Made by a program: the position numbers and the translations under genes
The notes under the pieces: generated by a model
What the model saw: the letters and a program-made list of their open reading frames with translations, nothing else
The model's database searches: none
What the model was told of the DNA's origin: nothing
DNA from: Apophysomyces variabilis
Taxonomy: Eukaryota; Mucoromycota; Mucoromycetes; Mucorales; Mucoraceae
Reading direction: 5' to 3'
NCBI GenBank assembly: GCA_002749535.1
Contig: MZZL01000399.1
Span: 1 to 64,000 of the forward strand
Length of the DNA: 64,000 bases
Shown here: piece by piece, positions 1 through 64,000 of the stretch
Position numbering within the stretch: position 1 is the stretch's first letter
Layout: every line of letters starts with the position of its first letter

Positions 1-432
1 CTCCCAGGTACCAATTAGAGCAACGTCGTCGGCATACAGGAGGCAATTTAGTTGGTTAGGCAGACTATATACGGTGGGTGTATGGGAAGAAAGAAAATCA
101 GAGTGAGAGGGATTTGGTAAGGACAGAGGGGCGGAAGGATAAGTGCGAAGGGTTTGAGGTAAATCATTGATGTAAACAGAATATAAAAAGGGAGAGAGGA
201 CTGAGCCTTGCAGAACACCTGTGACAGGGCAAAACCGGCGAGAGGCAACATTGGACGAGAGAACTTCTATAAAAACGTCGTCAAACAATGATTTCAAAAG
301 AGCTAGAAGGGGAGGGGGAGAGTAGACTGTAAGAGCTCGCCATATAATACGGCGGTCAACCGTGTCATATGCAGATTTTATATCAAGGAATGCTAGTACC
401 GGTGATGCTCCATGTCTCGCTTTTTGTGGAGG
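1..432 (-). mobile_element. Non-LTR retrotransposon (LINE) reverse transcriptase fragment, cut by window edge
   Basis: Read on the minus strand, positions 432 to 1 are open with no stop (about 144 codons) and carry reverse-transcriptase blocks in the right order. First comes the block A motif AFLDIKSAYDTVDRR, then block B with GVLQGSVLSPFLYS, then the catalytic box LLYADDVALIG just inside the window edge. This order and spacing are typical of LINE RTs. The frame has no methionine, so a Met-initiated ORF search misses it. The element continues leftwards out of the window. On the right, homology appears to end near 432 beside short inverted repeats, consistent with a 5'-truncated copy. It is intact across the visible part; I cannot say whether the whole element is active. 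Confidence 0.85.
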
Positions 433-520
433 TACATCTAAAACTCGAAATGATTTTAGAGGTACTTTTTCAATTTCCTTTTTCGGGGGGTACCTCTAAG
501 AGGGTTACCTCTAAAATATA
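433..520. repeat. Short inverted-repeat cluster at the LINE junction
   Basis: TTTTAGAGGTAC at about 454-465 is matched in inverted orientation by GTACCTCTAA at 490-499 and again by TTACCTCTAAAA at 505-516. A related copy, AGGTACATCTAAAAC, lies at 430-444. The cluster looks like the end of a small DNA element or a nested insertion next to the truncated LINE. No transposase is visible and no target-site duplication was found. Confidence 0.4.
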
Positions 521-1024
521 GTCACCCACGGTTGAGCGAGAAAAAAGTTGCCTTATGTGCAGGTTGGACAAATTAAACTTAGCACCCCGAGGAACAAATT
601 GAAAGCCTCCACTTGAGGAAACGGATAGTGTAACGTTTAAAAATTTCAGTCTGAAGTTAGTTTCAAACTTCATAGATCTTATACCTGCAGGTTTTATAAT
701 TATGAGTTCAACAAAGTTTATCTGGTTACGACTTCCCGAAGAAATACTGAGTATATGTTCTGTAATGATATGTTACTTTACTAACACTGTTAATTTGAAA
801 CAGTAATGGTGGCAATGGGCCCGTAAGAAGGCATTGAAACAGATCTTAATCAATAAATAAATGCTTATAATATTCTTCGTATTACTTTGATTCCTAAAGA
901 TATAGTATAAGATTGTCATTGTAAATTAGAAGGTAGCAATATGTTTCCAAAGGCAATCGAAGTACGTTATCATATTGTAAGATTGATAATGTAAAGCAGG
1001 GTATACAGGAAGGAAAGCAAAAGA

Positions 1025-1320
1025 AAAAGGGATTCTATGATGGGCCATCGACTAATCATAGAAACTGACGTTAAGTCCAGCAGGGATATGACTTACAATT
1101 GCAAACACAGTTTTCTAGGTTATAACCGATACTAATAACAGAAATAAACATATGTTTCATGATTACTCTATGATTGACCCTATGATACGCTATCATAGAA
1201 TTATCCTACAATTTATCATTGAATTTTATGATCCATCATATAGTTATCAAAGACATCATAGAAATCATAGAAATAATCATAGAAACGCCCCATTTCTATG
1301 ATTATATTTCCCGTAGTGAC
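1025..1320. repeat. MITE-like palindromic repeat built on TTCTATGAT / ATCATAGAA
   Basis: About ten copies of the 8-9 base word TCTATGAT or its complement ATCATAGA occur in 300 bp, on both strands. The outer parts are in inverted relation: TTCTATGATGGGCC near 1032, and ATCATAGAAACGCCCC near 1280. There is no coding capacity. The pattern fits a small non-autonomous DNA transposon or a foldback repeat. Confidence 0.4.
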
Positions 1321-1617
1321 ATAGAAAATGCCTATCGCTGCATTAGCCCACTTTCACTCGGGTAATATAAGATCTCGTATTCAGTTTTACCCTGCCTTTA
1401 TCAATTGTTTCTGTATTCTTCCAAACTTTTTCCCAATTTGATCCGTGTCCAACCATAGGGGTTCATGTACTAAACAGATAGGCGATTCTTTGTGCAAGTG
1501 TCAATTCATTCCGACATCAAGGCGAGAAACATTATTGGCAGGCTGCAAGTCAGAGGGGAGGAAAGAACAAAAAGTCACATTTGACAATGTCGGCTGTCCT
1601 CTTTCATTGCAGCAAAC

Positions 1618-4600
1618 ATGGAGAGCTCTAACACCCATTCAGAATTGGTGGGATTATTTCGAACAGCACGATCTGCTAAAGAGAAAAACCGTCGTCAACC
1701 TTCAACTGGTCCTCTTTCAGCCTTTTCTCCAAGCACGAATGCTGAACCGTCAGCGAAATTCGTACCAAGAAACCACAAAGGCTGCAATGATATGATTACC
1801 ATGGACGACATTGCCCCACGAGACCTATATCGTAGCTCAGAAACACGGCAAAAGCAAGTTCCCAGCGACGTGGAGCGTGCTGCACCAGCATGGGTGGCAC
1901 TAAAACAGAGGTATGATAGTAGAAAGTTGAGGTCATTGTTACCTTCTCATGCTGACATTGAATAGATCCGATGCAACAGTCCATGAATGGCAGGCACCAA
2001 AGACCATGGCAGATCCAATCAATCAAGAAAACCAGCAATCCTTTGCATCAGCAAAAGGTCGATATCCTAATTCCCAGACAGACACAGTAAAAGAAAATGA
2101 TTTTGTTAAAGTCGCATCACCCACAGCAAAGTTCGATGATTTAGCCAAACAAGCAATACATTTGTGGACTAGCGGAGTGGATTTGGAGCTGCCTAAAGAA
2201 GGAAAACCCAAGTCAAAAAAGTCAAGTTGGATGACTGAGACAGAGTTTGAAGAGATTCTTGCAGATAAAATGCCTAAAAAAAGTGCTGAAGAGGTTTCCA
2301 CGGGATCAAAAACACCATCAATCGAGTCTATGACAACAAATTTATCATACGCTAAGGTAGCTGCGCAAAATGTGCCTTCTTGGGTCGATAATTCGGCAAG
2401 TTCCTCATCGACGTTAGCTAGCAGACCCCCACAAGATACTTCAAATGGTGCCGCTATGTATCCCTTTACAAATCCAAACGAACCTCGAATACAACAGCAT
2501 TTGATGTGGCAGCCTTCTGCAGGGCCTCAACTAATGGGACCAACGGTGCCTGCAACTCCGATGGCTCCTATTGACCCCCGCCTTGCGAATTCATATGGAT
2601 ATTATGGGCCAGTTTCTCCATTTCAAGGGATACCTATGCATCAGCCTCCAAAAAATCAACTTTCTTTTGTCACAGAGGAGGAGACGAACGCCTTTCGCTT
2701 TTTAGACCGTATCACGAGAGATTTCTTCGGCAAAGAAACGCCGGAAAAATTGGAGAAACATCTCGATCGCCTGCTAGCACAAGCACCATGTTTCAGTCAT
2801 CGAACGTTTAAAAAGCTTATTAGCGCCATAAATTTTGCGATGATACAAGAACAATCACCTAAACAGCATACCGGAAGTATGAGTCGAATAGCGAAAAGGT
2901 TACAGCCGAATCTTTCAACATTTTTCTTTGCCTCATCTTCTTACATTCAAGCATACATACAAACACCGATTGAAATACTTTCCCTTTTGGAATTGTTCTC
3001 CAAATTGGCAATATTATACCCGGAATCAGTGGATAGTATACCGCTTGAAAGCCTAGCTTCTCGATTCAGCCAATTAAGCAACAACTGTAAAGCAGAAGAA
3101 ATTCAGAGCATAAAGTATCTATTTGAGAAGATCGAAACTGTCCGCAGGAATCGAGGAATAAATGATCTGTGGCTCGATGGTGATGGCGAATTTAATCAGG
3201 ATTCACCGGAAGCGCTACATACAGATGGCGCTGGGGACTCGAAGGACAATAGCTACAGTCTGCCACAATTACCAAATGGTGATGATATTGTTCGTCAAGC
3301 TTTGCTGAATGCAACTGATATATCATCAAGTACGGGAAGAGACAGGACTAACAGCTTCACGGATAAAGATTGTCCGCCTAACCAACTGGTGAATCGTATA
3401 TCGCCTTCCTGGTCTATCAATGACTTAAGCGGCTACTTGATGTCTCATTATATGCTTTTATGGGAAGAAGTGTCCGGTACGATGCGAAACGCATTCCAAC
3501 AGCATGTGGCGCACCAACTCGGTACTGCTTCCACTGATAAACCATGGGCTATCTATAGTGGACTACATGTTTGTGGCACAACTCTTTCCCTTACATTTAT
3601 GGACCCATCTATCGTTTTCCGGTTTAAGGACGAAAATGTCTTATCAGATATGCATACTGCGTACCTCAGTGAAGGCTCTTTGGTGATACTTATACCCAAC
3701 GATGTAAATATATCAGGTCAGGACGGCACAAACACAGTCGGTGTTACCGAGCAAGCCATTACAGGTGTGATCGTTCACTCTGTGTCAGCCAATGGAGGTG
3801 ACACATTAAAGCGAAACGCATATTGCATGGTGGCCATTCATGTGGAACGCGAGGAGGTTTCCAAAATAAGATGGTCTGCCACATACACCTTGATTACAAC
3901 TCATGTTAATGGGTATGCCACCTTAGCCGTTCTCTCGTGGCTAAGAAAGGAGTATCTCCAGTTGAAGGACCAGAAGTTTTCCTCTTCGTTGATACCCCGC
4001 ATATTAACGGCAAATAATGAACTGAATCAAGACGCAAAGATATCGCAATTAGCAATTAACGGAATAGACGAACATGAGGTACCGGACTATTTACAAGGTA
4101 GAGATTTGGACATCAGTTGTCTTATGGTGTCAGCATACAAGGGATATAAAGCAACGCCGGGAGGAAACAATTGGCCTCGTTTGCCGTCTAAGGCTATGTC
4201 AATGCCACCTTCACAACGACCGCCTCTGTATAAACTGTCAACTAGTCAAGTTAATGCTGTCCGTCATGCGCTTAGTCACCGAGTTACTGTGATATCTGGG
4301 GCTGCTGGAACAGGGAAGACGTTCTTAGCAAGTAAATTGGTGCAGCTTACGCATCAAGCACTTGTTACAGGCCAATGCTACCAGCCGGTTCTTGTATTAA
4401 CTCGCACAGAATCGACGCTGGACAACATTCTCGGAGCCGTCGTAGGAAATATTCCGGATTTGATACGAATGGGCAGCCATAACGTAGCCGAAAATCTACT
4501 GGAAAAGCAAGCCGTTAATTTTGTTAAGCCCAGCGTAAATGATCCGAACAGAAAACAGTTCTTGCAAGCTGAAAAGGCCCTTGTGGATAGTGAAGCTAAG

Positions 4601-7600
4601 CTGGCCTCCCTTTGGAGATATAGATCAAGGATAGAGCGAAGAGAGCCTGCAGTTATGTGCACTGCTGTACCACCTCGTTATATGAATGCGATCATGTCCG
4701 GAGTTTCAGCAGTATTAGGCCCGGAAGAGGCCTGGAAACGTTGGATCAACGAAGAAGGTGAACAATCAATGCTTGTATGTTTTCCAGAAATTGACAAAAC
4801 TTGCATAGGTTTGACTGAAGCAGGAGAGGACGCTGGCGTCTCAAACATGTCTGGTTCTACTTATCTTTCCGTATTCAATACTCTGCTATCTACTATGTTT
4901 CACGACACGGGGCATAAGATGGTTCCGATTATAAGCAACGTTGATTTCCACCAGCGTAAGGATTTTGTTAATCAGCGGCAGCCACGAATCGCCCACATAA
5001 ATACTGCTGCCTACTGGCCCTTACCGAGCTCCGGAAGTGTAGCAGATATTCGCAGAGCATTAGCCGACGCTTGGTCCCAAATTCCGCCACAGTCCTTATG
5101 GCATATGTCTACTGAGAACAAGAGGAAAATCAGCAAGATCGTCGCTAATATCTTACTGTCATATATTGATAAGGAGATCGATATTTTATTAAAAGAGCAA
5201 TTTGAAGCTTCCAAGTTCCTAGAGACGCACCGCGTACAAAAATGGACATCGACCTGTAGATTTAGTCGCCTTATCGGAACGACAGCGGATTTTGCGGCGG
5301 CAAATCAAGAAATTATCACATCGCTTAGACCACGAGTTGTGATTGTTGACGAAGCATCTGGGATTCTTGAATCCACGATTGCAGTATCCGCTTTTGGACC
5401 ACGGACAGAGCATCTTATATTACTAGGGGACGGTTGTATGGATGATAAGCCGAAGATATTTAATGACGAGCTCAAAGGTGCGCCTCGAAACCTGGATGTA
5501 TCGCTGTTTGAACGGTGGAAGCTAGCGGGCGGTGAGGTTATCACGTTAGATGAACAGTGGAGAATGTGTGCAGAGCTGGCCGATGTCCAGGATTCACTAG
5601 GAAATGTACCAGGGAAACAACGATTGTTGATTACCAAGCCTGTTCCGTCAAAGACGACAAGTCCTGTTGATCGAGACGCACCGGCATTAAAGGGTGTCAC
5701 CAACCGACTTTTCTTTGTAGATTATCAAGGCGGTCCCTCGCAAGACTCGATAGATATTCGATGGAGCAACTTGATGAATTGCAAGATAATGAAATCAGAA
5801 GTGGATGAAGCTCAGTATGTCTACCACTTAGCATTATATCTTTATCAGCAAGGATATAAGTCAGGAAATATTGCTGTTTTGACACTTTCGAAGTTGCAAA
5901 AAGAGCTGATCAAGAAAGTGCGTGAGATCGAGGTTCCAAAACGGACATGTTTCTTTGGCGATGAGTCCTCTATTATTGTGGATCAAGTAGAGGACAGAAT
6001 TGGCTACGAGAGCTGGATCGTCGTATTATCGTTGTCCACGCCTTGTAGGGAGAAAGTACCTGATGATCATCTTGCTCTCGCCCTGTCGCGGTCCAGGTAC
6101 GGTTTGTACGTTGTTGGAAGGCCATCTGCATTGGTAGATACCCGTTGGGATAATTTGGTCCGCTACACTAAAGAGAAAGGCATGTACTCTTCACTATGGA
6201 ATTTTTCTGTTTAACATAAAGTTTCTGCAGATCTATGCTCCACCCGGATTAGCTTGCATTGCCGGAATCATCGGTCTAGTGTGATTGCTGTTGGGCATTG
6301 GCAAGACTTTGTAAATGTCAGAAATGGAGGCTGCGCGGTAAACCCTTGATCCATCCCAGTGATATATCTTCTAAAAATAATTTAGGCGTTGTGTAAGACT
6401 CTTCTTGAATGTGGTCATGTTTGCCCAGAGGTATGAGCAAGTCCTTTAAAGGAGCGAGCCACTAAGTCAACTGTAGAATTGCCATTTTATGGAGCATTCG
6501 TTTGTCGTTTGTCATAAGCAATGTGAACGCCCGCGCCCTACGGGCTGTACCCATCGTTGTCCGAGAAAATGTCATGAGTGTGCTGCTAATAGAGGTATTT
6601 GTCCACCTTGCAAAGAAATGACAACTGCAACCTTGCCTTGCGGACATCAAGCATACGGACCGTGCGGCGAGCTGCTAAACGAATATGAGGCTCTCTGCCA
6701 CGAAAAGGTTGAGTTCCCCTTGCCTTGTGGACATACACGGATCATCGAGTGTCGTAAACGATCATCATTGAACAAGACACGCCTAAAGTGCAAAGAGAAG
6801 ATCGAAACAACATTGGATTGTGGACATAAGACTACTATGATTTGTGGAGAAAAACCATTTTGCATGGAAAAATGTCAATATGTCCTAGAATGCGGACATT
6901 TATGTCCAAATCGGGTACTTACTCTTTGCTTGTATGATGAAGATGGTGTTTCTAATTTGTGGAATTGGAAAACATTTTAGTGCGGTCAAACACATAGTCA
7001 TGATAGATCGCAGTGTACCGCATCCTGTCCAAAGCAGTTGATCTGTGGCCATTATTGTGGGAAAGGTAATTCTGGGAATCTATTTGGATTTAGAATAACA
7101 GTTCTTATGCTTCTTCTAACAGGATGTGCTAACCCCGACGATCACACCGAGAGATGTCTAGAGCCTTGCCAATATGTTTGTTTTCATGGATATAAATGTG
7201 GTAGAGAATGCTGGAAGGTTTGCAATGCGTGCGTCAATCCATGTCCGTATAAGGTATGTAACAAACTAATCAAAACAAGGAGATCTTAACTTTCATCATC
7301 AGTGTGAGCATAAACAGTGCACTAGAAAATGTTGGGAGGTAAGTAGCAAGTGTGACGGAAACCGTATGTTTGTCTTCCCAACACCTGGAAATAGAAATGC
7401 GATCGACCGCCTTGCAACGAAGCTTGCCCAGAAATATTTGCATGCGGGTATGTGTTGATATATATAAGTGGGCATGGGTAGTTTTTAACGTTCAGTAGAC
7501 ACCCTTGCAATGGATTATGTGGAGAGCCATGTCCACCGTGTAGATTGTGTAGCCCGGACTTGCGGTGCGCGATTACTCTGCGTACACTTTCTGAATTTGA

Positions 7601-8283
7601 TGATGACGAAAGAGTCTATGTCTTACCAGAATGTGGTTGTGGTAAGTAGAGGAATTCGTCTGCATAGAATAACTAAACCGGTTTCTCTAGTATACTCTGT
7701 GGAAGGCCTGGATATGTATTTTAAAAACCAAGCTAAGAATGGTAGGAACTTTGATAATGACAAATTTCACGGGAGTTCATTGTTAATGATAGGAGAACAT
7801 ACTGCAATCAAACTCTGGCAATGTCCTTCATGCCAAGCCCCGATTTACACGGCGTTGCGATACAACATCTACATAAAAACAGAAATTGCGTTGGTCAACC
7901 AGATCAAGACTACGCAGGAAATTCTGCGACAAGAGATTACCCACCGGGAAAAGACTGATATTATCAATGCCATGAACGAGGAAACCCGATCCGGACTTCA
8001 CAATATCGTAGGTGGCCGTTGGTTTGTATGCGAGAATCAACATCCCTACTTTATTGGTACGTAGAAGCTATTACGTGTTTCTTTGTTCCTGATGGATGTT
8101 GATCACTGTGTATTATTATTAGGTGATTGTGGAGGAGCCACCGAAATAGCCAAATGTCCTCACTGCGGTGCAACCATCGGTGGAACACAACACAAGGTCA
8201 TTGAAACAAATAGATTCTATGGGGAATTTGATGGTTCTTTCGAACCTGCTTGGCCAGGGCAACCCCGAAACAAATCAGCATAG
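1618..8283 (+). CDS. ZNFX1/Hrr1-like superfamily 1 RNA helicase with NF-X1 and RZ-type zinc fingers (12 exons)
   Basis: Hand-spliced exons: 1618-1910, 1966-6183, 6253-6337, 6386-6430, 6477-6914, 6981-7065, 7123-7253, 7303-7338, 7395-7447, 7499-7641, 7691-8056 and 8123-8283. They total 6054 nt, or 2017 aa. Around residues 854-885 are a Q-motif-like LSTSQVNAV and Walker A GAAGTGKT. Walker B is DEAS near 1226. Motif VI is ALSRSRYGLYVVG. After the helicase come LHCRNH, GGC and repeated C-x-H-x-C NF-X1 fingers such as LLECGHVCP and CGHPCNGLCGEPCPPC. The end (about 1950-1985) is an RZ-type finger with C-x4-H, GDCGGA, CPHC and IGG. This domain order is that of ZNFX1. Relatives include S. pombe Hrr1, a partner of RNA-dependent RNA polymerase, so a role in small-RNA silencing is inferred. 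The least certain junction is 6184-6252. Confidence 0.9.
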
Positions 8284-8669
8284 CGAGAAAAAGAAAAAAT
8301 AGCAATACTAACTGCTTTAGCATAGCTATATATTTATTCAATTTATTTTATGTAACTAACTCATTGCTTTACAACTTGCTTGTGAATTGCACTGGTTAAA
8401 CAACTATAAATGTGAAATAATCGTATATAAAGACGTCGAAACGCCAACTCAACTTTCCATTGGTATTATCATGTGTCAGTCAATGTCATGTTAAGAGAGT
8501 GTCTCTTTCGTGTGGCAGCAACCCTTTGCTGATGATGTGCCTCGCCCGATTCGATTTTTTGTCGTGCAACTCAGTGTGCCGTGACTTGCTGCTCATCCGA
8601 AAAGATCGAAGTCCGTATGACGTGCTGAAATAACAAAATTCCCTGGTCTTGCTTCAAAACGTACATAAC
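8284..8669. other. Intergenic region between the helicase and MIC19 genes
   Basis: About 390 bp, AT-rich just after the helicase stop, with ATTTATT-type motifs suited to 3' end formation. The remainder is presumably the MIC19 promoter. No ORF or RNA gene was recognised. Confidence 0.6.
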
Positions 8670-9485
8670 ATGGGCGCGCAACAATCGAAGTCTTCTGAGC
8701 CCGTCATTTTCTACAACCAGAATGTCCCTCTGCAGGTAAAAACAAGTTACTCGCCGCGAAGCTTATCATTTTCGGAGACCCTCATTTCATGAATCCTTGT
8801 GCCCTCTTTCTAGTTCTCCCAAGGATTAGTGGATTCTTTGGAAACTCGTACAAAGGTGAGAAAACACAGAAACACACATTCAACGAATGCGATCGGGATT
8901 TGGTTACTCATTTCAGAATCCATCCATTACCAAAACAAAACAAAAAAAATGGTGGAAAATAGACCGCGTCCAGCTCGGAAGCATCCAATGTTCGACCTGA
9001 GGAAGTAGAAAACATTGTTCGTCAACGTGTGGCCGAAGAGTTGCAACGCGCACAGGAACAACAGGAGGAATTGAACAAGCAGATTTATGGGGATATTGCG
9101 AAACGAAACATTGACCATGATCATAATTCGGTTGCCATGGGTGCAGATATCGAAAGCATGATCCAAAGAATCCAAAGGTAGCAATGCATTGAGTGTTTTG
9201 CTCATTGGGGCAAAAAATTGATCCCTTTTTCTCTTTTCTCTTAAGATCGCCTGCTAAGGAAATTCCTGCCGACGTTGCGGAACGCCAAGAAGCTGTGATT
9301 CTGTGCTACAAGTAAGTTATCGGTCGTGAAATAACGATGAGAAATCCCATCAAACGCATGTGGCTTACCTTAGACGATCAAATAGGAAAAACGAATCTCG
9401 ACCGTTGGATTGCTGGGAAGAAGTTGAGCAATTCAAGGAATCGGTGGCGAAGGCACAGAAGAAGTTTGTTGCTGCGTACCAATAA
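8670..9485 (+). CDS. MIC19: MICOS complex subunit MIC19 (CHCH domain, N-myristoylation signal)
   Basis: Exons 8670-8735, 8814-8855, 8963-9177, 9246-9311 and 9386-9485 total 489 nt, or 162 aa. The protein begins MGAQQSKSSEPVIFYNQNVP, an N-myristoylation consensus followed by the conserved FYN(Q)NVP segment of Mic19/CHCHD3. A central Glu/Gln-rich coiled coil follows (about residues 45-75). The C-terminal CHCH segment contains LCYKKNESRPLDCWEEVEQF with a single C-x10-C pair, as in yeast Mic19. The product organises cristae junctions in the inner mitochondrial membrane with Mic60 and Mic10. The stop codon TAA lies inside CAATAAAG, so it overlaps a polyadenylation-signal-like AATAAA. Confidence 0.92.
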
Positions 9486-9721
9486 AGCCCATAGATATAT
9501 GTTTCCTATAAATCCTTGTATACGTATGCGTCAAAAAAGATTCAAAGCATTGGGCCTTAGAGGAAGACTTGAGCAAGTTGTATTTTCTTAGTTGATCTGA
9601 GATCGATGGTCCACTTATATCTCCATCACGATAACCAGGATATGGGATATGTTGTGTTTCTGAACGTATACATTTTGTTCATTTGTCATCTTTCTCTTCA
9701 GAATGACTTGCGATTGCTGGA

Positions 9722-12700
9722 ATGAAGTGTATGAAATCTGTTCAAGATAGCTATATCCAATGGTCGATTGGACACTATAATTCCAGAAACGGCAGTCTGA
9801 AGACCCTGAGATACTTCTGCACAAGGCTTTGGCGGCCATTCAATACGTTGCATAAAATTGGAAAGCACACAAGAAGAAAGCAAACCTTGCTGTTTCACTC
9901 TGAACTAGCACGCTTTGTGAACGTGAAAAAGTCAAACAAGCTTCAGACTCGTACCGATCGAGTTCTTAAGTTATGTTCTATGCAGTCAAAAGCATGCTTC
10001 TTGTTCATCATCATGCAAACACGGAGAATGACAATGATTCTCGAGAGAAGAATGGCGCGGTACTCTTACAGAACATTAGGCATGCCAATGGGCCTCCCGG
10101 CTTACAGACGATGGAAGACAGACAGTTCACCACAATCAAGGGAAGACGCATCGAATAGCTCGCAGAGAAGTCGCTCGGCAACGGAGACTAGGTCTAAGAA
10201 CGACAAGACTCCCATCCCTGGAAGAGAAGATCGTATGAAGTTGCTGGCCCTTCCGATACACCACCGACCCTTCTTTCCGGGCTACGTTGGAGCCACCGTT
10301 GTCAAGAATAATCGGGTCATTGAAGCTATTGAAGAAATGGTGACGCATAAACAATCGCTAGTAGGTTTGTTTCTTTTAAAAGAAGAAAACCACGATCTAG
10401 ACATGATATCGAGTCTGGACCAAGTGCATCGTATTGGCACACTTGCGCAGATCACAACGCTTTTCCCAAATCAACAATTAATGCAATCCAAGAGCCGCGA
10501 AGGCATTACTGTCGTGTTACATTCACAGAAACGTATCAAAATAATAGGTTTATCTCATCCAGAAGAAGAAGTAAAACAGGAGCCATCATCCTCAAAACTG
10601 AAAGAAACACGGTCGGATAAGCAACAGAAGCCTGGTAAGTCTCCTATGGTTACGGACCATAGCACGTTATGTTGATGATATAAGACCCTGAAAAGGGTTC
10701 GAAAAGCTTTGTGCTCGACGTAGGAAAACGCTATGGTATTCCCATGGCCGAAATCCAAACTGTGCAAGATGCAGCCTATGATCTAAATGATGCGGATATA
10801 CATGAAAAATCGGCAGACATCGTTGCTATGTTTAAGCAAATAGCTACATTGAACATGGCGTTTCGGGAGCAGCTTGTCAACCTTTCCCTGTCGCAGCTTT
10901 CCTCCAACTTGTATGGAAATCCCGCCAGGTTGGCTGATTTTGCAGCCTCTTTGTCCACAGCGGAACCGTGGGAATTACAAAAAGTTTTAGAGGCTATCCA
11001 AATTAAAAAACGGCTCCAAAGCGCTTTGTCTGTGTTGAGAAAGGAGCTAACGCATGCAAAACTACAAGTGAAAATATCCAAGCAGGTTGACAGTAGAATC
11101 ACACCGCGCCAGCGAGAGTCTTACCTGGAAGAACAATTGAAGAATATCCAAAAGGAATTGGGGACGGACACTAGTAGTCAGGATGCACTGTTACGCGAGT
11201 TTAAGATGAAGACAGAAAAACTCGTGATGCCTCCAACAGTGCAAAAAGTTTTTAATGAAGTAAACTTGGACTCGTGATATCCTCTATTTTAATAAGGATG
11301 CTATGATAGGAACTAGCCAAATTGGCTTCTTTAGACCCTGCTGGGGTGGAGTTTAATATGACACGTAATTACGTTGATTGGTTGACGCAGATGCCATGGG
11401 GACAACAGTCCGTAGAGCATTACGACGTGAAAAGAGCAAAACAAGTACTTGACGAAGATCATTACGGCCTTAAGGATGTGAAGGATTATATCTTGGAGTT
11501 CATTGCTGTTTGTCGGCTGCGGAAATCGGTACAAGGGAAAATCATTTGTCTGGTCGGTCCACCTGGTGTTGGTAAAACGTCCGTTGGCAAAAGTATAGCA
11601 CGTGCTTTGGATCGACGTTTTTATCAATTCTCTGTCGGAGGTTTGGCAGATGTAGCCGAGATCAAAGGGCACCGGCGTACGTATGTAGGAGCCATGCCTG
11701 GAAAAGTGATACAAGCGTTGAAAAAAGTGCACACAGAGAATCCTTTGATTCTCATTGACGAGATAGACAAAGTTGGTGCAGGCTATCAGGGAGATCCATC
11801 GGCTGCCTTACTCGAGGTGTTGGATCCTGAACAAAATAATAGTTTTGTGGATTATTACCTGGATGTCCCTGTAGATCTATCGAGGGTCATGTTTATATGC
11901 ACAGCGAATGTCGTGGATACGATTCCTGCACCCCTTCGTGACCGCATGGAAGTGATTGAACTCTCTGGCTACGTTGAAGAAGAGAAGATGGCGATTGCTG
12001 AGAACTATCTTGTTCCAGCAGCCAAGAAAGCGACCGGATTAGAAAAGCTGAATGTGAATTTGACGAAAGACGCGCTTAGTACACTCATCACCTACTACAG
12101 TCGTGAAAGTGGTGTAAGAAGCTTGAAAAAGTACATTGAAAAAATATTTCGCAAAGCTGCGCTCAAAGTGGTTCAGGAAATTGGAGAGGATGTCTCGTTA
12201 CCCAACGATGCTGCATCCAAAACGCTTGAAAAAGTCAGCATCGAGATCAATAGCCAAAATCTCAAGGAGTATATTGGATCCGCCATGTTTCCAACCGACT
12301 GGATGTACGAGACAACCCCCCCAGGCGTGGCTATGGGCCTCATACGGACAAACACAGGTAATGGAAAGGATAAAAAGAGAGCGACTCATACTTTGTGTAG
12401 GGGGAACGTGTGTGTATGTCGAAGCTGTACTAGAGTCATCGTTATCATTGAAATCAACCCCGGGTATATCGAAGACGGGTCATATGGATGCGGTGATGCA
12501 GGAATCCACCGACATTTCTTATACCTTTGTGAAATCATTCATGGCCTCCAACTATCCGAAGAATCGGTTTTTCGACAAGGCGCGCATTCATTTGAATTGT
12601 CCAGGCATAGCAGTACCGAAAGACGGTAACTTGGTGATAACAAAGGAAAGATCCGAGAATTCTCATTCTCCTGTTGATGAATAGGTCCTTCTGCTGGCAT

Positions 12701-13022
12701 TACTATGGCTACGGCTCTTCTTTCCCTGGCACTTTGTGAACCAGTGAACCCTAATGTAGCGATGATGGGAGAGCTTACAGTAACAGGCAAAATTCTTCAG
12801 GTGGAAGGATTTAAAGAAAAAATGGTTGCTGTAAAACGATCCAAAGCCTCGATTTTACTTTTCCCTGAGGAAAATCAAGCTGACTGGGATGAGCTTCCTG
12901 AGCAGATGAAAGAAGGAATTCGTGGTGTGCCTGTGAGTTCATATAACACCGTTTTCGACATCTGTTTTGGGAGTCTAAAACGAGAGGATGGAGAAAACGC
13001 ATGGAGCCATCTTCTCTCTTAG
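9722..13022 (+). CDS. PIM1: Mitochondrial ATP-dependent Lon protease
   Basis: Exons 9722-10634, 10685-11259, 11310-12357, 12401-12625 and 12685-13022 total 3099 nt. The maximal product is 1032 aa. A more likely start is Met at 10052 ([14 protein letters not shown]), which gives a basic, Ser/Arg-rich mitochondrial presequence and 922 aa. The Lon N-domain starts at [14 protein letters not shown]. The AAA+ module has Walker [10 protein letters not shown] and Walker [10 protein letters not shown]. The protease domain has PKDGPSAG, with the catalytic Ser, and the catalytic Lys in [19 protein letters not shown] and the missing PTS1 tail (it ends HLLS) favour the mitochondrial over the peroxisomal paralogue. 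The last intron (12626-12684) splits the Gly codon just before the catalytic [13 protein letters not shown] replaces the usual GLAWT-MGG. The product degrades oxidised and unassembled matrix proteins. Confidence 0.92.
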
Positions 13023-14145
13023 ATAGCTCTTATTTAAAATACCTAAATAATTCTTCTTTTTATGCTTCGTGTTTTATAAAATGAATGCGGAGCACTTATT
13101 CCCCATTGGCCTACAGATCGAAAGCACAACTTAAAATGACGCCAACATGTCATTAAAAGTGGGAAAACTTGTTAGAGTTTTGTGGTCTTGCCTATTTCTG
13201 GAATCTTCTACCGTCATTTGTAGAAGGATAAATTCCTTAAGGTTTGAATGGACGATGACTTCATCATGGCGGAAAAAGGAAGTTGCAGAAATCTAACTTT
13301 CTGTAAGGGGAAACGGTTTTAAAAGGAATCTAACATTGGGTTCATCATGACCGTGAAAGATAGCACATGTTCGTATGCGATCCCCTTCTGCAACACTTTT
13401 GTTACATCATTCTGGCCAAAGAAAAGAAACATCCATGCCTAAATTAAGATTTCGGTTCGCCTTATTTTTAACCTTACTTGTTTTTTTTTTTTTGCACGCA
13501 TGCAGCCAACCAACAGTTACATGCTCTAAAGGAACATATTATATATATAAACCCATCATTGTTTTGGTATACAGAAAGCGATGTAACGTATGCAAAAGGG
13601 ATGCGGACCTATCATCTGATTAAATAAACCATTTTACGGTACATTCCCGAAGTTTAATAGATTCATTAAAAGGAAGTATATTTATATATATATATATTCT
13701 GTCTCTTTGGTGTATGTGTTGTATAGTGTAAAGGAAAAAGGTTCAATTTTTCACTAGTCCAAAATGTACAAGGCAAAGAATAAGAAAGACGAATATGAAA
13801 AGAAGGAAGAAACTAAACTATAAAGCTTCTGCACGCTGTGGATATACTAAGCTAAACCGAAACGCCGAATCAGAGACGTTCAGAAACAAGGACAAACAAA
13901 AGTCAGGCAGGGCAAATTGCTTCAGCAGCGGAAAAAGAAAGAACAATGGCCGAGAGAGAGAAAAAGAGGGCAACAAATGAGATGGAAGGAAAGGATGAGA
14001 ACCGCTATAACGAAGAAGCTAACCAGAAGGGAAGAAGAAAGAGACAAAGGGAAAGAGAAAGGTCTATGTGGCATGGCTGCGACGTTGATTAATCTTTTTC
14101 TTTTCTTTCTTTTCTTTCTTTTTTTGCCCTTGTTTCGATCTTTTG
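13023..14145. other. Intergenic region between convergent Lon and carrier genes
   Basis: About 1.1 kb without a supportable gene. It holds a (TA)n microsatellite near 13683-13697, poly-T at 13482-13493, a purine-rich Arg/Lys/Glu-coding stretch at 13780-14060, and a T/C tract at 14095-14125. Open frames here are compositional and lack domain similarity. Confidence 0.6.
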
Positions 14146-15786
14146 TTAAAGAAGCGCTTCGTCATGACGGGCGGTAAGCTCATTTCTGTTAGTTGGCGTA
14201 AATAATCTCATCGTCCAAGTATAGGCCATAAAGGTCGCTGCATTAGAAGGAAAGGCGCGTAGAATGGTAGGTGTCAAACCACGGAAAAATATACGATAAC
14301 CTTCTTCCTTGTAACAGTGCCTTAAGCAATCAATAAAACCTTTGTATCGATTGGGTTCGGATTGAATACGTGTTTTAATAACATCTAAAAAAGAAAAAAA
14401 AAATTCGTAAGTGAAAAGGCGAAGAAACAGAGAAAGTCATAAACAACATCGTCTCTAGAATGTTAGAAATAAAAGTTTTTTCTTTTACCTGCTGGGTAAG
14501 TCGAACACCATGCTACAATGCCTGCTGCACCACCGGCAAGAACGACTTTTGGTCCCGTAATTTCATGATGAGAGCTTCCTTTTGGTGTCAAGGCGCGACA
14601 AATCGATTCATACGCCAAGAAATAAGGGCCGAAACTAAGCTCTCTTAAGGTGGTTGGCACCATGCCTTTAAAACATTGTCGGAAACCACCAGTCATATAC
14701 AGTTTGGTAAGGCAGTCAATCGGTCCTCGAAATTTGGAAGAATCCACGGTTGTCTGATTTTGCAGTTGAACCTTTGCAAGTTCCATGGGACAAGTAACAA
14801 AACTAAAAGAGTTTGCGTTTAACATTGCTTTTCGGTCTTCATACATGGTGAGATAAAAACCTGGTTATCACACCGGCACCCATGCCAGCAAAGAGGACAT
14901 CTGTCAAAGGTGGTGTCTCTAGATCTACTTTTTCGTTCCGATACTGTGCTTGCATTTGAAGCAACGCGTTATAGGAGCTGAAAACGAGGGCATTTACACC
15001 CGCTACGCCGGCCTGTATAGAAAAGACATGAGATATCGTTGCAAACAATAGCAGTCATTCGATCTTGTACTGATCCACTTACAGCTGGTGATGCCTAGAG
15101 AAGAAAATAGTAACGAATTAGAGTTAAGGGGTTGATCATGCTTGGTAATCTTACCATTCCTTTATAAAGACCGAAAAACTAACATTATATGGAAATAAGA
15201 ATGATTGGGTCAGATAAAGAAATAAAGACGATGATCATTCGATTCCTGTTTACCTTTTCTTGACGGATAATGACAACGAAACAGTTCCATGTTCCTCTGT
15301 ATCGAGATGCAAGTTCTCGTGATTGTAATCTGACCTTGACTGAAACGTAAACAAAGAACGCAATAGCGTTTTGATTGTATGTTAGGAATAAACTAGGCTT
15401 TGTTAAGGAAGAAAACTAAACGAACCGGTATCTAGAGGGGGGGGGGAGAGATCATAAAGTGTGTGAGTGATTTATGCTGGTATCTGACATGACGCAGGTC
15501 CTTACCGAATGGGTGTCCAACTGCCAAACCAGCCAAACCTATCAAGGTATGACAAGAAAGATAAGCAGTTTAGAATATTTTGTTTGATGCATCAATGAAC
15601 ATGTTATGCGTCTATGGTTTACCTCCGACTAGTCCGGACCAAAAGCTAGCGATGGTTGTCACATTAGGTCGTTCAGCTAAAAAGTCCAAAAAAAAAAAAG
15701 AAGTTGGATCCTGTGAGTAAGAAAGAGATAGAGAGAGAGGGAAGAGAATGAAAGGGTTGCTTACGAATTTCATCTACGTCCAACAT
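14146..15786 (-). CDS. Mitochondrial carrier family (SLC25) protein, acylcarnitine/ornithine-carrier type, 10 exons
   Basis: Minus-strand exons: 15765-15786, 15623-15676, 15506-15538, 15426-15431 (6 nt), 15254-15339, 15155-15178, 15083-15094 (12 nt), 14861-15012, 14489-14802 and 14146-14384. They total 942 nt, or 313 aa, the usual size for the family. Three carrier repeats are present, each with the Px[DE]xx[KR] signature: HPFDTVKVRLQ, CPMELAKVQLQ and YPADVIKTRIQ. The third repeat also has RAFPSNAATFMAY. The first and third signatures resemble the carnitine/acylcarnitine and ornithine carriers (yeast Crc1, Ort1, Ymc1), but the substrate cannot be assigned by reading. The protein should lie in the inner mitochondrial membrane with six transmembrane helices. 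The 6-nt exon supplies Asp-Thr of the first signature. One donor (14860) is a weak GTTTTT. Confidence 0.88.
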
Positions 15787-17733
15787 TTGGGATATATAAG
15801 TAAAAAAAAAAGTATAGAGAATTAAATAAGAGAAAAAAGAGAGGTAAAAAGAAAATTCGGGTTTAACCAAATTATAACTTCCACTCGCAGCTACTTAATG
15901 CAGTACGTTTCTTTTTTCTCTCTTTCTCTCTCTGTTACTCTCTATCGCTCTCTTTTTACCTCCCCCCCCCCGGGCGCCCCCCAAAACAGGGAAGAAATAA
16001 TGCAGTTAGTATTCCCTCTGCTCCTCCCATTCATTAGTTCGTTCTGTCAGTCCGAACTTTCCCACGCTGTTATTTAATCCCATTTCAATACCGGACTATC
16101 GCGTGACCCTCACCGTATCTTGGTAAATTTTTACCATGTGTACCGCCTCCATGGCAGTGAACCTGCTATATTTGGAAGCTATCGTTTGGATGTTGATAGG
16201 TGCATTCCTCACTCTCCTTCAGTTATAGCCCGCAACCTTTTTTTTTTTTTTTCACACCAGCCCGCACAACAACCCCTCCCCCCTTTTCTGGACTCCAAAA
16301 AGTTCACTAATCAATCACGGGACACCGTGCGAAAAAGAGTGTGGGGAAAAAACGTTTGCGTACAGGAAAAAAACAAAGAAAGAGAAAAATGTTCCCTTCC
16401 CGAAAATGATATATAAAAATAAGAGAAATATAGATGGAGTACTTGATCCTCTTTTATTCTCCATCATCATCGTCGATTGGGGTGTTGCATGACACTAAGC
16501 ACGAAACAAGTTGTGCTAAAGAAACCCCGTTGTACAGAAAACAAGATTTGCAGCCTCTGTTTTTCTCAAAATACTTCATAACCGGATAATAACAAAACAC
16601 GTACAACGTTTCCCTGTCTCTCTTTCTCTCTCTTGTCTCCACTTTTTGTCGAAAGCCATGGTACTACATTGATTAAAAAGGAGAATTGATACATAGTATT
16701 CCTTTCGCTTTTTACATGGCTTTACATCATCTATTCATCATCCGTAAATAAATGGAGTCTCTAGACCAACGTTTTCCGAGCATACAACAAAAAAAAAATA
16801 AAAGAAAAAGGATGAAGCATGCATCGGAAACTGTGTGGAGTACATGTTTGTTGTTCATGGCGATCTGCAGTGAGCGGAAATTTAAAACAAGGTTCTCCAA
16901 CGGCTCACGTGAGGTAACCGTCACCGTATGTCTCTCTTGCCAAAAGAAAAAATATCATCTTTTTCCCATCGTGAGACACCTGCAATAGCTGGAATCAGAA
17001 GAATGGATGGACTGTAAAAAGAGGCATACGATGGATTCGTGAAGGGAATGAGTTTTGGAAGAACAAAAGTTCTATTTGTTCGTTACGGGAAATCTTATAG
17101 TACTTTATTTCCAAAAATTCAAGTCGCATCTAGCAAATTCACTTGGCGCATTTTGGAAACTGGGGCTTGACGCTAACAAATTACATTAATTGTCGTGTTA
17201 TAAGAGTTGGGAATTGACGACGCCATACCCATTTCCCCGCCAAGCGAATGCCAGATGCATATATGAATTTTCGTAGTTTGCGAAATTATTTTTGGGAGAT
17301 ACTGTATAAGAATTTCCGTATTCAAATCATCAAGGTCATGCTTATATTCATAACCTACTGTAAAACAGCAGATATCAGGTCGTGGAGATGAAAGTAATTC
17401 CAATTGGACGCTTCAATTTGTGTGAAGGCGTCGAAATACGAAGCCTACATGTCAATGCTTACAGTAGGACCACCTTTAACAGCAACTCTCGGTAGCTTCC
17501 AACCTGCTCGCCGGAAATGGTGTTGTTATCCTTTCCCCAAACGCTCACAAAAGGAAGGCTCACTTACGAAATAAGCCAAACGCAGCTTACAAGTGCCAAA
17601 GACTATAAAAAAATCATGCACGTTGTTACCGCGCACAGTCACGACCCGAGAGAAATGTTGCAAGAATTGGGGGGAAAAAGAAAGCTTCAATTGACACTGT
17701 CTGCTTGATTGATCAGCCTTCTCTCCAGCATAA
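15787..17733. other. Intergenic region between divergent carrier and TTLL12-like genes
   Basis: 1.9 kb with no recognisable gene. It contains a CT-rich tract at 15910-15958, a C-run with GGGCGCCCCCC at 15961-15983, poly-T near 16240-16252 and short CT tracts near 16618-16635. Small open frames lack similarity and family-like composition. It probably includes both promoters. Confidence 0.5.
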
Positions 17734-20593
17734 ATGAGCTCCGCGTTCGAAGGATTTATCGCTGTGCATCAGTACCAACTGACTGCCATTCCGGAAGAAT
17801 TATGGCAGGTATAGTGGCCTTGCTTTTTTTTTCCCGTTAGATAATGAATTTTTTGCTCCTGTTTCATGCTCATGGTCGTATTAGCCTTTGTTCATGAAAC
17901 TCGGTGAAGACTACCTGGATGCTGGTAGGTGGCATCTTTTCTACAACGCAATAGAAAAAAAGCACTAAACATCTTACCAGGTACTGCTGTTGAGCTTCAT
18001 TATGGTGATGCAGTGGACGGTTACTCCCTTCACGTTAAGCAAGACGCGTCGTTGAAAAAGCATGGGTAAGTATACAAATGAAAAAAGCGATTCTACTTTG
18101 ATAGAGAGAGAGTGTGTGTGTGAATTTTTAATGTAATTGCGTTCTGTAGAGACGTTTTCTTGATTGATCATGCGTGGACCACCACACCTGAAAATGCTCG
18201 GAAAGAATTACGCGAGACGCCTGCCCTCTTGGACCGATTGGAGAACCTGATGGATATCGAGAAAGAAGAGCTGGAAACAGAGGATGAGGATGAAAAGGAT
18301 TTTCAGGCAGATGATGCCACAGTCAAGATGGTGGCAGAACAAGCTAATGTCAGCTATGAAAAAGCAAAACAAGCGTTGGAAGCGGAAAACAACGAAGTAG
18401 TGAACGCCATCATGGTAATCCATCGAATAAACAAAAGAAAAAAATGGCGGTCAGTGGACTGACAGGAGAGATGGATAGCATTTGACGATGGATGAGGATT
18501 TCAAACAGGAGGCAGATCGCTTGCAAGAACAAGTCATGGGCCAGCTCATTGGTAAAGAGACTGAGTCAATTTACTTCTCATTAGATAAGTGCTATGGCTA
18601 ATCGTTCGTTCGTATTTTTCTTTCTCATTCACTCTGAAGCAAGTGGCAAAGCGCAAGAGAAAGAAGACAAGGTGAACAAAGAGAAAGAAGAGCGTAGAAA
18701 AAAGAGACAGGAGGAATGGCTTAACAAGCGCATTGAGAACGTGTACAACAAGATGTGGTCTTATATTCAGACCTATTCTTTTTCAGTACTAAAGCAAGAT
18801 GGGGAGCCAGAGACCCAAACAGCTTGGTGTATGTTTGTTTGCTTTTCTTATTGCATGGCTTGCATTGTACTAATATCGATGAATGAGTAGATATCAATGA
18901 TGAGGTAAAATCGTCTTAGACGAAGGTTACTTCGGATGTTTACCCTAATGCCATGGGCCAAAATCTAGGTGGGGTCTGCTTTTCTTCACTCCTCTGATCC
19001 CAATGTGGTCTGCGTCCCATTTATTTTCTCTCGTGGAGCTGGTGGTATGATTCCCTACAGTGTTTTCTTCCCGATTAAAGATATCGCACCTGGCGAGGTG
19101 ATAACTTGCGATCTTTTACCCAAGACGCTGACTAGAGCTGCGGATCAACATGCATATCTTTTTGCTTTTGAGCACAGATTGTTAGAAAGTGAGAATATCG
19201 CAGATAAACGTAAGGAGATCGTGGAAGTTTATAAGGCTACCCAAGAAGAATGGAACAAGATCCAATTCAAGCCATCGAAGCAAATCATTACTGCTGAAGA
19301 AGCAAGTCAAGCTATCTTAAGCGGAAAACAGAACGCAGAGGACAATACAACCCTCAAGGTGTATACGACAACCGAGTTCGTCCGACAGTTCTTGAAGTTA
19401 CCCAATGTCCGCTTTGTTGATTCTCGTGAATCGGCTGATATTGTCTGGAGTAGCCAGGATTTCATTGAATGGGAGCAACTAAAGGCAAACCAGACTGTGA
19501 ATCAGTTCCCGAATGAAAGCTGCCTCACCTTCAAGCAAAACCTTGCTAACCTGATCCAGTACAGTATTCTAAACCCTCATCTGATTGGGCAGCGTTCATT
19601 TCTTTAACCCGACTTTTTTGGATTCTAGGCGTACTTGGGGTCAACCCACCTGGTTGCCAACCACCTATAATATCATGTCGCAGTTGAGCGAGTGTGTCGG
19701 AAATTATTTGGATAATGACGATGAAGGCAAAGAAAATCTATGGATCCTTAAGCCTTGGAACTTTGCCCGTGGCCTCGAGATCAGAATCAGTACTTCGTTG
19801 CCCGAGATCATTCGCCAACATGATTCACCCACACCCAAGATTGCTCAGCATTATCTCACCAAGCCTTGTCTGTACAACGGCAAAAAGTTTGATCTGCGTT
19901 ACATTGTGTTGCTCCGTCGTATCCAACCTACCATGGTAGCCTGTGTTTACAATATGTTCTGGATCCGACTTGCCAATAAGAAGTTCCACCTAGGTAAAAG
20001 AAGAAGAAGAAACCCCATCCGCCGTTGGAGATGATTTGAAGTTTTCTCACGTTTTGCATTTTTTTTTTTGGCGGGGGTTTTTTTAGATGACCTGAACGAT
20101 TATGAACGTCAATTTACGGTGATGAACTATTCGAATTTCCAAATGACACAATTGGATTATAAAAGCTTTATTCGTAATATGGAGAAACAACACGCCATTG
20201 AATGGACCAAAGTTCAAGCAGATATCAATGATGCTATGAAAGGTAAAAAAAAAAAAAAAGAAAAAGCCATAGAACGAAATTTGTTTCTTGCAATCCGTGG
20301 GCTTATGATTGTTTCTTATGTTCCTACCAGACGTTCTATCTGCTGCAGCAACCCAAACGCAACCTCTCGGCCTCCTGCCTGAAAAGGCTCCTAGCTATGA
20401 TGCGTTTAGTGTTTATGGATTTGATGTCATGTTGACGGACGATTTCAAGCCTGTCATTGTTGAAGTCAACTTCTCCCCTGATTGTACCCGAGCCTGTCAG
20501 TATGATCCTGAATTTGTCAATAACATCTTCGGCTTGGTAGATGGTCGTTTGGGTCGTACTGAGAAGAGCCTTGAGGCTTTCACTGTCCTCTAG
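17734..20593 (+). CDS. TTLL12-like tubulin--tyrosine ligase family protein with NAC-type UBA insert (11 exons)
   Basis: Exons 17734-17808, 17885-17924, 17981-18065, 18150-18414, 18479-18551, 18640-18828, 18891-18904 (14 nt), 18969-19558, 19629-19993, 20087-20242 and 20331-20593. They total 2115 nt, or 704 aa. The N-terminal half, beginning MSSAFEGFIAVHQYQL, and the SET-like segment around VGSAFLHSSDPNVVCVPF match the TTLL12 layout. The C-terminal TTL ATP-grasp domain shows LWILKPWNFARG, FDLRYIVLLRR and PVIVEVNFSPDC. Between residues about 128 and 160 sits ATVKMVAEQANVSYEKAKQA, followed by NAIMHLTM, a pattern typical of the UBA domain of nascent-polypeptide-associated complex alpha. A Lys/Glu coiled coil follows. 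Human TTLL12 is 644 aa and is not known to ligate tyrosine, so activity here is uncertain. Confidence 0.88.
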
Positions 20594-20826
20594 AGTAAAG
20601 AACAAAGACAAAAAGAAGTTTGTATATTCCTTGAAATTGTATAATTTTATAATACAGATAGAAAAAAAGAAGAAAACAAAACGAAACAAAAACAAAATAA
20701 ATGCTTTCGAGTATATCTATAATACATGAAGATCCGGTCTTCTAAAGGAAACCCTATTTCGTCCCCCTCATTTCCTTAGCGTGCGTGTGTGAGTGTATGT
20801 ATGTGTGGTTGTGATTTTTCTGTCCG

Positions 20827-23198
20827 CTAACGAGGATCCCATGTCGAGCTTTCTTCACTCGACCGTTCTCTATCTTGGTTACGATGACGATCTTTCAAAT
20901 TTTCTTCGTCTTGATCTTCCATGGGAACTTGGACCCATCCATCGGATGCATACCCCTTGTTTTGATCAAAATCAAGAGGCAACCATGCTAACCACATCAG
21001 GAATATCTATGAACGAATTGAGTGTTTTTTTTTCTTATGTCCAAGGTTCCCTACCAAGTAAGCGCTTCCCAAAGATCCAATGATAAAGAACGATAACCAG
21101 CTATTCACGTGTTTGGCAAACAGGAAAACATCGAACATGACCACAATACCGGTCAGTAGCCAACAAAGGCAATTCATGAAAATGGATGGACGAAATTCAG
21201 CCGGCACGACTGAGGAGGAACTGGAGAGTTTCATAATGGGAATAAGAACAGTGGGCAGACAAACACTGAAAATACAGGATAAGTACTTAGAATCCAACGT
21301 CTGTTCACTCTTTTTTCTTCTTTTTACCTTTGCAAGACGTTTAGCAGCTCACCCATGGTATCAAAATGGTCCACCGCGAAAACGGCGACAAGCATACCAG
21401 GTATGAGCGAGATGCCTCGCGTCACAGCCACTCGATGCCATTCTTTTTTAAAGATATTGCCAAAGAATCCCTCCGTCACATACTGACCAGCCAAGGTACC
21501 AGTCATGGTTGAGCTTTGACCAGCTGTTTTTCAAGAGGAACATTCAACATGAGAACCGAAAACTTACTGTTTGCCCATGTTTTTTCTTATCCATTCTTTC
21601 TTTTACCTGCAAGCAATCCCGCAGCCCATAGATACTTCGCGGCTGATCCCAACGTTCCACTCAATACAGCATCTGCATCAGCAAGGCCTGGCATGGACCT
21701 GGTGAGTTCTGATGGCTTGTAAAAAACTGACAAGATAATAAGGATTACAAATAAAAACGCGTGAGCATAACCAGAACATACAAACATAGCCAGGTTATCC
21801 ACTAGCAATTGTTCCTCCCTTTTTCTTTCGCTTTCTTTACCTTGCGCAAATACAACAACAATAGCCAAATTGACAAAGAAAGAGAGTGTCAAAGCCAATG
21901 CAGATTCGATGGCAAAATAGAAATTAGCTTCCTTAAGTTTGCCCACACTTGGTTGAGATCCTAAATCGCGTGATCGAACAAGAGCACTAATTGAAAATGA
22001 CTATAGTTAAATCGACCCCCTCATTTCTCGTTCTCTTGTTATCTTTTTTTTTTTTACCTGTGTAAAAACATGTTGTGAGGCATGACAATAGCCCCTAACA
22101 TTCCCACTGCTTGTACCTCCGTATCCTTTGGTACTCTAGGAATTAATACACCTTCCACGATCTTTTGGATTTCTGGTTTGGACGCAATCATCTCCACCCA
22201 GAAACAAACAGTCATGATGGTGATCAAGACCATAAAGAAGGCTTCTAGTTTCCGCATCCCATAACGTTGGATCATCATAAAAGTCACCGTGTCCGTCGCG
22301 GTCAGTAGCACGCCCACCCATAACGGTAACTTGAGCAAAATATGCAACGCCACAGCCGTACCGACAATTTCCATGATATCCGCGCCAATGATGGCTACCT
22401 GTGCATAGGCCCATAAAACGAGGGCCATCCTTTTAGAATAGCCCTGACGGATCAGCTGAGCGAGATGACGACCGGTGATGGTTCCCAATCTGGCTGAAAA
22501 CAGTTGAAAGATAAGACCTAAATAAAAGAAAAAAAAAGAAATAGGAATCATCAGAGTTAATACCATCGTCTTCTTTTTTACTTCTTCTTCTTCTGTTGCA
22601 TGTGCAACCAAGAAATAAAATAAGAAAAATGTATCTTTGTACACCCAATCACCTAATACATGTGCCCATAATAACAGCCATAACAGGCTGTAGCCCGCCA
22701 CGGCTCCCGATTGTAAGTCAGATTCAAGATTGCCTGGATCCAAGTAAGCAATGGACCTAAAATAAGAGAAAAAGGAAAAAAGAAAGATAAATTTCAACGA
22801 TATACAAAAGACACCACTCTCAGCTTATAAGCAACTCACATTAACCACCCTAAATAGAAAAGAAAAATAACAACATGGGAAGCAGAATGAGTTAATGCCA
22901 AAGTGAGAGAGAGACACCTTGCACCGCACATCACTCTATGGCCAACCTTACCTGGTCCAGTATATTTCCACAATTTCTTAAACGAGAAACAACTCTGCGA
23001 CACCTTACCGGTGTCTATTTCCGGTTTAATGTCTAGATCGTTAAGAAACGTCCTTCGTTCTGTTGCTGATCGTGCAGCATATGGACTTGCATCCATCGGT
23101 TTTCCATAATATGATCCGCCTCCATCTAAAGACTCTGGCTCGAAATCCATAAGACTCAGGTGATCCCCATCCTCGTCTTCCGCCAGTCTCGGCACCAT
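20827..23198 (-). CDS. NRAMP-family divalent metal (Mn2+/Fe2+) transporter, 9 exons
   Basis: Minus-strand exons: 22952-23198, 22840-22849 (10 nt), 22653-22756, 22058-22517, 21841-21986, 21607-21726, 21328-21523, 21055-21265 and 20827-21006. They total 1674 nt, or 557 aa. After an acidic cytosolic N-terminus, TM1 carries GPGWLMSIAYLDPGN with the metal-binding DPGN. The TM6 region carries GAIVMPHNMFLHS with the Met-Pro-His metal site, followed by ALVRSRD. The transport signature ITGRHLAQL and about 11-12 hydrophobic segments fit the SMF/NRAMP family. The 10-nt exon encodes Trp-Leu of GPGWLM. The product is a proton-coupled Mn/Fe importer of plasma or endomembrane; the substrate is inferred from the family. 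It is convergent with the TTLL12-like gene, with 233 bp between stops. Confidence 0.93.
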
Positions 23199-23408
23199 CG
23201 TTGTAATGCTTAAAAAAAGAAAAGACGAGAAAAAGAAAAGGCAAGAGAAAAGAGGACACAAAAGACTTAAAAAAAAAAAAGAAGGGTTCTGTGCAAACCG
23301 GCCAAATGCGGGCAGCTGCCGCCACTTAAGTCCGTTCACGTGTAATTAATGTCGGGTGTGTTTAAATGAGGTTTTTATATGAAGAAAAAAAAAAGGAAAT
23401 CAAAATAA

Positions 23409-26400
23409 TTAATTTTTGAGCAAGTTGGCTATTTGTTTACACGTCGTTTGGATGGCAGGCTTGTTGTATTTATCATTGGAAGTAATGGAGGCAATCAATT
23501 CGGCGTTCCATGCCTTGTTCAATGCCTAAACCATGATATATACATAAGTGTTAACGACACGCACCGACAAAAACTGCTTGGGTCTTTTACCTTGACATCA
23601 TTATCCAAGACTTTTCGATGAAGTCTGACCATGGTCACAATAAATCGAACAAAGTTTCGCATACTGTCATAGTCTAAGGTTCCTTTTGCTTCTTCCTTCA
23701 TGGACTTCTCAATGGTTTGTTCAACTTGCTTGGCAATCTTGGGTGCCAATTGAGCAAACAATTGGTTATATTCCTCGGATTTCTGATATAAACAAAAATT
23801 CACAATATCCATCATCAGCTATTACCACCCCTCTTCCTGTTAAATTTTTTTGAAACCTCTTTTACCTTGCCCACGGAACGTTGGACCATGAGCATGATCC
23901 ATTGACATGCCATGCTCTGTCTATAATGATTTGCGGTCTCGGAAGGATTGATATAGCTCACAAGCGAATCCATCAAAGGCCAGGTGCTATGGGGGAAACG
24001 TTGGACCAAGGATGCAATCATGCTGGGAGGGAAATGCGTTGACTTCTTCGTCATGTATAACTTAAGCGAACTGCTATAAATCGCAATCATCTTATTCAGC
24101 TCTTCCTTCGTCTTGGCTGGCACATCGTCGTTGAGTTCTAAATCGGCACCTCCAACGATGCATTTTCGTAGGAAAAGAGCGAGCTGGTTGCACATCTCTG
24201 ACAACTCTTTGCTGCTAGACTGTGTTGCAAAGTCGTGGACAGATTGCATAATCTCAAAGATCGTGTCATCATGTTCCTTAGGATACTCTGGCAGTTTGGT
24301 AAGCTTATTCTTCAAGAAGGCAGTAACTTTCTCCACAAATTGGCTAGTGACGGATTTCGCAGGTGTAGAACGGATAACATTCAACAAGGGCACGATCGTG
24401 TCCAAGATCAGTGGATTGGTGGGGTTCTTGCGGACATAGATAGCAACAAGATCCATGACGTTGTTCTTGAAGTGAACAATGTTTTGCTGCATGTCTGGTG
24501 ATATCCGCTTAGCGATGCATTCCCATATACTATTTTTCATTGTCGTAGCCTACCTTTCTTTTCCTTGCTTTCAATCTTCTTCTGCTTGAACACTTCGGCC
24601 AGTTTCTCATCGAAAGCAGCCATGGCCTCATCATCCAAGTCAGCCTCCTCATGATCATTCTCGTCAGGAAGAAGACCTTCCGATCTCATCGCTTCCTCCA
24701 CCTTCTGTCTCAACTCTTCATCGACTTCTCCTTCTTCATCATCAATCATTTCAACATCACTGTCAATCTCAAGCATTTCTACGTCATCGTCTTCCTCTTC
24801 TTCACTCTCTTCTTCACCAAACAATTCTTCGCTTCCGCTCTTGTTTTCACTTGCGGACAAGATCTAGTGAGAGTAAATAAATAAATAAAAGCTATCAAAC
24901 AAACTTCATCCATACATTCAGAAGCATTTGCAACGACTGTCTCGTGATCTGATGCGAAAAGATCTCAAACACTTGCTCGGCGAGATTCTTCAAAACAGGT
25001 GATGGATTGGTCAAGAAACTGACAAGGATATCCACAATAACTTCGACAGGCTCGGGTTGACTCTCAGTTTCTTCTGTAGAAGCGTTCTTCTTCGATTTCT
25101 TTGCCTTAGGCTTTGCTTTGCTGAACGTTTTGTCGTAACAATCCAAAAGATCGCCCAAAACAGCCTGTGCCTCTTCTTCATCGATTAGCAAGTGCAGCAT
25201 CATGTTGACGATCAAAATCTCGAATCCACGCTCCAGGCTATCGTGAGAGTTCTCCTGGTTATCCTTTTGAAGCTAAACCGATAGTGAGCATACAAAGAGC
25301 GAAGAATAGACAGACATTGTTATTACCTTTTCTCGCAATTTCTCCACAACTTCAGCTGCCTTCTTGTTCTGCTTCTGGGATTCACGAGAAAGTTTAATGA
25401 GGGACTCAAACTTCTTGCCATCTTTTTCCAATTTCTCATAGACTTGATAGACACGGTATACCCAAAGTTCGCCATCATTTGTGAATCCGTTAAGACGACG
25501 TGTCTTCAAAACGGATCCAGAAAGTTCTTTCACCTTCTCTGTGGGGGGCAACTTGGATAAAGCGACAAGCACAGCTTGGAACCGCTCTTTGCAGAATTTT
25601 CGCACCGAATCAGAAAGTGCTGGGGCAGGTTGACGGAAGTTCTAAAGCCGCGAAACGTCAGATATCTCTTGCTTGGTCTGCATTGTAGGACATACCTCAA
25701 AGAATGAGCCCTTTGCGGAAGCGACTTTGCAATCAAAAAAGGCATAAACCATAAGGAATCGAACAAGCTTGGTGATCCATTCTTCCTCTTTGGGAATCTT
25801 AGTGTTGGTGATCAGCATAGCCATTTGGTTTAAAGCCCATTCTCTTCTTGAATCAGACTGCTTAGAATCATCGCTAAAAAAAAAGGTCAACCGCTGTTCT
25901 TTTTCTTTCCTTCAGAAACTACATACCTTGTCGCTTCTGATTTGATGAACATCTCGGCCAAATATTCAAGGTATGAATTGATACCCTCCTCATCCATTGT
26001 AGGTAACAGATTTTCGACCGTCTTTGTCTTTGTGATTCTATCGAAATGCTGATGGCCATGCTTTCCGAGAAGTTGAGTAATCAATGCAAATCCGACTTGC
26101 TTGTTGTTCTCTGCCACGTGTTGAAGTACTCCGGCCTATCCCATAGGTTAACTCTGCACAGATCTGGTCTTTCAAAACTTACAGTGTGTCTGGCGGCCTT
26201 GTTCAAGTAACGGACATCTGAGGAGAGGTTATTGATAAATGTTCGCATAAAATTTTCTGTGAAAATTAAGGGCATCTGTTCGGGCGAAAGTCGCGGTAAA
26301 GCCTTTTCCACTAACTGGAATCCCCAGAACTTGCGACCATGGGTGGCATTTGTCTCGAACATAGTTTCTAACACCATTGGTTACCAAACTAGGCCAACTA

Positions 26401-27613
26401 GAAATGCATGTATGCAACTTACGATCAACAGTGACTGTCCAGAATTCCTGGAAAGGAGCGACTTTAGGAACATCGGTCTTTTTGGCGGCCTTCTGCTTCT
26501 TCTTAGGATGTTCAGCTCCATTTTCAATACCATTCGTTAAGACAGCGCCAGAGGGTTCGAAATACACAGCAAGAAGGCGATCCCAGACGGAGTGAAGCTG
26601 TGGCTTCCATTCGGTTTGAGATTCTTGATCTTCAAGTGGTGCAGCCTATTTTTCATTAAACACTTAGGACTATGTTATCTGTTTAAAAGAAAAAAAAAGA
26701 GACGAAGCTTTACTTTAAGAATAACAGCCAGGCGTGCAAGATTGACGGAATCTAGTACGTTGCTGCTCTTCCATCCAGAGAACTGGGTGCTCAGGTCGAC
26801 TTCGGGAAGCTGCTGCTGAATAGAAAGAGCCAAGTTAAGCTGATCAACGGTACTGATTGTCTCTTTCATGAATAATTCCAAAATCTTCTCCACGGCTTCC
26901 TTTTTGTATCCCGTAGATTTCAGCTAAACATAATCAGAATCAGCATAAGGGCAATGATAATGGATCTGCACAAAAAAAAAAAAAGAGTAACGTACATGAG
27001 GAAGCATGTTGATAACCACGTGATGGCAGACTTCGGAAAGGTAAGACTTCGTTTCGACCATGTTAGCCAAACTTTCGAGGATTCTGTTGATATCTTCAAT
27101 TGTAGTGGAAGCACGAGTCATCATTCCAGAGGCGACAATAGACATCAAACCGAACAGACGACCGAAAAGCATATCACGCTGTTCCTCACCCGACATGGCA
27201 CCAGTGCGTTCGGTATATTGGAAAAGTAGATCAAGTACAAGTTTGGCAGAAACAATATCCACAATGGCCAGAAGCTATTGTTTATTTTCGTTCATGGTGA
27301 GCAACACCGTCGTTTTTCTTTCTGTCATTGAAGCATTTACCTCGGTCAAAGCCAAGGAGAAACCTTGACGTGCACCTTGTCTGGAGGAAGGTAAACCGCG
27401 TAAGAGACGGCGTACAGCATAAGATACGTCCGAAGCACAAAGCGCATCGAGTTTTTCTTCGGTATCTGCAACATCCTCTTTGTTTTCCAGTGTTTGTTCG
27501 TGTGTTGACTGGAACTCGGCTAAGGATCGAATCAAAGATTGAGCTGCTGTTTGCCTCACGTTGGGATCAAACGAAGCAAGATCCCAATAAAGCTGAAGTG
27601 TCGTCGTGGCCAT
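23409..27613 (-). CDS. POL5: DNA polymerase phi / MYBBP1A family ribosome-biogenesis factor (Pol5-like), 13 exons
   Basis: Minus-strand exons: 27341-27613, 26996-27274, 26714-26923, 26423-26645, 26183-26367, 25927-26135, 25696-25873, 25327-25641, 24916-25272, 24554-24863, 23866-24494, 23591-23818 and 23409-23525. They total 3513 nt, or 1170 aa. The N-terminus (YWDLASFDPNVRQTAAQSLI) and the repeated alpha-helical, ARM/HEAT-like body match Pol5/MYBBP1A. Late in the protein is a long Glu/Asp tract (about residues 745-835) followed by QQNIVHFKNNVMDLVAIYVR, a hallmark of the family. Despite the name, this family acts in nucleolar rRNA synthesis and ribosome assembly, not DNA replication. The nearby Lys-rich segment GAEHPKKKQKAAKK (exon 4) could be a nuclear or nucleolar signal. 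Yeast Pol5 is 1022 aa. Confidence 0.9.
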
Positions 27614-27909
27614 TGTTCTATCAAGCTTCGGAAGGATCCCTGAGGAATGAAAAGAAAAGGCCCGAATCGCTCTCGAGAATCTCAAATCTCACTCCGAGTT
27701 TTTTTTTTCTTCGTCTTTTTTTTTTTCTGACAGGACGGCTCTTTTACTTTCTGGGTTTAAAAAGACCGTTTTCTCCATGATCAACAAGATTCCCATATTT
27801 GGAATTTGCACGGTTGTGGCAGCAAAGATAAAAAGCATACTTTGTCCGAGCCATTAAGACAATAGACAAGAGACATGGCAATGTACTAAGCTCAGTAGCC
27901 TTTTTTTTA

Positions 27910-29586
27910 TTATACTACGTAATTTGCATTGATGCGAATGATATCTACCCAATGGCAGACAATCGATATAATGGGTTTCTGGGCAGGAATCCTATTTCCT
28001 CGACTTTTTGCATGAAACTCCTGTTCCTTATACCGTTTGTAATTGGCAACCGTTTTCTCGATCTCAGTACGTTTTAACTTTTTAAACGGACTCTCATTAT
28101 CGTACATATACCATTCGGTAAAACCTTTGATTTCATCCTGATCAGCATCATAATATCTGTTGTTTCGTTCTCTAACTCTTTCCTCCTCATTCAATCGTGT
28201 TATCTTGAATATCGCGTTCTCATAGTGCTTAATATCCAGCAGTTTAAGACTTGGGTTGGTATAATAGATAGTAAATGACGGACAGTTGCCCCCGCAATAA
28301 TGCCATTCCAAGGATGAAAGTTGCTGGCAAAAACGCATTAGGTAATCGAATACCTTTTCGTGGACAATGGTGGATTTCGCAGTAAAGCTTCTGAGACGAT
28401 GTTGGATACATTTGTTATTATTTTTCATGACGCCAATGCTGTCTGCACTTAATGTCAGCTTGGTAAGCCCGTTTAACTCGTCTAAAATCGAATCCAGGTT
28501 AAGACGCCCTTGGGAATATATCAGTGATAAATCTGTTAAAGAGGGACAATCTTTCAGAAGCTTGATTATTTGTTGCAGCGAACTTTCTGTCTCGATGGCG
28601 ATGCATATTTCGGAAAGAGTTTCGCGAAAGGTAGAAATTGTTGTGATTTTCCAAGGTTCGTCGTAACCGTCATCTTTGAAATTACTCAGTGGTGCTGCTG
28701 TACCTTGAAGGACGTTGAGAAACGTAGAATAAACGATTGGCCCGTTTTCAATGACTGCAAGAGACTTGAGTTTCCCACATGACCTGGCCAAGGGCTTGAT
28801 TTGGGTTTCCACGTCTATAGCATCGGAATAGGTCGCATCCAAATGAAGCATTTCCAGATGCGTATACTTCCGCGCAAAGTATTCTCCAAATCGGGAACCA
28901 TGATTTAGTTTCAAACATAACAGACGTACTGTATCACAAGGCGTTATAGGTTCTGGTAAATCCCCATAGACCGCAACTCTGTTCAACGTAAGGTCACGGA
29001 GGCGAGGAAGACACTGATGAAGCTTCTCCAATTGAGCACAGGACATGTTCCCATGAAAATGAGCATTGCTAATGGCAAGGAAAATCCGTACGCATTCTAG
29101 AGAGGACAACTTTGTAAGCACATCCATCCATTCGCTACAATCGACAGTGTGAAAGGAAAGAGAAGTCATCGTATCTCTTAGAAAATGAGATGGCCATCTT
29201 CGTGGCACGTGTGGCCTAAAATGAATGCAAGCCTTTTTAAGATCCTTGCATTTTGAGAAGTAGTTAAGACGGTCCCAATCTTGAGATAGCGTATCGATTT
29301 CAACAAGGAATGGGCAGAGTTGAGCAAGCAAGGAAAACGTATAATTCTCCAAATCCAGCCGTAGGTATAACTTGCGAACAAGCCGGCCAGCACGTCGGGA
29401 TCTTTCCAAACTTCTCGTGAACAGATCAAACTGCCTTCTTGCGTAGATAATCACGGATGTATATAGCTCCGGGAGCATGGCGTCGTTCCACGATCGGCAT
29501 ACACAGAGCGCAATGCGCAAAGACCGCTTGGACAGTCGTTCAGCAATGCTCTTTAAAATCTCGGGCGGCAATTCCGTTGTCAACAT
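27910..29586 (-). CDS. F-box / leucine-rich-repeat-like protein
   Basis: A single exon of 558 aa. An F-box lies at residues about 4-48 (LPPEILKSIAERLSKRSLRI, then CRSWNDAMLPELY). It is followed by degenerate leucine-rich repeats (for example LSSLECVRIFLAI and CPSLTDLSLIY) up to about residue 440, and by a charged C-terminal tail. F-box proteins of this architecture recruit substrates to SCF (Skp1-cullin-F-box) ubiquitin ligases. The target is not predictable. It has no intron, unlike most of its neighbours. This type forms large expanded families in Mucoromycota. Confidence 0.85.
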   Translation of the reverse strand: MLTTELPPEILKSIAERLSKRSLRIALCVCRSWNDAMLPELYTSVIIYARRQFDLFTRSLERSRRAGRLVRKLYLRLDLENYTFSLLAQLCPFLVEIDTLSQDWDRLNYFSKCKDLKKACIHFRPHVPRRWPSHFLRDTMTSLSFHTVDCSEWMDVLTKLSSLECVRIFLAISNAHFHGNMSCAQLEKLHQCLPRLRDLTLNRVAVYGDLPEPITPCDTVRLLCLKLNHGSRFGEYFARKYTHLEMLHLDATYSDAIDVETQIKPLARSCGKLKSLAVIENGPIVYSTFLNVLQGTAAPLSNFKDDGYDEPWKITTISTFRETLSEICIAIETESSLQQIIKLLKDCPSLTDLSLIYSQGRLNLDSILDELNGLTKLTLSADSIGVMKNNNKCIQHRLRSFTAKSTIVHEKVFDYLMRFCQQLSSLEWHYCGGNCPSFTIYYTNPSLKLLDIKHYENAIFKITRLNEEERVRERNNRYYDADQDEIKGFTEWYMYDNESPFKKLKRTEIEKTVANYKRYKEQEFHAKSRGNRIPAQKPIISIVCHWVDIIRINANYVV

Positions 29587-29975
29587 GACTAACTAAATAG
29601 ATCTGCGAGAATGAAAAAGCTGAAGACAATGAAATTACATTATGCGCCTGGAGTAAAAAAGAGATACAGGGAAGATTAAGTACGGACCGTCTTTGCTTGA
29701 AAACCATAATCGGACTTGGGAATTTCGGAGACGAAACTGACTTGGTTGTGATGGCTACGGTAACCAAAGCAAAGCGGTTGTCTAAGAAATGCATGCATCC
29801 CCGGGGACGATCACCACAAGATTTGAGTAAGAAATAATAATAAAAAATACTATAAAGAGTCTTTTGTTTATGAAATCCATTGAAATGAGATGTAGATAAC
29901 AAAAAATTTTTGTGGTTTGATGGGAATATATGAATAGGAGAGAGTTGCGGGACCAGCCACACTTTTTCTTTTTTC
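29587..29975. other. Intergenic region upstream of the F-box gene
   Basis: About 390 bp. It should contain the F-box gene promoter and the chitin-synthase 3' UTR, since both genes are on the minus strand. AT-rich, with no gene recognised. Confidence 0.5.
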
Positions 29976-32952
29976 TTAACCAGTAAAGATTCTCATGAAC
30001 AAGTAGAGACATGAACCCAGGAAACGGATGGCAGCCAAACCAGCTACAGACCAAAGAATGAAACCAAGATAGACCATACTACGTTGGTTGGGCGTGCCCA
30101 TCCATTGCAATATCTGGGTGTTGGTGATGGCTGCAACGAGGGCCATGTTTGTAATAATCCAACACAATACCAGACGTGTACGGAAAGCCTTGTAATAATC
30201 CTCTTGCTTGGTTTTGGCATCGCGATGTTGAACAGGAGCCTCCACCTTCTTCTTCAACTCCAAACAGGCTTCCTCATACTGTTCATTCAAATCCTTTTGC
30301 TCCGTAGGTACCTCAATTTCTACAGAGTGCTCACCTGAGGCATCCTTTTTGGCCTTGACCACACCCAAGTCAGTCGAAACCGTGTTGTCACCCTTGGTAC
30401 CCCAGGACACGTCGTGAGTATTGCAGAAAGCATAAATATTGAGGACGTTGATATAACTAGGCGACATGAAGATGTAGGGGACGAAACTGGTGAACATGTG
30501 CCATGGGTCAAGGAAGAGCATACTGGCAACGAAGTACATCACGTAGGTCGAAATGACAGAGATAATGACTTCTCGGAAAGTGCTTTGTTTCAGTAGCTCG
30601 ACAAACATATCAGGAGATCCCTCAGCATTTTTGAATGCCGCACGGACACCCACCACCGTGATCCAGACCGTACAGAACATGATGTAAAGCATGAGCAAGG
30701 CAAAGAAGACAAAACTCAACGTGTATGCCCACTTGAAACCTTGTGGACGATTACCCATAGCAATGATAAACTGAACGACGAGAAGGACGACATAGATATA
30801 GTTGAGCGAGACGTGCAATATCTTGGCGATATCGGCGGAGTAGGGGCGGGGATCCAAGAAGTCAGACTCCATGGAGCTGGTCATGATAAAGAAAATCAAA
30901 TAAAAGTTACCCTAAATGTCAAAGATACGAAGAGTGAGTACCGCAATCCCTCATTGAACGCAACATAGAGATCAAGACAACTTACGATAGCAAACCAAGA
31001 GAAGAACAAATTATACAATTGATAGATATCCTCAAACATGAAGAGGAATTTGCGTAAGAAGAAATGATCGGAGCTCCACACCTTTCGCCAGTGAACCAAG
31101 GAATAGATACCGGCAAAGAAGGAACCATTCAGCCATCGGCGACGTTGAGAAATGAATTCTGGCACGTTGTCTGGTACGTCCGTCTCACCATAGGCATTAC
31201 AGACATAGTGCAAGACCCACGCGGAGTCCTTTTTTGCTACCAGTTCGTAACACAGAATACGATCTTCGGCAAGGTACATGTTGGCTGTAAAGATATCTGC
31301 ATCGCTACCGTGCATACTTTCACCTAAGAAGTATTTTTCTAGCGGACCATGGCCATGCACATCGTTCTGCAGAGCGGAGTAACGGTAGGCAGAGAAGGCA
31401 CCAGGCAAGACAGAAATGTGACCAAACACAGATTCAAGCGGTTTGTCCAGAATATTGGACATCTTGTACTCGAAATTCTGAGAAGCCACAATCGGATTCA
31501 GTAGGTAAACCCAGCCACGACCCAACATAGCACGAATTTCACCACAAGCACCTGCGACGTTTTTGTTGATATCGAACGATTTCCAGAGATGGTAGATGGA
31601 GGCATGGCCTGGTTTTGTACCGACATCAATAAGAACACAGATCTTTGGGTTGATCAGTGGTCCAAATGCTTGGAAGAACCATCGATGGGAGTTGATCTTC
31701 TTCTGATTCTTTTCCTTCAAACAGAACAGAAGCTGAACAGGCACAATGCCTGTATCTGCGCCTCTGAAGTTCATATCCGCATCAATCGAGATTTGAGTGG
31801 TGTGCTATAAGAAATTGCAAGATAGGCCAAATGTTAACCCACCATGACAAGCGAAATACATACACGCCCGCACAAACACACATTCGATCCTATCGAACGA
31901 TCTATCTATTTTGTGGCAAACCCCTCAACCCGGTCGCCTTCCGTCGCGATTCACCCGAAAAAAAAAAAGAAAAAGCTTTACCTCATAAATATGCGCTGTC
32001 ACTGGTTTCCCTTCGACAATGTTCTTTGCTACACCTTCTTGATAAACACCCATTGCGGCCAGCACAGAGAGTGTACGGGGATGAATCTTCGTACGACCAT
32101 CCGAGACAATACACACTACAATCTTCTTCCAGCCTTCCGAGTTCCACGTGTTCGATCGGGTTTTCGAACACATGTGGGCGATATTTTTCATAACACCATG
32201 CATGGTTCTGCAAAACAACACCTCATCTTCCTAAGAATAGGTATCTGTCAGCGCCATAATTCCCGGAAAAGGAAAGACAAAAACGCACTTGGTCGCTCTT
32301 CTTCCCCATTTTCCGTTACTTGTCACTTACGTTATACATGGTCAAGACGATAAACAATTCTGTTTCTCGGTTCAGGAGGTTCTGTCGTAGTTTGTAATTT
32401 TGGCTTTCAAATTCAGAGGGATCACACGTTGCAGCCGTATAACGCATATGAGTAAACTCTTCTGCATCTTTACGAGGTAAACCTTGAAGGTACTTTGTCG
32501 GTACAGGATTCTCCAGCACCAGGTTGCCTTTTGTCAGCTTCACCTGTCGTACTAATGGAGAAAAAAACGAGAAGGACAAAGGCATAGTGTCAATTTCGCC
32601 CCTTTTTCTTTTTCTCTCTTTTTCATCTCAGGAACGTACCTGTTTTGTATCGACGCGGTTGACGACGTGGGACATAGAATGAGCCATTGGGTGATGTAGG
32701 CGAGGGAGCAAATTGAACACCTGGTCTTTGAGCTCCAGGTGGACCTGGGGGAACTCCGCCATGCCCGAGCAAAGGTTGATCCATGTTCTCCGTAGCCAAT
32801 TGTTCGTCATGGTAGGAGTCAAAGTTGCCATGTCCTCGATGCATTGGTGGTTGGGATCCAAAGGAGGTGTCTTGAAGAGGATATTGTTCTACGCTGTATT
32901 GTGGCAAGGGAGGTGAGCCTCCGGAAGGGCTGTATTGGCCTTGATGATACAT
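29976..32952 (-). CDS. Chitin synthase (division 1, class I-III type), 5 exons
   Basis: Minus-strand exons: 32640-32952, 32331-32551, 31982-32230, 30986-31804 and 29976-30911. They total 2538 nt, or 845 aa. The N-terminal 100 residues are Pro/Gly/Gln-rich and probably disordered. The GT2 domain follows, with [34 protein letters not shown], the catalytic [20 protein letters not shown] and the chitin synthase signature [16 protein letters not shown]. The C-terminus has about six or seven transmembrane helices. The product polymerises UDP-GlcNAc into chitin at the plasma membrane. There is no myosin motor domain, so it belongs to division 1. The third intron (31805-31981, 177 nt) is long for this window. 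Confidence 0.95.
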
Positions 32953-35429
32953 GATAGTAAATGATCTAAATCAATTCAGACAACTACTGGCGGATTTAGA
33001 TCAGGGTTTGACATGTTTTATTCCATTTCCTTTTCTTTTACCTTTTTTGTTTGGTCTGAAGGATTTCGATCCAATCTGCAAAAAGGAATCGGACGCAAGG
33101 GAAAAGAGGTGAGGTTATATAAGACAATCTATCTTTTATATACCGGTCGCGGAATTGGGGGGGTTTTAATAAGATGGATCCGTCCACACAAAGAAGTCAA
33201 AAGTTTTTTTATTCGAGTACAGAAATTAACATCAGCCACTCAAGCGTAAGTACAGTAAATTGTTGTCCTACATTCAACTAAAATCAGATACTATTGCATG
33301 TGTTGCAACTCTAATTGAGTGCATCACTGACCTTACAACCCAAAATAGATTCCATGGCCCTTATTGCTAGTTCGGAACATAAAAACGCCACATGAAAAGT
33401 CGATGTGTGCACCAAACCCTCAATGGACAAAAAAAGGACATTTTAGAGAGTGGAGTGAAAGCGCTTCACCACGTCCTGGTATTTTTACACTGCCCTGCCT
33501 CAAAAGGAAGCTCACCAGATGAGGGTCGGACCATGTGTAACCTATTGCTCTTCAGCGGCAGCCCAACCCTTTTCAACGTGAACACCGTGAATATGCATCT
33601 TTTCCCTTGGCTAATCCATTTTGGAAACACCTTGTTGCTGTTGTGCTATGTGCCTAAGAACACGTTCACTATCGACTGGGTAAAACTTATGCGGTAACAA
33701 ACCAAAACAAAATGTTTCTTTAGCTGCAAACCATCTTGGCCCAACCATGATCTGCAATAGTCAATCCAATCAGCACACGCCATTTCTAAAACCTTAATAT
33801 CCTAACGTCCTTGAATTCGCAATCCAGTTCAAGACTTGGCTAGTCACAAGATATGATTAGTTGCAAGAAAAACACAAGGTACAAGAGGTTACGCGAAAAA
33901 AGGTGCATCAGAATAGACAAAGAAAAAAGGTCTCACACGGTAGAAAATCCTTAACAACATGATGCAGTGTTCAATTTTACTATGGTTAGAACATTCCGCC
34001 GTTCTTCTGTCTGTCTACAGCTGAAGCGGTATGTGTGTGCGTATTTGAACAAGCTGAGCCATTCCCCGTCCAACGTTTTTATTCTTATTCATGATGCAAT
34101 TCCTATTTATTAATGGGGATTTATTGTTTTGTCAGCTGTCCATCTTAAAGAGGTAGGTGCACATCTCTGGAGTTCAAAAGCTCGGTCCTATTGCCTTAAG
34201 AGTTACGAATGTGAATGAACCTCAACTTTAATTTATCTCCGCTGCTCCATCTGTCAAAAGATCGAACTTTTTTCTATTCTTTTTTATCCTTTTTAATGTG
34301 ATAGTCGGAGGTTTCGTGTCAAAAGGATATCCTTTAGTTTCTAATCGATGCAGTACATTCATTACTACTATTACCAAGGGCCATACGGTAATCTGATCCA
34401 CCGTTGACAAGAAGAAGAATATCCTCGTCTATTCAGGCGTCATGGCTGCTTTGCTGAAGGTGACCTGAACCCCTTCTCCATTGAAGAATGCATTGTTGCT
34501 GTATCAGAAAGGAGAGGAACCGACCATTAACTTTCGTTATCTTTGGCGGGTTACGTCGGACATTTCCTCCGGGATTGTTATTGCCAAAACCATTGGCTCA
34601 ATGTGGGATGATGCATGACATACGAACTCGGAATGCTTGCTAATTTTAATAGGAATCCCAATTAGCAGGTCTCTGATTAGCTATAGCCCACAGGATAGCA
34701 CAATACATACATATATACATACATACATAGCCACCCGATAATTTTACACTTAGAAGCAACCTGAAGTTGTCTCTGCAAAAGTAAGTTACTCCGATTCATG
34801 TTCGTCTATGATGCAGACTTTTCGAGCCCAAGGTTAAGGGCAGTATGATTAGACACAAATTGAGCTATTCTTAATTATTTACCTGCTTTCATTGATCATG
34901 AGCTACGCTTCCAAGGCTGACGTCTACTCTGGCCTAAACATGAAACATTTCCGCTCTCATTGCGACCGTCAACAAACTGCCATATCTTAAAAGGAAAGCA
35001 GCCTAATTAAAGGATCTAACTGCTTGTCTTTTTTTGCGAATGGATAATGCTTGCAAGCAAATTAGTCCCAACCACTAATCCTTTGATAAACATTTACTGC
35101 GTCGTATCAATTATGATTCAGTATTTCTTAACCCATGCGGTAATGATATACTAGGCATTTTTTTTCGGACTATTAGCATATGGCCTTCCAATACCCGAGT
35201 GAGGAAGCGCACAAGCTGGTTACGATTCGAATCAACCACATCATGGCAATATGGTTATAGACCTGCCAGACAGTTCTATTTGTAGCAGAGTTTGTAGGAA
35301 GATCGCGCTCCTTTTAATGCAATTTCGTTTTTGGCTGACGTCATTACTGACTTTGTTACTGTCCCGGCTGAGACATAAACATTTTGTCCACTTGCACTTG
35401 CTTCCCAAAAAACCTCCCCACTCTGTTCC
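32953..35429. other. Gene-free region between chitin synthase and NDUFA13
   Basis: 2.5 kb shared by two divergent promoters. It holds an ACAT-type microsatellite at 34704-34730 and otherwise mixed-composition sequence. Open frames up to about 113 codons show no domain, signal peptide or splice-consistent extension, and none was accepted. Confidence 0.5.
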
Positions 35430-35896
35430 ATGTCCGTTCACGGTACTCAAGATTTGCCACCAGCGGGAGGATACCCCGAGATCAGATATAAGCGTTACTT
35501 GCCAAAGAAGGGTCCTTCCGGTCTTGTTCTTTTGGTCGGTGTAGCAGCGGTCTCTGCTTTTGGGTTTTACCGAGTCGCCCAAGGCAATCTCGAGAGAAGG
35601 TAAAAAAAAAAAAGAAAGCCCGTGGCTGCTGGGTCGCCTGGCACGCGTTTTGTTGCCATTCTAAAACATTGCAAAACAGAGAATTGAAGAGAGAAAACCT
35701 CTGGTCGCGTATTCATCTCGTCCCCTTGTTGACCGCCGAAGCCGATCGTGATATGCACCGCCGCGTTTTGGCAGCCAACGCACGCGAAGCCGAAATTATG
35801 AAAGATGTGGAAGGCTGGAAAGCTGGCGAATCTGTCTACAACAACACCAAATACTTCACCCCTCCTACCTTCGTCGTTGTCCCCGAAAAGAATTAA
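35430..35896 (+). CDS. NADH dehydrogenase (complex I) subunit NDUFA13 / GRIM-19 homologue
   Basis: Exons 35430-35599 and 35680-35896 total 387 nt, or 128 aa. It starts MSVHGTQDLPPAGGYPEIRY, matching the DMPPPGGY-x-I-x-YKR start of GRIM-19. One transmembrane helix follows (GLVLLVGVAAVSAFGFYRVA). The C-terminal part has ENLWSRIHLVPLLTAEADRD and VEGWKAGESVYNN, which are family-typical. The protein is an accessory subunit of mitochondrial complex I; its presence implies that the organism keeps complex I. The only intron (80 nt) splits an Arg codon. Confidence 0.93.
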
Positions 35897-36233
35897 TTAA
35901 AGACAAGGAACAAATCAATAGAATTACACAAAAAGGGGAAAAGTCATTTACAAATGTGGAATACACTCTATTACTTTGATGTCGAAGGAGAAAAAGAGAA
36001 AGAAAGAAAGATTGGGTTAGATTCAAAATATGATAATCATCGTCGATGACGGACCGACATCAAAAACAGCAATCATGTATCAAGTGCGAATGCTTCAGCC
36101 AAGAAATTGAAAAAAAAGTGGGTCAAGTGTAAAACGTGGATGAAGAACGCTTTCAATTCCTTTGCGATCCAGAAATTTTCCTGTTTCTTTTTGTTTTATT
36201 TCTTTATGTGTCTTTTTGTTCAAATTAAGGTTT
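35897..36233. other. Intergenic region between convergent NDUFA13 and lyase genes
   Basis: 337 bp of A/T-rich 3' flanks for two convergent genes. A T-rich stretch at 36176-36215 is suitable for 3' end formation on either strand. No gene seen. Confidence 0.5.
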
Positions 36234-37417
36234 CTATTGGAGTAGGAGCAATGAGATTAATCCAGCTAGGAACCAGGTAGAATAGGCTATCGTATTACGC
36301 GTGGATAGATTGTTGGACAAGGTGACGGGTTGACCAACACTGTATTCGATATTTTTGAAATAAGTGTAGGTATCGATTGGTGTAGCATAGTTCGGCGTTC
36401 CTCCGCCGAAAAAGGTCGAAAACATCATGCTTGATACAGCGATGGCGTTGGATGTACGATAGCGTAATGCGTTTTGGTTAATACGGAGACTGCCATCCTG
36501 CCAAACTTGAAGGATACCGTTGGATTGTGAGGGGTCATTTACTTTGATATAGATTTCCAATGTCGTCCATTGCTTCTTTTGAAAGTTGATAAGCCCTCGT
36601 GAAATAGTAATTCCGTAGTCGCTGTTGCACATCACCAATGGCTGTTTACAAAGATTGTCGTCCGTAGGAACATACGCATAAGCCTCACCAGCTCCTAATG
36701 GTTCACCATGCACAAACAAAAAAGGTCAATGAACATCGTTTGGACCTGCATCGCATTAAACCTCTACCTGCTTCACGCCACATGAGTCGAACCGAAAAGC
36801 AGTTGGAGCCTGACGCCTGGTCACCACCTGAACAGCCCACTCCGGGAGGACCTGATGCAGCCAAGAAAAAGAAAAGAAAAAGGGATCAGTCCCGTTTTCT
36901 TTCCTTCATGCCGGAACAATGCAGTTGGACATGCGGAACGGTTTTCCGTTGTCTTCTTCTTACCTCCAAAAATACCAGGTAACTTGCCGCCTTGGACCCA
37001 CGGAAAGTTCTCGTCAAATGCCAAGTCATATCGTAACAGAGCGCTATCGTACGATTGATTGCCGAAAGGTGTAGAATAGAACTCTGTGCCACCCGTACTT
37101 CCTTTGCCGTTTTTTGTACCCGAAGGAGAATAAGAGCCACCGGCATACAAGACTTTCATGACAGTAGAAGAGGCATTGTTGGTCACAGGATCGGGTACGA
37201 ACGATACGTCGGAATCGCCATAGAAATAACCGATTGGGTTATCCCAGTCTGTGGCCACGAAACTAGTAACTGGGCCGCTACCGGACAAGCCGGACGAGGG
37301 CATTGGTGCTGTCCATGTTTGTTTTAAGCCCAATTGTTGTGCTCTTGAAGATAATGGTTGATTTTGAGCCAGCGCCGTAGAGGCGAATGCGAGCACGACA
37401 CCACTCAGCAGTCTCAT
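36234..37417 (-). CDS. Secreted PL14-type polysaccharide lyase, probably GPI-anchored
   Basis: Minus-strand exons 36964-37417, 36768-36851 and 36234-36694 total 999 nt, or 332 aa. The signal peptide is MRLLSGVVLAFASTALA. The core has LRYDLAFDENFPWVQGGKLP, GIFGG, a CSGGD...NCFSVRLMWRE segment, then GAGEAYAYVP and LEIYIKVNDPSQSNGILQVW. This fits the fungal polysaccharide lyase 14 (alginate/glucuronan lyase-like) beta-jelly-roll family. The C-terminus is hydrophobic (STWFLAGLISLLLLQ), consistent with a GPI-anchor signal after a Ser/Asn-rich stretch. The substrate is not predictable; uronic-acid polymers of its own or foreign cell walls are plausible, since Mucoromycota walls contain polyuronides. 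Confidence 0.72.
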
Positions 37418-39037
37418 GAAAAGAGCAAAAGTGGAAAAAGAGAGAGAGAGAGAAGAAAAAGGGTAAATTTGTGTACCTGAAAATTTACAACAAATCTATA
37501 AATACCAGGTCAATGGAGAATAAAAAAAAGTTCCGCGTTGTCATAGGCAACATCATGAACAAAGCGATTTGTAAATTAAGGATGTGACACTTGAAAGTCA
37601 AGAACAATTCCATTCAGTCGCCGAGGAAAAAGCTTTCTCTGCAGATTTCTCTCAAAAAGTCGATCATTGTTTATCACCCTTGTTTTATCGTCCAATCTAC
37701 GTGCGAAATCTATGATAGAGTTAATCGACCTGCATCGTACTGTTTATGGAAAACGTCACTAGGCGGCATATCTCCCTTTTTCCTCTCCTTGCTGGCATGC
37801 TTAAACACATAATGACATCATTAAAACCTTTACACTATGGATTTTCATTACCGTTTCCCCAGGGTATGGAAGCGATGGAAATAGCTGGGACCTCTTACTC
37901 CGATTTGCCTATTCCACATCGAGGTGTGACAGTCTGGCCGAGACCCGCCAATCGTGTGTCAGATAGGTAGCATGTTCCTATCGATTTGGTGCCCATTATT
38001 TCGGGATTCTCAGAATTGCAAAGTATAACATATACTTACGAAACAAAAGCAAAGCACGCAATGGAGGATGATGCTATATTTCTTCTCTGTATCAATAGAT
38101 CTCTGCATCAGTAATAGAAAAGAAAACGGGATATCCTGATTATTTATAAATATCGTTTTTAGACGTGTACATAGCCATGGTTAAAGTCATGATCACAGAA
38201 ATTGATCGATATCCATTATGGTTATAAATATAGCGGCACGACTGAATCGGAAATATACCAATGGGTGGAAACGAAAGGGTTTTGCAAGACCTCATTGATG
38301 GAATATTAACTGCATGAATTTCTTTTTTCTCTATTTCCTCCTTACAGATTCAAGCAATTTTGAATAGCCGGAAACCATTTCCATGTTTGCGATTGTGAAT
38401 TACAGAGTTAAAAGAAATTGTCACAGGATCATCCAACATGTTTGATGCGTATGGCAAGCAGCGCTTCTATCTTGCATTCTATTTTAGATTTAGTTACGCA
38501 GTCGTCTCTAGTTGAGTGATATGCTCTTGAAAATAGAATATCTCTCGTACTTAGTAGAAGAAAAAAGAGTTGCTACTTTTCCACATCTTGCGAGTCAATG
38601 TGTCACCCATCCCCAGAGATATTGGTACGCCAATGCGGTAAGGACCCGAAACAGCAATAAAAAAGACCTTAGTATTCAATATTATACTTAGTGACGTCCA
38701 TCATATCAATGACGGCATAAGACCCACATTAAGAAGACAAAAAAAGACGTTGCAATTAATTATAAGAAAAGAAAGTGTACAAAGAGAAGAAACTGCTACA
38801 AAAAATATACAATGGACATACTTAACTATGTATCCTAGACTGGTACAAGAAGAAACAAGCTGCAAAATAAAACACAAGATTCCGGTTTTCATATAACAGA
38901 AAAAGGAAAGAGAGATAGAAAGAAGTGGAAACTGGATAGGGAGAGGGGTGGGGACAAGCTAAAAAGTAAAAAGGAAGGCATACGGTTTTTGTGGCAAGCA
39001 AGACAAAGCAATGGCATGGCAAAGAAAAAAAGCCCCA
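37418..39037. other. Gene-free region between lyase and bZIP genes
   Basis: 1.6 kb. There is a GA tract at 37438-37453 near the lyase start. The rest is AT-rich with no supportable ORF. It probably contains the lyase promoter and the bZIP 3' UTR. Confidence 0.5.
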
Positions 39038-39823
39038 TCATGCATTTTTCATTTCAACGTCCGCTGGGGACAGCACCATGCATTTCGCTTCAGAACTCCA
39101 CGCGTGGTCGTTCATCTCGTCATTTTCATCATCATCAAACTCAATGTCTTCTTCGAACCGGTTGGTTATTTGTAAAGGATTGTCTGTTGTAGAATGGAAT
39201 AATACTTTAAGATCTCCATTCTCAGGAGAGTTTCGTCCAAGCATACGTTTGAGCATTTTTTCGGCCATCATCTTACCCCGAAGTCGATCGCATGTGGTCT
39301 TCAGTTGGCTATTCTCTCGTCGAACCTGTTCTAATTCACGTTGAAGTAGCTGATTTTCTTTTGTGAGAGAGCCGATCATGGATCGCATTTCACCATGTTG
39401 TTGGTTCTTTTTGGCTCTATATTTTGCCGATGCCGCTTTGTTACGCTGACGTCGTTCCTGCAGTGAGAGTGGTGAGCTTGGAGCGATGGTTGCATTGTAG
39501 ATTGGAGTAACGGGGTGGGATTGCTGCGATCCATGATAGCGTGGTAGGGCGGTATGCGATGGTGGGTGAGGTTGGTACGGCTGAGGAGGATGGTGTGGAT
39601 AAAGCTCAGGTGAACTGGGCAAGGATGGATATAACCCCGTAGGTGAGGCCGTCACTGGAGGCTTTGTTGGATTAGGTGTAGATGACGAGGAACTGGAGGA
39701 ACTGGATGATGAACAAGAGGGCGATGCTAGGGAAGCATTACGTGGTGAGGTAATAGAGGATATGGCCATTGGTTTAGCATGGTACTGATGTCCCGAAGAA
39801 GGGATAGGCATAGACAAAGACAT
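39038..39823 (-). CDS. bZIP transcription factor
   Basis: A single coding exon of 261 aa, starting at the Met at 39823 (MSLSMPIPSSGHQYHAKP); an upstream in-frame Met at 40024 is less likely. The N-terminal half is Ser/Pro/His-rich, with a run of about 12 Ser near residues 38-49 and a Pro/His/Tyr stretch at 75-92. The basic region at about 122-142 is RRQRNKAASAKYRAKK, with the N-x7-R spacing of bZIPs. It resembles the Cys3/Met28/ATF4-like group. A leucine zipper and long coiled coil follow to about 190, then an Asp/Glu-rich patch. It is a nuclear DNA-binding regulator, and the pathway is not inferable. A GA tract at 39895-39915 precedes the gene. Confidence 0.9.
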   Translation of the reverse strand: MSLSMPIPSSGHQYHAKPMAISSITSPRNASLASPSCSSSSSSSSSSSTPNPTKPPVTASPTGLYPSLPSSPELYPHHPPQPYQPHPPSHTALPRYHGSQQSHPVTPIYNATIAPSSPLSLQERRQRNKAASAKYRAKKNQQHGEMRSMIGSLTKENQLLQRELEQVRRENSQLKTTCDRLRGKMMAEKMLKRMLGRNSPENGDLKVLFHSTTDNPLQITNRFEEDIEFDDDENDEMNDHAWSSEAKCMVLSPADVEMKNA

Positions 39824-42800
39824 AATCTTTGATAAACCGTTCTCTTGTTCCTTTTTTCCTTGACCTGTTTTGAAGAAAAGGAGATGGAACAGAAGAGAGA
39901 GAGAGAGAGAGAGAGGTATTTTTATATTAAGGAAGAACCTTGTGTGGTGATCTTGACGGATCTTATGCAACGTGTACGCGCGCTTTTGGGAAGAATTAAT
40001 ATGGGTTAGTGCAGATACTATCACTGTGTGTTCTTTTACCCTTCCCCTCCCCCCTCTCCTTTCCTTTCTTCATAAGAAGCACGTAAAATCACAACATTCA
40101 ACAAAAAGGAAATAGAAGTTACCTGTTGATCATCAAAGGAACAAGAAAGAAGCTGAGTATATGACAATTTGTAGAACATGATTCCCTTTTTTTTTTCTTG
40201 GATTCAATAGACCACTTTTACTACGATCTATGATTACACATGTCGTGCGGCTTACCTTTTTCTTTTCTCGCCCCCCTTGTTCCCATTCTAATGTGTTCAG
40301 TTTTTCAATCGGTCTAGGACTTATACTGTAGGATGCGGTAACCATTCGTGCATGTTAGACCCCAGGGAAAAACGTCGAACCGGATTTACCGACTAGCATC
40401 ATTTTGCATAAGACCAAGTCCCCTCGTTCGTTTCCTGCATAGTCTGTGCTAAATTTGCTATGTAAATGATCCAACTAAGGGGGAACTTCGTTTGATTGGT
40501 AACCAACGATGCGGCGATGCATCCTTCATTAGGAAACAGAAATAACACCATCCTCATGGCATATGTCCGACCCTTCCGAATCCTGTTTGCATGCTATCAA
40601 AATCTTTTTTCTACCCTACTGTTTATCTCGCACATGGAAATAACATATTCTGATGCAATGTCACATATAACTGATTCATGCAGATTTATTCATGAAAAAA
40701 GGCAGTTCACTGGTAGGCATATACGTAAGCTACGTAAAGAACATATGTTGGTTTCCGTAGTCTGTTATTCTCTCATGAAAAGTGAACATAACGGGAAAAG
40801 AATTCAAGGCTCTATGAAAAATAAATTTTTTATCGTCTCTTTGGCGACGATTGAAACGAGAAGTACGCTCATTATCGTCTGATTAACTTAGGAAGGAATG
40901 GACAAAGTTATCAATGCAAAGAAAAACTTGAGAGACAAACCATTAATGGCTAGTCTCCTTTTCAATTATGCTACAATAAGAAAGTGTTAATCAAAATGTT
41001 GTCTCCATTTCCTTTTCCAGAGCTTTTTTATGAGTGTTCCATGTATTCGGATCGCTATGAGAACTTACTCGGTATAATGCAACAAGAAACGGAGATGGAA
41101 ACAGCGATCTTACCAGGAACACAAATGACCTGCAGACTAATCGATAAGGACTCCTATGTCTCCCGCCCTCTTGTCTGGAGGAGTGCTGATAGAAGTGAAG
41201 CCTGGGGCTAAGCCCTGTTTCTACTTATGAAGAATGTAAATGGCATGCCTTAAACAGATTAAGAAATAACAGTTATTTTCTTACCTTGTCTTCCGCTTCA
41301 CAATGGAAACGGCTGTGGTCTTGTAGAATGCAATAAGACTGAAAGATGGAGCTTATGCACATGTGTGTCGTGATGACAAGGCAAGACAACTCTGCCACGT
41401 TGTTATCTTGCTCCTTAGCAATTCCTGGAGGAAAGAACAGTGCTTTTTCAATTTAACAAACAACGCAAAAATCGTATGATCATAGGTATATTATAGGTGA
41501 CACCTTTTTCAAAAAGGAGAAGGGGCGGGGAAACTACACATATGGTTGTTCATCACTCCATATGACCCCTTGCTATGGATCAGAAGTCCAACATCTATGG
41601 TCTGCTAAAATACCGTCGACGTGGCGGTAAATGACGGGCCTATCATATTGCAAACAAATCATGCTCTCTCTCTAACGTTCTTCTTATCCGTTCATAGGTT
41701 ATTCCGCTCTTATTTTGCTCTTCCCGGAAGAGCGAAGACGACAATGCTGCTATAAGACATGAGGTTAGGCAGACCATACTTCTGGCTAGTCTCGGAAAAT
41801 CAAAGTTCAACTTGACTAATAACAATAAGACTCCTTGGCAGAAGAAGGGAAAAAGAGCAAGGCGGGATTGGGTTCGTGACCTTCTGCGCATTCACGTTTT
41901 ACCATTCAAAGTAACTTTGGTCTTCTCATCTACCTTCAGTACTCTAGACCGGCTTCACTATTTAAAGCAGAAACTTTGTATTAAAATAATTTTAAAAAAG
42001 GGCGGAAAAACAGGTTATAGCGAATTTTTTGATATTGATTCATCTAATACGTGTTGACGGTGAACCATTCTTTCAGGTCCAATTAGATGAGGTATTTTAC
42101 CTGCAATGGCCCTCATTAGCCGCAGGTCTGGAGCGGAAACAGTTGATCGTAAGTTGTTGTTTCTAAAAACCAACTATTGAACTTGACACAGGAGGATTTA
42201 TAATATAAAGAAATTTGAGAAATCCCCACGTAATGTGTACATTATAGCGCGTCTTCAAAACAAGTCCTTCGCAATTTCCGTCCGAATGCTTCCCCTTTCA
42301 ACCCTTGTATATAAGGTTATGATGGAGAAAAAAGGAATCGCACTGCTGGTGCTCATGCGGAAGGATTAAATTTACTATCAATAGCTTAATTAATGTAGCT
42401 CGATGGATCATCGTCTGTTTGCCGTACTTCAGAAATTGGAATCCATGCTCTTTGAAAACCGATATTTTTTGCCCTATAAACTGCTTGAACTAGCCTGAAG
42501 AATCGTAGGTCTGTTTTCTAATAAGCTTTGTTAAAGTAATTGCGTAGTAAATTGAGGGAATTCACAGTACAGCCTAAGCAACAGAAGAACATGGGATTCT
42601 GAAAGAGCAGAAAGGGGTCCAAAGGACAACAAAAGCAAATGTAAGGTTGTGATAATCCTTTTTCCGCATCAGCTTACCGACAATAAGGTAAACTTAAGGT
42701 TTGCAACCAGTAGATATTTGTGTACGCAATGAAATAATATTGATAGCCATTGATTACATAGCAGGTAGGGTACACGCTGAAAGACCAAATGGCGAACGAT

Positions 42801-43337
42801 GAGCTGACAAACGACAAACTATTTCTGGTCATTCATTACGAAGTTCATTTTTATTTACAATTGCCCATACTCTGATTGTGTGCCTCTTTACATGAACCTA
42901 TAGCGTCGTTCGGTTATTCTGCGTAATAGTTTTCTGGATGTAGGCGTCTCTTTGATAGTGCTTGGTGAAGTCACTGTGTGGTGATTGCATAGTCATTTCA
43001 TTTTGGTCTAAGACGATTTCCTGACTTTGGCTATTGTCTTTATACAGTCCATCATGGTACGCCTTTTACGCTCTACAGAAGATATGGTTTTTGAATTACG
43101 CTGCTAGACGGACTTCATGGGTGTAATGCGAAGGTTCACCTTATCCGTTATTTCCTATAGATGTTGTTTCTCTCGAACTTTTGCCAACATTGACCTCCTT
43201 CTCTCTACCCATTAGCTTAACAGTATGTACAAACTGAAACAACTTTATTTACGACTATTTACTACATTAAAAAGGATCATTGTGATTAGGGTCATACGGC
43301 GGAGCCATTATTGACGCACCGGATTCTTCAGTGATCA
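39824..43337. other. Large gene-free region upstream of the bZIP gene
   Basis: 3.5 kb, the longest gap in the window. It starts with GA and CT tracts (39895-39915, 40040-40070) and an A/T-rich probable bZIP 5' UTR. The rest has balanced composition and many short ORFs (the longest is 128 codons at 40496-40882). None has splice sites, domains or biased composition I could support. Decayed transposon DNA or non-coding RNA genes cannot be excluded. Confidence 0.5.
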
Positions 43338-45260
43338 TTACCAACGACCTCCGCGCTTTACTTTCTTGAATTTTCTGAGCTTCTTCTTATCCCAGTCGTC
43401 GTCATCGTCGTCGTCCCAATCGTCATCATCGTCATCGTCATCGTCGTCCCAGTCATCGTCATCGTCGTCATCCCAATCATCATCATCGTCATCATCATCA
43501 CCACGCTTCACTTTCTTGGATTTTTTTACTTTCTTGGATTTTCTGAGCTTTTTCTTATCCCAGTCATCATCATCGTCGTCATCGTCATCATCATCCCAAT
43601 CATCATCGTCATCGTCGTCATCCCAATCATCATCATCGTCATCGTCATCACCACGCTTTACTTTCTTGGACTTTTTTACTTTCTTCGATTTTCTGAGCTT
43701 CTTCTTATCCCAGTCATCATCATCGTCGTCATCATCCCAATCATCATCATCGTCATCATCATCACCTCGCTTTACTTTCTTGGATTTTTTTACTTTCTTG
43801 GATTTTCTGAGCTTTTTCTTATCCCAGTCATCATCATCGTCGTCATCATCCCAATCATCATCGTCATCGTCGTCATCCCAATCATCATCATCGTCATCGT
43901 CATCACCACGCTTTACTTTCTTGGACTTTTTTACTTTCTTCGATTTTCTGAGCTTCTTCTTATCCCAGTCATCATCATCGTCGTCATCGTCATCATCATC
44001 CCAATCATCATCGTCATCGTCGTCATCCCAATCATCATCATCGTCATCGTCATCACCACGCTTTACTTTCTTGGACTTTTTTACTTTCTTCGATTTTCTG
44101 AGCTTCTTCTTATCCCAGTCATCATCATCGTCGTCATCGTCATCATCATCCCAATCATCATCGTCATCGTCGTCATCCCAATCATCATCATCATCATCAT
44201 CATCACCTCGCTTTACTTTCTTGGATTTTTTTACTTTCTTGGATTTTCTGAGCTTTTTCTTATCCCAGTCATCATCATCGTCGTCATCATCCCAATCATC
44301 ATCGTCATCGTCGTCATCCCAATCATCATCATCATCATCATCATCACCTCGCTTTACTTTCTTGGATTTTTTTACTTTCTTGGATTTTCTGAGCTTTTTC
44401 TTATCCCAGTCATCATCATCGTCGTCATCATCCCAATCATCATCGTCGTCGTCGTCATCCCAATCATCATCATCGTCGTCATCGTCATCACCACGCTTTA
44501 CTTTCTTGGACTTTTTTACTTTCTTCGATTTTCTGAGCTTCTTCTTATCCCAGTCATCATCATCGTCGTCATCGTCATCATCATCCCAATCGTCATCGTC
44601 GTCGTCGTCATCCCAATCATCATCATCATCGTCATCATCATCACCACGCTTTACTTTCTTGGACTTTTTTACTTTCTTGGATTTTCTGAGCTTCTTCTTA
44701 TCCCAGTCATCATCGTCGTCATCATCATCCCAATCATCATCGTCGTCGTCGTCATCCCAATCATCATCATCGTCGTCATCGTCATCACCACGCTTTACTT
44801 TCTTGGCTTTTTTTACTTTCTTGGATTTTCTGAGTTTCTTCTTATCCCAGTCATCATCGTCATCATCATCATCATCATCCCAATCATCATCGTCGTCCCA
44901 ATCATCATCATCGTCATCATCACCACGCTTCACTTTCTTGGATTTCTTGGATTTCTTGTCGCACCACCAATGATGATAACGATCACAATCGTCACCATAA
45001 CCACCACCATAGCCTTGGGCAGGGTTGACAGAGGCCTCATCACGGCGAGCCGCCGCAGCATAGTTACTAGAACGTTAGATTAACATGCGTCAATGGTCCG
45101 ATACTGAATGATGTTTTCCTTACCTTGCTGCTGATTTTATGCTTTTATATTTAGGTTCGGCCGTAACCCCCTTCTCAATTGGGACAGGGTGGGCACTGGT
45201 AACCACCATGGAAATGGCAGTCAAGCCGACGCTGAAAAGGACGGACCAAGTGAGCTTCAT
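43338..45260 (-). CDS. Secreted acidic/basic repeat protein with Lys-Arg spacers (Kex2-processed-repeat-like)
   Basis: Minus-strand exons 45124-45260 and 43338-45066 total 1866 nt, or 621 aa. The signal peptide (MKLTWSVLFSVGLTAISMVV, cleavage near TSA|HPVP) is followed by a short pro-region and one phase-2 intron of 57 nt. After GYGGGYGDDC and HHWWC come 11 tandem units of 36-48 aa. Each has Asp runs of 7-11 residues broken by single Trp, then WDKKKLRKSKKVKKSKKVKR. Every unit ends in Lys-Arg followed by Gly, the layout of fungal secreted repeat precursors cut by the Golgi protease Kex2. The opposite charges within each unit suggest self-assembly, metal binding or wall attachment, but the function is unknown. 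TATAAATA lies about 86 bp upstream of the start codon. Confidence 0.85.
43375..44960. repeat. Coding tandem repeat (11 Asp-Trp / Lys units)
   Basis: About 110-145 bp units of ATC/GTC-rich (Asp on the minus strand) trinucleotide runs alternate with a nearly invariant 70-bp Lys/Arg-coding spacer. Unit length varies by multiples of 3 bp and by loss of one Asp-Trp block (for example the shorter unit near 43700-43765). This is consistent with replication slippage and unequal exchange while the frame is kept. Confidence 0.9.
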
Positions 45261-45345
45261 ATTAATGCTTTTTTCGTAGGAATTTGCCCAAGGATCAACA
45301 ACACAAAAAATTTGATGTATTTTCCAATGCAGAAAATCTTCGTCT

Positions 45346-45353
45346 TATTTATA
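45346..45353 (-). promoter_or_regulatory. TATA box of the acidic repeat protein gene
   Basis: TATAAATA on the minus strand, about 86 bp upstream of the ATG at 45260. The same octamer is found about 93 bp upstream of the related secreted gene at 47703. Confidence 0.55.
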
Positions 45354-47024
45354 GCTTAGCAATTGACTAGGGTGTCGAGCTTATTCAAGGGAAAATGATC
45401 GCCAATGAACGTCATTCTTTTTGACTCGAACGTTCCATCAGTTGATTAACTAGCCATGCTCCACAGCATGCTCCAAAGAATTGGCTTGGATTCAACATAC
45501 TGTTTCACGGATTTTTTCTCAATGATCTACGCCCAGAAAGCTGTCATAGTCGGCATATGTGGGAAATCACTGAAACCGTCAATCGTAGTGGGAGATGACT
45601 AGGCTCCGAACCATGTCCAGATTCCGCGTCTTCGATTGTTCCATTTATGCGAAAAAAAAGGCAGAAAAGCTGGCATTTATCCCGATACCGACAGCGGTAT
45701 GGAGCAGATTTCCGTAATGGCCGATAATTTCATACAGACCTGGATATGTTCCTTTCCCTCCCTGTAGGATATTGTCCTATCAGATGTTTAACTCATAAGG
45801 ATACCTTTAGCAAAGGCAAGCATGACTCGATGAAGCGTTAATTCTTTATCACCTTTAATGGAGCGATGATTTATGTCGGATTTAAACCCATTTTGGCTTC
45901 GATATTGCAGGAAACTCATGTCTGGTAAGCTATCGGCAGGATTTTTCTTACCCGCATCAATGAACGAAGGTTTCACATAGACCTATAATTCCTGGGAACA
46001 AAAAAAAATAGGTTTCAAAGAAAATTTAGAGCAAGAATTTCAAGGAAGGACACAGCAAAGCATACAAAAGGACGACATTAATCAAACAATGGGTGGCAGA
46101 ATCGAGTTAATGCTTTAAAATTTGCATAGAATTGCTCTCTCATTTATAGTATTCCTTCAAATGATTTCAACCTGGAAAAGACGTCCTAAAGGTTGGAATT
46201 CGAAGGCTCAAGGAAACTGAAATGTTCCCGTACGATGAACACTTCTGTGTTTATGGGTTAGGATGCATAGAATCGTTCAAATTTTTGAGAGGCCGGAAAA
46301 CACAGTACAGAGGAATCTATTGCGATAATACCGTACTCCTGCAGGGTAGGTGAAAGCGCGGCATGATTCCGTTAGACCGTTTGCAGATAAACTTCAATAA
46401 AAACTGCCGACTTTTCGAGATTCTATACAGTATTGTTATTGACGGGTTGGCGTGGGTATAAAAGATTCTAAATCATAGAAAATTGGAATACTCTGATATT
46501 ATTCAACCCAAAAGAAGGATTTTTAGCTGTTTTGGGTACCGTATAAACTGTGTGGACGATATAATGGAGATTGACGATCAACTTCCCGAACTTTCCTTTA
46601 GACCGGTTCAATCACTATGTCAAGTCTGTTTTACGTTCGGAAAGATACATGTTACATTATCATTAGCCTTTCATTAAGATTGAGTTCCTCCAAACTCAAT
46701 GTCTACGATGACCTGCTCTTACAAATTGGGTTTTGCTGTTTGTCATTCAAGAAGCAATAAAACAAATGAATTTCGATAGCACACCTATTAAGATAGGATA
46801 TACCTTTCATAAACAACACAATGACTGGATAGCATTCTAAGGAAAGATTATTGCTAACACCATGATACTGCATTTATTACGTTTGCCTATATACTGTAAA
46901 GAAAGGCGGAAAGGGAAAACAAAGCACAGGCACTATATATTCGCTTTTCTACTTCGGTTGATCCTGATGCATTAGACAGGTAAAGATCATGGCTCAAATG
47001 AAGAAGTGATGATATATATAGGTA
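45354..47024. other. Intergenic region between two secreted-protein genes
   Basis: 1.7 kb containing the upstream promoter of the acidic repeat gene and the 3' flank of the next gene. No ORF above about 64 codons is credible and no repeat structure was recognised. Confidence 0.5.
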
Positions 47025-47703
47025 TTAAGCTTGCGGAGAGCTTGCATTTCCCGGATCGGCAGTACTCTGGTCTGTGCCAGCATTCATGCCATCGTTCATA
47101 CCGTCGCCCGTACCATCGCCCATGTCGTCACCCGTACCATCGCCCATACCATCACCGGAGCCAGCTTCAGTTCCCGGCTGAGTCGCAGTGTTTTCTTCGT
47201 TCATGTTATCGCTAGCCTGCTTGTCATATCCTTTGCCTTCGTAGCCATCGTCCTCGTCCTCTTTCCAATCGTCCCCTTTGCCACCTTTGTGCCATCCGCC
47301 GCCCTTGTGCCATCCACCACCTTTGTGCCATCCACCGCCTTTGTGCCATCCGCCACCTTTTCCACCATGCCAACCATGACAGCCCTTGCCTTTGCCTTTG
47401 CCATAGCCGTCGTCATCATCGTCATCATCATCATCATCATCGTCATAGTCGTCGCCCTTGCCATGGTAACCCCCGTGGCGATAGCCATAGCCAGCCGTTT
47501 CAAAATCGGATCTATTTTCGTTTTGTGTTTGTTTAGAAAAAAAATTATGCAGATCAAGGCTTTTTGATTTGCCTTTTTTGTACTTCTGGCTGATGTCTCT
47601 CTGTAGGAAGTTTTCCCTCTGCTGTCACTGGCTGGGCTATAGCCATTGCCATGGAAACAGCGGTGATACCAAGGGTAAATGCAATCGACAAGGTAAATTT
47701 CAT
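47025..47703 (-). CDS. Secreted Gly/Trp/His/Lys- and Asp-rich repeat protein (GC-AG intron)
   Basis: Minus-strand exons 47573-47703 and 47025-47511 total 618 nt, or 205 aa. The true frame of exon 2 lacks an early Met and is hidden behind overlapping frames on both strands. The signal peptide is MKFTLSIAFTLGITAVSMAM, with cleavage near AIA|QPV. The intron starts with GC (AAG|GCAAAT) and ends AAAATAG, and splicing makes a Lys-Arg. Exon 2 encodes YGYRHGGYHGKGDDY and ten Asp. Four copies of GGGWHK follow (18-bp units, about 47282-47353), then an acidic stretch and Asp-Gly-Met/Thr-Gly repeats. His/Trp/Gly repeats may bind metal (Cu, Zn) or wall glycans; this is speculative. The leader exon resembles those of the genes at 43338-45260 and 50795-51193. 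Confidence 0.8.
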
Positions 47704-47795
47704 CGTGAATTTTCGGCTTTTTTTTTTGGCTGTTAATCAAATGAAAAGAAAGGAATATCGACTCTGATGTGCCAAAACAACAAGCGACATCCATT

Positions 47796-47803
47796 TATTT
47801 ATA
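47796..47803 (-). promoter_or_regulatory. TATA box of the Gly/His-rich secreted protein gene
   Basis: TATAAATA on the minus strand, about 93 bp upstream of the ATG at 47703. It is identical in sequence and similar in position to the element before the acidic repeat gene. Confidence 0.55.
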
Positions 47804-48034
47804 ACTTTTAACGAGATGGAACCAATACATAGTAGTCGCAGTCATCTTTATTCACCGAGCCAAGTTTTATCTTATTCTTAACTAGCTTTGTTATCACCGA
47901 GAAACAAGCAAAGGGGGATGAGTTGCAAAGCAGAAACCAAAAAAGAACCATCATAATTGTATTCAGTCAATGTTTCTTTTGTGTGTGCTTGCATGCGTGT
48001 CTGATCCAAGCATTTGCTTCTTTTTTTTTGTTTT

Positions 48035-50178
48035 TTATTTTTGGCTCAATAGTTTGATAGCGCCGTTGGGTAAAAATTCACCAATCATACCAGTGGTATA
48101 CCAGCCATCTGAATCAACGACTTGGGCTGTTGCTTCTGGATCCTTCCAATACCCAGCAAAGACATTGTTACCTCGCACCCAGATCTCACCACGGGGATTG
48201 GGCTGGTCTTCGCTCGAATATTGACGCTCGGGCAAATCCAATAGTTTCACTTCATTGCAGGCGAGAGGAGCACCAAAAGCGGCTGGATCTGCACCATAAT
48301 CAAAACACATCGACACTGTAGCTGTGCCAGTGGTTTCGGTTTGATTAAACGCCTTGAGGATTTGAGCACCCAACACCACGCGGAGAAACGACGCAAGGTC
48401 ATCTGCTTCGAAACCTTCCAGATCGAAACATGATTAGGACTGAACTGACTTTTTCCCTCTCTCTCTAATTCCCCCTCCCCAGAAAAGCTGAAATGGAATG
48501 TTTACCATTTTCGATATAAGCAATACGTAAATGACCACCAAATAGTTTCTGACGGATGTCTCTGAAAACCAGCATATCATACTTTGTATCGTTCACCAGC
48601 CGACCTTCAGTCAAATGATGCTGTTTCTTATCATAGCCACGTCGGAAAAGAAACGAGTTTCCATATTGTGACTCCACTCTACCCTTCACCTGTTCAAAGA
48701 ATGGTTTTACACTGCCAAACACCGTCGGTTTTGCCTCGGCTACAGTGGCTAACACACTGGAGAGATCAATGTTGGCCTCCTCATCTATTTCATGACCAAT
48801 GGCCACAGAGGCACCAATGGTGCAAAAAGCGCCGGTCAACACGTAGCCAAACACATGATCAATAGGATAAGTGTGCATCAGCCTGTCCTTGGCAGTGATC
48901 TTATGAGGCTGGGTGAGGATAGCAGTGTAGATAAGGAGATAGCTTGCAATACTGGACAACAAATTCTTGTGCGTCAACATGACACCTTGTTTCCCTTTGA
49001 AGTAAATGCTAGCCATATCTTCCGGCACAGGACGGACAGATTCTACAGACGCCAGGTGGCCCTTGTCTTGCACTTCCGTCAAACTCACCAATTGAATCCC
49101 GACTTTCTCCGCGGCTTGTTTTTGCTCGCTGGAACTGGCGCCGAAAGTGACAATGTATTTCAGAGCTGTTGTTTCATCTACCAGAGAGAGGGTACGATCC
49201 AAAAGCGCTTGGTCCACCAAAAGAAGTTTCAACGATGTGTTTCGCAGAATGTGAGACACATGAGAGGAAGAGGAATGAGCGCCGATAGGGATGGTAACAA
49301 GACCATGACGATGACATGCTGAACAAATAGACGTTTTAGAGGGTCAAAAACAACCCAACATGGAACCCTTCCGGTTTCTTTTTTTTATTTTTTGCCTTAC
49401 CTATCTGAGTCAAAACCGTATCTAAGGAAGTTTAGGAGAAGAAATAAATCAATCAGGAAACGGGTATATTTTTCAACAATGGCACTCTAGGATAGGGTTC
49501 TTACCAGGCGAATTGGATGCATAAATGCCCACAAAGGAAGATTCTGTACCCGATCGAGGTTCTAGCCCGCCGAGATTACATAGTCCGGCGTAAATGTGTT
49601 CACATCTACTACCGATTGTGTCTATACAAATAATTCATCCATTGGGTTTAGTTTACCGATGCTTCTCTTTCTCTCTATTGTTTTCTCTTTTGTTGTTTAC
49701 CATAGTTATGCTATCAGAGAGGGGAAATGAAAGGACTTAGTCTATTCATACGTAATTTCAATAGAATAGACACACTTACCCATTCATAACCATTCTTCGT
49801 GTGGGCCCCAACAAAAGGGGTCGAACCGTGCTTGGCAAAGACATCGTCTTGGAACAAGTCGTAGAGTGTACGGACGTTGCGGTCAAAGGTAGCCAATAAA
49901 GGAGACCCAAACGTAGATGCTCGAGACCGATAACTAGACCAGTCGACAAGTTATTTCTCCAAGTTCAAGTTTTGCTAATGGCAAAGAGAAGGAAACGGTA
50001 TGCTCGGAGCTTACATGGCGCTTTCACCTGGATGTCGTAATGGCGACACGTTGGCTTGATTGTTTAACAGTAAAGGATGAATGTCAGCTTCCTTGGAGTT
50101 TTTAATAGACAATAACGTTGCAGCGCCGAATATCGATGCCAAAAGGGCGTAACTCAAAGTATCCAATTCAATACTCAT
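48035..50178 (-). CDS. Long-chain acyl-CoA synthetase-like protein, degenerate and C-terminally truncated
   Basis: Minus-strand exons: 50015-50178, 49780-49933, 49701-49710 (10 nt), 49505-49621, 49401-49421 (21 nt), 48506-49318 and 48035-48414. They total 1659 nt, or 552 aa. The N-terminus has a membrane segment (TLSYALLASIFGAATLLSI), then typical ACSL elements: NVRTLYDLFQ, FVGIYASNSP, HTYPIDHVFGYVLTGAF, FNQTETTG, FGAPLACNEVKLLDLPE and EIWVRGNNVFAGYWKDPE. The ATP-binding P-loop (TSGTTG-PKGVMLTH in active enzymes) is reduced to YFKGKQGVMLTHKN. The conserved TGDIGE is TGMIGE. The protein stops about 110-130 residues early, without the C-terminal lid and its catalytic Lys. The gene is otherwise intact and spliced, so it may be a pseudoenzyme rather than a pseudogene. 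Confidence 0.8.
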
Positions 50179-50794
50179 TGTGTTAAAAAAAAAAAGAAAG
50201 GGCGGTGCAGAGAGAAAAAGAGAACACCGCCAAATCCTTCGTCCCTTTTTCTCATCTTCCCGTCTAGTGACACGCTTTTTTACGTCCATAATGCTAACCT
50301 CTCTGCTAATCTAACAGCTGAAACTGACTTGCCATAAAAAATAAGGTACAGTCAGAAAGACTAAAACACCAGTAAGCAAAACGTACATACAGTTATCGCT
50401 TTTTCCTACTCAGTTTGAAGCGAATAAAGGATATAATTTGTTCGGTAATAGCTGGCTTTGCTGAGTGGCACTGCTCTTTCCCGTAGTACCAGTTCATGCT
50501 GATTGAAATCTGCACTGTTCCTAGCTCTACTTGCTTTGTGTTAAATATAACTTTTTATGCCCTTCTATGCTATGAATGGCCTAATGCTTCGTACTATATC
50601 CAATCATGTTCCGAATAGTTCCTTATCCGTTTTGAAGTCAAACAAAAGACGTGTTTATTTGCTATAGCATAAACGCAAAGAAAAAAAATAGTAGCAAAAG
50701 AAAAGTACGTTCGTGGAATGGTTAAGGAACAATCCGTTTCTCAACTGTCATTGATAGGATAGAGAGAGGGAAAAGAATTCCAGCGATAAACCTT
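50179..50794. other. Intergenic region upstream of the acyl-CoA-synthetase-like gene
   Basis: 616 bp separating two minus-strand genes; promoter of the synthetase-like gene and 3' flank of the Pro-rich gene. No gene, repeat or RNA structure recognised. Confidence 0.5.
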
Positions 50795-51193
50795 TCAGTA
50801 GGGTCGACCTCGTCCTGGTGGGAAAGGTGGATATGGAGGAAATGGAGGGAAGGGCGGGAAAGGTGCAGGAGGAATAGGAGGGGGATAGTAAATAGGCGGT
50901 CTTGGATAATGAATAGGTCTTATAGGCGAGATAGGAATATACGGAACCATCTGTTGTTCCTCGAACAAAGCATCACTACGGAAATAAAAAAAAAAGGAAT
51001 CAACAGGGAATAGTGCAATGGCTCGGTTATTTTTCTTTTGAAGTTGTACGTACCTGTTAATGGCAGGCTTCCTATCTGCTTCCTGATGTTGAACATTTAA
51101 TTCGGTTGGCTTTGGATCAACTGGAGCTGCCAAGGTCTGCCATAAAGTAAACGTAAGGAGGAAGAGCCCAAAAATGGAACGAAGTAGCTTCAT
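50795..51193 (-). CDS. Small secreted proline-rich protein
   Basis: Minus-strand exons 51054-51193 and 50795-50975 total 321 nt, or 106 aa. A signal peptide (MKLLRSIFGLFLLTFTLWQT, cleavage near LAA|PVD) and a hydrophilic pro-segment occupy exon 1. Exon 2 starts DALFEEQQMVPYIPISP and becomes almost pure Pro/Phe/Tyr repeats (YYPPPIPPAPFPPFPPFPP), ending in GRGRPY. The composition suggests an extended polyproline wall or extracellular protein, possibly O-glycosylated or cross-linked through Tyr. Intron position and phase match the other two secreted genes on this strand. A TTTAAATA-like element lies about 70-80 bp upstream of the ATG. Confidence 0.8.
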   Translation of the reverse strand: MKLLRSIFGLFLLTFTLWQTLAAPVDPKPTELNVQHQEADRKPAINRYVQLQKKNNRAIALFPVDSFFFYFRSDALFEEQQMVPYIPISPIRPIHYPRPPIYYPPPIPPAPFPPFPPFPPYPPFPPGRGRPY

Positions 51194-51614
51194 GGTGTTG
51201 GTTTTTGCTTGCTGAACGACTGTTGAAATTTCTTTTTGTTCGCTCACTCTCTGTTATCCAACTATTTAAATGAAAAAGGAAACGTAAGGATACCAACTAT
51301 TCATGCCCTGTTTTCTTTTCCTTTTTTTTTCCCTTGATAAATCATCCTGTTTATCAAGTCCTATTCTATGGTCATTGATAGAGTAATGTGGTCTAATTTT
51401 TTATTCTTATTTCGATAGATGACGTGAAATGCCAAATTGACAAGTGATATACATGGTTTGCAGGAATCTTCTTGAAGAAGTTCGACGGGGTTGATGATCT
51501 ATCACCCCGACCGTGACTTTAATGTGTGTCTGTTGTTTTTTTTTATCGCTTCGTTTCGTCCATTGTTCGCTTGCTGCTTCGCTGCAAGTCAATTAAGGAA
51601 AGAGTTGACACATC
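51194..51614. other. Divergent promoter region
   Basis: 421 bp between the Pro-rich gene and the SUMO ligase gene. It contains poly-T/C stretches (51308-51332) and the A/T-rich TTTAAATA-like element near 51264-51271 (minus-strand gene). No gene seen. Confidence 0.5.
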
Positions 51615-53569
51615 ATGTATCCTGCTATGAATCGGGAGCGAAAGCTCAGATCTATCCATCATATTCTCACGATGGGCCAAGTACGAGAGTTAGGAAAACT
51701 CGTTGGCATCAAGTCATTACGGCAATCGATGGAACAGTTCATGGTACGGAAAAACCTAAACAATGAAATGACGATCCGAAAGAATGTCCATAGCTAAAGG
51801 AAAACGCGCGCATGTGGTCCGGGATCGCGTGATTAGAATCCAACCAAGATCTTCTTACTGAGCAAGAAGGACATGTGCACCGTGCATGCCTACTTGTTGA
51901 AACATGGAATGACACAAGAAAAGGTTCCTTCAGCAAGGATCGTCTCCTGGCAACACGCTTGTTTGCTCATTACCATTCTTTATCCGGGTTACCCTGTGGC
52001 AAGAGCAAGAGAACAAGCCGTAAAAGAAGATCGCCTAAAGTGGGTTATTCCTTTTTAAGAAAGCTTGCTCCTCCAATCAAATTTTCTAAACGCTTCTTGG
52101 TTTATCTAGTCGGGTGCCAAAAGCAACGCCGGAATTGGCCTACGACTTGTTGCCTACCGCGGATAGTCTCGAGCGTCTCGATCAGCTAGTACGACTTGAT
52201 CTTACACAAAAAGCCGATACCGCTTCCATACCCATCCGGTCTATTGAAACCTTTTTAAAGAAAAAACGAAAATACAAACGTAACTTCCGGCTGCATTTAT
52301 ACCTTTGGTCTGCAGAATGGACGATTTTACCACCACGATGTAAAGCCTTGTATCTGGATTCAAAAAATGAGTGGACGGAAGAAGACGAGGTAGATACAAA
52401 AAGAGGAGTAGTGTTGAACACGCTACTGTTTTCCCCTTTTGGAGTTTACTCAATGATCGGATTCTGTTTTCTCTTTTGTTTGTTATGCAGCACCTCATCC
52501 AGCGAGGGTTTATGCATATTGACGTGACAGAAAAGGCTGACTGGGCCATGCTTTTCAAACAAAGCAAGAAGGAAGTATCGCTCCGTTTCGAATTCAGCCA
52601 TGGTATACCCGGCTTTAAATTTCTTTCTTTGTGTATCGTCTGGGAAAAATCACCCGCAGAGGTAAAAAAAGGAACATCTCTGTATCATGGCAAAGACTAG
52701 ACTGACGAAAAGAAAACCTTATTTTTTAAAGCTGGTTGGACAAGTATATATGCAAAGTGCAACAAAGAGGATCTCTCGAGCCATGCGGTCTGCAGAAGAC
52801 AGTGAAAAGATCCAGAAGGAAGCCTTGCTCATACTCCAGCAATGCCCTCTAGATGATCGCTATGATATGAAGAAAGCAGAGAAAGTATTCGATACTTGTG
52901 CTAGCACTTTTCATATTAATAAGGATACAGGTAAGCGATTTTGTTGCTTTTGGTTGGCGAAGCCGAATAGGCTCATGGATGCTAGAGGTAGAGAAACTAA
53001 AGGAGGATCGGTCGCTGAGGATGATGAGGAAGAAGAAGAAGAAATCTTGATGGGGGATCAAAGGATTTCCGTTTGTGATCCGATCCTGCTTTCACGCATT
53101 GAGCATCCTGCAAGAAGTATTTACTGCACGCATGTTGCCTGCTTTGATGCATTGGCATTTTTTAAATGTGAAATCGGACGACGCAGTTGGCAGTGCCCTT
53201 ATTGCTCTGTGCAGATCCGAAGTATTGAGGTAAATGAGAGAAAGAAAGAAAAAGAGAGAGAGAGAGAAGAGAATGACTGCAAGCGAATGCTCATTAGCCA
53301 TGGGAAATCATCAGGAATTATACGTAGATTATCGGATGAAGCAAGCGCTTGTTAAATATCCTGATGTGGAAACGTTGACAGTGCGAAATGGAGAATATGT
53401 GTCTACGGATATGGACAAAATACCGTTAACACCGGCCAAAGTGGAACCCACGCCATCTTTTCAGGCACCTTCTATCATCCATCTGGAAGATGATAATGAT
53501 GATGATGACGAAGAACAAGAGGAAGAAGACTACGGTCCTGCTAAGAAACGTCCACGAACAAAGTCATGA
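51615..53569 (+). CDS. PIAS/Siz-family E3 SUMO ligase (SAP and SP-RING)
   Basis: Exon 1 (51615-51743) has a SAP-like segment (MGQVRELGKLVGIKSLRQSM). Exons between about 51744 and 52109 could not be fixed. Later exons are 52110-52389, 52491-52661, 52732-52930, 52994-53229 and 53314-53569. The middle (RNFRLHLYLWSAEW, then ILPPRCKALYLDSK) is compatible with a divergent PINIT domain. The MIZ/SP-RING zinc finger is clear: ISVCDPILLSRIEHPARS, then C-T-H-VACFDALAF and WQCPYCSVQIRS. The tail holds a SUMO-interacting motif (IIHLE) followed by Asp/Glu runs and a basic end (KKRPRTKS), a possible nuclear signal. The product transfers SUMO from Ubc9 to chromatin and septin-type substrates. A GA microsatellite in the last intron extends to about 53270. 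Confidence 0.82.
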
Positions 53570-54678
53570 ATAGAAGACACAAACTAATTGTACCGTGATA
53601 CAATGTAAATAGCCTTATGGGTGTAATCTATAGAAACACTTATTCTCTGGTTAAGGGAACTTGTATAAAATCGATAGAGACACAACCTACAGAATCGGGA
53701 AATTAGGAACACACAATTACAATATAGGCGACCATAACCTATTCCCCTGTAATGTTCATCTCCAACGAACGTTGCCCTTCTCCATTCTTTTAGAACGCCA
53801 CCTCCTGTCAAAGAAAAACGTAACTTTATTAGGATGTCATGCCATTCCAAGGACACCCATTAGAATTATTGTAGTAAAGCAGAAGACAAGCTCCATGAAC
53901 AAATAAGAAAAGTGCCCGAAAGCGCGAGAGACGAACAAACTCGGGTAGAGTATGGATTCCCTTTAAAGTCTTTCGGTTCGGAATTTCTTTTCTACATGTT
54001 AGCCAGGTCGTTCTCATGCCTTTCTTATGCTAATCTTGGTCTGGCCTTTTCAGCCGCTGGTATAATGGACAGTTTGATCTGTGGTCTATAACGGTAATGG
54101 ACTCAATATATTGGTTCCTTTTTCCCTAGTTAGCTGGTGCTTGATAACGAAAAAGAAAAGAAGAATAATTCTGTATATGCCATGTTTTGTCATTTATCGC
54201 TTTATTTGGGTGTGCTAGCTGGACAGGTCACGAAAAGTGCATCGGACCCTAAGCCTAGACAAGTTCTCTCTTTTCTTTCTTGGCAAAAATAGGAACCAGA
54301 ATGTAACGCAGAAGATGGTGTTCAACTACAGTAGTCAGTGGATTTTTACGCGGCGATTTTGTGAAGGTACGAAAGCCAAATATCATTTCTAAAACAATAA
54401 ACAGACCATGTGAAAGTTGGTTTATTTTTGTGGTTTCTTTTTTCTTTGTACTGCGTTATCTCTCTTTCTCTGTCTCTGTGTGTCTTTTCTTTCTTACTTT
54501 TTTTCCCAGGTATTGAATATCACTTGTGTTTCTGACCAGGGAAAGGACTGTGCGGAGTCTAATTGAAAATAACAGAGACGAGACAACCGAAACTAAGCAC
54601 TAGGTTGCCAAGGTCACTAAAAGTTGACGCTACCTCTATTTTGTAACCTTTTTTTTTTTTTGGCGCATCTATTCTTCT

Positions 54679-54713
<35 letters not shown>

Positions 54714-54765
54714 TCCTTCTTCCTTCCGTCTAAAGTTCCTACCTACCTCTTCTTCCTCTTCCCTC
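53570..54765. other. Intergenic region upstream of the mannosyltransferase gene
   Basis: 1.2 kb holding CT tracts near 54460-54500, poly-T near 54649-54660 and a (CT)n microsatellite at about 54679-54711, directly before the start codon. No gene recognised. Confidence 0.5.
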
Positions 54766-55872
54766 ATGTTGTTCGCCTCCCAGGTGCAACTCGCCACGAT
54801 CGCAGCAGCGACCTGTCTATTAATATACTGGATTTTTGTCTCATCCCCTTCTGTCCAATGGTCATCTCTTTGCGACACCCATGTCCATGGAAAAAGTCGA
54901 TTCAACTACTATAACATGGATAAAGTCAATGCCAGCGCCAAGGGTTATCAGGCAAAAGAGCATGTCTTGATTCTGACTCCTTTCAAGGAATCGGCTCATT
55001 ACATTGAACGTTACTTTGATGCCCTCAACCGTCTGACCTACCCTCATCATCTGATTTCACTCGGTTTCCTTGTCAGCGATTCAAGGGACGGCACAGTGGA
55101 GAAATTACAAAGCCATGCCAACCTGGTTTCTTCTCAACAAGAACCATGGGAGAAGTTCCATCGCATTTCGATATTCCAAAAAGACTTTGCATTTGAACTG
55201 GCTAGTAATGAAGAGCGGCACAAATTCGAAGTCCAGATCAAACGACGGCAGATCATGGCCAAGAGTCGCAATACGCTCTTGTCGGCCACATTGACAGAAG
55301 AAATAGCTTGGGTGTTGTGGCTGGACGGTGATGTGGTTGACTACCCTCCCACCCTACTGGAAGAGTTGATTAGCATGGATAAGGATGTCCTGGCTCCCAA
55401 TTGTTTCTGGCATTCCTACAATGAAGAAGGAGGCTATGACAAAAACAATTGGCAGGAAACTTCCGAGAGTTGGGAATTTCAACAAACGCTTCAAGAAGAA
55501 GATGTTCTTGTCGAAGGTAAGCTACCAAAAGGGAAAACAAATGGATTTAAGGGGGCGAGAGAATGTATTCAATCGATTGCATATATTGATGATGTCTGTT
55601 GTATAGGTTATCCTCAACTAGAGACTCATCGCAAACTGATGATTGATATGCGTTATGAGAATAATCAAACGGACCTCTTCTATGCAGTTCCTTTGGATGC
55701 GGTAGGCGGTACCTGTACCTTGGTCAAAGCCAAGGTTCATCGTGACGGCGTGATTTTCCCTCCTTTTCCATATCATCACCAACTAGAAACAGAGGGCATG
55801 GCAAAAATGGCCAAGGCTCTTGGCTACGAAATCTGGGGTTTACCTAATTACCTCGTTTACCATCTTATCTAA
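54766..55872 (+). CDS. Golgi mannosyltransferase of the Anp1/Mnn9/Van1 family
   Basis: Read through, the frame is open for 368 aa, but residues about 251-280 are best explained as a 90-nt intron (55517-55606, GTAAGC to TTGTATAG), giving 338 aa. A short cytosolic N-terminus precedes a signal anchor (LATIAAATCLLIYWIFV). The GT62 domain starts at VLILTPFKESAHYIERYFDA. It has the DxD-like metal site VLWLDGDVVDYPPTLL, then LAPNCFW and, after splicing, EGGYPQLETHRKLM. VGGTCTLVKAKVHRDGVIFP and GYEIWGLPNYLVYH close the domain. Members of the family form alpha-1,6-mannan polymerase complexes in the cis-Golgi that extend N-glycan outer chains. The C-terminal VYHLI is conserved in the family. Confidence 0.9.
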   Translation: MLFASQVQLATIAAATCLLIYWIFVSSPSVQWSSLCDTHVHGKSRFNYYNMDKVNASAKGYQAKEHVLILTPFKESAHYIERYFDALNRLTYPHHLISLGFLVSDSRDGTVEKLQSHANLVSSQQEPWEKFHRISIFQKDFAFELASNEERHKFEVQIKRRQIMAKSRNTLLSATLTEEIAWVLWLDGDVVDYPPTLLEELISMDKDVLAPNCFWHSYNEEGGYDKNNWQETSESWEFQQTLQEEDVLVEGKLPKGKTNGFKGARECIQSIAYIDDVCCIGYPQLETHRKLMIDMRYENNQTDLFYAVPLDAVGGTCTLVKAKVHRDGVIFPPFPYHHQLETEGMAKMAKALGYEIWGLPNYLVYHLI

Positions 55873-56811
55873 TTTTTACACAGCAAAAATCAGCATCACT
55901 TTAGTATTTGTTCCCTTGTTATTTCTTTTTATTCGTTTTCTAATCAAACAACTCCCCATCTTGTCATGTAAACAACCAAAGAAAGATAAAAAATATAGTT
56001 ATGCATGCATTGTGTTCTTTTTTTTTCTTCCAGGAGAAACATGCAGCTGTACAGCAGAAATGACGAAGTTCTTCTTTTTTTTTTGGCTATATCTGTTGTC
56101 GAACAAGGAAACAAAACCTATGCTGATGAGAATAGGGTTTGCTTCATTGGATATATAGCATATCTGCTGATTCTGCCACACAACTAAATTTTCTTTCTTT
56201 TTTTTTTCTTTGTCCTACTATCGGTTAGACGACGATCTATTTTATTCTATACAAGGGGGATTTGGATGGGAGGGCATACGTGAATGGTGTCAGTTTTACC
56301 CCGGAAAGATTGGTTGAAGTTACAAATTGTCCGGCTTTCCGTGCACGGCTAAACAGAACCCTTTCTCTACAGTTAAGTTACTGATGACAAAAAGAAAATT
56401 GTCAGTTTTTCTTGTTAAACATGACCTATATAAAGTAGGTACACACTTTTTTTTGCCAATTACAGCTTACTAACTGTGTACTTTTTTTATTGAATAGCTT
56501 TCTATCCGCCTTGAATAAAAGAAAAGCATGGAAAAAGTTTCGTTTTCAAATTATTAGGTTAGTCAGGTCAAATCTCAGAGGGGGCCAAATCTTTGGTTTC
56601 TTTTTTTACAAAGATGGGGCAACGAAACTTCCGGCAGGTAAAATTCACCGTGTGCGGAGGTCAAAACGGGTTAAATCAGTGGCTAAATCTATATTCCGCT
56701 ATATGCGTCTTTTTTTTTTTTACTTTTTTTCCCTTCTTGTCTTCTTCCCTTCTTCTTCTTTTGCCCTTCTTTTTTTTTTTTTTTTAATTCCTTGAGTGGA
56801 AAAAAAAGGTC
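55873..56811. other. Intergenic region before the methyltransferase gene
   Basis: 939 bp with several poly-T runs (56022-56031, 56076-56086, 56198-56211, 56446-56456, 56709-56720, 56768-56786). The last long T/C tract sits just upstream of the next start codon and looks like a pyrimidine-rich promoter or 5' UTR. No gene recognised. Confidence 0.5.
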
Positions 56812-58428
56812 ATGCAAGGACCTCGGTCAGCGACAGAACACAAAGGACCTCGCGTATTCACATGGATATCTCATCTAATCCATCATCATGATCATCCTAC
56901 GGAAGGAAGCTTATTCAACAAAGAAGCACTTCCTCATCTCTCCAGTCCGACTCTCTTGCAAGATAAATCAAAGCCAATCGAGATACAAACAACAACAACA
57001 ACAACAGCCACTTCAACTGTTATAAATCGTCATCCTTTAAGCGATCTTGTTTCTCCCGTTATGGAAGACTCTCGTTTAGGGACGAGTTTTCCCGACCAAG
57101 TGTTGAAATGGCCTACTCATAACTCACCGGACGACGATTCTTCTTTTTGTTCCGAAGATCGTGATCATTCTCGTCCTCAATCCGTTTTTTCGTTACCATT
57201 TTATGGAACCCACCAGCACCAACACCAACACCAACACCAGCATCACCATCATCATCGCCATTATCACAACCTCCTTCATCACCGTGATAGAACAGGATCT
57301 ACTACGAGTAGTACCTCCGAATCCATCATTACCTACACCGGAGCGGAAGTATCGATCCGACATGAATTAATGCGTTTAGCATTGGATGGGTAAGCTGTCT
57401 GTTTCAAAAAAAAAAAAAAGGAGGGAAAAAGAAAAAGAAAAGATTTCGCAAGATGGAAAAAGAGAAGAAAAAAAAAGAAAGTTGCACATAAGGCTCGAGC
57501 CAACTCCGGAAATCATTTAGACTTTTCTACAGCCCATTGGATCGATCACCCGGTAAGAAAGTGTTACAGATCGGGTAAGTTTGGAAGGAAAAAGGGGAAA
57601 ATGGGAAAATGGGTTTGATGATCTTTTTCTCGATGACTCATAAGAGATCACCATTCCAATCTATTAGAGGGAACGATGGTGGACGATGGTGTATGGAGAT
57701 GGGACTCTTTCATCCGCAATGGGATATCTTGGGCATTAAATATCCGGATCAAAAGCAACCAAAACGAACACCGCCTAATGTTCACTACATTGATTGTCCC
57801 GATCTCCTATGGATTCTTTCCAGTTTACCGAGTAATACCTTTGATTTGGTATTCGTTCGGTTCTTAGCATTGGATCGGGGAGATATCATGGAACAGTGTT
57901 GGCGTGTCTGTCGACCCCAAGGTTTTGTCGAATTAACGGAATTGGATTTAACGATTTATGGGACGCATATTGGTCCACTTACCGAAAGTTTTAATACTCA
58001 AGGTAAAAAAAAAAAAGACAAGAAGATCTTCTCAAAGAGAATAGGTATACTAAAAGAAAGAGGGGGACCCTTTTTTTTTTCTTTTTTTTTTTATCTTGGT
58101 GACATTAGTGAAGGAGGTCATTTCCTTACGGTCAAGAGATCCGGCGCTGGCGCAGCATCTTCAAGATTGTATTCTTTGTTTTTCACCGCAAATGTACACC
58201 ACCCATTATACCTCGCTACCTTTAGGAAAATGGGCCGGTCGATTGGGAATCATGGCAAGAGATAATATCCATCGAGTGATCGAATCATTCCAGCCCGCCA
58301 TTGAACGACTAAAGAAGGAACATAAGACGGAACAAGATCTCGAGACAGAATTGAACATTATGGACGATGAGTTTGAACAGAACCATGCCTTTGTCAATGT
58401 ACACTACATGTCCGCCCAAAAACCTTAA
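56812..58428 (+). CDS. SAM-dependent methyltransferase-fold protein with low-complexity N-terminus
   Basis: Exons 56812-57389, 57500-57574, 57668-58002 and 58109-58428 total 1308 nt, or 435 aa. The first 190 residues are disordered, with a Thr run (about residues 61-67), a (His-Gln)n/His-rich stretch (about 133-151) and Ser/Thr-rich DNA. The Rossmann-type domain begins around residue 213: KKVLQIGGG, then NDGGRWCMEM and WDILGIKYP. These are followed by FDLVFVRFLAL and CWRVCRPQGFVELTELDLTI, the usual motif I to post-II spacing of class I methyltransferases. The C-terminal helical part has GRLGIMARDNIHRVIE. The target is unknown. Proteins with this His/Ser-rich front and a related domain are common in Mucorales (family knowledge, moderate certainty). 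Confidence 0.8.
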
Positions 58429-59005
58429 CCATCTCTATGTATCTTCATACCAACGACAGAACGGTAAATGGAAGGAGAATTGAGGACTGGGACGCTTTAT
58501 CCGATGGATTGCAGATGGGAGGGAAGAAGGCACGGACTCGGCATGGTTTATGCAATACAAACCCCACATGATATATCACTTTTACTTTTAAAAACGTATG
58601 TTCTTTCTAGCTGAAAAAAAAAGTTTTGTAATTCTTTAAATAATTTATAATCCATAAGTATTAATTTGATCAGTTAAAAAAGTTAATGCAATAAAATTGA
58701 CAAGAAATAGTGACGATGGTACAAAAGGATATTAAGCTTTTCGCGTCCCATCCTTCTTTAAAAGAAAGGTCTGCGTGCCATGACGCAAAAATTGACAAGT
58801 TTTTGAGACAAGCCCGTTTTCGTCCAAGATAGTACGACATTCATCATCTGATGTCGTTAGTCTTATTACAACTCCCCCTTCCGAATCTTTCGTAGAGTGG
58901 TAGCTTTTTTAAGAAAAAGTAAGGTTTATCACAAAAACGATAAAACACTAATTCTCCGATAAGCTTTTTTTTTCTTGCTTCTCTGCAGATGATGTATATA
59001 TATAC

Positions 59006-59028
59006 GTGTGTGTGTGTGTGTGTGTGTG
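59006..59028. repeat. (GT)n microsatellite
   Basis: About 11 uninterrupted TG dinucleotides, flanked by TATATATACG on the left and ATATATACG on the right. Confidence 0.9.
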
Positions 59029-59714
59029 CAATATATACGTGTACGGCTAAGAGAGAGACAGAGAGAGAGAGGAAGGGAAGGAGGGAGCGCGCGCGCGAAC
59101 GTACGAAAGAGGAAGTGGAAGGTTCTTTATAGGGAAAATAAATGAAATTTGGGTCTTTATCTATCTTTCCCTCTCTCTCCCTTTTCTTTTTGTTTGTTGT
59201 TGTTGTTGTTGTTGTTTTTGCGATGTGTGCTATGTACGGTATGTGTGTTTCTCTGCTGTGGCTGTTGTTCTCAAGGCTAAATGTTGAATTACACCTTTTT
59301 GAGCCCAACTCCTAATTCCACACCACAGCCCCAAACTTTTTTTTTTTGCTCAGTGAGTCCTGTTTCTCTCTCTTTCTCTTTTTATTTTCTATAACTTTCT
59401 ATCGATTAGAACTCGTGGTAACTCCTGAGGTCATGCGTACATATACACAAAAAGAATAAAATACCTTTCCTTTTTTTTTCTCTTTTTTTTTTTTTTGAAT
59501 AGACGGAAAGTTAAAGTACGCGCATCCTTCTTCTTTGGTGACACAATTTTTTGGCCCCCGGAAATCTAAACAGATGAGCGTGGTGAAACCATGGATTTTG
59601 GGTTGACAGGTTCCTTAACAAGTAAACATGTTGTTATGATTGTTGCTAGGGTGAAACAAACATGGAGATAGAGATCGTTTGTTTTTGCGATTTTCCGTTG
59701 TTCGGTTAGAGAGG

Positions 59715-59716
59715 CA

Positions 59717-59760
<44 letters not shown>
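59715..59760. repeat. (CA)n-(GA)n compound microsatellite
   Basis: Roughly nine CA units pass directly into about 13 GA units, a compound simple repeat. Confidence 0.9.
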
Positions 59761-59764
<4 letters not shown>

Positions 59765-60774
59765 GTGAGAAATCCTATCTATCCATAGATAATGAAAAGA
59801 TGATAAAGCTGGTTTCCTTTTCTTCTTTAGCGTAGTGAATTAAAAACAAACATTTACACACATAGACAGATAAATGTATCCCATCCATTTAGAGGAAGGC
59901 GCTTCTTCAATGGAAGAATCATCCATTCTTTTCCTAAGCAATGTCCAGAATGCGGTCTGACAGGTTAAATGCAGTCTACTTTCAATGCATAAAAAAAAGG
60001 TCCTGTAAGCTAAATGAAACAGAAGGGAAAAGGTGGCAGCTGATCCAGGAACATGCGGAAACATTATAAAGGGAGGAGGAGAAAAAAAGGGGGGTCATTA
60101 AGTAACCCGAAGAATAAAAACGAAAAAGCCTTCGTTTGTTTCAATGTGCGATGCCAAATAGTATGTGTGTATATGTGTTTATCCATTTGTTGATATGGGG
60201 TAAGCGGGGGAAAAAAGATAGAGGAGTTTGGGGGGAGAGGTACAAGAGGGGGTGTTGGCTGTTTAGAAACCAAACAATAAGACGGAGAGAAAAGAATGAA
60301 GGCGCTATAACCTGCTTCATAAACTTCCGAAGATATGGATAACCACTAAATAGACTCAATTGTTCACTTCATCATATCTCTGGATCACCTTCCTTCTCCT
60401 ATAATGAATGTTTAGCCATTCCTGGGAACAATTATCTGTTATGCTATCTAACAAAATAACTTGATGCTTGAACTCCTGCATAGAAGAAAGGCCATTGAAA
60501 TTTTTTTTTTGGACCTTGGTACATTTTTAAATCTTTTCAGATGAACATGTCAACGAGTTGCCCGTGTAAAGGTTGATAGAGCAGGTAGTCCTTATACGAC
60601 CCTTGAAGAAAACAATAGGAAAAGAAGACTTCTCGTTGGGCGAAGTTCGACGCCAGTGAGGGAACCATGACGTCATTTTAACTCATTTTGGGTATGATTT
60701 TACGCGCTTTTTCATGATAAGTTCAGTTTTGTTTTTTGTAACCTTTGTTTTTATTTATTACAGCATAACTCGAT

Positions 60775-60994
60775 ATGTCATTCTTTGGCGGTGGTGGAAT
60801 GAGATCCCAACAAGCGGTCAATCCTCAGAACATCGCCATGGCAGAACAGGAACTTGAAATGGTCACGGATCTCTTCAATCGGTATGCCACAATCCGTGTG
60901 CGGATAGCCTAAAGGAAAAGGGGGACAGGATGCTAGAGAGAGAGAAGGAAGGAAATAAAGGGGGGGAGGGAACGGGGGTGTAGGACAGAGACGC

Positions 60995-61028
<34 letters not shown>

Positions 61029-61351
61029 TGAGAGAGAGAATCAAGCCGCGGCGGCCGTGATAGAGGAAGGGAAGGGGAGCACTCACATTGGACCAAAAAA
61101 AGGGGGGGTCAATAACAAACGAAACAAACAAGAGGATTCAGGCCAAGGGAAAGAACGAACAAAAACTGAGCATATAATATCCATTCTTTAGTGTTACGGA
61201 TTCTTGCCAAAGTAAATGTGTATCCAAGACATACGAACAAAATGAATTAAGTCAAGGAGAATCTGATTGTATCGATGCTTGTGTGGCCAAGTTCTTTCAA
61301 GTCAATAACCATGTGGGAGAGAAGATGCAACAAATGGGACAACAAAAATAG
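60775..61351 (+). CDS. TIM10: Mitochondrial import inner membrane translocase subunit TIM10
   Basis: Exons 60775-60881 and 61192-61351 total 267 nt, or 88 aa. The protein starts MSFFGGGGMRSQQAVNPQNI, and the conserved AEQELEMVTDLFNRVTDSC follows. The twin C-x3-C pairs CQSKC and CIDAC flank the usual spacer, followed by VNNHVGEKMQQM. This defines the Tim10 small chaperone of the intermembrane space, which with Tim9 escorts hydrophobic carriers to TIM22; the SLC25 carrier in this window would be a typical client. The 310-nt intron is about six times the local norm and is filled by a purine-rich microsatellite (about 60935-61040). Confidence 0.95.
60930..61045. repeat. Purine-rich (GA)n/(G)n tract inside the TIM10 intron
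   Basis: A GAGAGA repeat near 60997-61036 and G-runs (60960-60980) make nearly 100 bp almost pyrimidine-free on the plus strand. It lies entirely within the intron 60882-61191. Confidence 0.8.
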
Positions 61352-61941
61352 ACATCATTAAGGATTACTCTACGCAAAACACATTACACGCAACTCACAC
61401 ACATCAAAAAGATGTATCACACAAAAAACCTATCCAGCATTGTTATCTATTCCTATATGATATAAGTTCAATGTAGATTGATGTTAGACCAACCTTAAAA
61501 AAAAAGAAGCATGCAGCCTACACAGTCGGATGATCTGACCGGGGGGAATACAGAGAGAGACACACACATAGAGAGAGATGATCCGCGCGTACTTTAAGAT
61601 TATCTCATTCAAACCGAATGATTGGCCCTGGCTTATGGGTTGTTATGCAAGATGATGCAGCCTTCTTTTTCTGCGTAAACACACACACACACACACACAC
61701 TCACACACACAAAAAGATTGAAAAAAAGGATCCTTACCTCTCCCCTCCTCTCTCTCTTTCTCTCTCTCTCTCTATTCTCTTTTCCTTGCTTTTCCCTTTC
61801 TTCCTTTCTTTCTCTCCTGGTTCAACATTTTATCTTTCTTTTTTGTCCCTTTCTCTAGTCGAAAGGCTTCTTTTCATTTTCTTGGGATTTAATTTCCTAT
61901 ATACATTTATTCTTGGCTTCTCTTTTCTGTTTCTATCCATC
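61352..61941. other. Intergenic region between TIM10 and the coiled-coil gene
   Basis: 590 bp with (CA)n at about 61680-61708 and a T/C-rich tract from 61740 to 61850 directly upstream of the next gene. No gene seen. Confidence 0.55.
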
Positions 61942-62533
61942 ATGACACTTACCACATCCTCTTTGGATATTGCCGATTTGATTCGAGTATTGGAAGTACA
62001 ACTACCCCAAATTCAACATGATAGCATTTATGCAAGTATTTCCGGGTCCACTCTGCATAAATCAAACCAAAAGGCAGAAAAAAAGAAATAACCATTTCTT
62101 TTCAACTGAATAGGAACATCGAGCACAAATGGAAGATAACAAGGAGCAATACCGTGCTCTAAGCAAAGAAACCGAGATTTTACGAAGGGTAAATGTCAAG
62201 TAGAAATAGCTTCAATGTTGTTATTATTAGACAACAAAGACAAAAAAAATTGACAGGTTTCGATTTCTTTCTATCATGTAGAGACTATTAATTATGAAAC
62301 AAGAGAACAACACTTTCCGAAGGGCACATGAACGACTGGAATCTCAATTGTATACGCAAGAGCAGGAACTCGCCCAAATGCAAAAGGAGAACAAAAGCCT
62401 GGGAAAACGTAAAAAGGACTTGGAGAAGCGTTTGGAAAACGAGGCAAGTTTCCGAAAAAAAAAAACTAGAAGGGAGAAAGAGAAAGAAGAAAAGAAAGAA
62501 AAAAAAAGGTATAGAGAGATAGAGAGAATGTCT

Positions 62534-62567
<34 letters not shown>

Positions 62568-64000
62568 TGTGTTCTTTTTCTGTGGTGAACAAAAAAGCCT
62601 AACTTCATCCCCTTTTTCGTTCTATTTTCTTATTCTTTTTCTCCTGAATTAGTTACGAAACTATGAAAGTGATCGATTATTATGGCAACAACGAGAAGCC
62701 GATTTATGTGCAGAAATGAAACGGTATACTCAAGGACAACCACGACGTACCAGAAGTGCAACGGCCTCGAATATATTTTCTCGTTCAGAGCCACCAATGC
62801 GGCGTAAGTATATTATCTCTTTTTTATTTTTTTTATTTTTGACATTAAGGGAGGTTGGCCAAACTGAAAAAGAAAAGGAGGGGGAAGGGGGGGGGACAAT
62901 TGCTCTTTTATGGAAAGTGCGTGGACAGAAAGCGACATGTATATATGTGTGTGTCTGTGTACTATGTGGATGGACGTAAATGGAAAAAGCGGATTTTTAA
63001 GCTTGACCTCTTTCTAGAAAAATGGGATACTTGTGCAGGCATGAGTCCTCTTCTGGAAGATCGAAAATCATCATCATCAACACCATCAGCCACATTGGAT
63101 AGTGTTTCTGCTCGAGATAGCAAGATCCGTGCCCAGGATAAATTAATCCAAGATTTAAAAGCAGAACTACAACAGCAAAAACTAGTGACCCATGAAGCAT
63201 TGATGACAAATGATAGCCATGTACAGAGAATTCAAACATTGGAACTTGAGTTAGCCGAAATGAAACATGTGAATCAATCCTTGATGGAGGACAATGAAGG
63301 TTATCAGCTGTTATTACGTGAAAAAACGGAGGCAGAAGAATTACTCAAGGTAAAAAAAAAAAAACCTGTTTTCCATCTATCCCCTTATTTCTCACACGTG
63401 GCTCGGGGCTAAAATCTTGTTACTTTTTTTTTTGGTTCTAGAGACGTGAAGAAGGGGAAAAAGCACCAACCCACAAAAGCTTAGCCGCTGAGCTCAATAT
63501 GATTGCTGAAGAACGTGTATCAGATCAAAGTAAAGCACTTGTATTTCACTGTGGCGTAGTTCACTTTGGCTTACTGTTTGAAATATAATAGGATTATACG
63601 AAGAAAACCGGATTTTACAAGAAGCGAACAAGGCGCTTACAGTCTACTTGAACAAACTCCTTTTAAAGATTGTCGATAACAATCAATTGGTGGACGTGTT
63701 GAATATTGATGAAACAACCGAGGGATCCGATACAACCAAAGAATCATCCTTACCTAACAAGGAAAACCCAACGATCACAACAACTGAAACAACAACAACA
63801 ACGGCTGCTCGACCGAGACGTAGTACGATTTCAGCCTGGATTTCCTCTTCCTCCTCCTCTTCGTCAAAACAACAACAAAACGCCAACAACAGTGAAAGCG
63901 GTGGATGGACGCGAGCCTTTAAACGAATGTCGGTCATGGGATGGTCTGGCACCAAGTCCGCTTCTCCTAGCTCACCCCGCACCCGCAGCAACAGTACTTA
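61942..64000 (+). CDS. Coiled-coil protein of unknown function, 3' end outside window
   Basis: Exons 61942-62035, 62124-62188, 62282-62443, 62653-62803, 63039-63349, 63442-63529 and 63592 onwards to the window edge. It starts MTLTTSSLDIADLIRVLEVQ. Long heptad-rich segments follow: RLLIMKQENNTFRRAHERLE, EQELAQMQKENKSLGKRKKD, KIRAQDKLIQDLKAELQQQK, and RIQTLELELAEMKHVNQSLM. Between them is a Ser/Arg-rich linker (TRSATASNIFSRSEPP). The visible C-terminal part is Thr/Ser-rich (runs of Thr and Ser) with basic patches (AARPRRSTISAW and WTRAFKRMSVMGW). Intron 3 (62444-62652) uses a GC donor (GAG|GCAAGT). No catalytic domain is visible; it could be a cytoskeletal, septation or vesicle-tether scaffold. 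Confidence 0.75.

Follow-up and report, generated by a model that had tools for sequence, protein, structure and literature searches.

Three neighbouring minus-strand genes of Apophysomyces variabilis were predicted to encode secreted proteins with very different low-complexity sequences, and they raise the question of whether they form one family and what their products become. The original prediction saw in them either a secretion cassette, in which promoter, signal peptide and splice site had been joined to different repeat modules, or a family whose second exon evolves extremely fast. The genes, here called g1, g2 and g3, lie in a window of 64,000 nucleotides, the start of a 647-kb contig in a genome of 38.7 Mb. 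The Anp1-type mannosyltransferase encoded there shares 91% identity, across 77% of the query, with a protein of Apophysomyces ossiformis, ahead of twelve further matches at 60-71%, of which the named ones belong to Mucorales.

Gene models

The three predicted open reading frames were confirmed on the minus strand, with the following features (lengths of spliced proteins for g1 and g2 refer to the originally proposed splice sites).

43338-45260, minus strand: g1, spliced protein of 621 aa
45124..45260, minus strand: g1 exon 1, predicted signal peptide and pro-segment, 45 codons plus AG, homologous to g2 exon 1
45067..45123, minus strand: g1 intron, 57 nt, phase 2, AAG/GTAAGG...TTCTAG, best frame-compatible pair
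43338..45066, minus strand: g1 exon 2, repeat array and short tail GGRW, with RR at residues 53-54
43353..44924, minus strand: g1 array, 12 VKRG sites enclosing 11 repeats of 38-51 aa
47025-47703, minus strand: g2, spliced protein of 205 aa
47573..47703, minus strand: g2 exon 1, predicted signal peptide and pro-segment, 43 codons plus AG
47512..47572, minus strand: g2 putative GC-AG intron, 61 nt, whose splicing restores VQKR/S, a dibasic Kex2-type site
47025..47511, minus strand: g2 exon 2, an Asp run followed by repeats of GGGWHK and then of GDGM/GDGT
50795-51193, minus strand: g3, 106 aa spliced or 132 aa unspliced
50976..51053, minus strand: g3 putative intron, 78 nt, with good splice signals and open in frame

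The predicted g1 gene model is firm. Its splice pair was clearly the best among seven frame-compatible donor/acceptor pairs, and without splicing the frame runs into an immediate stop. The intron of g2 requires a GC donor (AAG/GCAAAT) in place of GT, and this GC-AG pair topped nine frame-compatible pairs narrowly (3 vs 2 on a crude scale). In g3, a single 132-codon frame runs uninterrupted across the proposed intron, the signals of which are good (CAG/GTACGT, 15 of 17 pyrimidines, CGTAG); therefore the frame does not require the intron and does not fix its phase. Introns this short are normal for Apophysomyces, since published introns average ~77 bp, in genomes given in a section of PMC5604411 as 35.8-39.4 Mb with ~42% GC and ~6 introns per gene.

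With the originally chosen splice sites, exon 1 of g1, g2 and g3 does comprise 45, 43 and 46 whole codons plus AG and ends in phase 2, and in each of the genes a Pro-Val comes after the probable cleavage region. The shared phase and split AG/N codon, although present, say little about kinship, because any phase-2 intron with the usual AG/GT donor gives AG/N. If phases were equally common, three genes would be expected to agree in about 1 case in 9.

Relationships among the leader exons

The leaders of g1 and g2 gave a local alignment score of 74, which was reached by 0 of 5000 shuffles (maximum 65) in which the hydrophobic and hydrophilic parts were shuffled separately. In contrast, the g1-g3 and g2-g3 scores (29 and 30; 5000 shuffles per pair) had p values of 0.14 each, so that g3 is indistinguishable from an unrelated signal peptide. 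The comparison set of other signal-peptide-like ORF starts numbered 51 (54 found in 228 kb of this genome, minus g1-g3) and was crude, with chance ORFs among them; the highest scores with it were 31 for g1, 35 for g2 and 29 for g3. Among 1271 null pairs one scored 174, and the rest scored at most 47. The exception is a genuine-looking paralogous pair of two neighbouring similar ORF starts on another contig (L025:3209 and L025:7385), which we take to be perhaps transporters. Under crude signal-peptide rules (hydropathy, cleavage) g1 passed both the stricter and the looser version and g2 the looser only.

Searches of the 38.7-Mb genome gave the same grouping. The g1 leader matched itself and g2 (E 0.017), the g2 leader matched itself and g1 (E 0.012), an intermediate leader query matched g1 and g2 and no third leader, and the g3 leader matched itself and nothing else; one or two candidates were scored in each search, from which remote members could escape. 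The two leaders, which lie 2.4 kb apart, are therefore each other's sole reported non-self matches in the genome. Judged by their leader sequences, the first exons of g1 and g2 are paralogous, and no relation of g3 to either is detectable. A family built on exon 1, as originally envisaged, was thus recovered, but with exactly two members, and the three-gene version was not borne out.

A DNA pattern for the leader core TA(I/V/M)SM(A/V) gave 17 matches (control 3), namely g1, g2 and 15 others. Nine of the 15 were read: in eight that were translated, no signal peptide was seen by eye in the pattern's frame, and the ninth (L034:720-740) resembles by eye the repeat in contigs L040, L045 and L047. 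The remaining six carry the same 17 letters as one of the matches read, C27 on contig L046. The pattern thus also matches apparent repeated elements on contigs L040, L045, L047, L034 and L046, which are unrelated to g1 and g2.

Searches beyond this genome added no relatives. In a database of 5.8 billion proteins, which includes at least one protein of Apophysomyces ossiformis, whole g2 gave 902 candidates and residues 1-90 of g1 gave 76, none at E ≤ 10. This would mean either that there is no annotated homologue or that homologues are hidden by length limits and low complexity. Pfam profiles found nothing above cut-off in g2, g3 or the first 139 residues of g1. Matches of g1 to NOA36 and Cwf_Cwc_15 below the cut-off (E 0.006-0.007) were taken as composition.

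Upstream DNA and the second exons

The original prediction also noted the same motif at about -90 in two of the genes, and this is correct.

45346..45353, minus strand: TATAAATA, 93 bp upstream of the g1 ATG
47796..47803, minus strand: TATAAATA, 100 bp upstream of the g2 ATG

It occurs seven times in the whole window, both strands counted. Over 400 bp upstream, the likeness between genes was not above that of shuffles (p 0.26 for g1-g2, 0.89 for g1-g3 and 0.33 for g2-g3), and a TATA box alone was common to the genes, on which the promoter idea was rejected. The DNA of exon 1 was likewise no more alike than shuffles (p 0.12 for g1-g2, 0.05, at the margin, for g1-g3, and 0.73 for g2-g3; 300 shuffles each). 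With a protein identity of 36%, the g1 and g2 leaders are thus themselves widely diverged. Where exon 2 begins, the residues of g1 and g2 (GYG...GGY...GDD) are not significantly alike (p 0.24-0.31), so that the paralogy of the two genes rests on exon 1.

When exon 2 of each gene was searched against the genome, each found itself only, apart from one chance-level match of g1 (E = 3.04). Runs of at least nine GAY codons were, however, confined to this pair: 228 kb of the genome contain ten, all in g1 and g2. Both genes write their long Asp runs in mixed GAT and GAC codons. For the second exons we therefore favour, short of proof, descent with rapid low-complexity divergence over the joining of unrelated modules.

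How do these results bear on a cassette, that is, on a unit of promoter, leader and splice site that was joined to unrelated repeat modules through phase-2 introns in all three genes? The common phase and similar exon-1 length with the chosen sites, the homologous g1 and g2 leaders followed by exon 2 starts that are not significantly alike, and the marginal g1-g3 value for exon-1 DNA are all what it would produce. In a cassette family, however, leader and flanking DNA should be better conserved than the cargo at the DNA level, and they were not (p 0.26 upstream and 0.12 in exon 1 for g1-g2). The leader of g3 matches nothing, no third leader was reported in the genome, the upstream regions are dissimilar, and both g1 and g2 carry long Asp runs, which are absent from the rest of the 228 kb. 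We consider a three-gene cassette very improbable. A family with a very fast second exon, the other suggestion made originally, fits better for g1 and g2, with g3 standing outside it.

The repeat array of g1

Downstream of exon 1, g1 continues with RR/DEA, a Gly/Tyr/His/Trp stretch that contains two Cys, and then the VKRG sites, which are spaced 45, 48, 51, 48, 47, 50, 50, 47, 38, 50 and 50 residues apart. Within each repeat, Asp runs broken by Trp are followed by a Lys-rich block, and each repeat ends in Lys-Arg. A typical repeat reads G, Asp run, W, eight Asp, W, Asp run, WD, and then KKKLRKSKKVKKSKKVKR. The 38-residue repeat is without one Asp block, while the last one has gained an Asp block relative to the others and its Lys block is shorter. 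None is of double length, and hence no repeat has lost its KR. The spacing of the blocks is regular, with 20 of the 33 Asp runs exactly eight residues long and 13 Trp-Trp steps of nine, and the net charge after the signal peptide is about -141.

A tandem array of this kind could be a satellite or a product of slippage that merely chances to be open, and long frames are indeed open across it on the plus strand too. The differences among the repeats point the other way. In a frame-blind DNA alignment of all 11 repeats, differing base pairs fell mainly at third positions of the minus-strand frame (482, compared to 72 at second and 51 at first positions), as did variable columns (29, 7 and 6, respectively, of 51 each). 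All length changes are of whole codons, and none breaks the frame. A protein-guided alignment of the 11 repeats gave pS 0.425 and pN 0.011, a ratio of 0.026 (0.024 without the last repeat). Two pairs of repeats of equal length differed by five and two silent changes, respectively, and by no replacement. Three blocks picked by their amino-acid pattern gave 17 variable columns at third, one at first and none at second positions; this choice of blocks favours a pN near zero, and the 11-repeat alignment, which is the fair test, leaves the conclusion unchanged. When the four 50-residue repeats were compared without gaps, pN was 0.108, an effect of the shifted register of the last repeat.

The Asp runs mix GAT and GAC codons, with a mean longest stretch of the same codon of 3.7, compared to 3.95 for random placement, and eight equal codons are present in 2 of the 33 runs. 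Such near-random mixing bears little mark of recent codon slippage. As the array is also in frame with a spliced, predicted signal peptide, a satellite or slippage origin without selection on the protein is hardly credible. The substitution pattern thus shows either strong protein-level constraint on the minus-strand frame or homogenisation of that frame while constraint of this kind acted; the array is, by the same reasoning, real coding sequence, and the open frames on the plus strand are by-products.

Predicted processing by Kex2

The rule for KEX2-processed repeat proteins (KEPs), in the part of PMC7329392 that defines them, calls for a signal peptide together with three or more tandem repeats, each of 8-100 residues, between KR, KK, RK or RR pairs. 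The repeats of g1 (11, of 38-51 aa, with 12 VKRG sites) conform to the repeat part of this rule as worded, and its signal peptide passed crude rules only. A kexin is encoded in the genome, where three PF01483 matches were found at two loci; at one of these, Peptidase_S8 and P domains lie in neighbouring frames. The Kex2 motif described in a passage of PMC8528282 prefers an aliphatic residue, Ala included, at P4. This fits VQKR of g2 and AARR at the pro-site of g1, whereas the repeat site of g1, KVKR, has Lys at P4. In g2, VQKR falls at residues 41-44 if the narrowly preferred GC-AG intron is real. Each repeat of g1 also contains KK and RK pairs, and its products are therefore not predictable with certainty. 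From the null result in the protein database it follows that no orthologue was found to show conservation of the KR sites. Literature searches found nothing on Apophysomyces with Kex2 or on polyampholyte secreted fungal aspartic acid repeats, and papers retrieved on aspartate-rich secreted fungal repeats with tryptophan were unrelated by title.

The reading that we somewhat prefer, from sequence features throughout, is that g1 and g2 are diverged neighbouring paralogues that encode secreted preproproteins processed by Kex2, with g1 a KEP, g2 a pro-protein and g3 a separate Pro-rich secreted protein nearby. Both g1 and g2 would then begin with a signal peptide, followed by a short hydrophilic pro-segment, the two lying mostly in exon 1; next would come a dibasic site, and then a low-complexity mature part in exon 2. 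Kexin in the Golgi would most likely remove the pro-segment, at VQKR/S in g2 and RR/DEA in g1, and would most likely also cut g1 at the Lys-Arg that ends every repeat. Such cutting would release 11 near-identical peptides of 38-51 residues, each made up of a poly-Asp block interrupted by Trp and a block rich in Lys. For both proteins, splicing, secretion and cleavage are predictions of this kind.

It is possible, though we doubt it, that g1 is secreted and stays whole. It would then act as a charge-block polyampholyte, with Asp blocks, Lys blocks and Trp stickers, and condense into material of the wall, the spore coat or the extracellular matrix, while g2 would be a companion metal-binding Gly/His/Asp protein. 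The regular spacing of Asp and Trp, the large negative net charge and the strong constraint on the repeats would all suit such a role. Set against it are the kexin in the genome and the KR-G boundaries, which set off every one of the 11 repeats, even the divergent ones at the two ends.

The preferred reading, a KEP and a pro-protein both cut by Kex2, leaves several roles for the g1 peptides. Our guess is that they bind metal ions or coat the hyphal surface; they may also form a matrix at the hyphal surface or in the wall, or act against microbes through a Lys block that the Asp block shields until cleavage. The functions of KEPs in general are described in part of PMC9769878 as largely unknown. 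A more far-reaching version, which we regard as a long shot, is that g1 and g2 go back to a single secreted prepro gene, in which the cargo exon was exchanged or built anew by way of the phase-2 intron, and that one member of this lineage-restricted pair secretes zwitterionic peptides of poly-Asp/Trp and Lys blocks, made by Kex2 from a KEP. We found no description of a peptide class of this kind, the published KEP tables lying outside the comparison.

g3 and the neighbourhood

Some 3 kb upstream of g2, g3 probably encodes a secreted Pro/Phe/Tyr-rich protein, to judge from its translation. One ORF between g2 and g3 lies outside the family.

48465..49343, minus strand: ORF with an AMP-binding domain, profile positions 64-271 of 384

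This ORF may be a fragment or have further exons. Between g1 and g2 (45300-47000, minus strand) there are short open stretches that by eye are possible gene remains. Elsewhere in the window (36234-37495, minus strand), contiguous parts of the profile for polysaccharide lyase 14 are matched by two frames that lie side by side, the upstream frame with a signal-peptide-like start, MRLLSGVVLAFASTALA.

Discussion

The locus holds two paralogues, not three, and no demonstrated cassette, and g1 would be an unusual example of the known KEP class. KEPs as outlined in parts of two papers (Le Marquer et al. 2019, PMC6339444; Umemura 2020, PMC7329392) share with g1 the three or more dibasic-bounded tandem repeats of 8-100 aa and have the signal peptide that crude rules predict for g1. 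Unlike the KEPs described there, g1 combines poly-Asp and Trp with a Lys block; its cleavage is predicted, and the published tables lie outside this comparison. Passages in the same papers give a mean of 9.15 KEPs per strain for Mucoromycota and note larger repeats (PMC7329392, PMC6339444), and present KEP repeats as diverse, most types being found in a single genus (PMC7329392). That a genus should have an orphan KEP is therefore expected.

In its order of parts, g2 resembles the Kex2-processed pro-domain (K2PP) proteins of PMC8528282, as far as they are set out in the portion of that paper drawn on here: it has a predicted signal peptide, a short putative pro-segment, a VQKR site if the GC-AG intron is real, and a mature part. 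It differs from them in its Gly/His/Trp/Asp low-complexity mature part, and nothing points to an action of g2 on a host. The Rep1-type hyphal-surface proteins of Ustilago maydis, named in the same portion (PMC8528282), are repetitive secreted precursors that Kex2 cuts into surface peptides, much as is predicted for g1; g1 is likened to them by description, not by sequence. Its peptides are extremely charged, and a water-repelling, amyloid-like coat is therefore not expected of them.

The separation of leader and variable mature part into different exons links g1 and g2 to conotoxins and frog dermaseptins. In these leader-conserved, cargo-variable systems the leader has its own exon and the variable mature part another. 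Unlike them, g1 and g2 are two genes only, with leaders that are 36% identical and leader DNA that is unlike.

The role of KEPs in early-diverging fungi is said, in a passage of PMC6339444, to remain to be elucidated. For that question g1 provides, from an early-diverging fungus, a candidate KEP that has clear limits, is supported by selection and shows an extreme pattern of charge. The pair g1 and g2 indicates, further, that two genes can keep a common secretion leader after their low-complexity mature proteins have lost recognisable similarity, and ordinary homology searches will therefore readily overlook such gene pairs. Should the peptides of g1 indeed be released, they would offer a simple natural model of peptides built from acidic and basic blocks.
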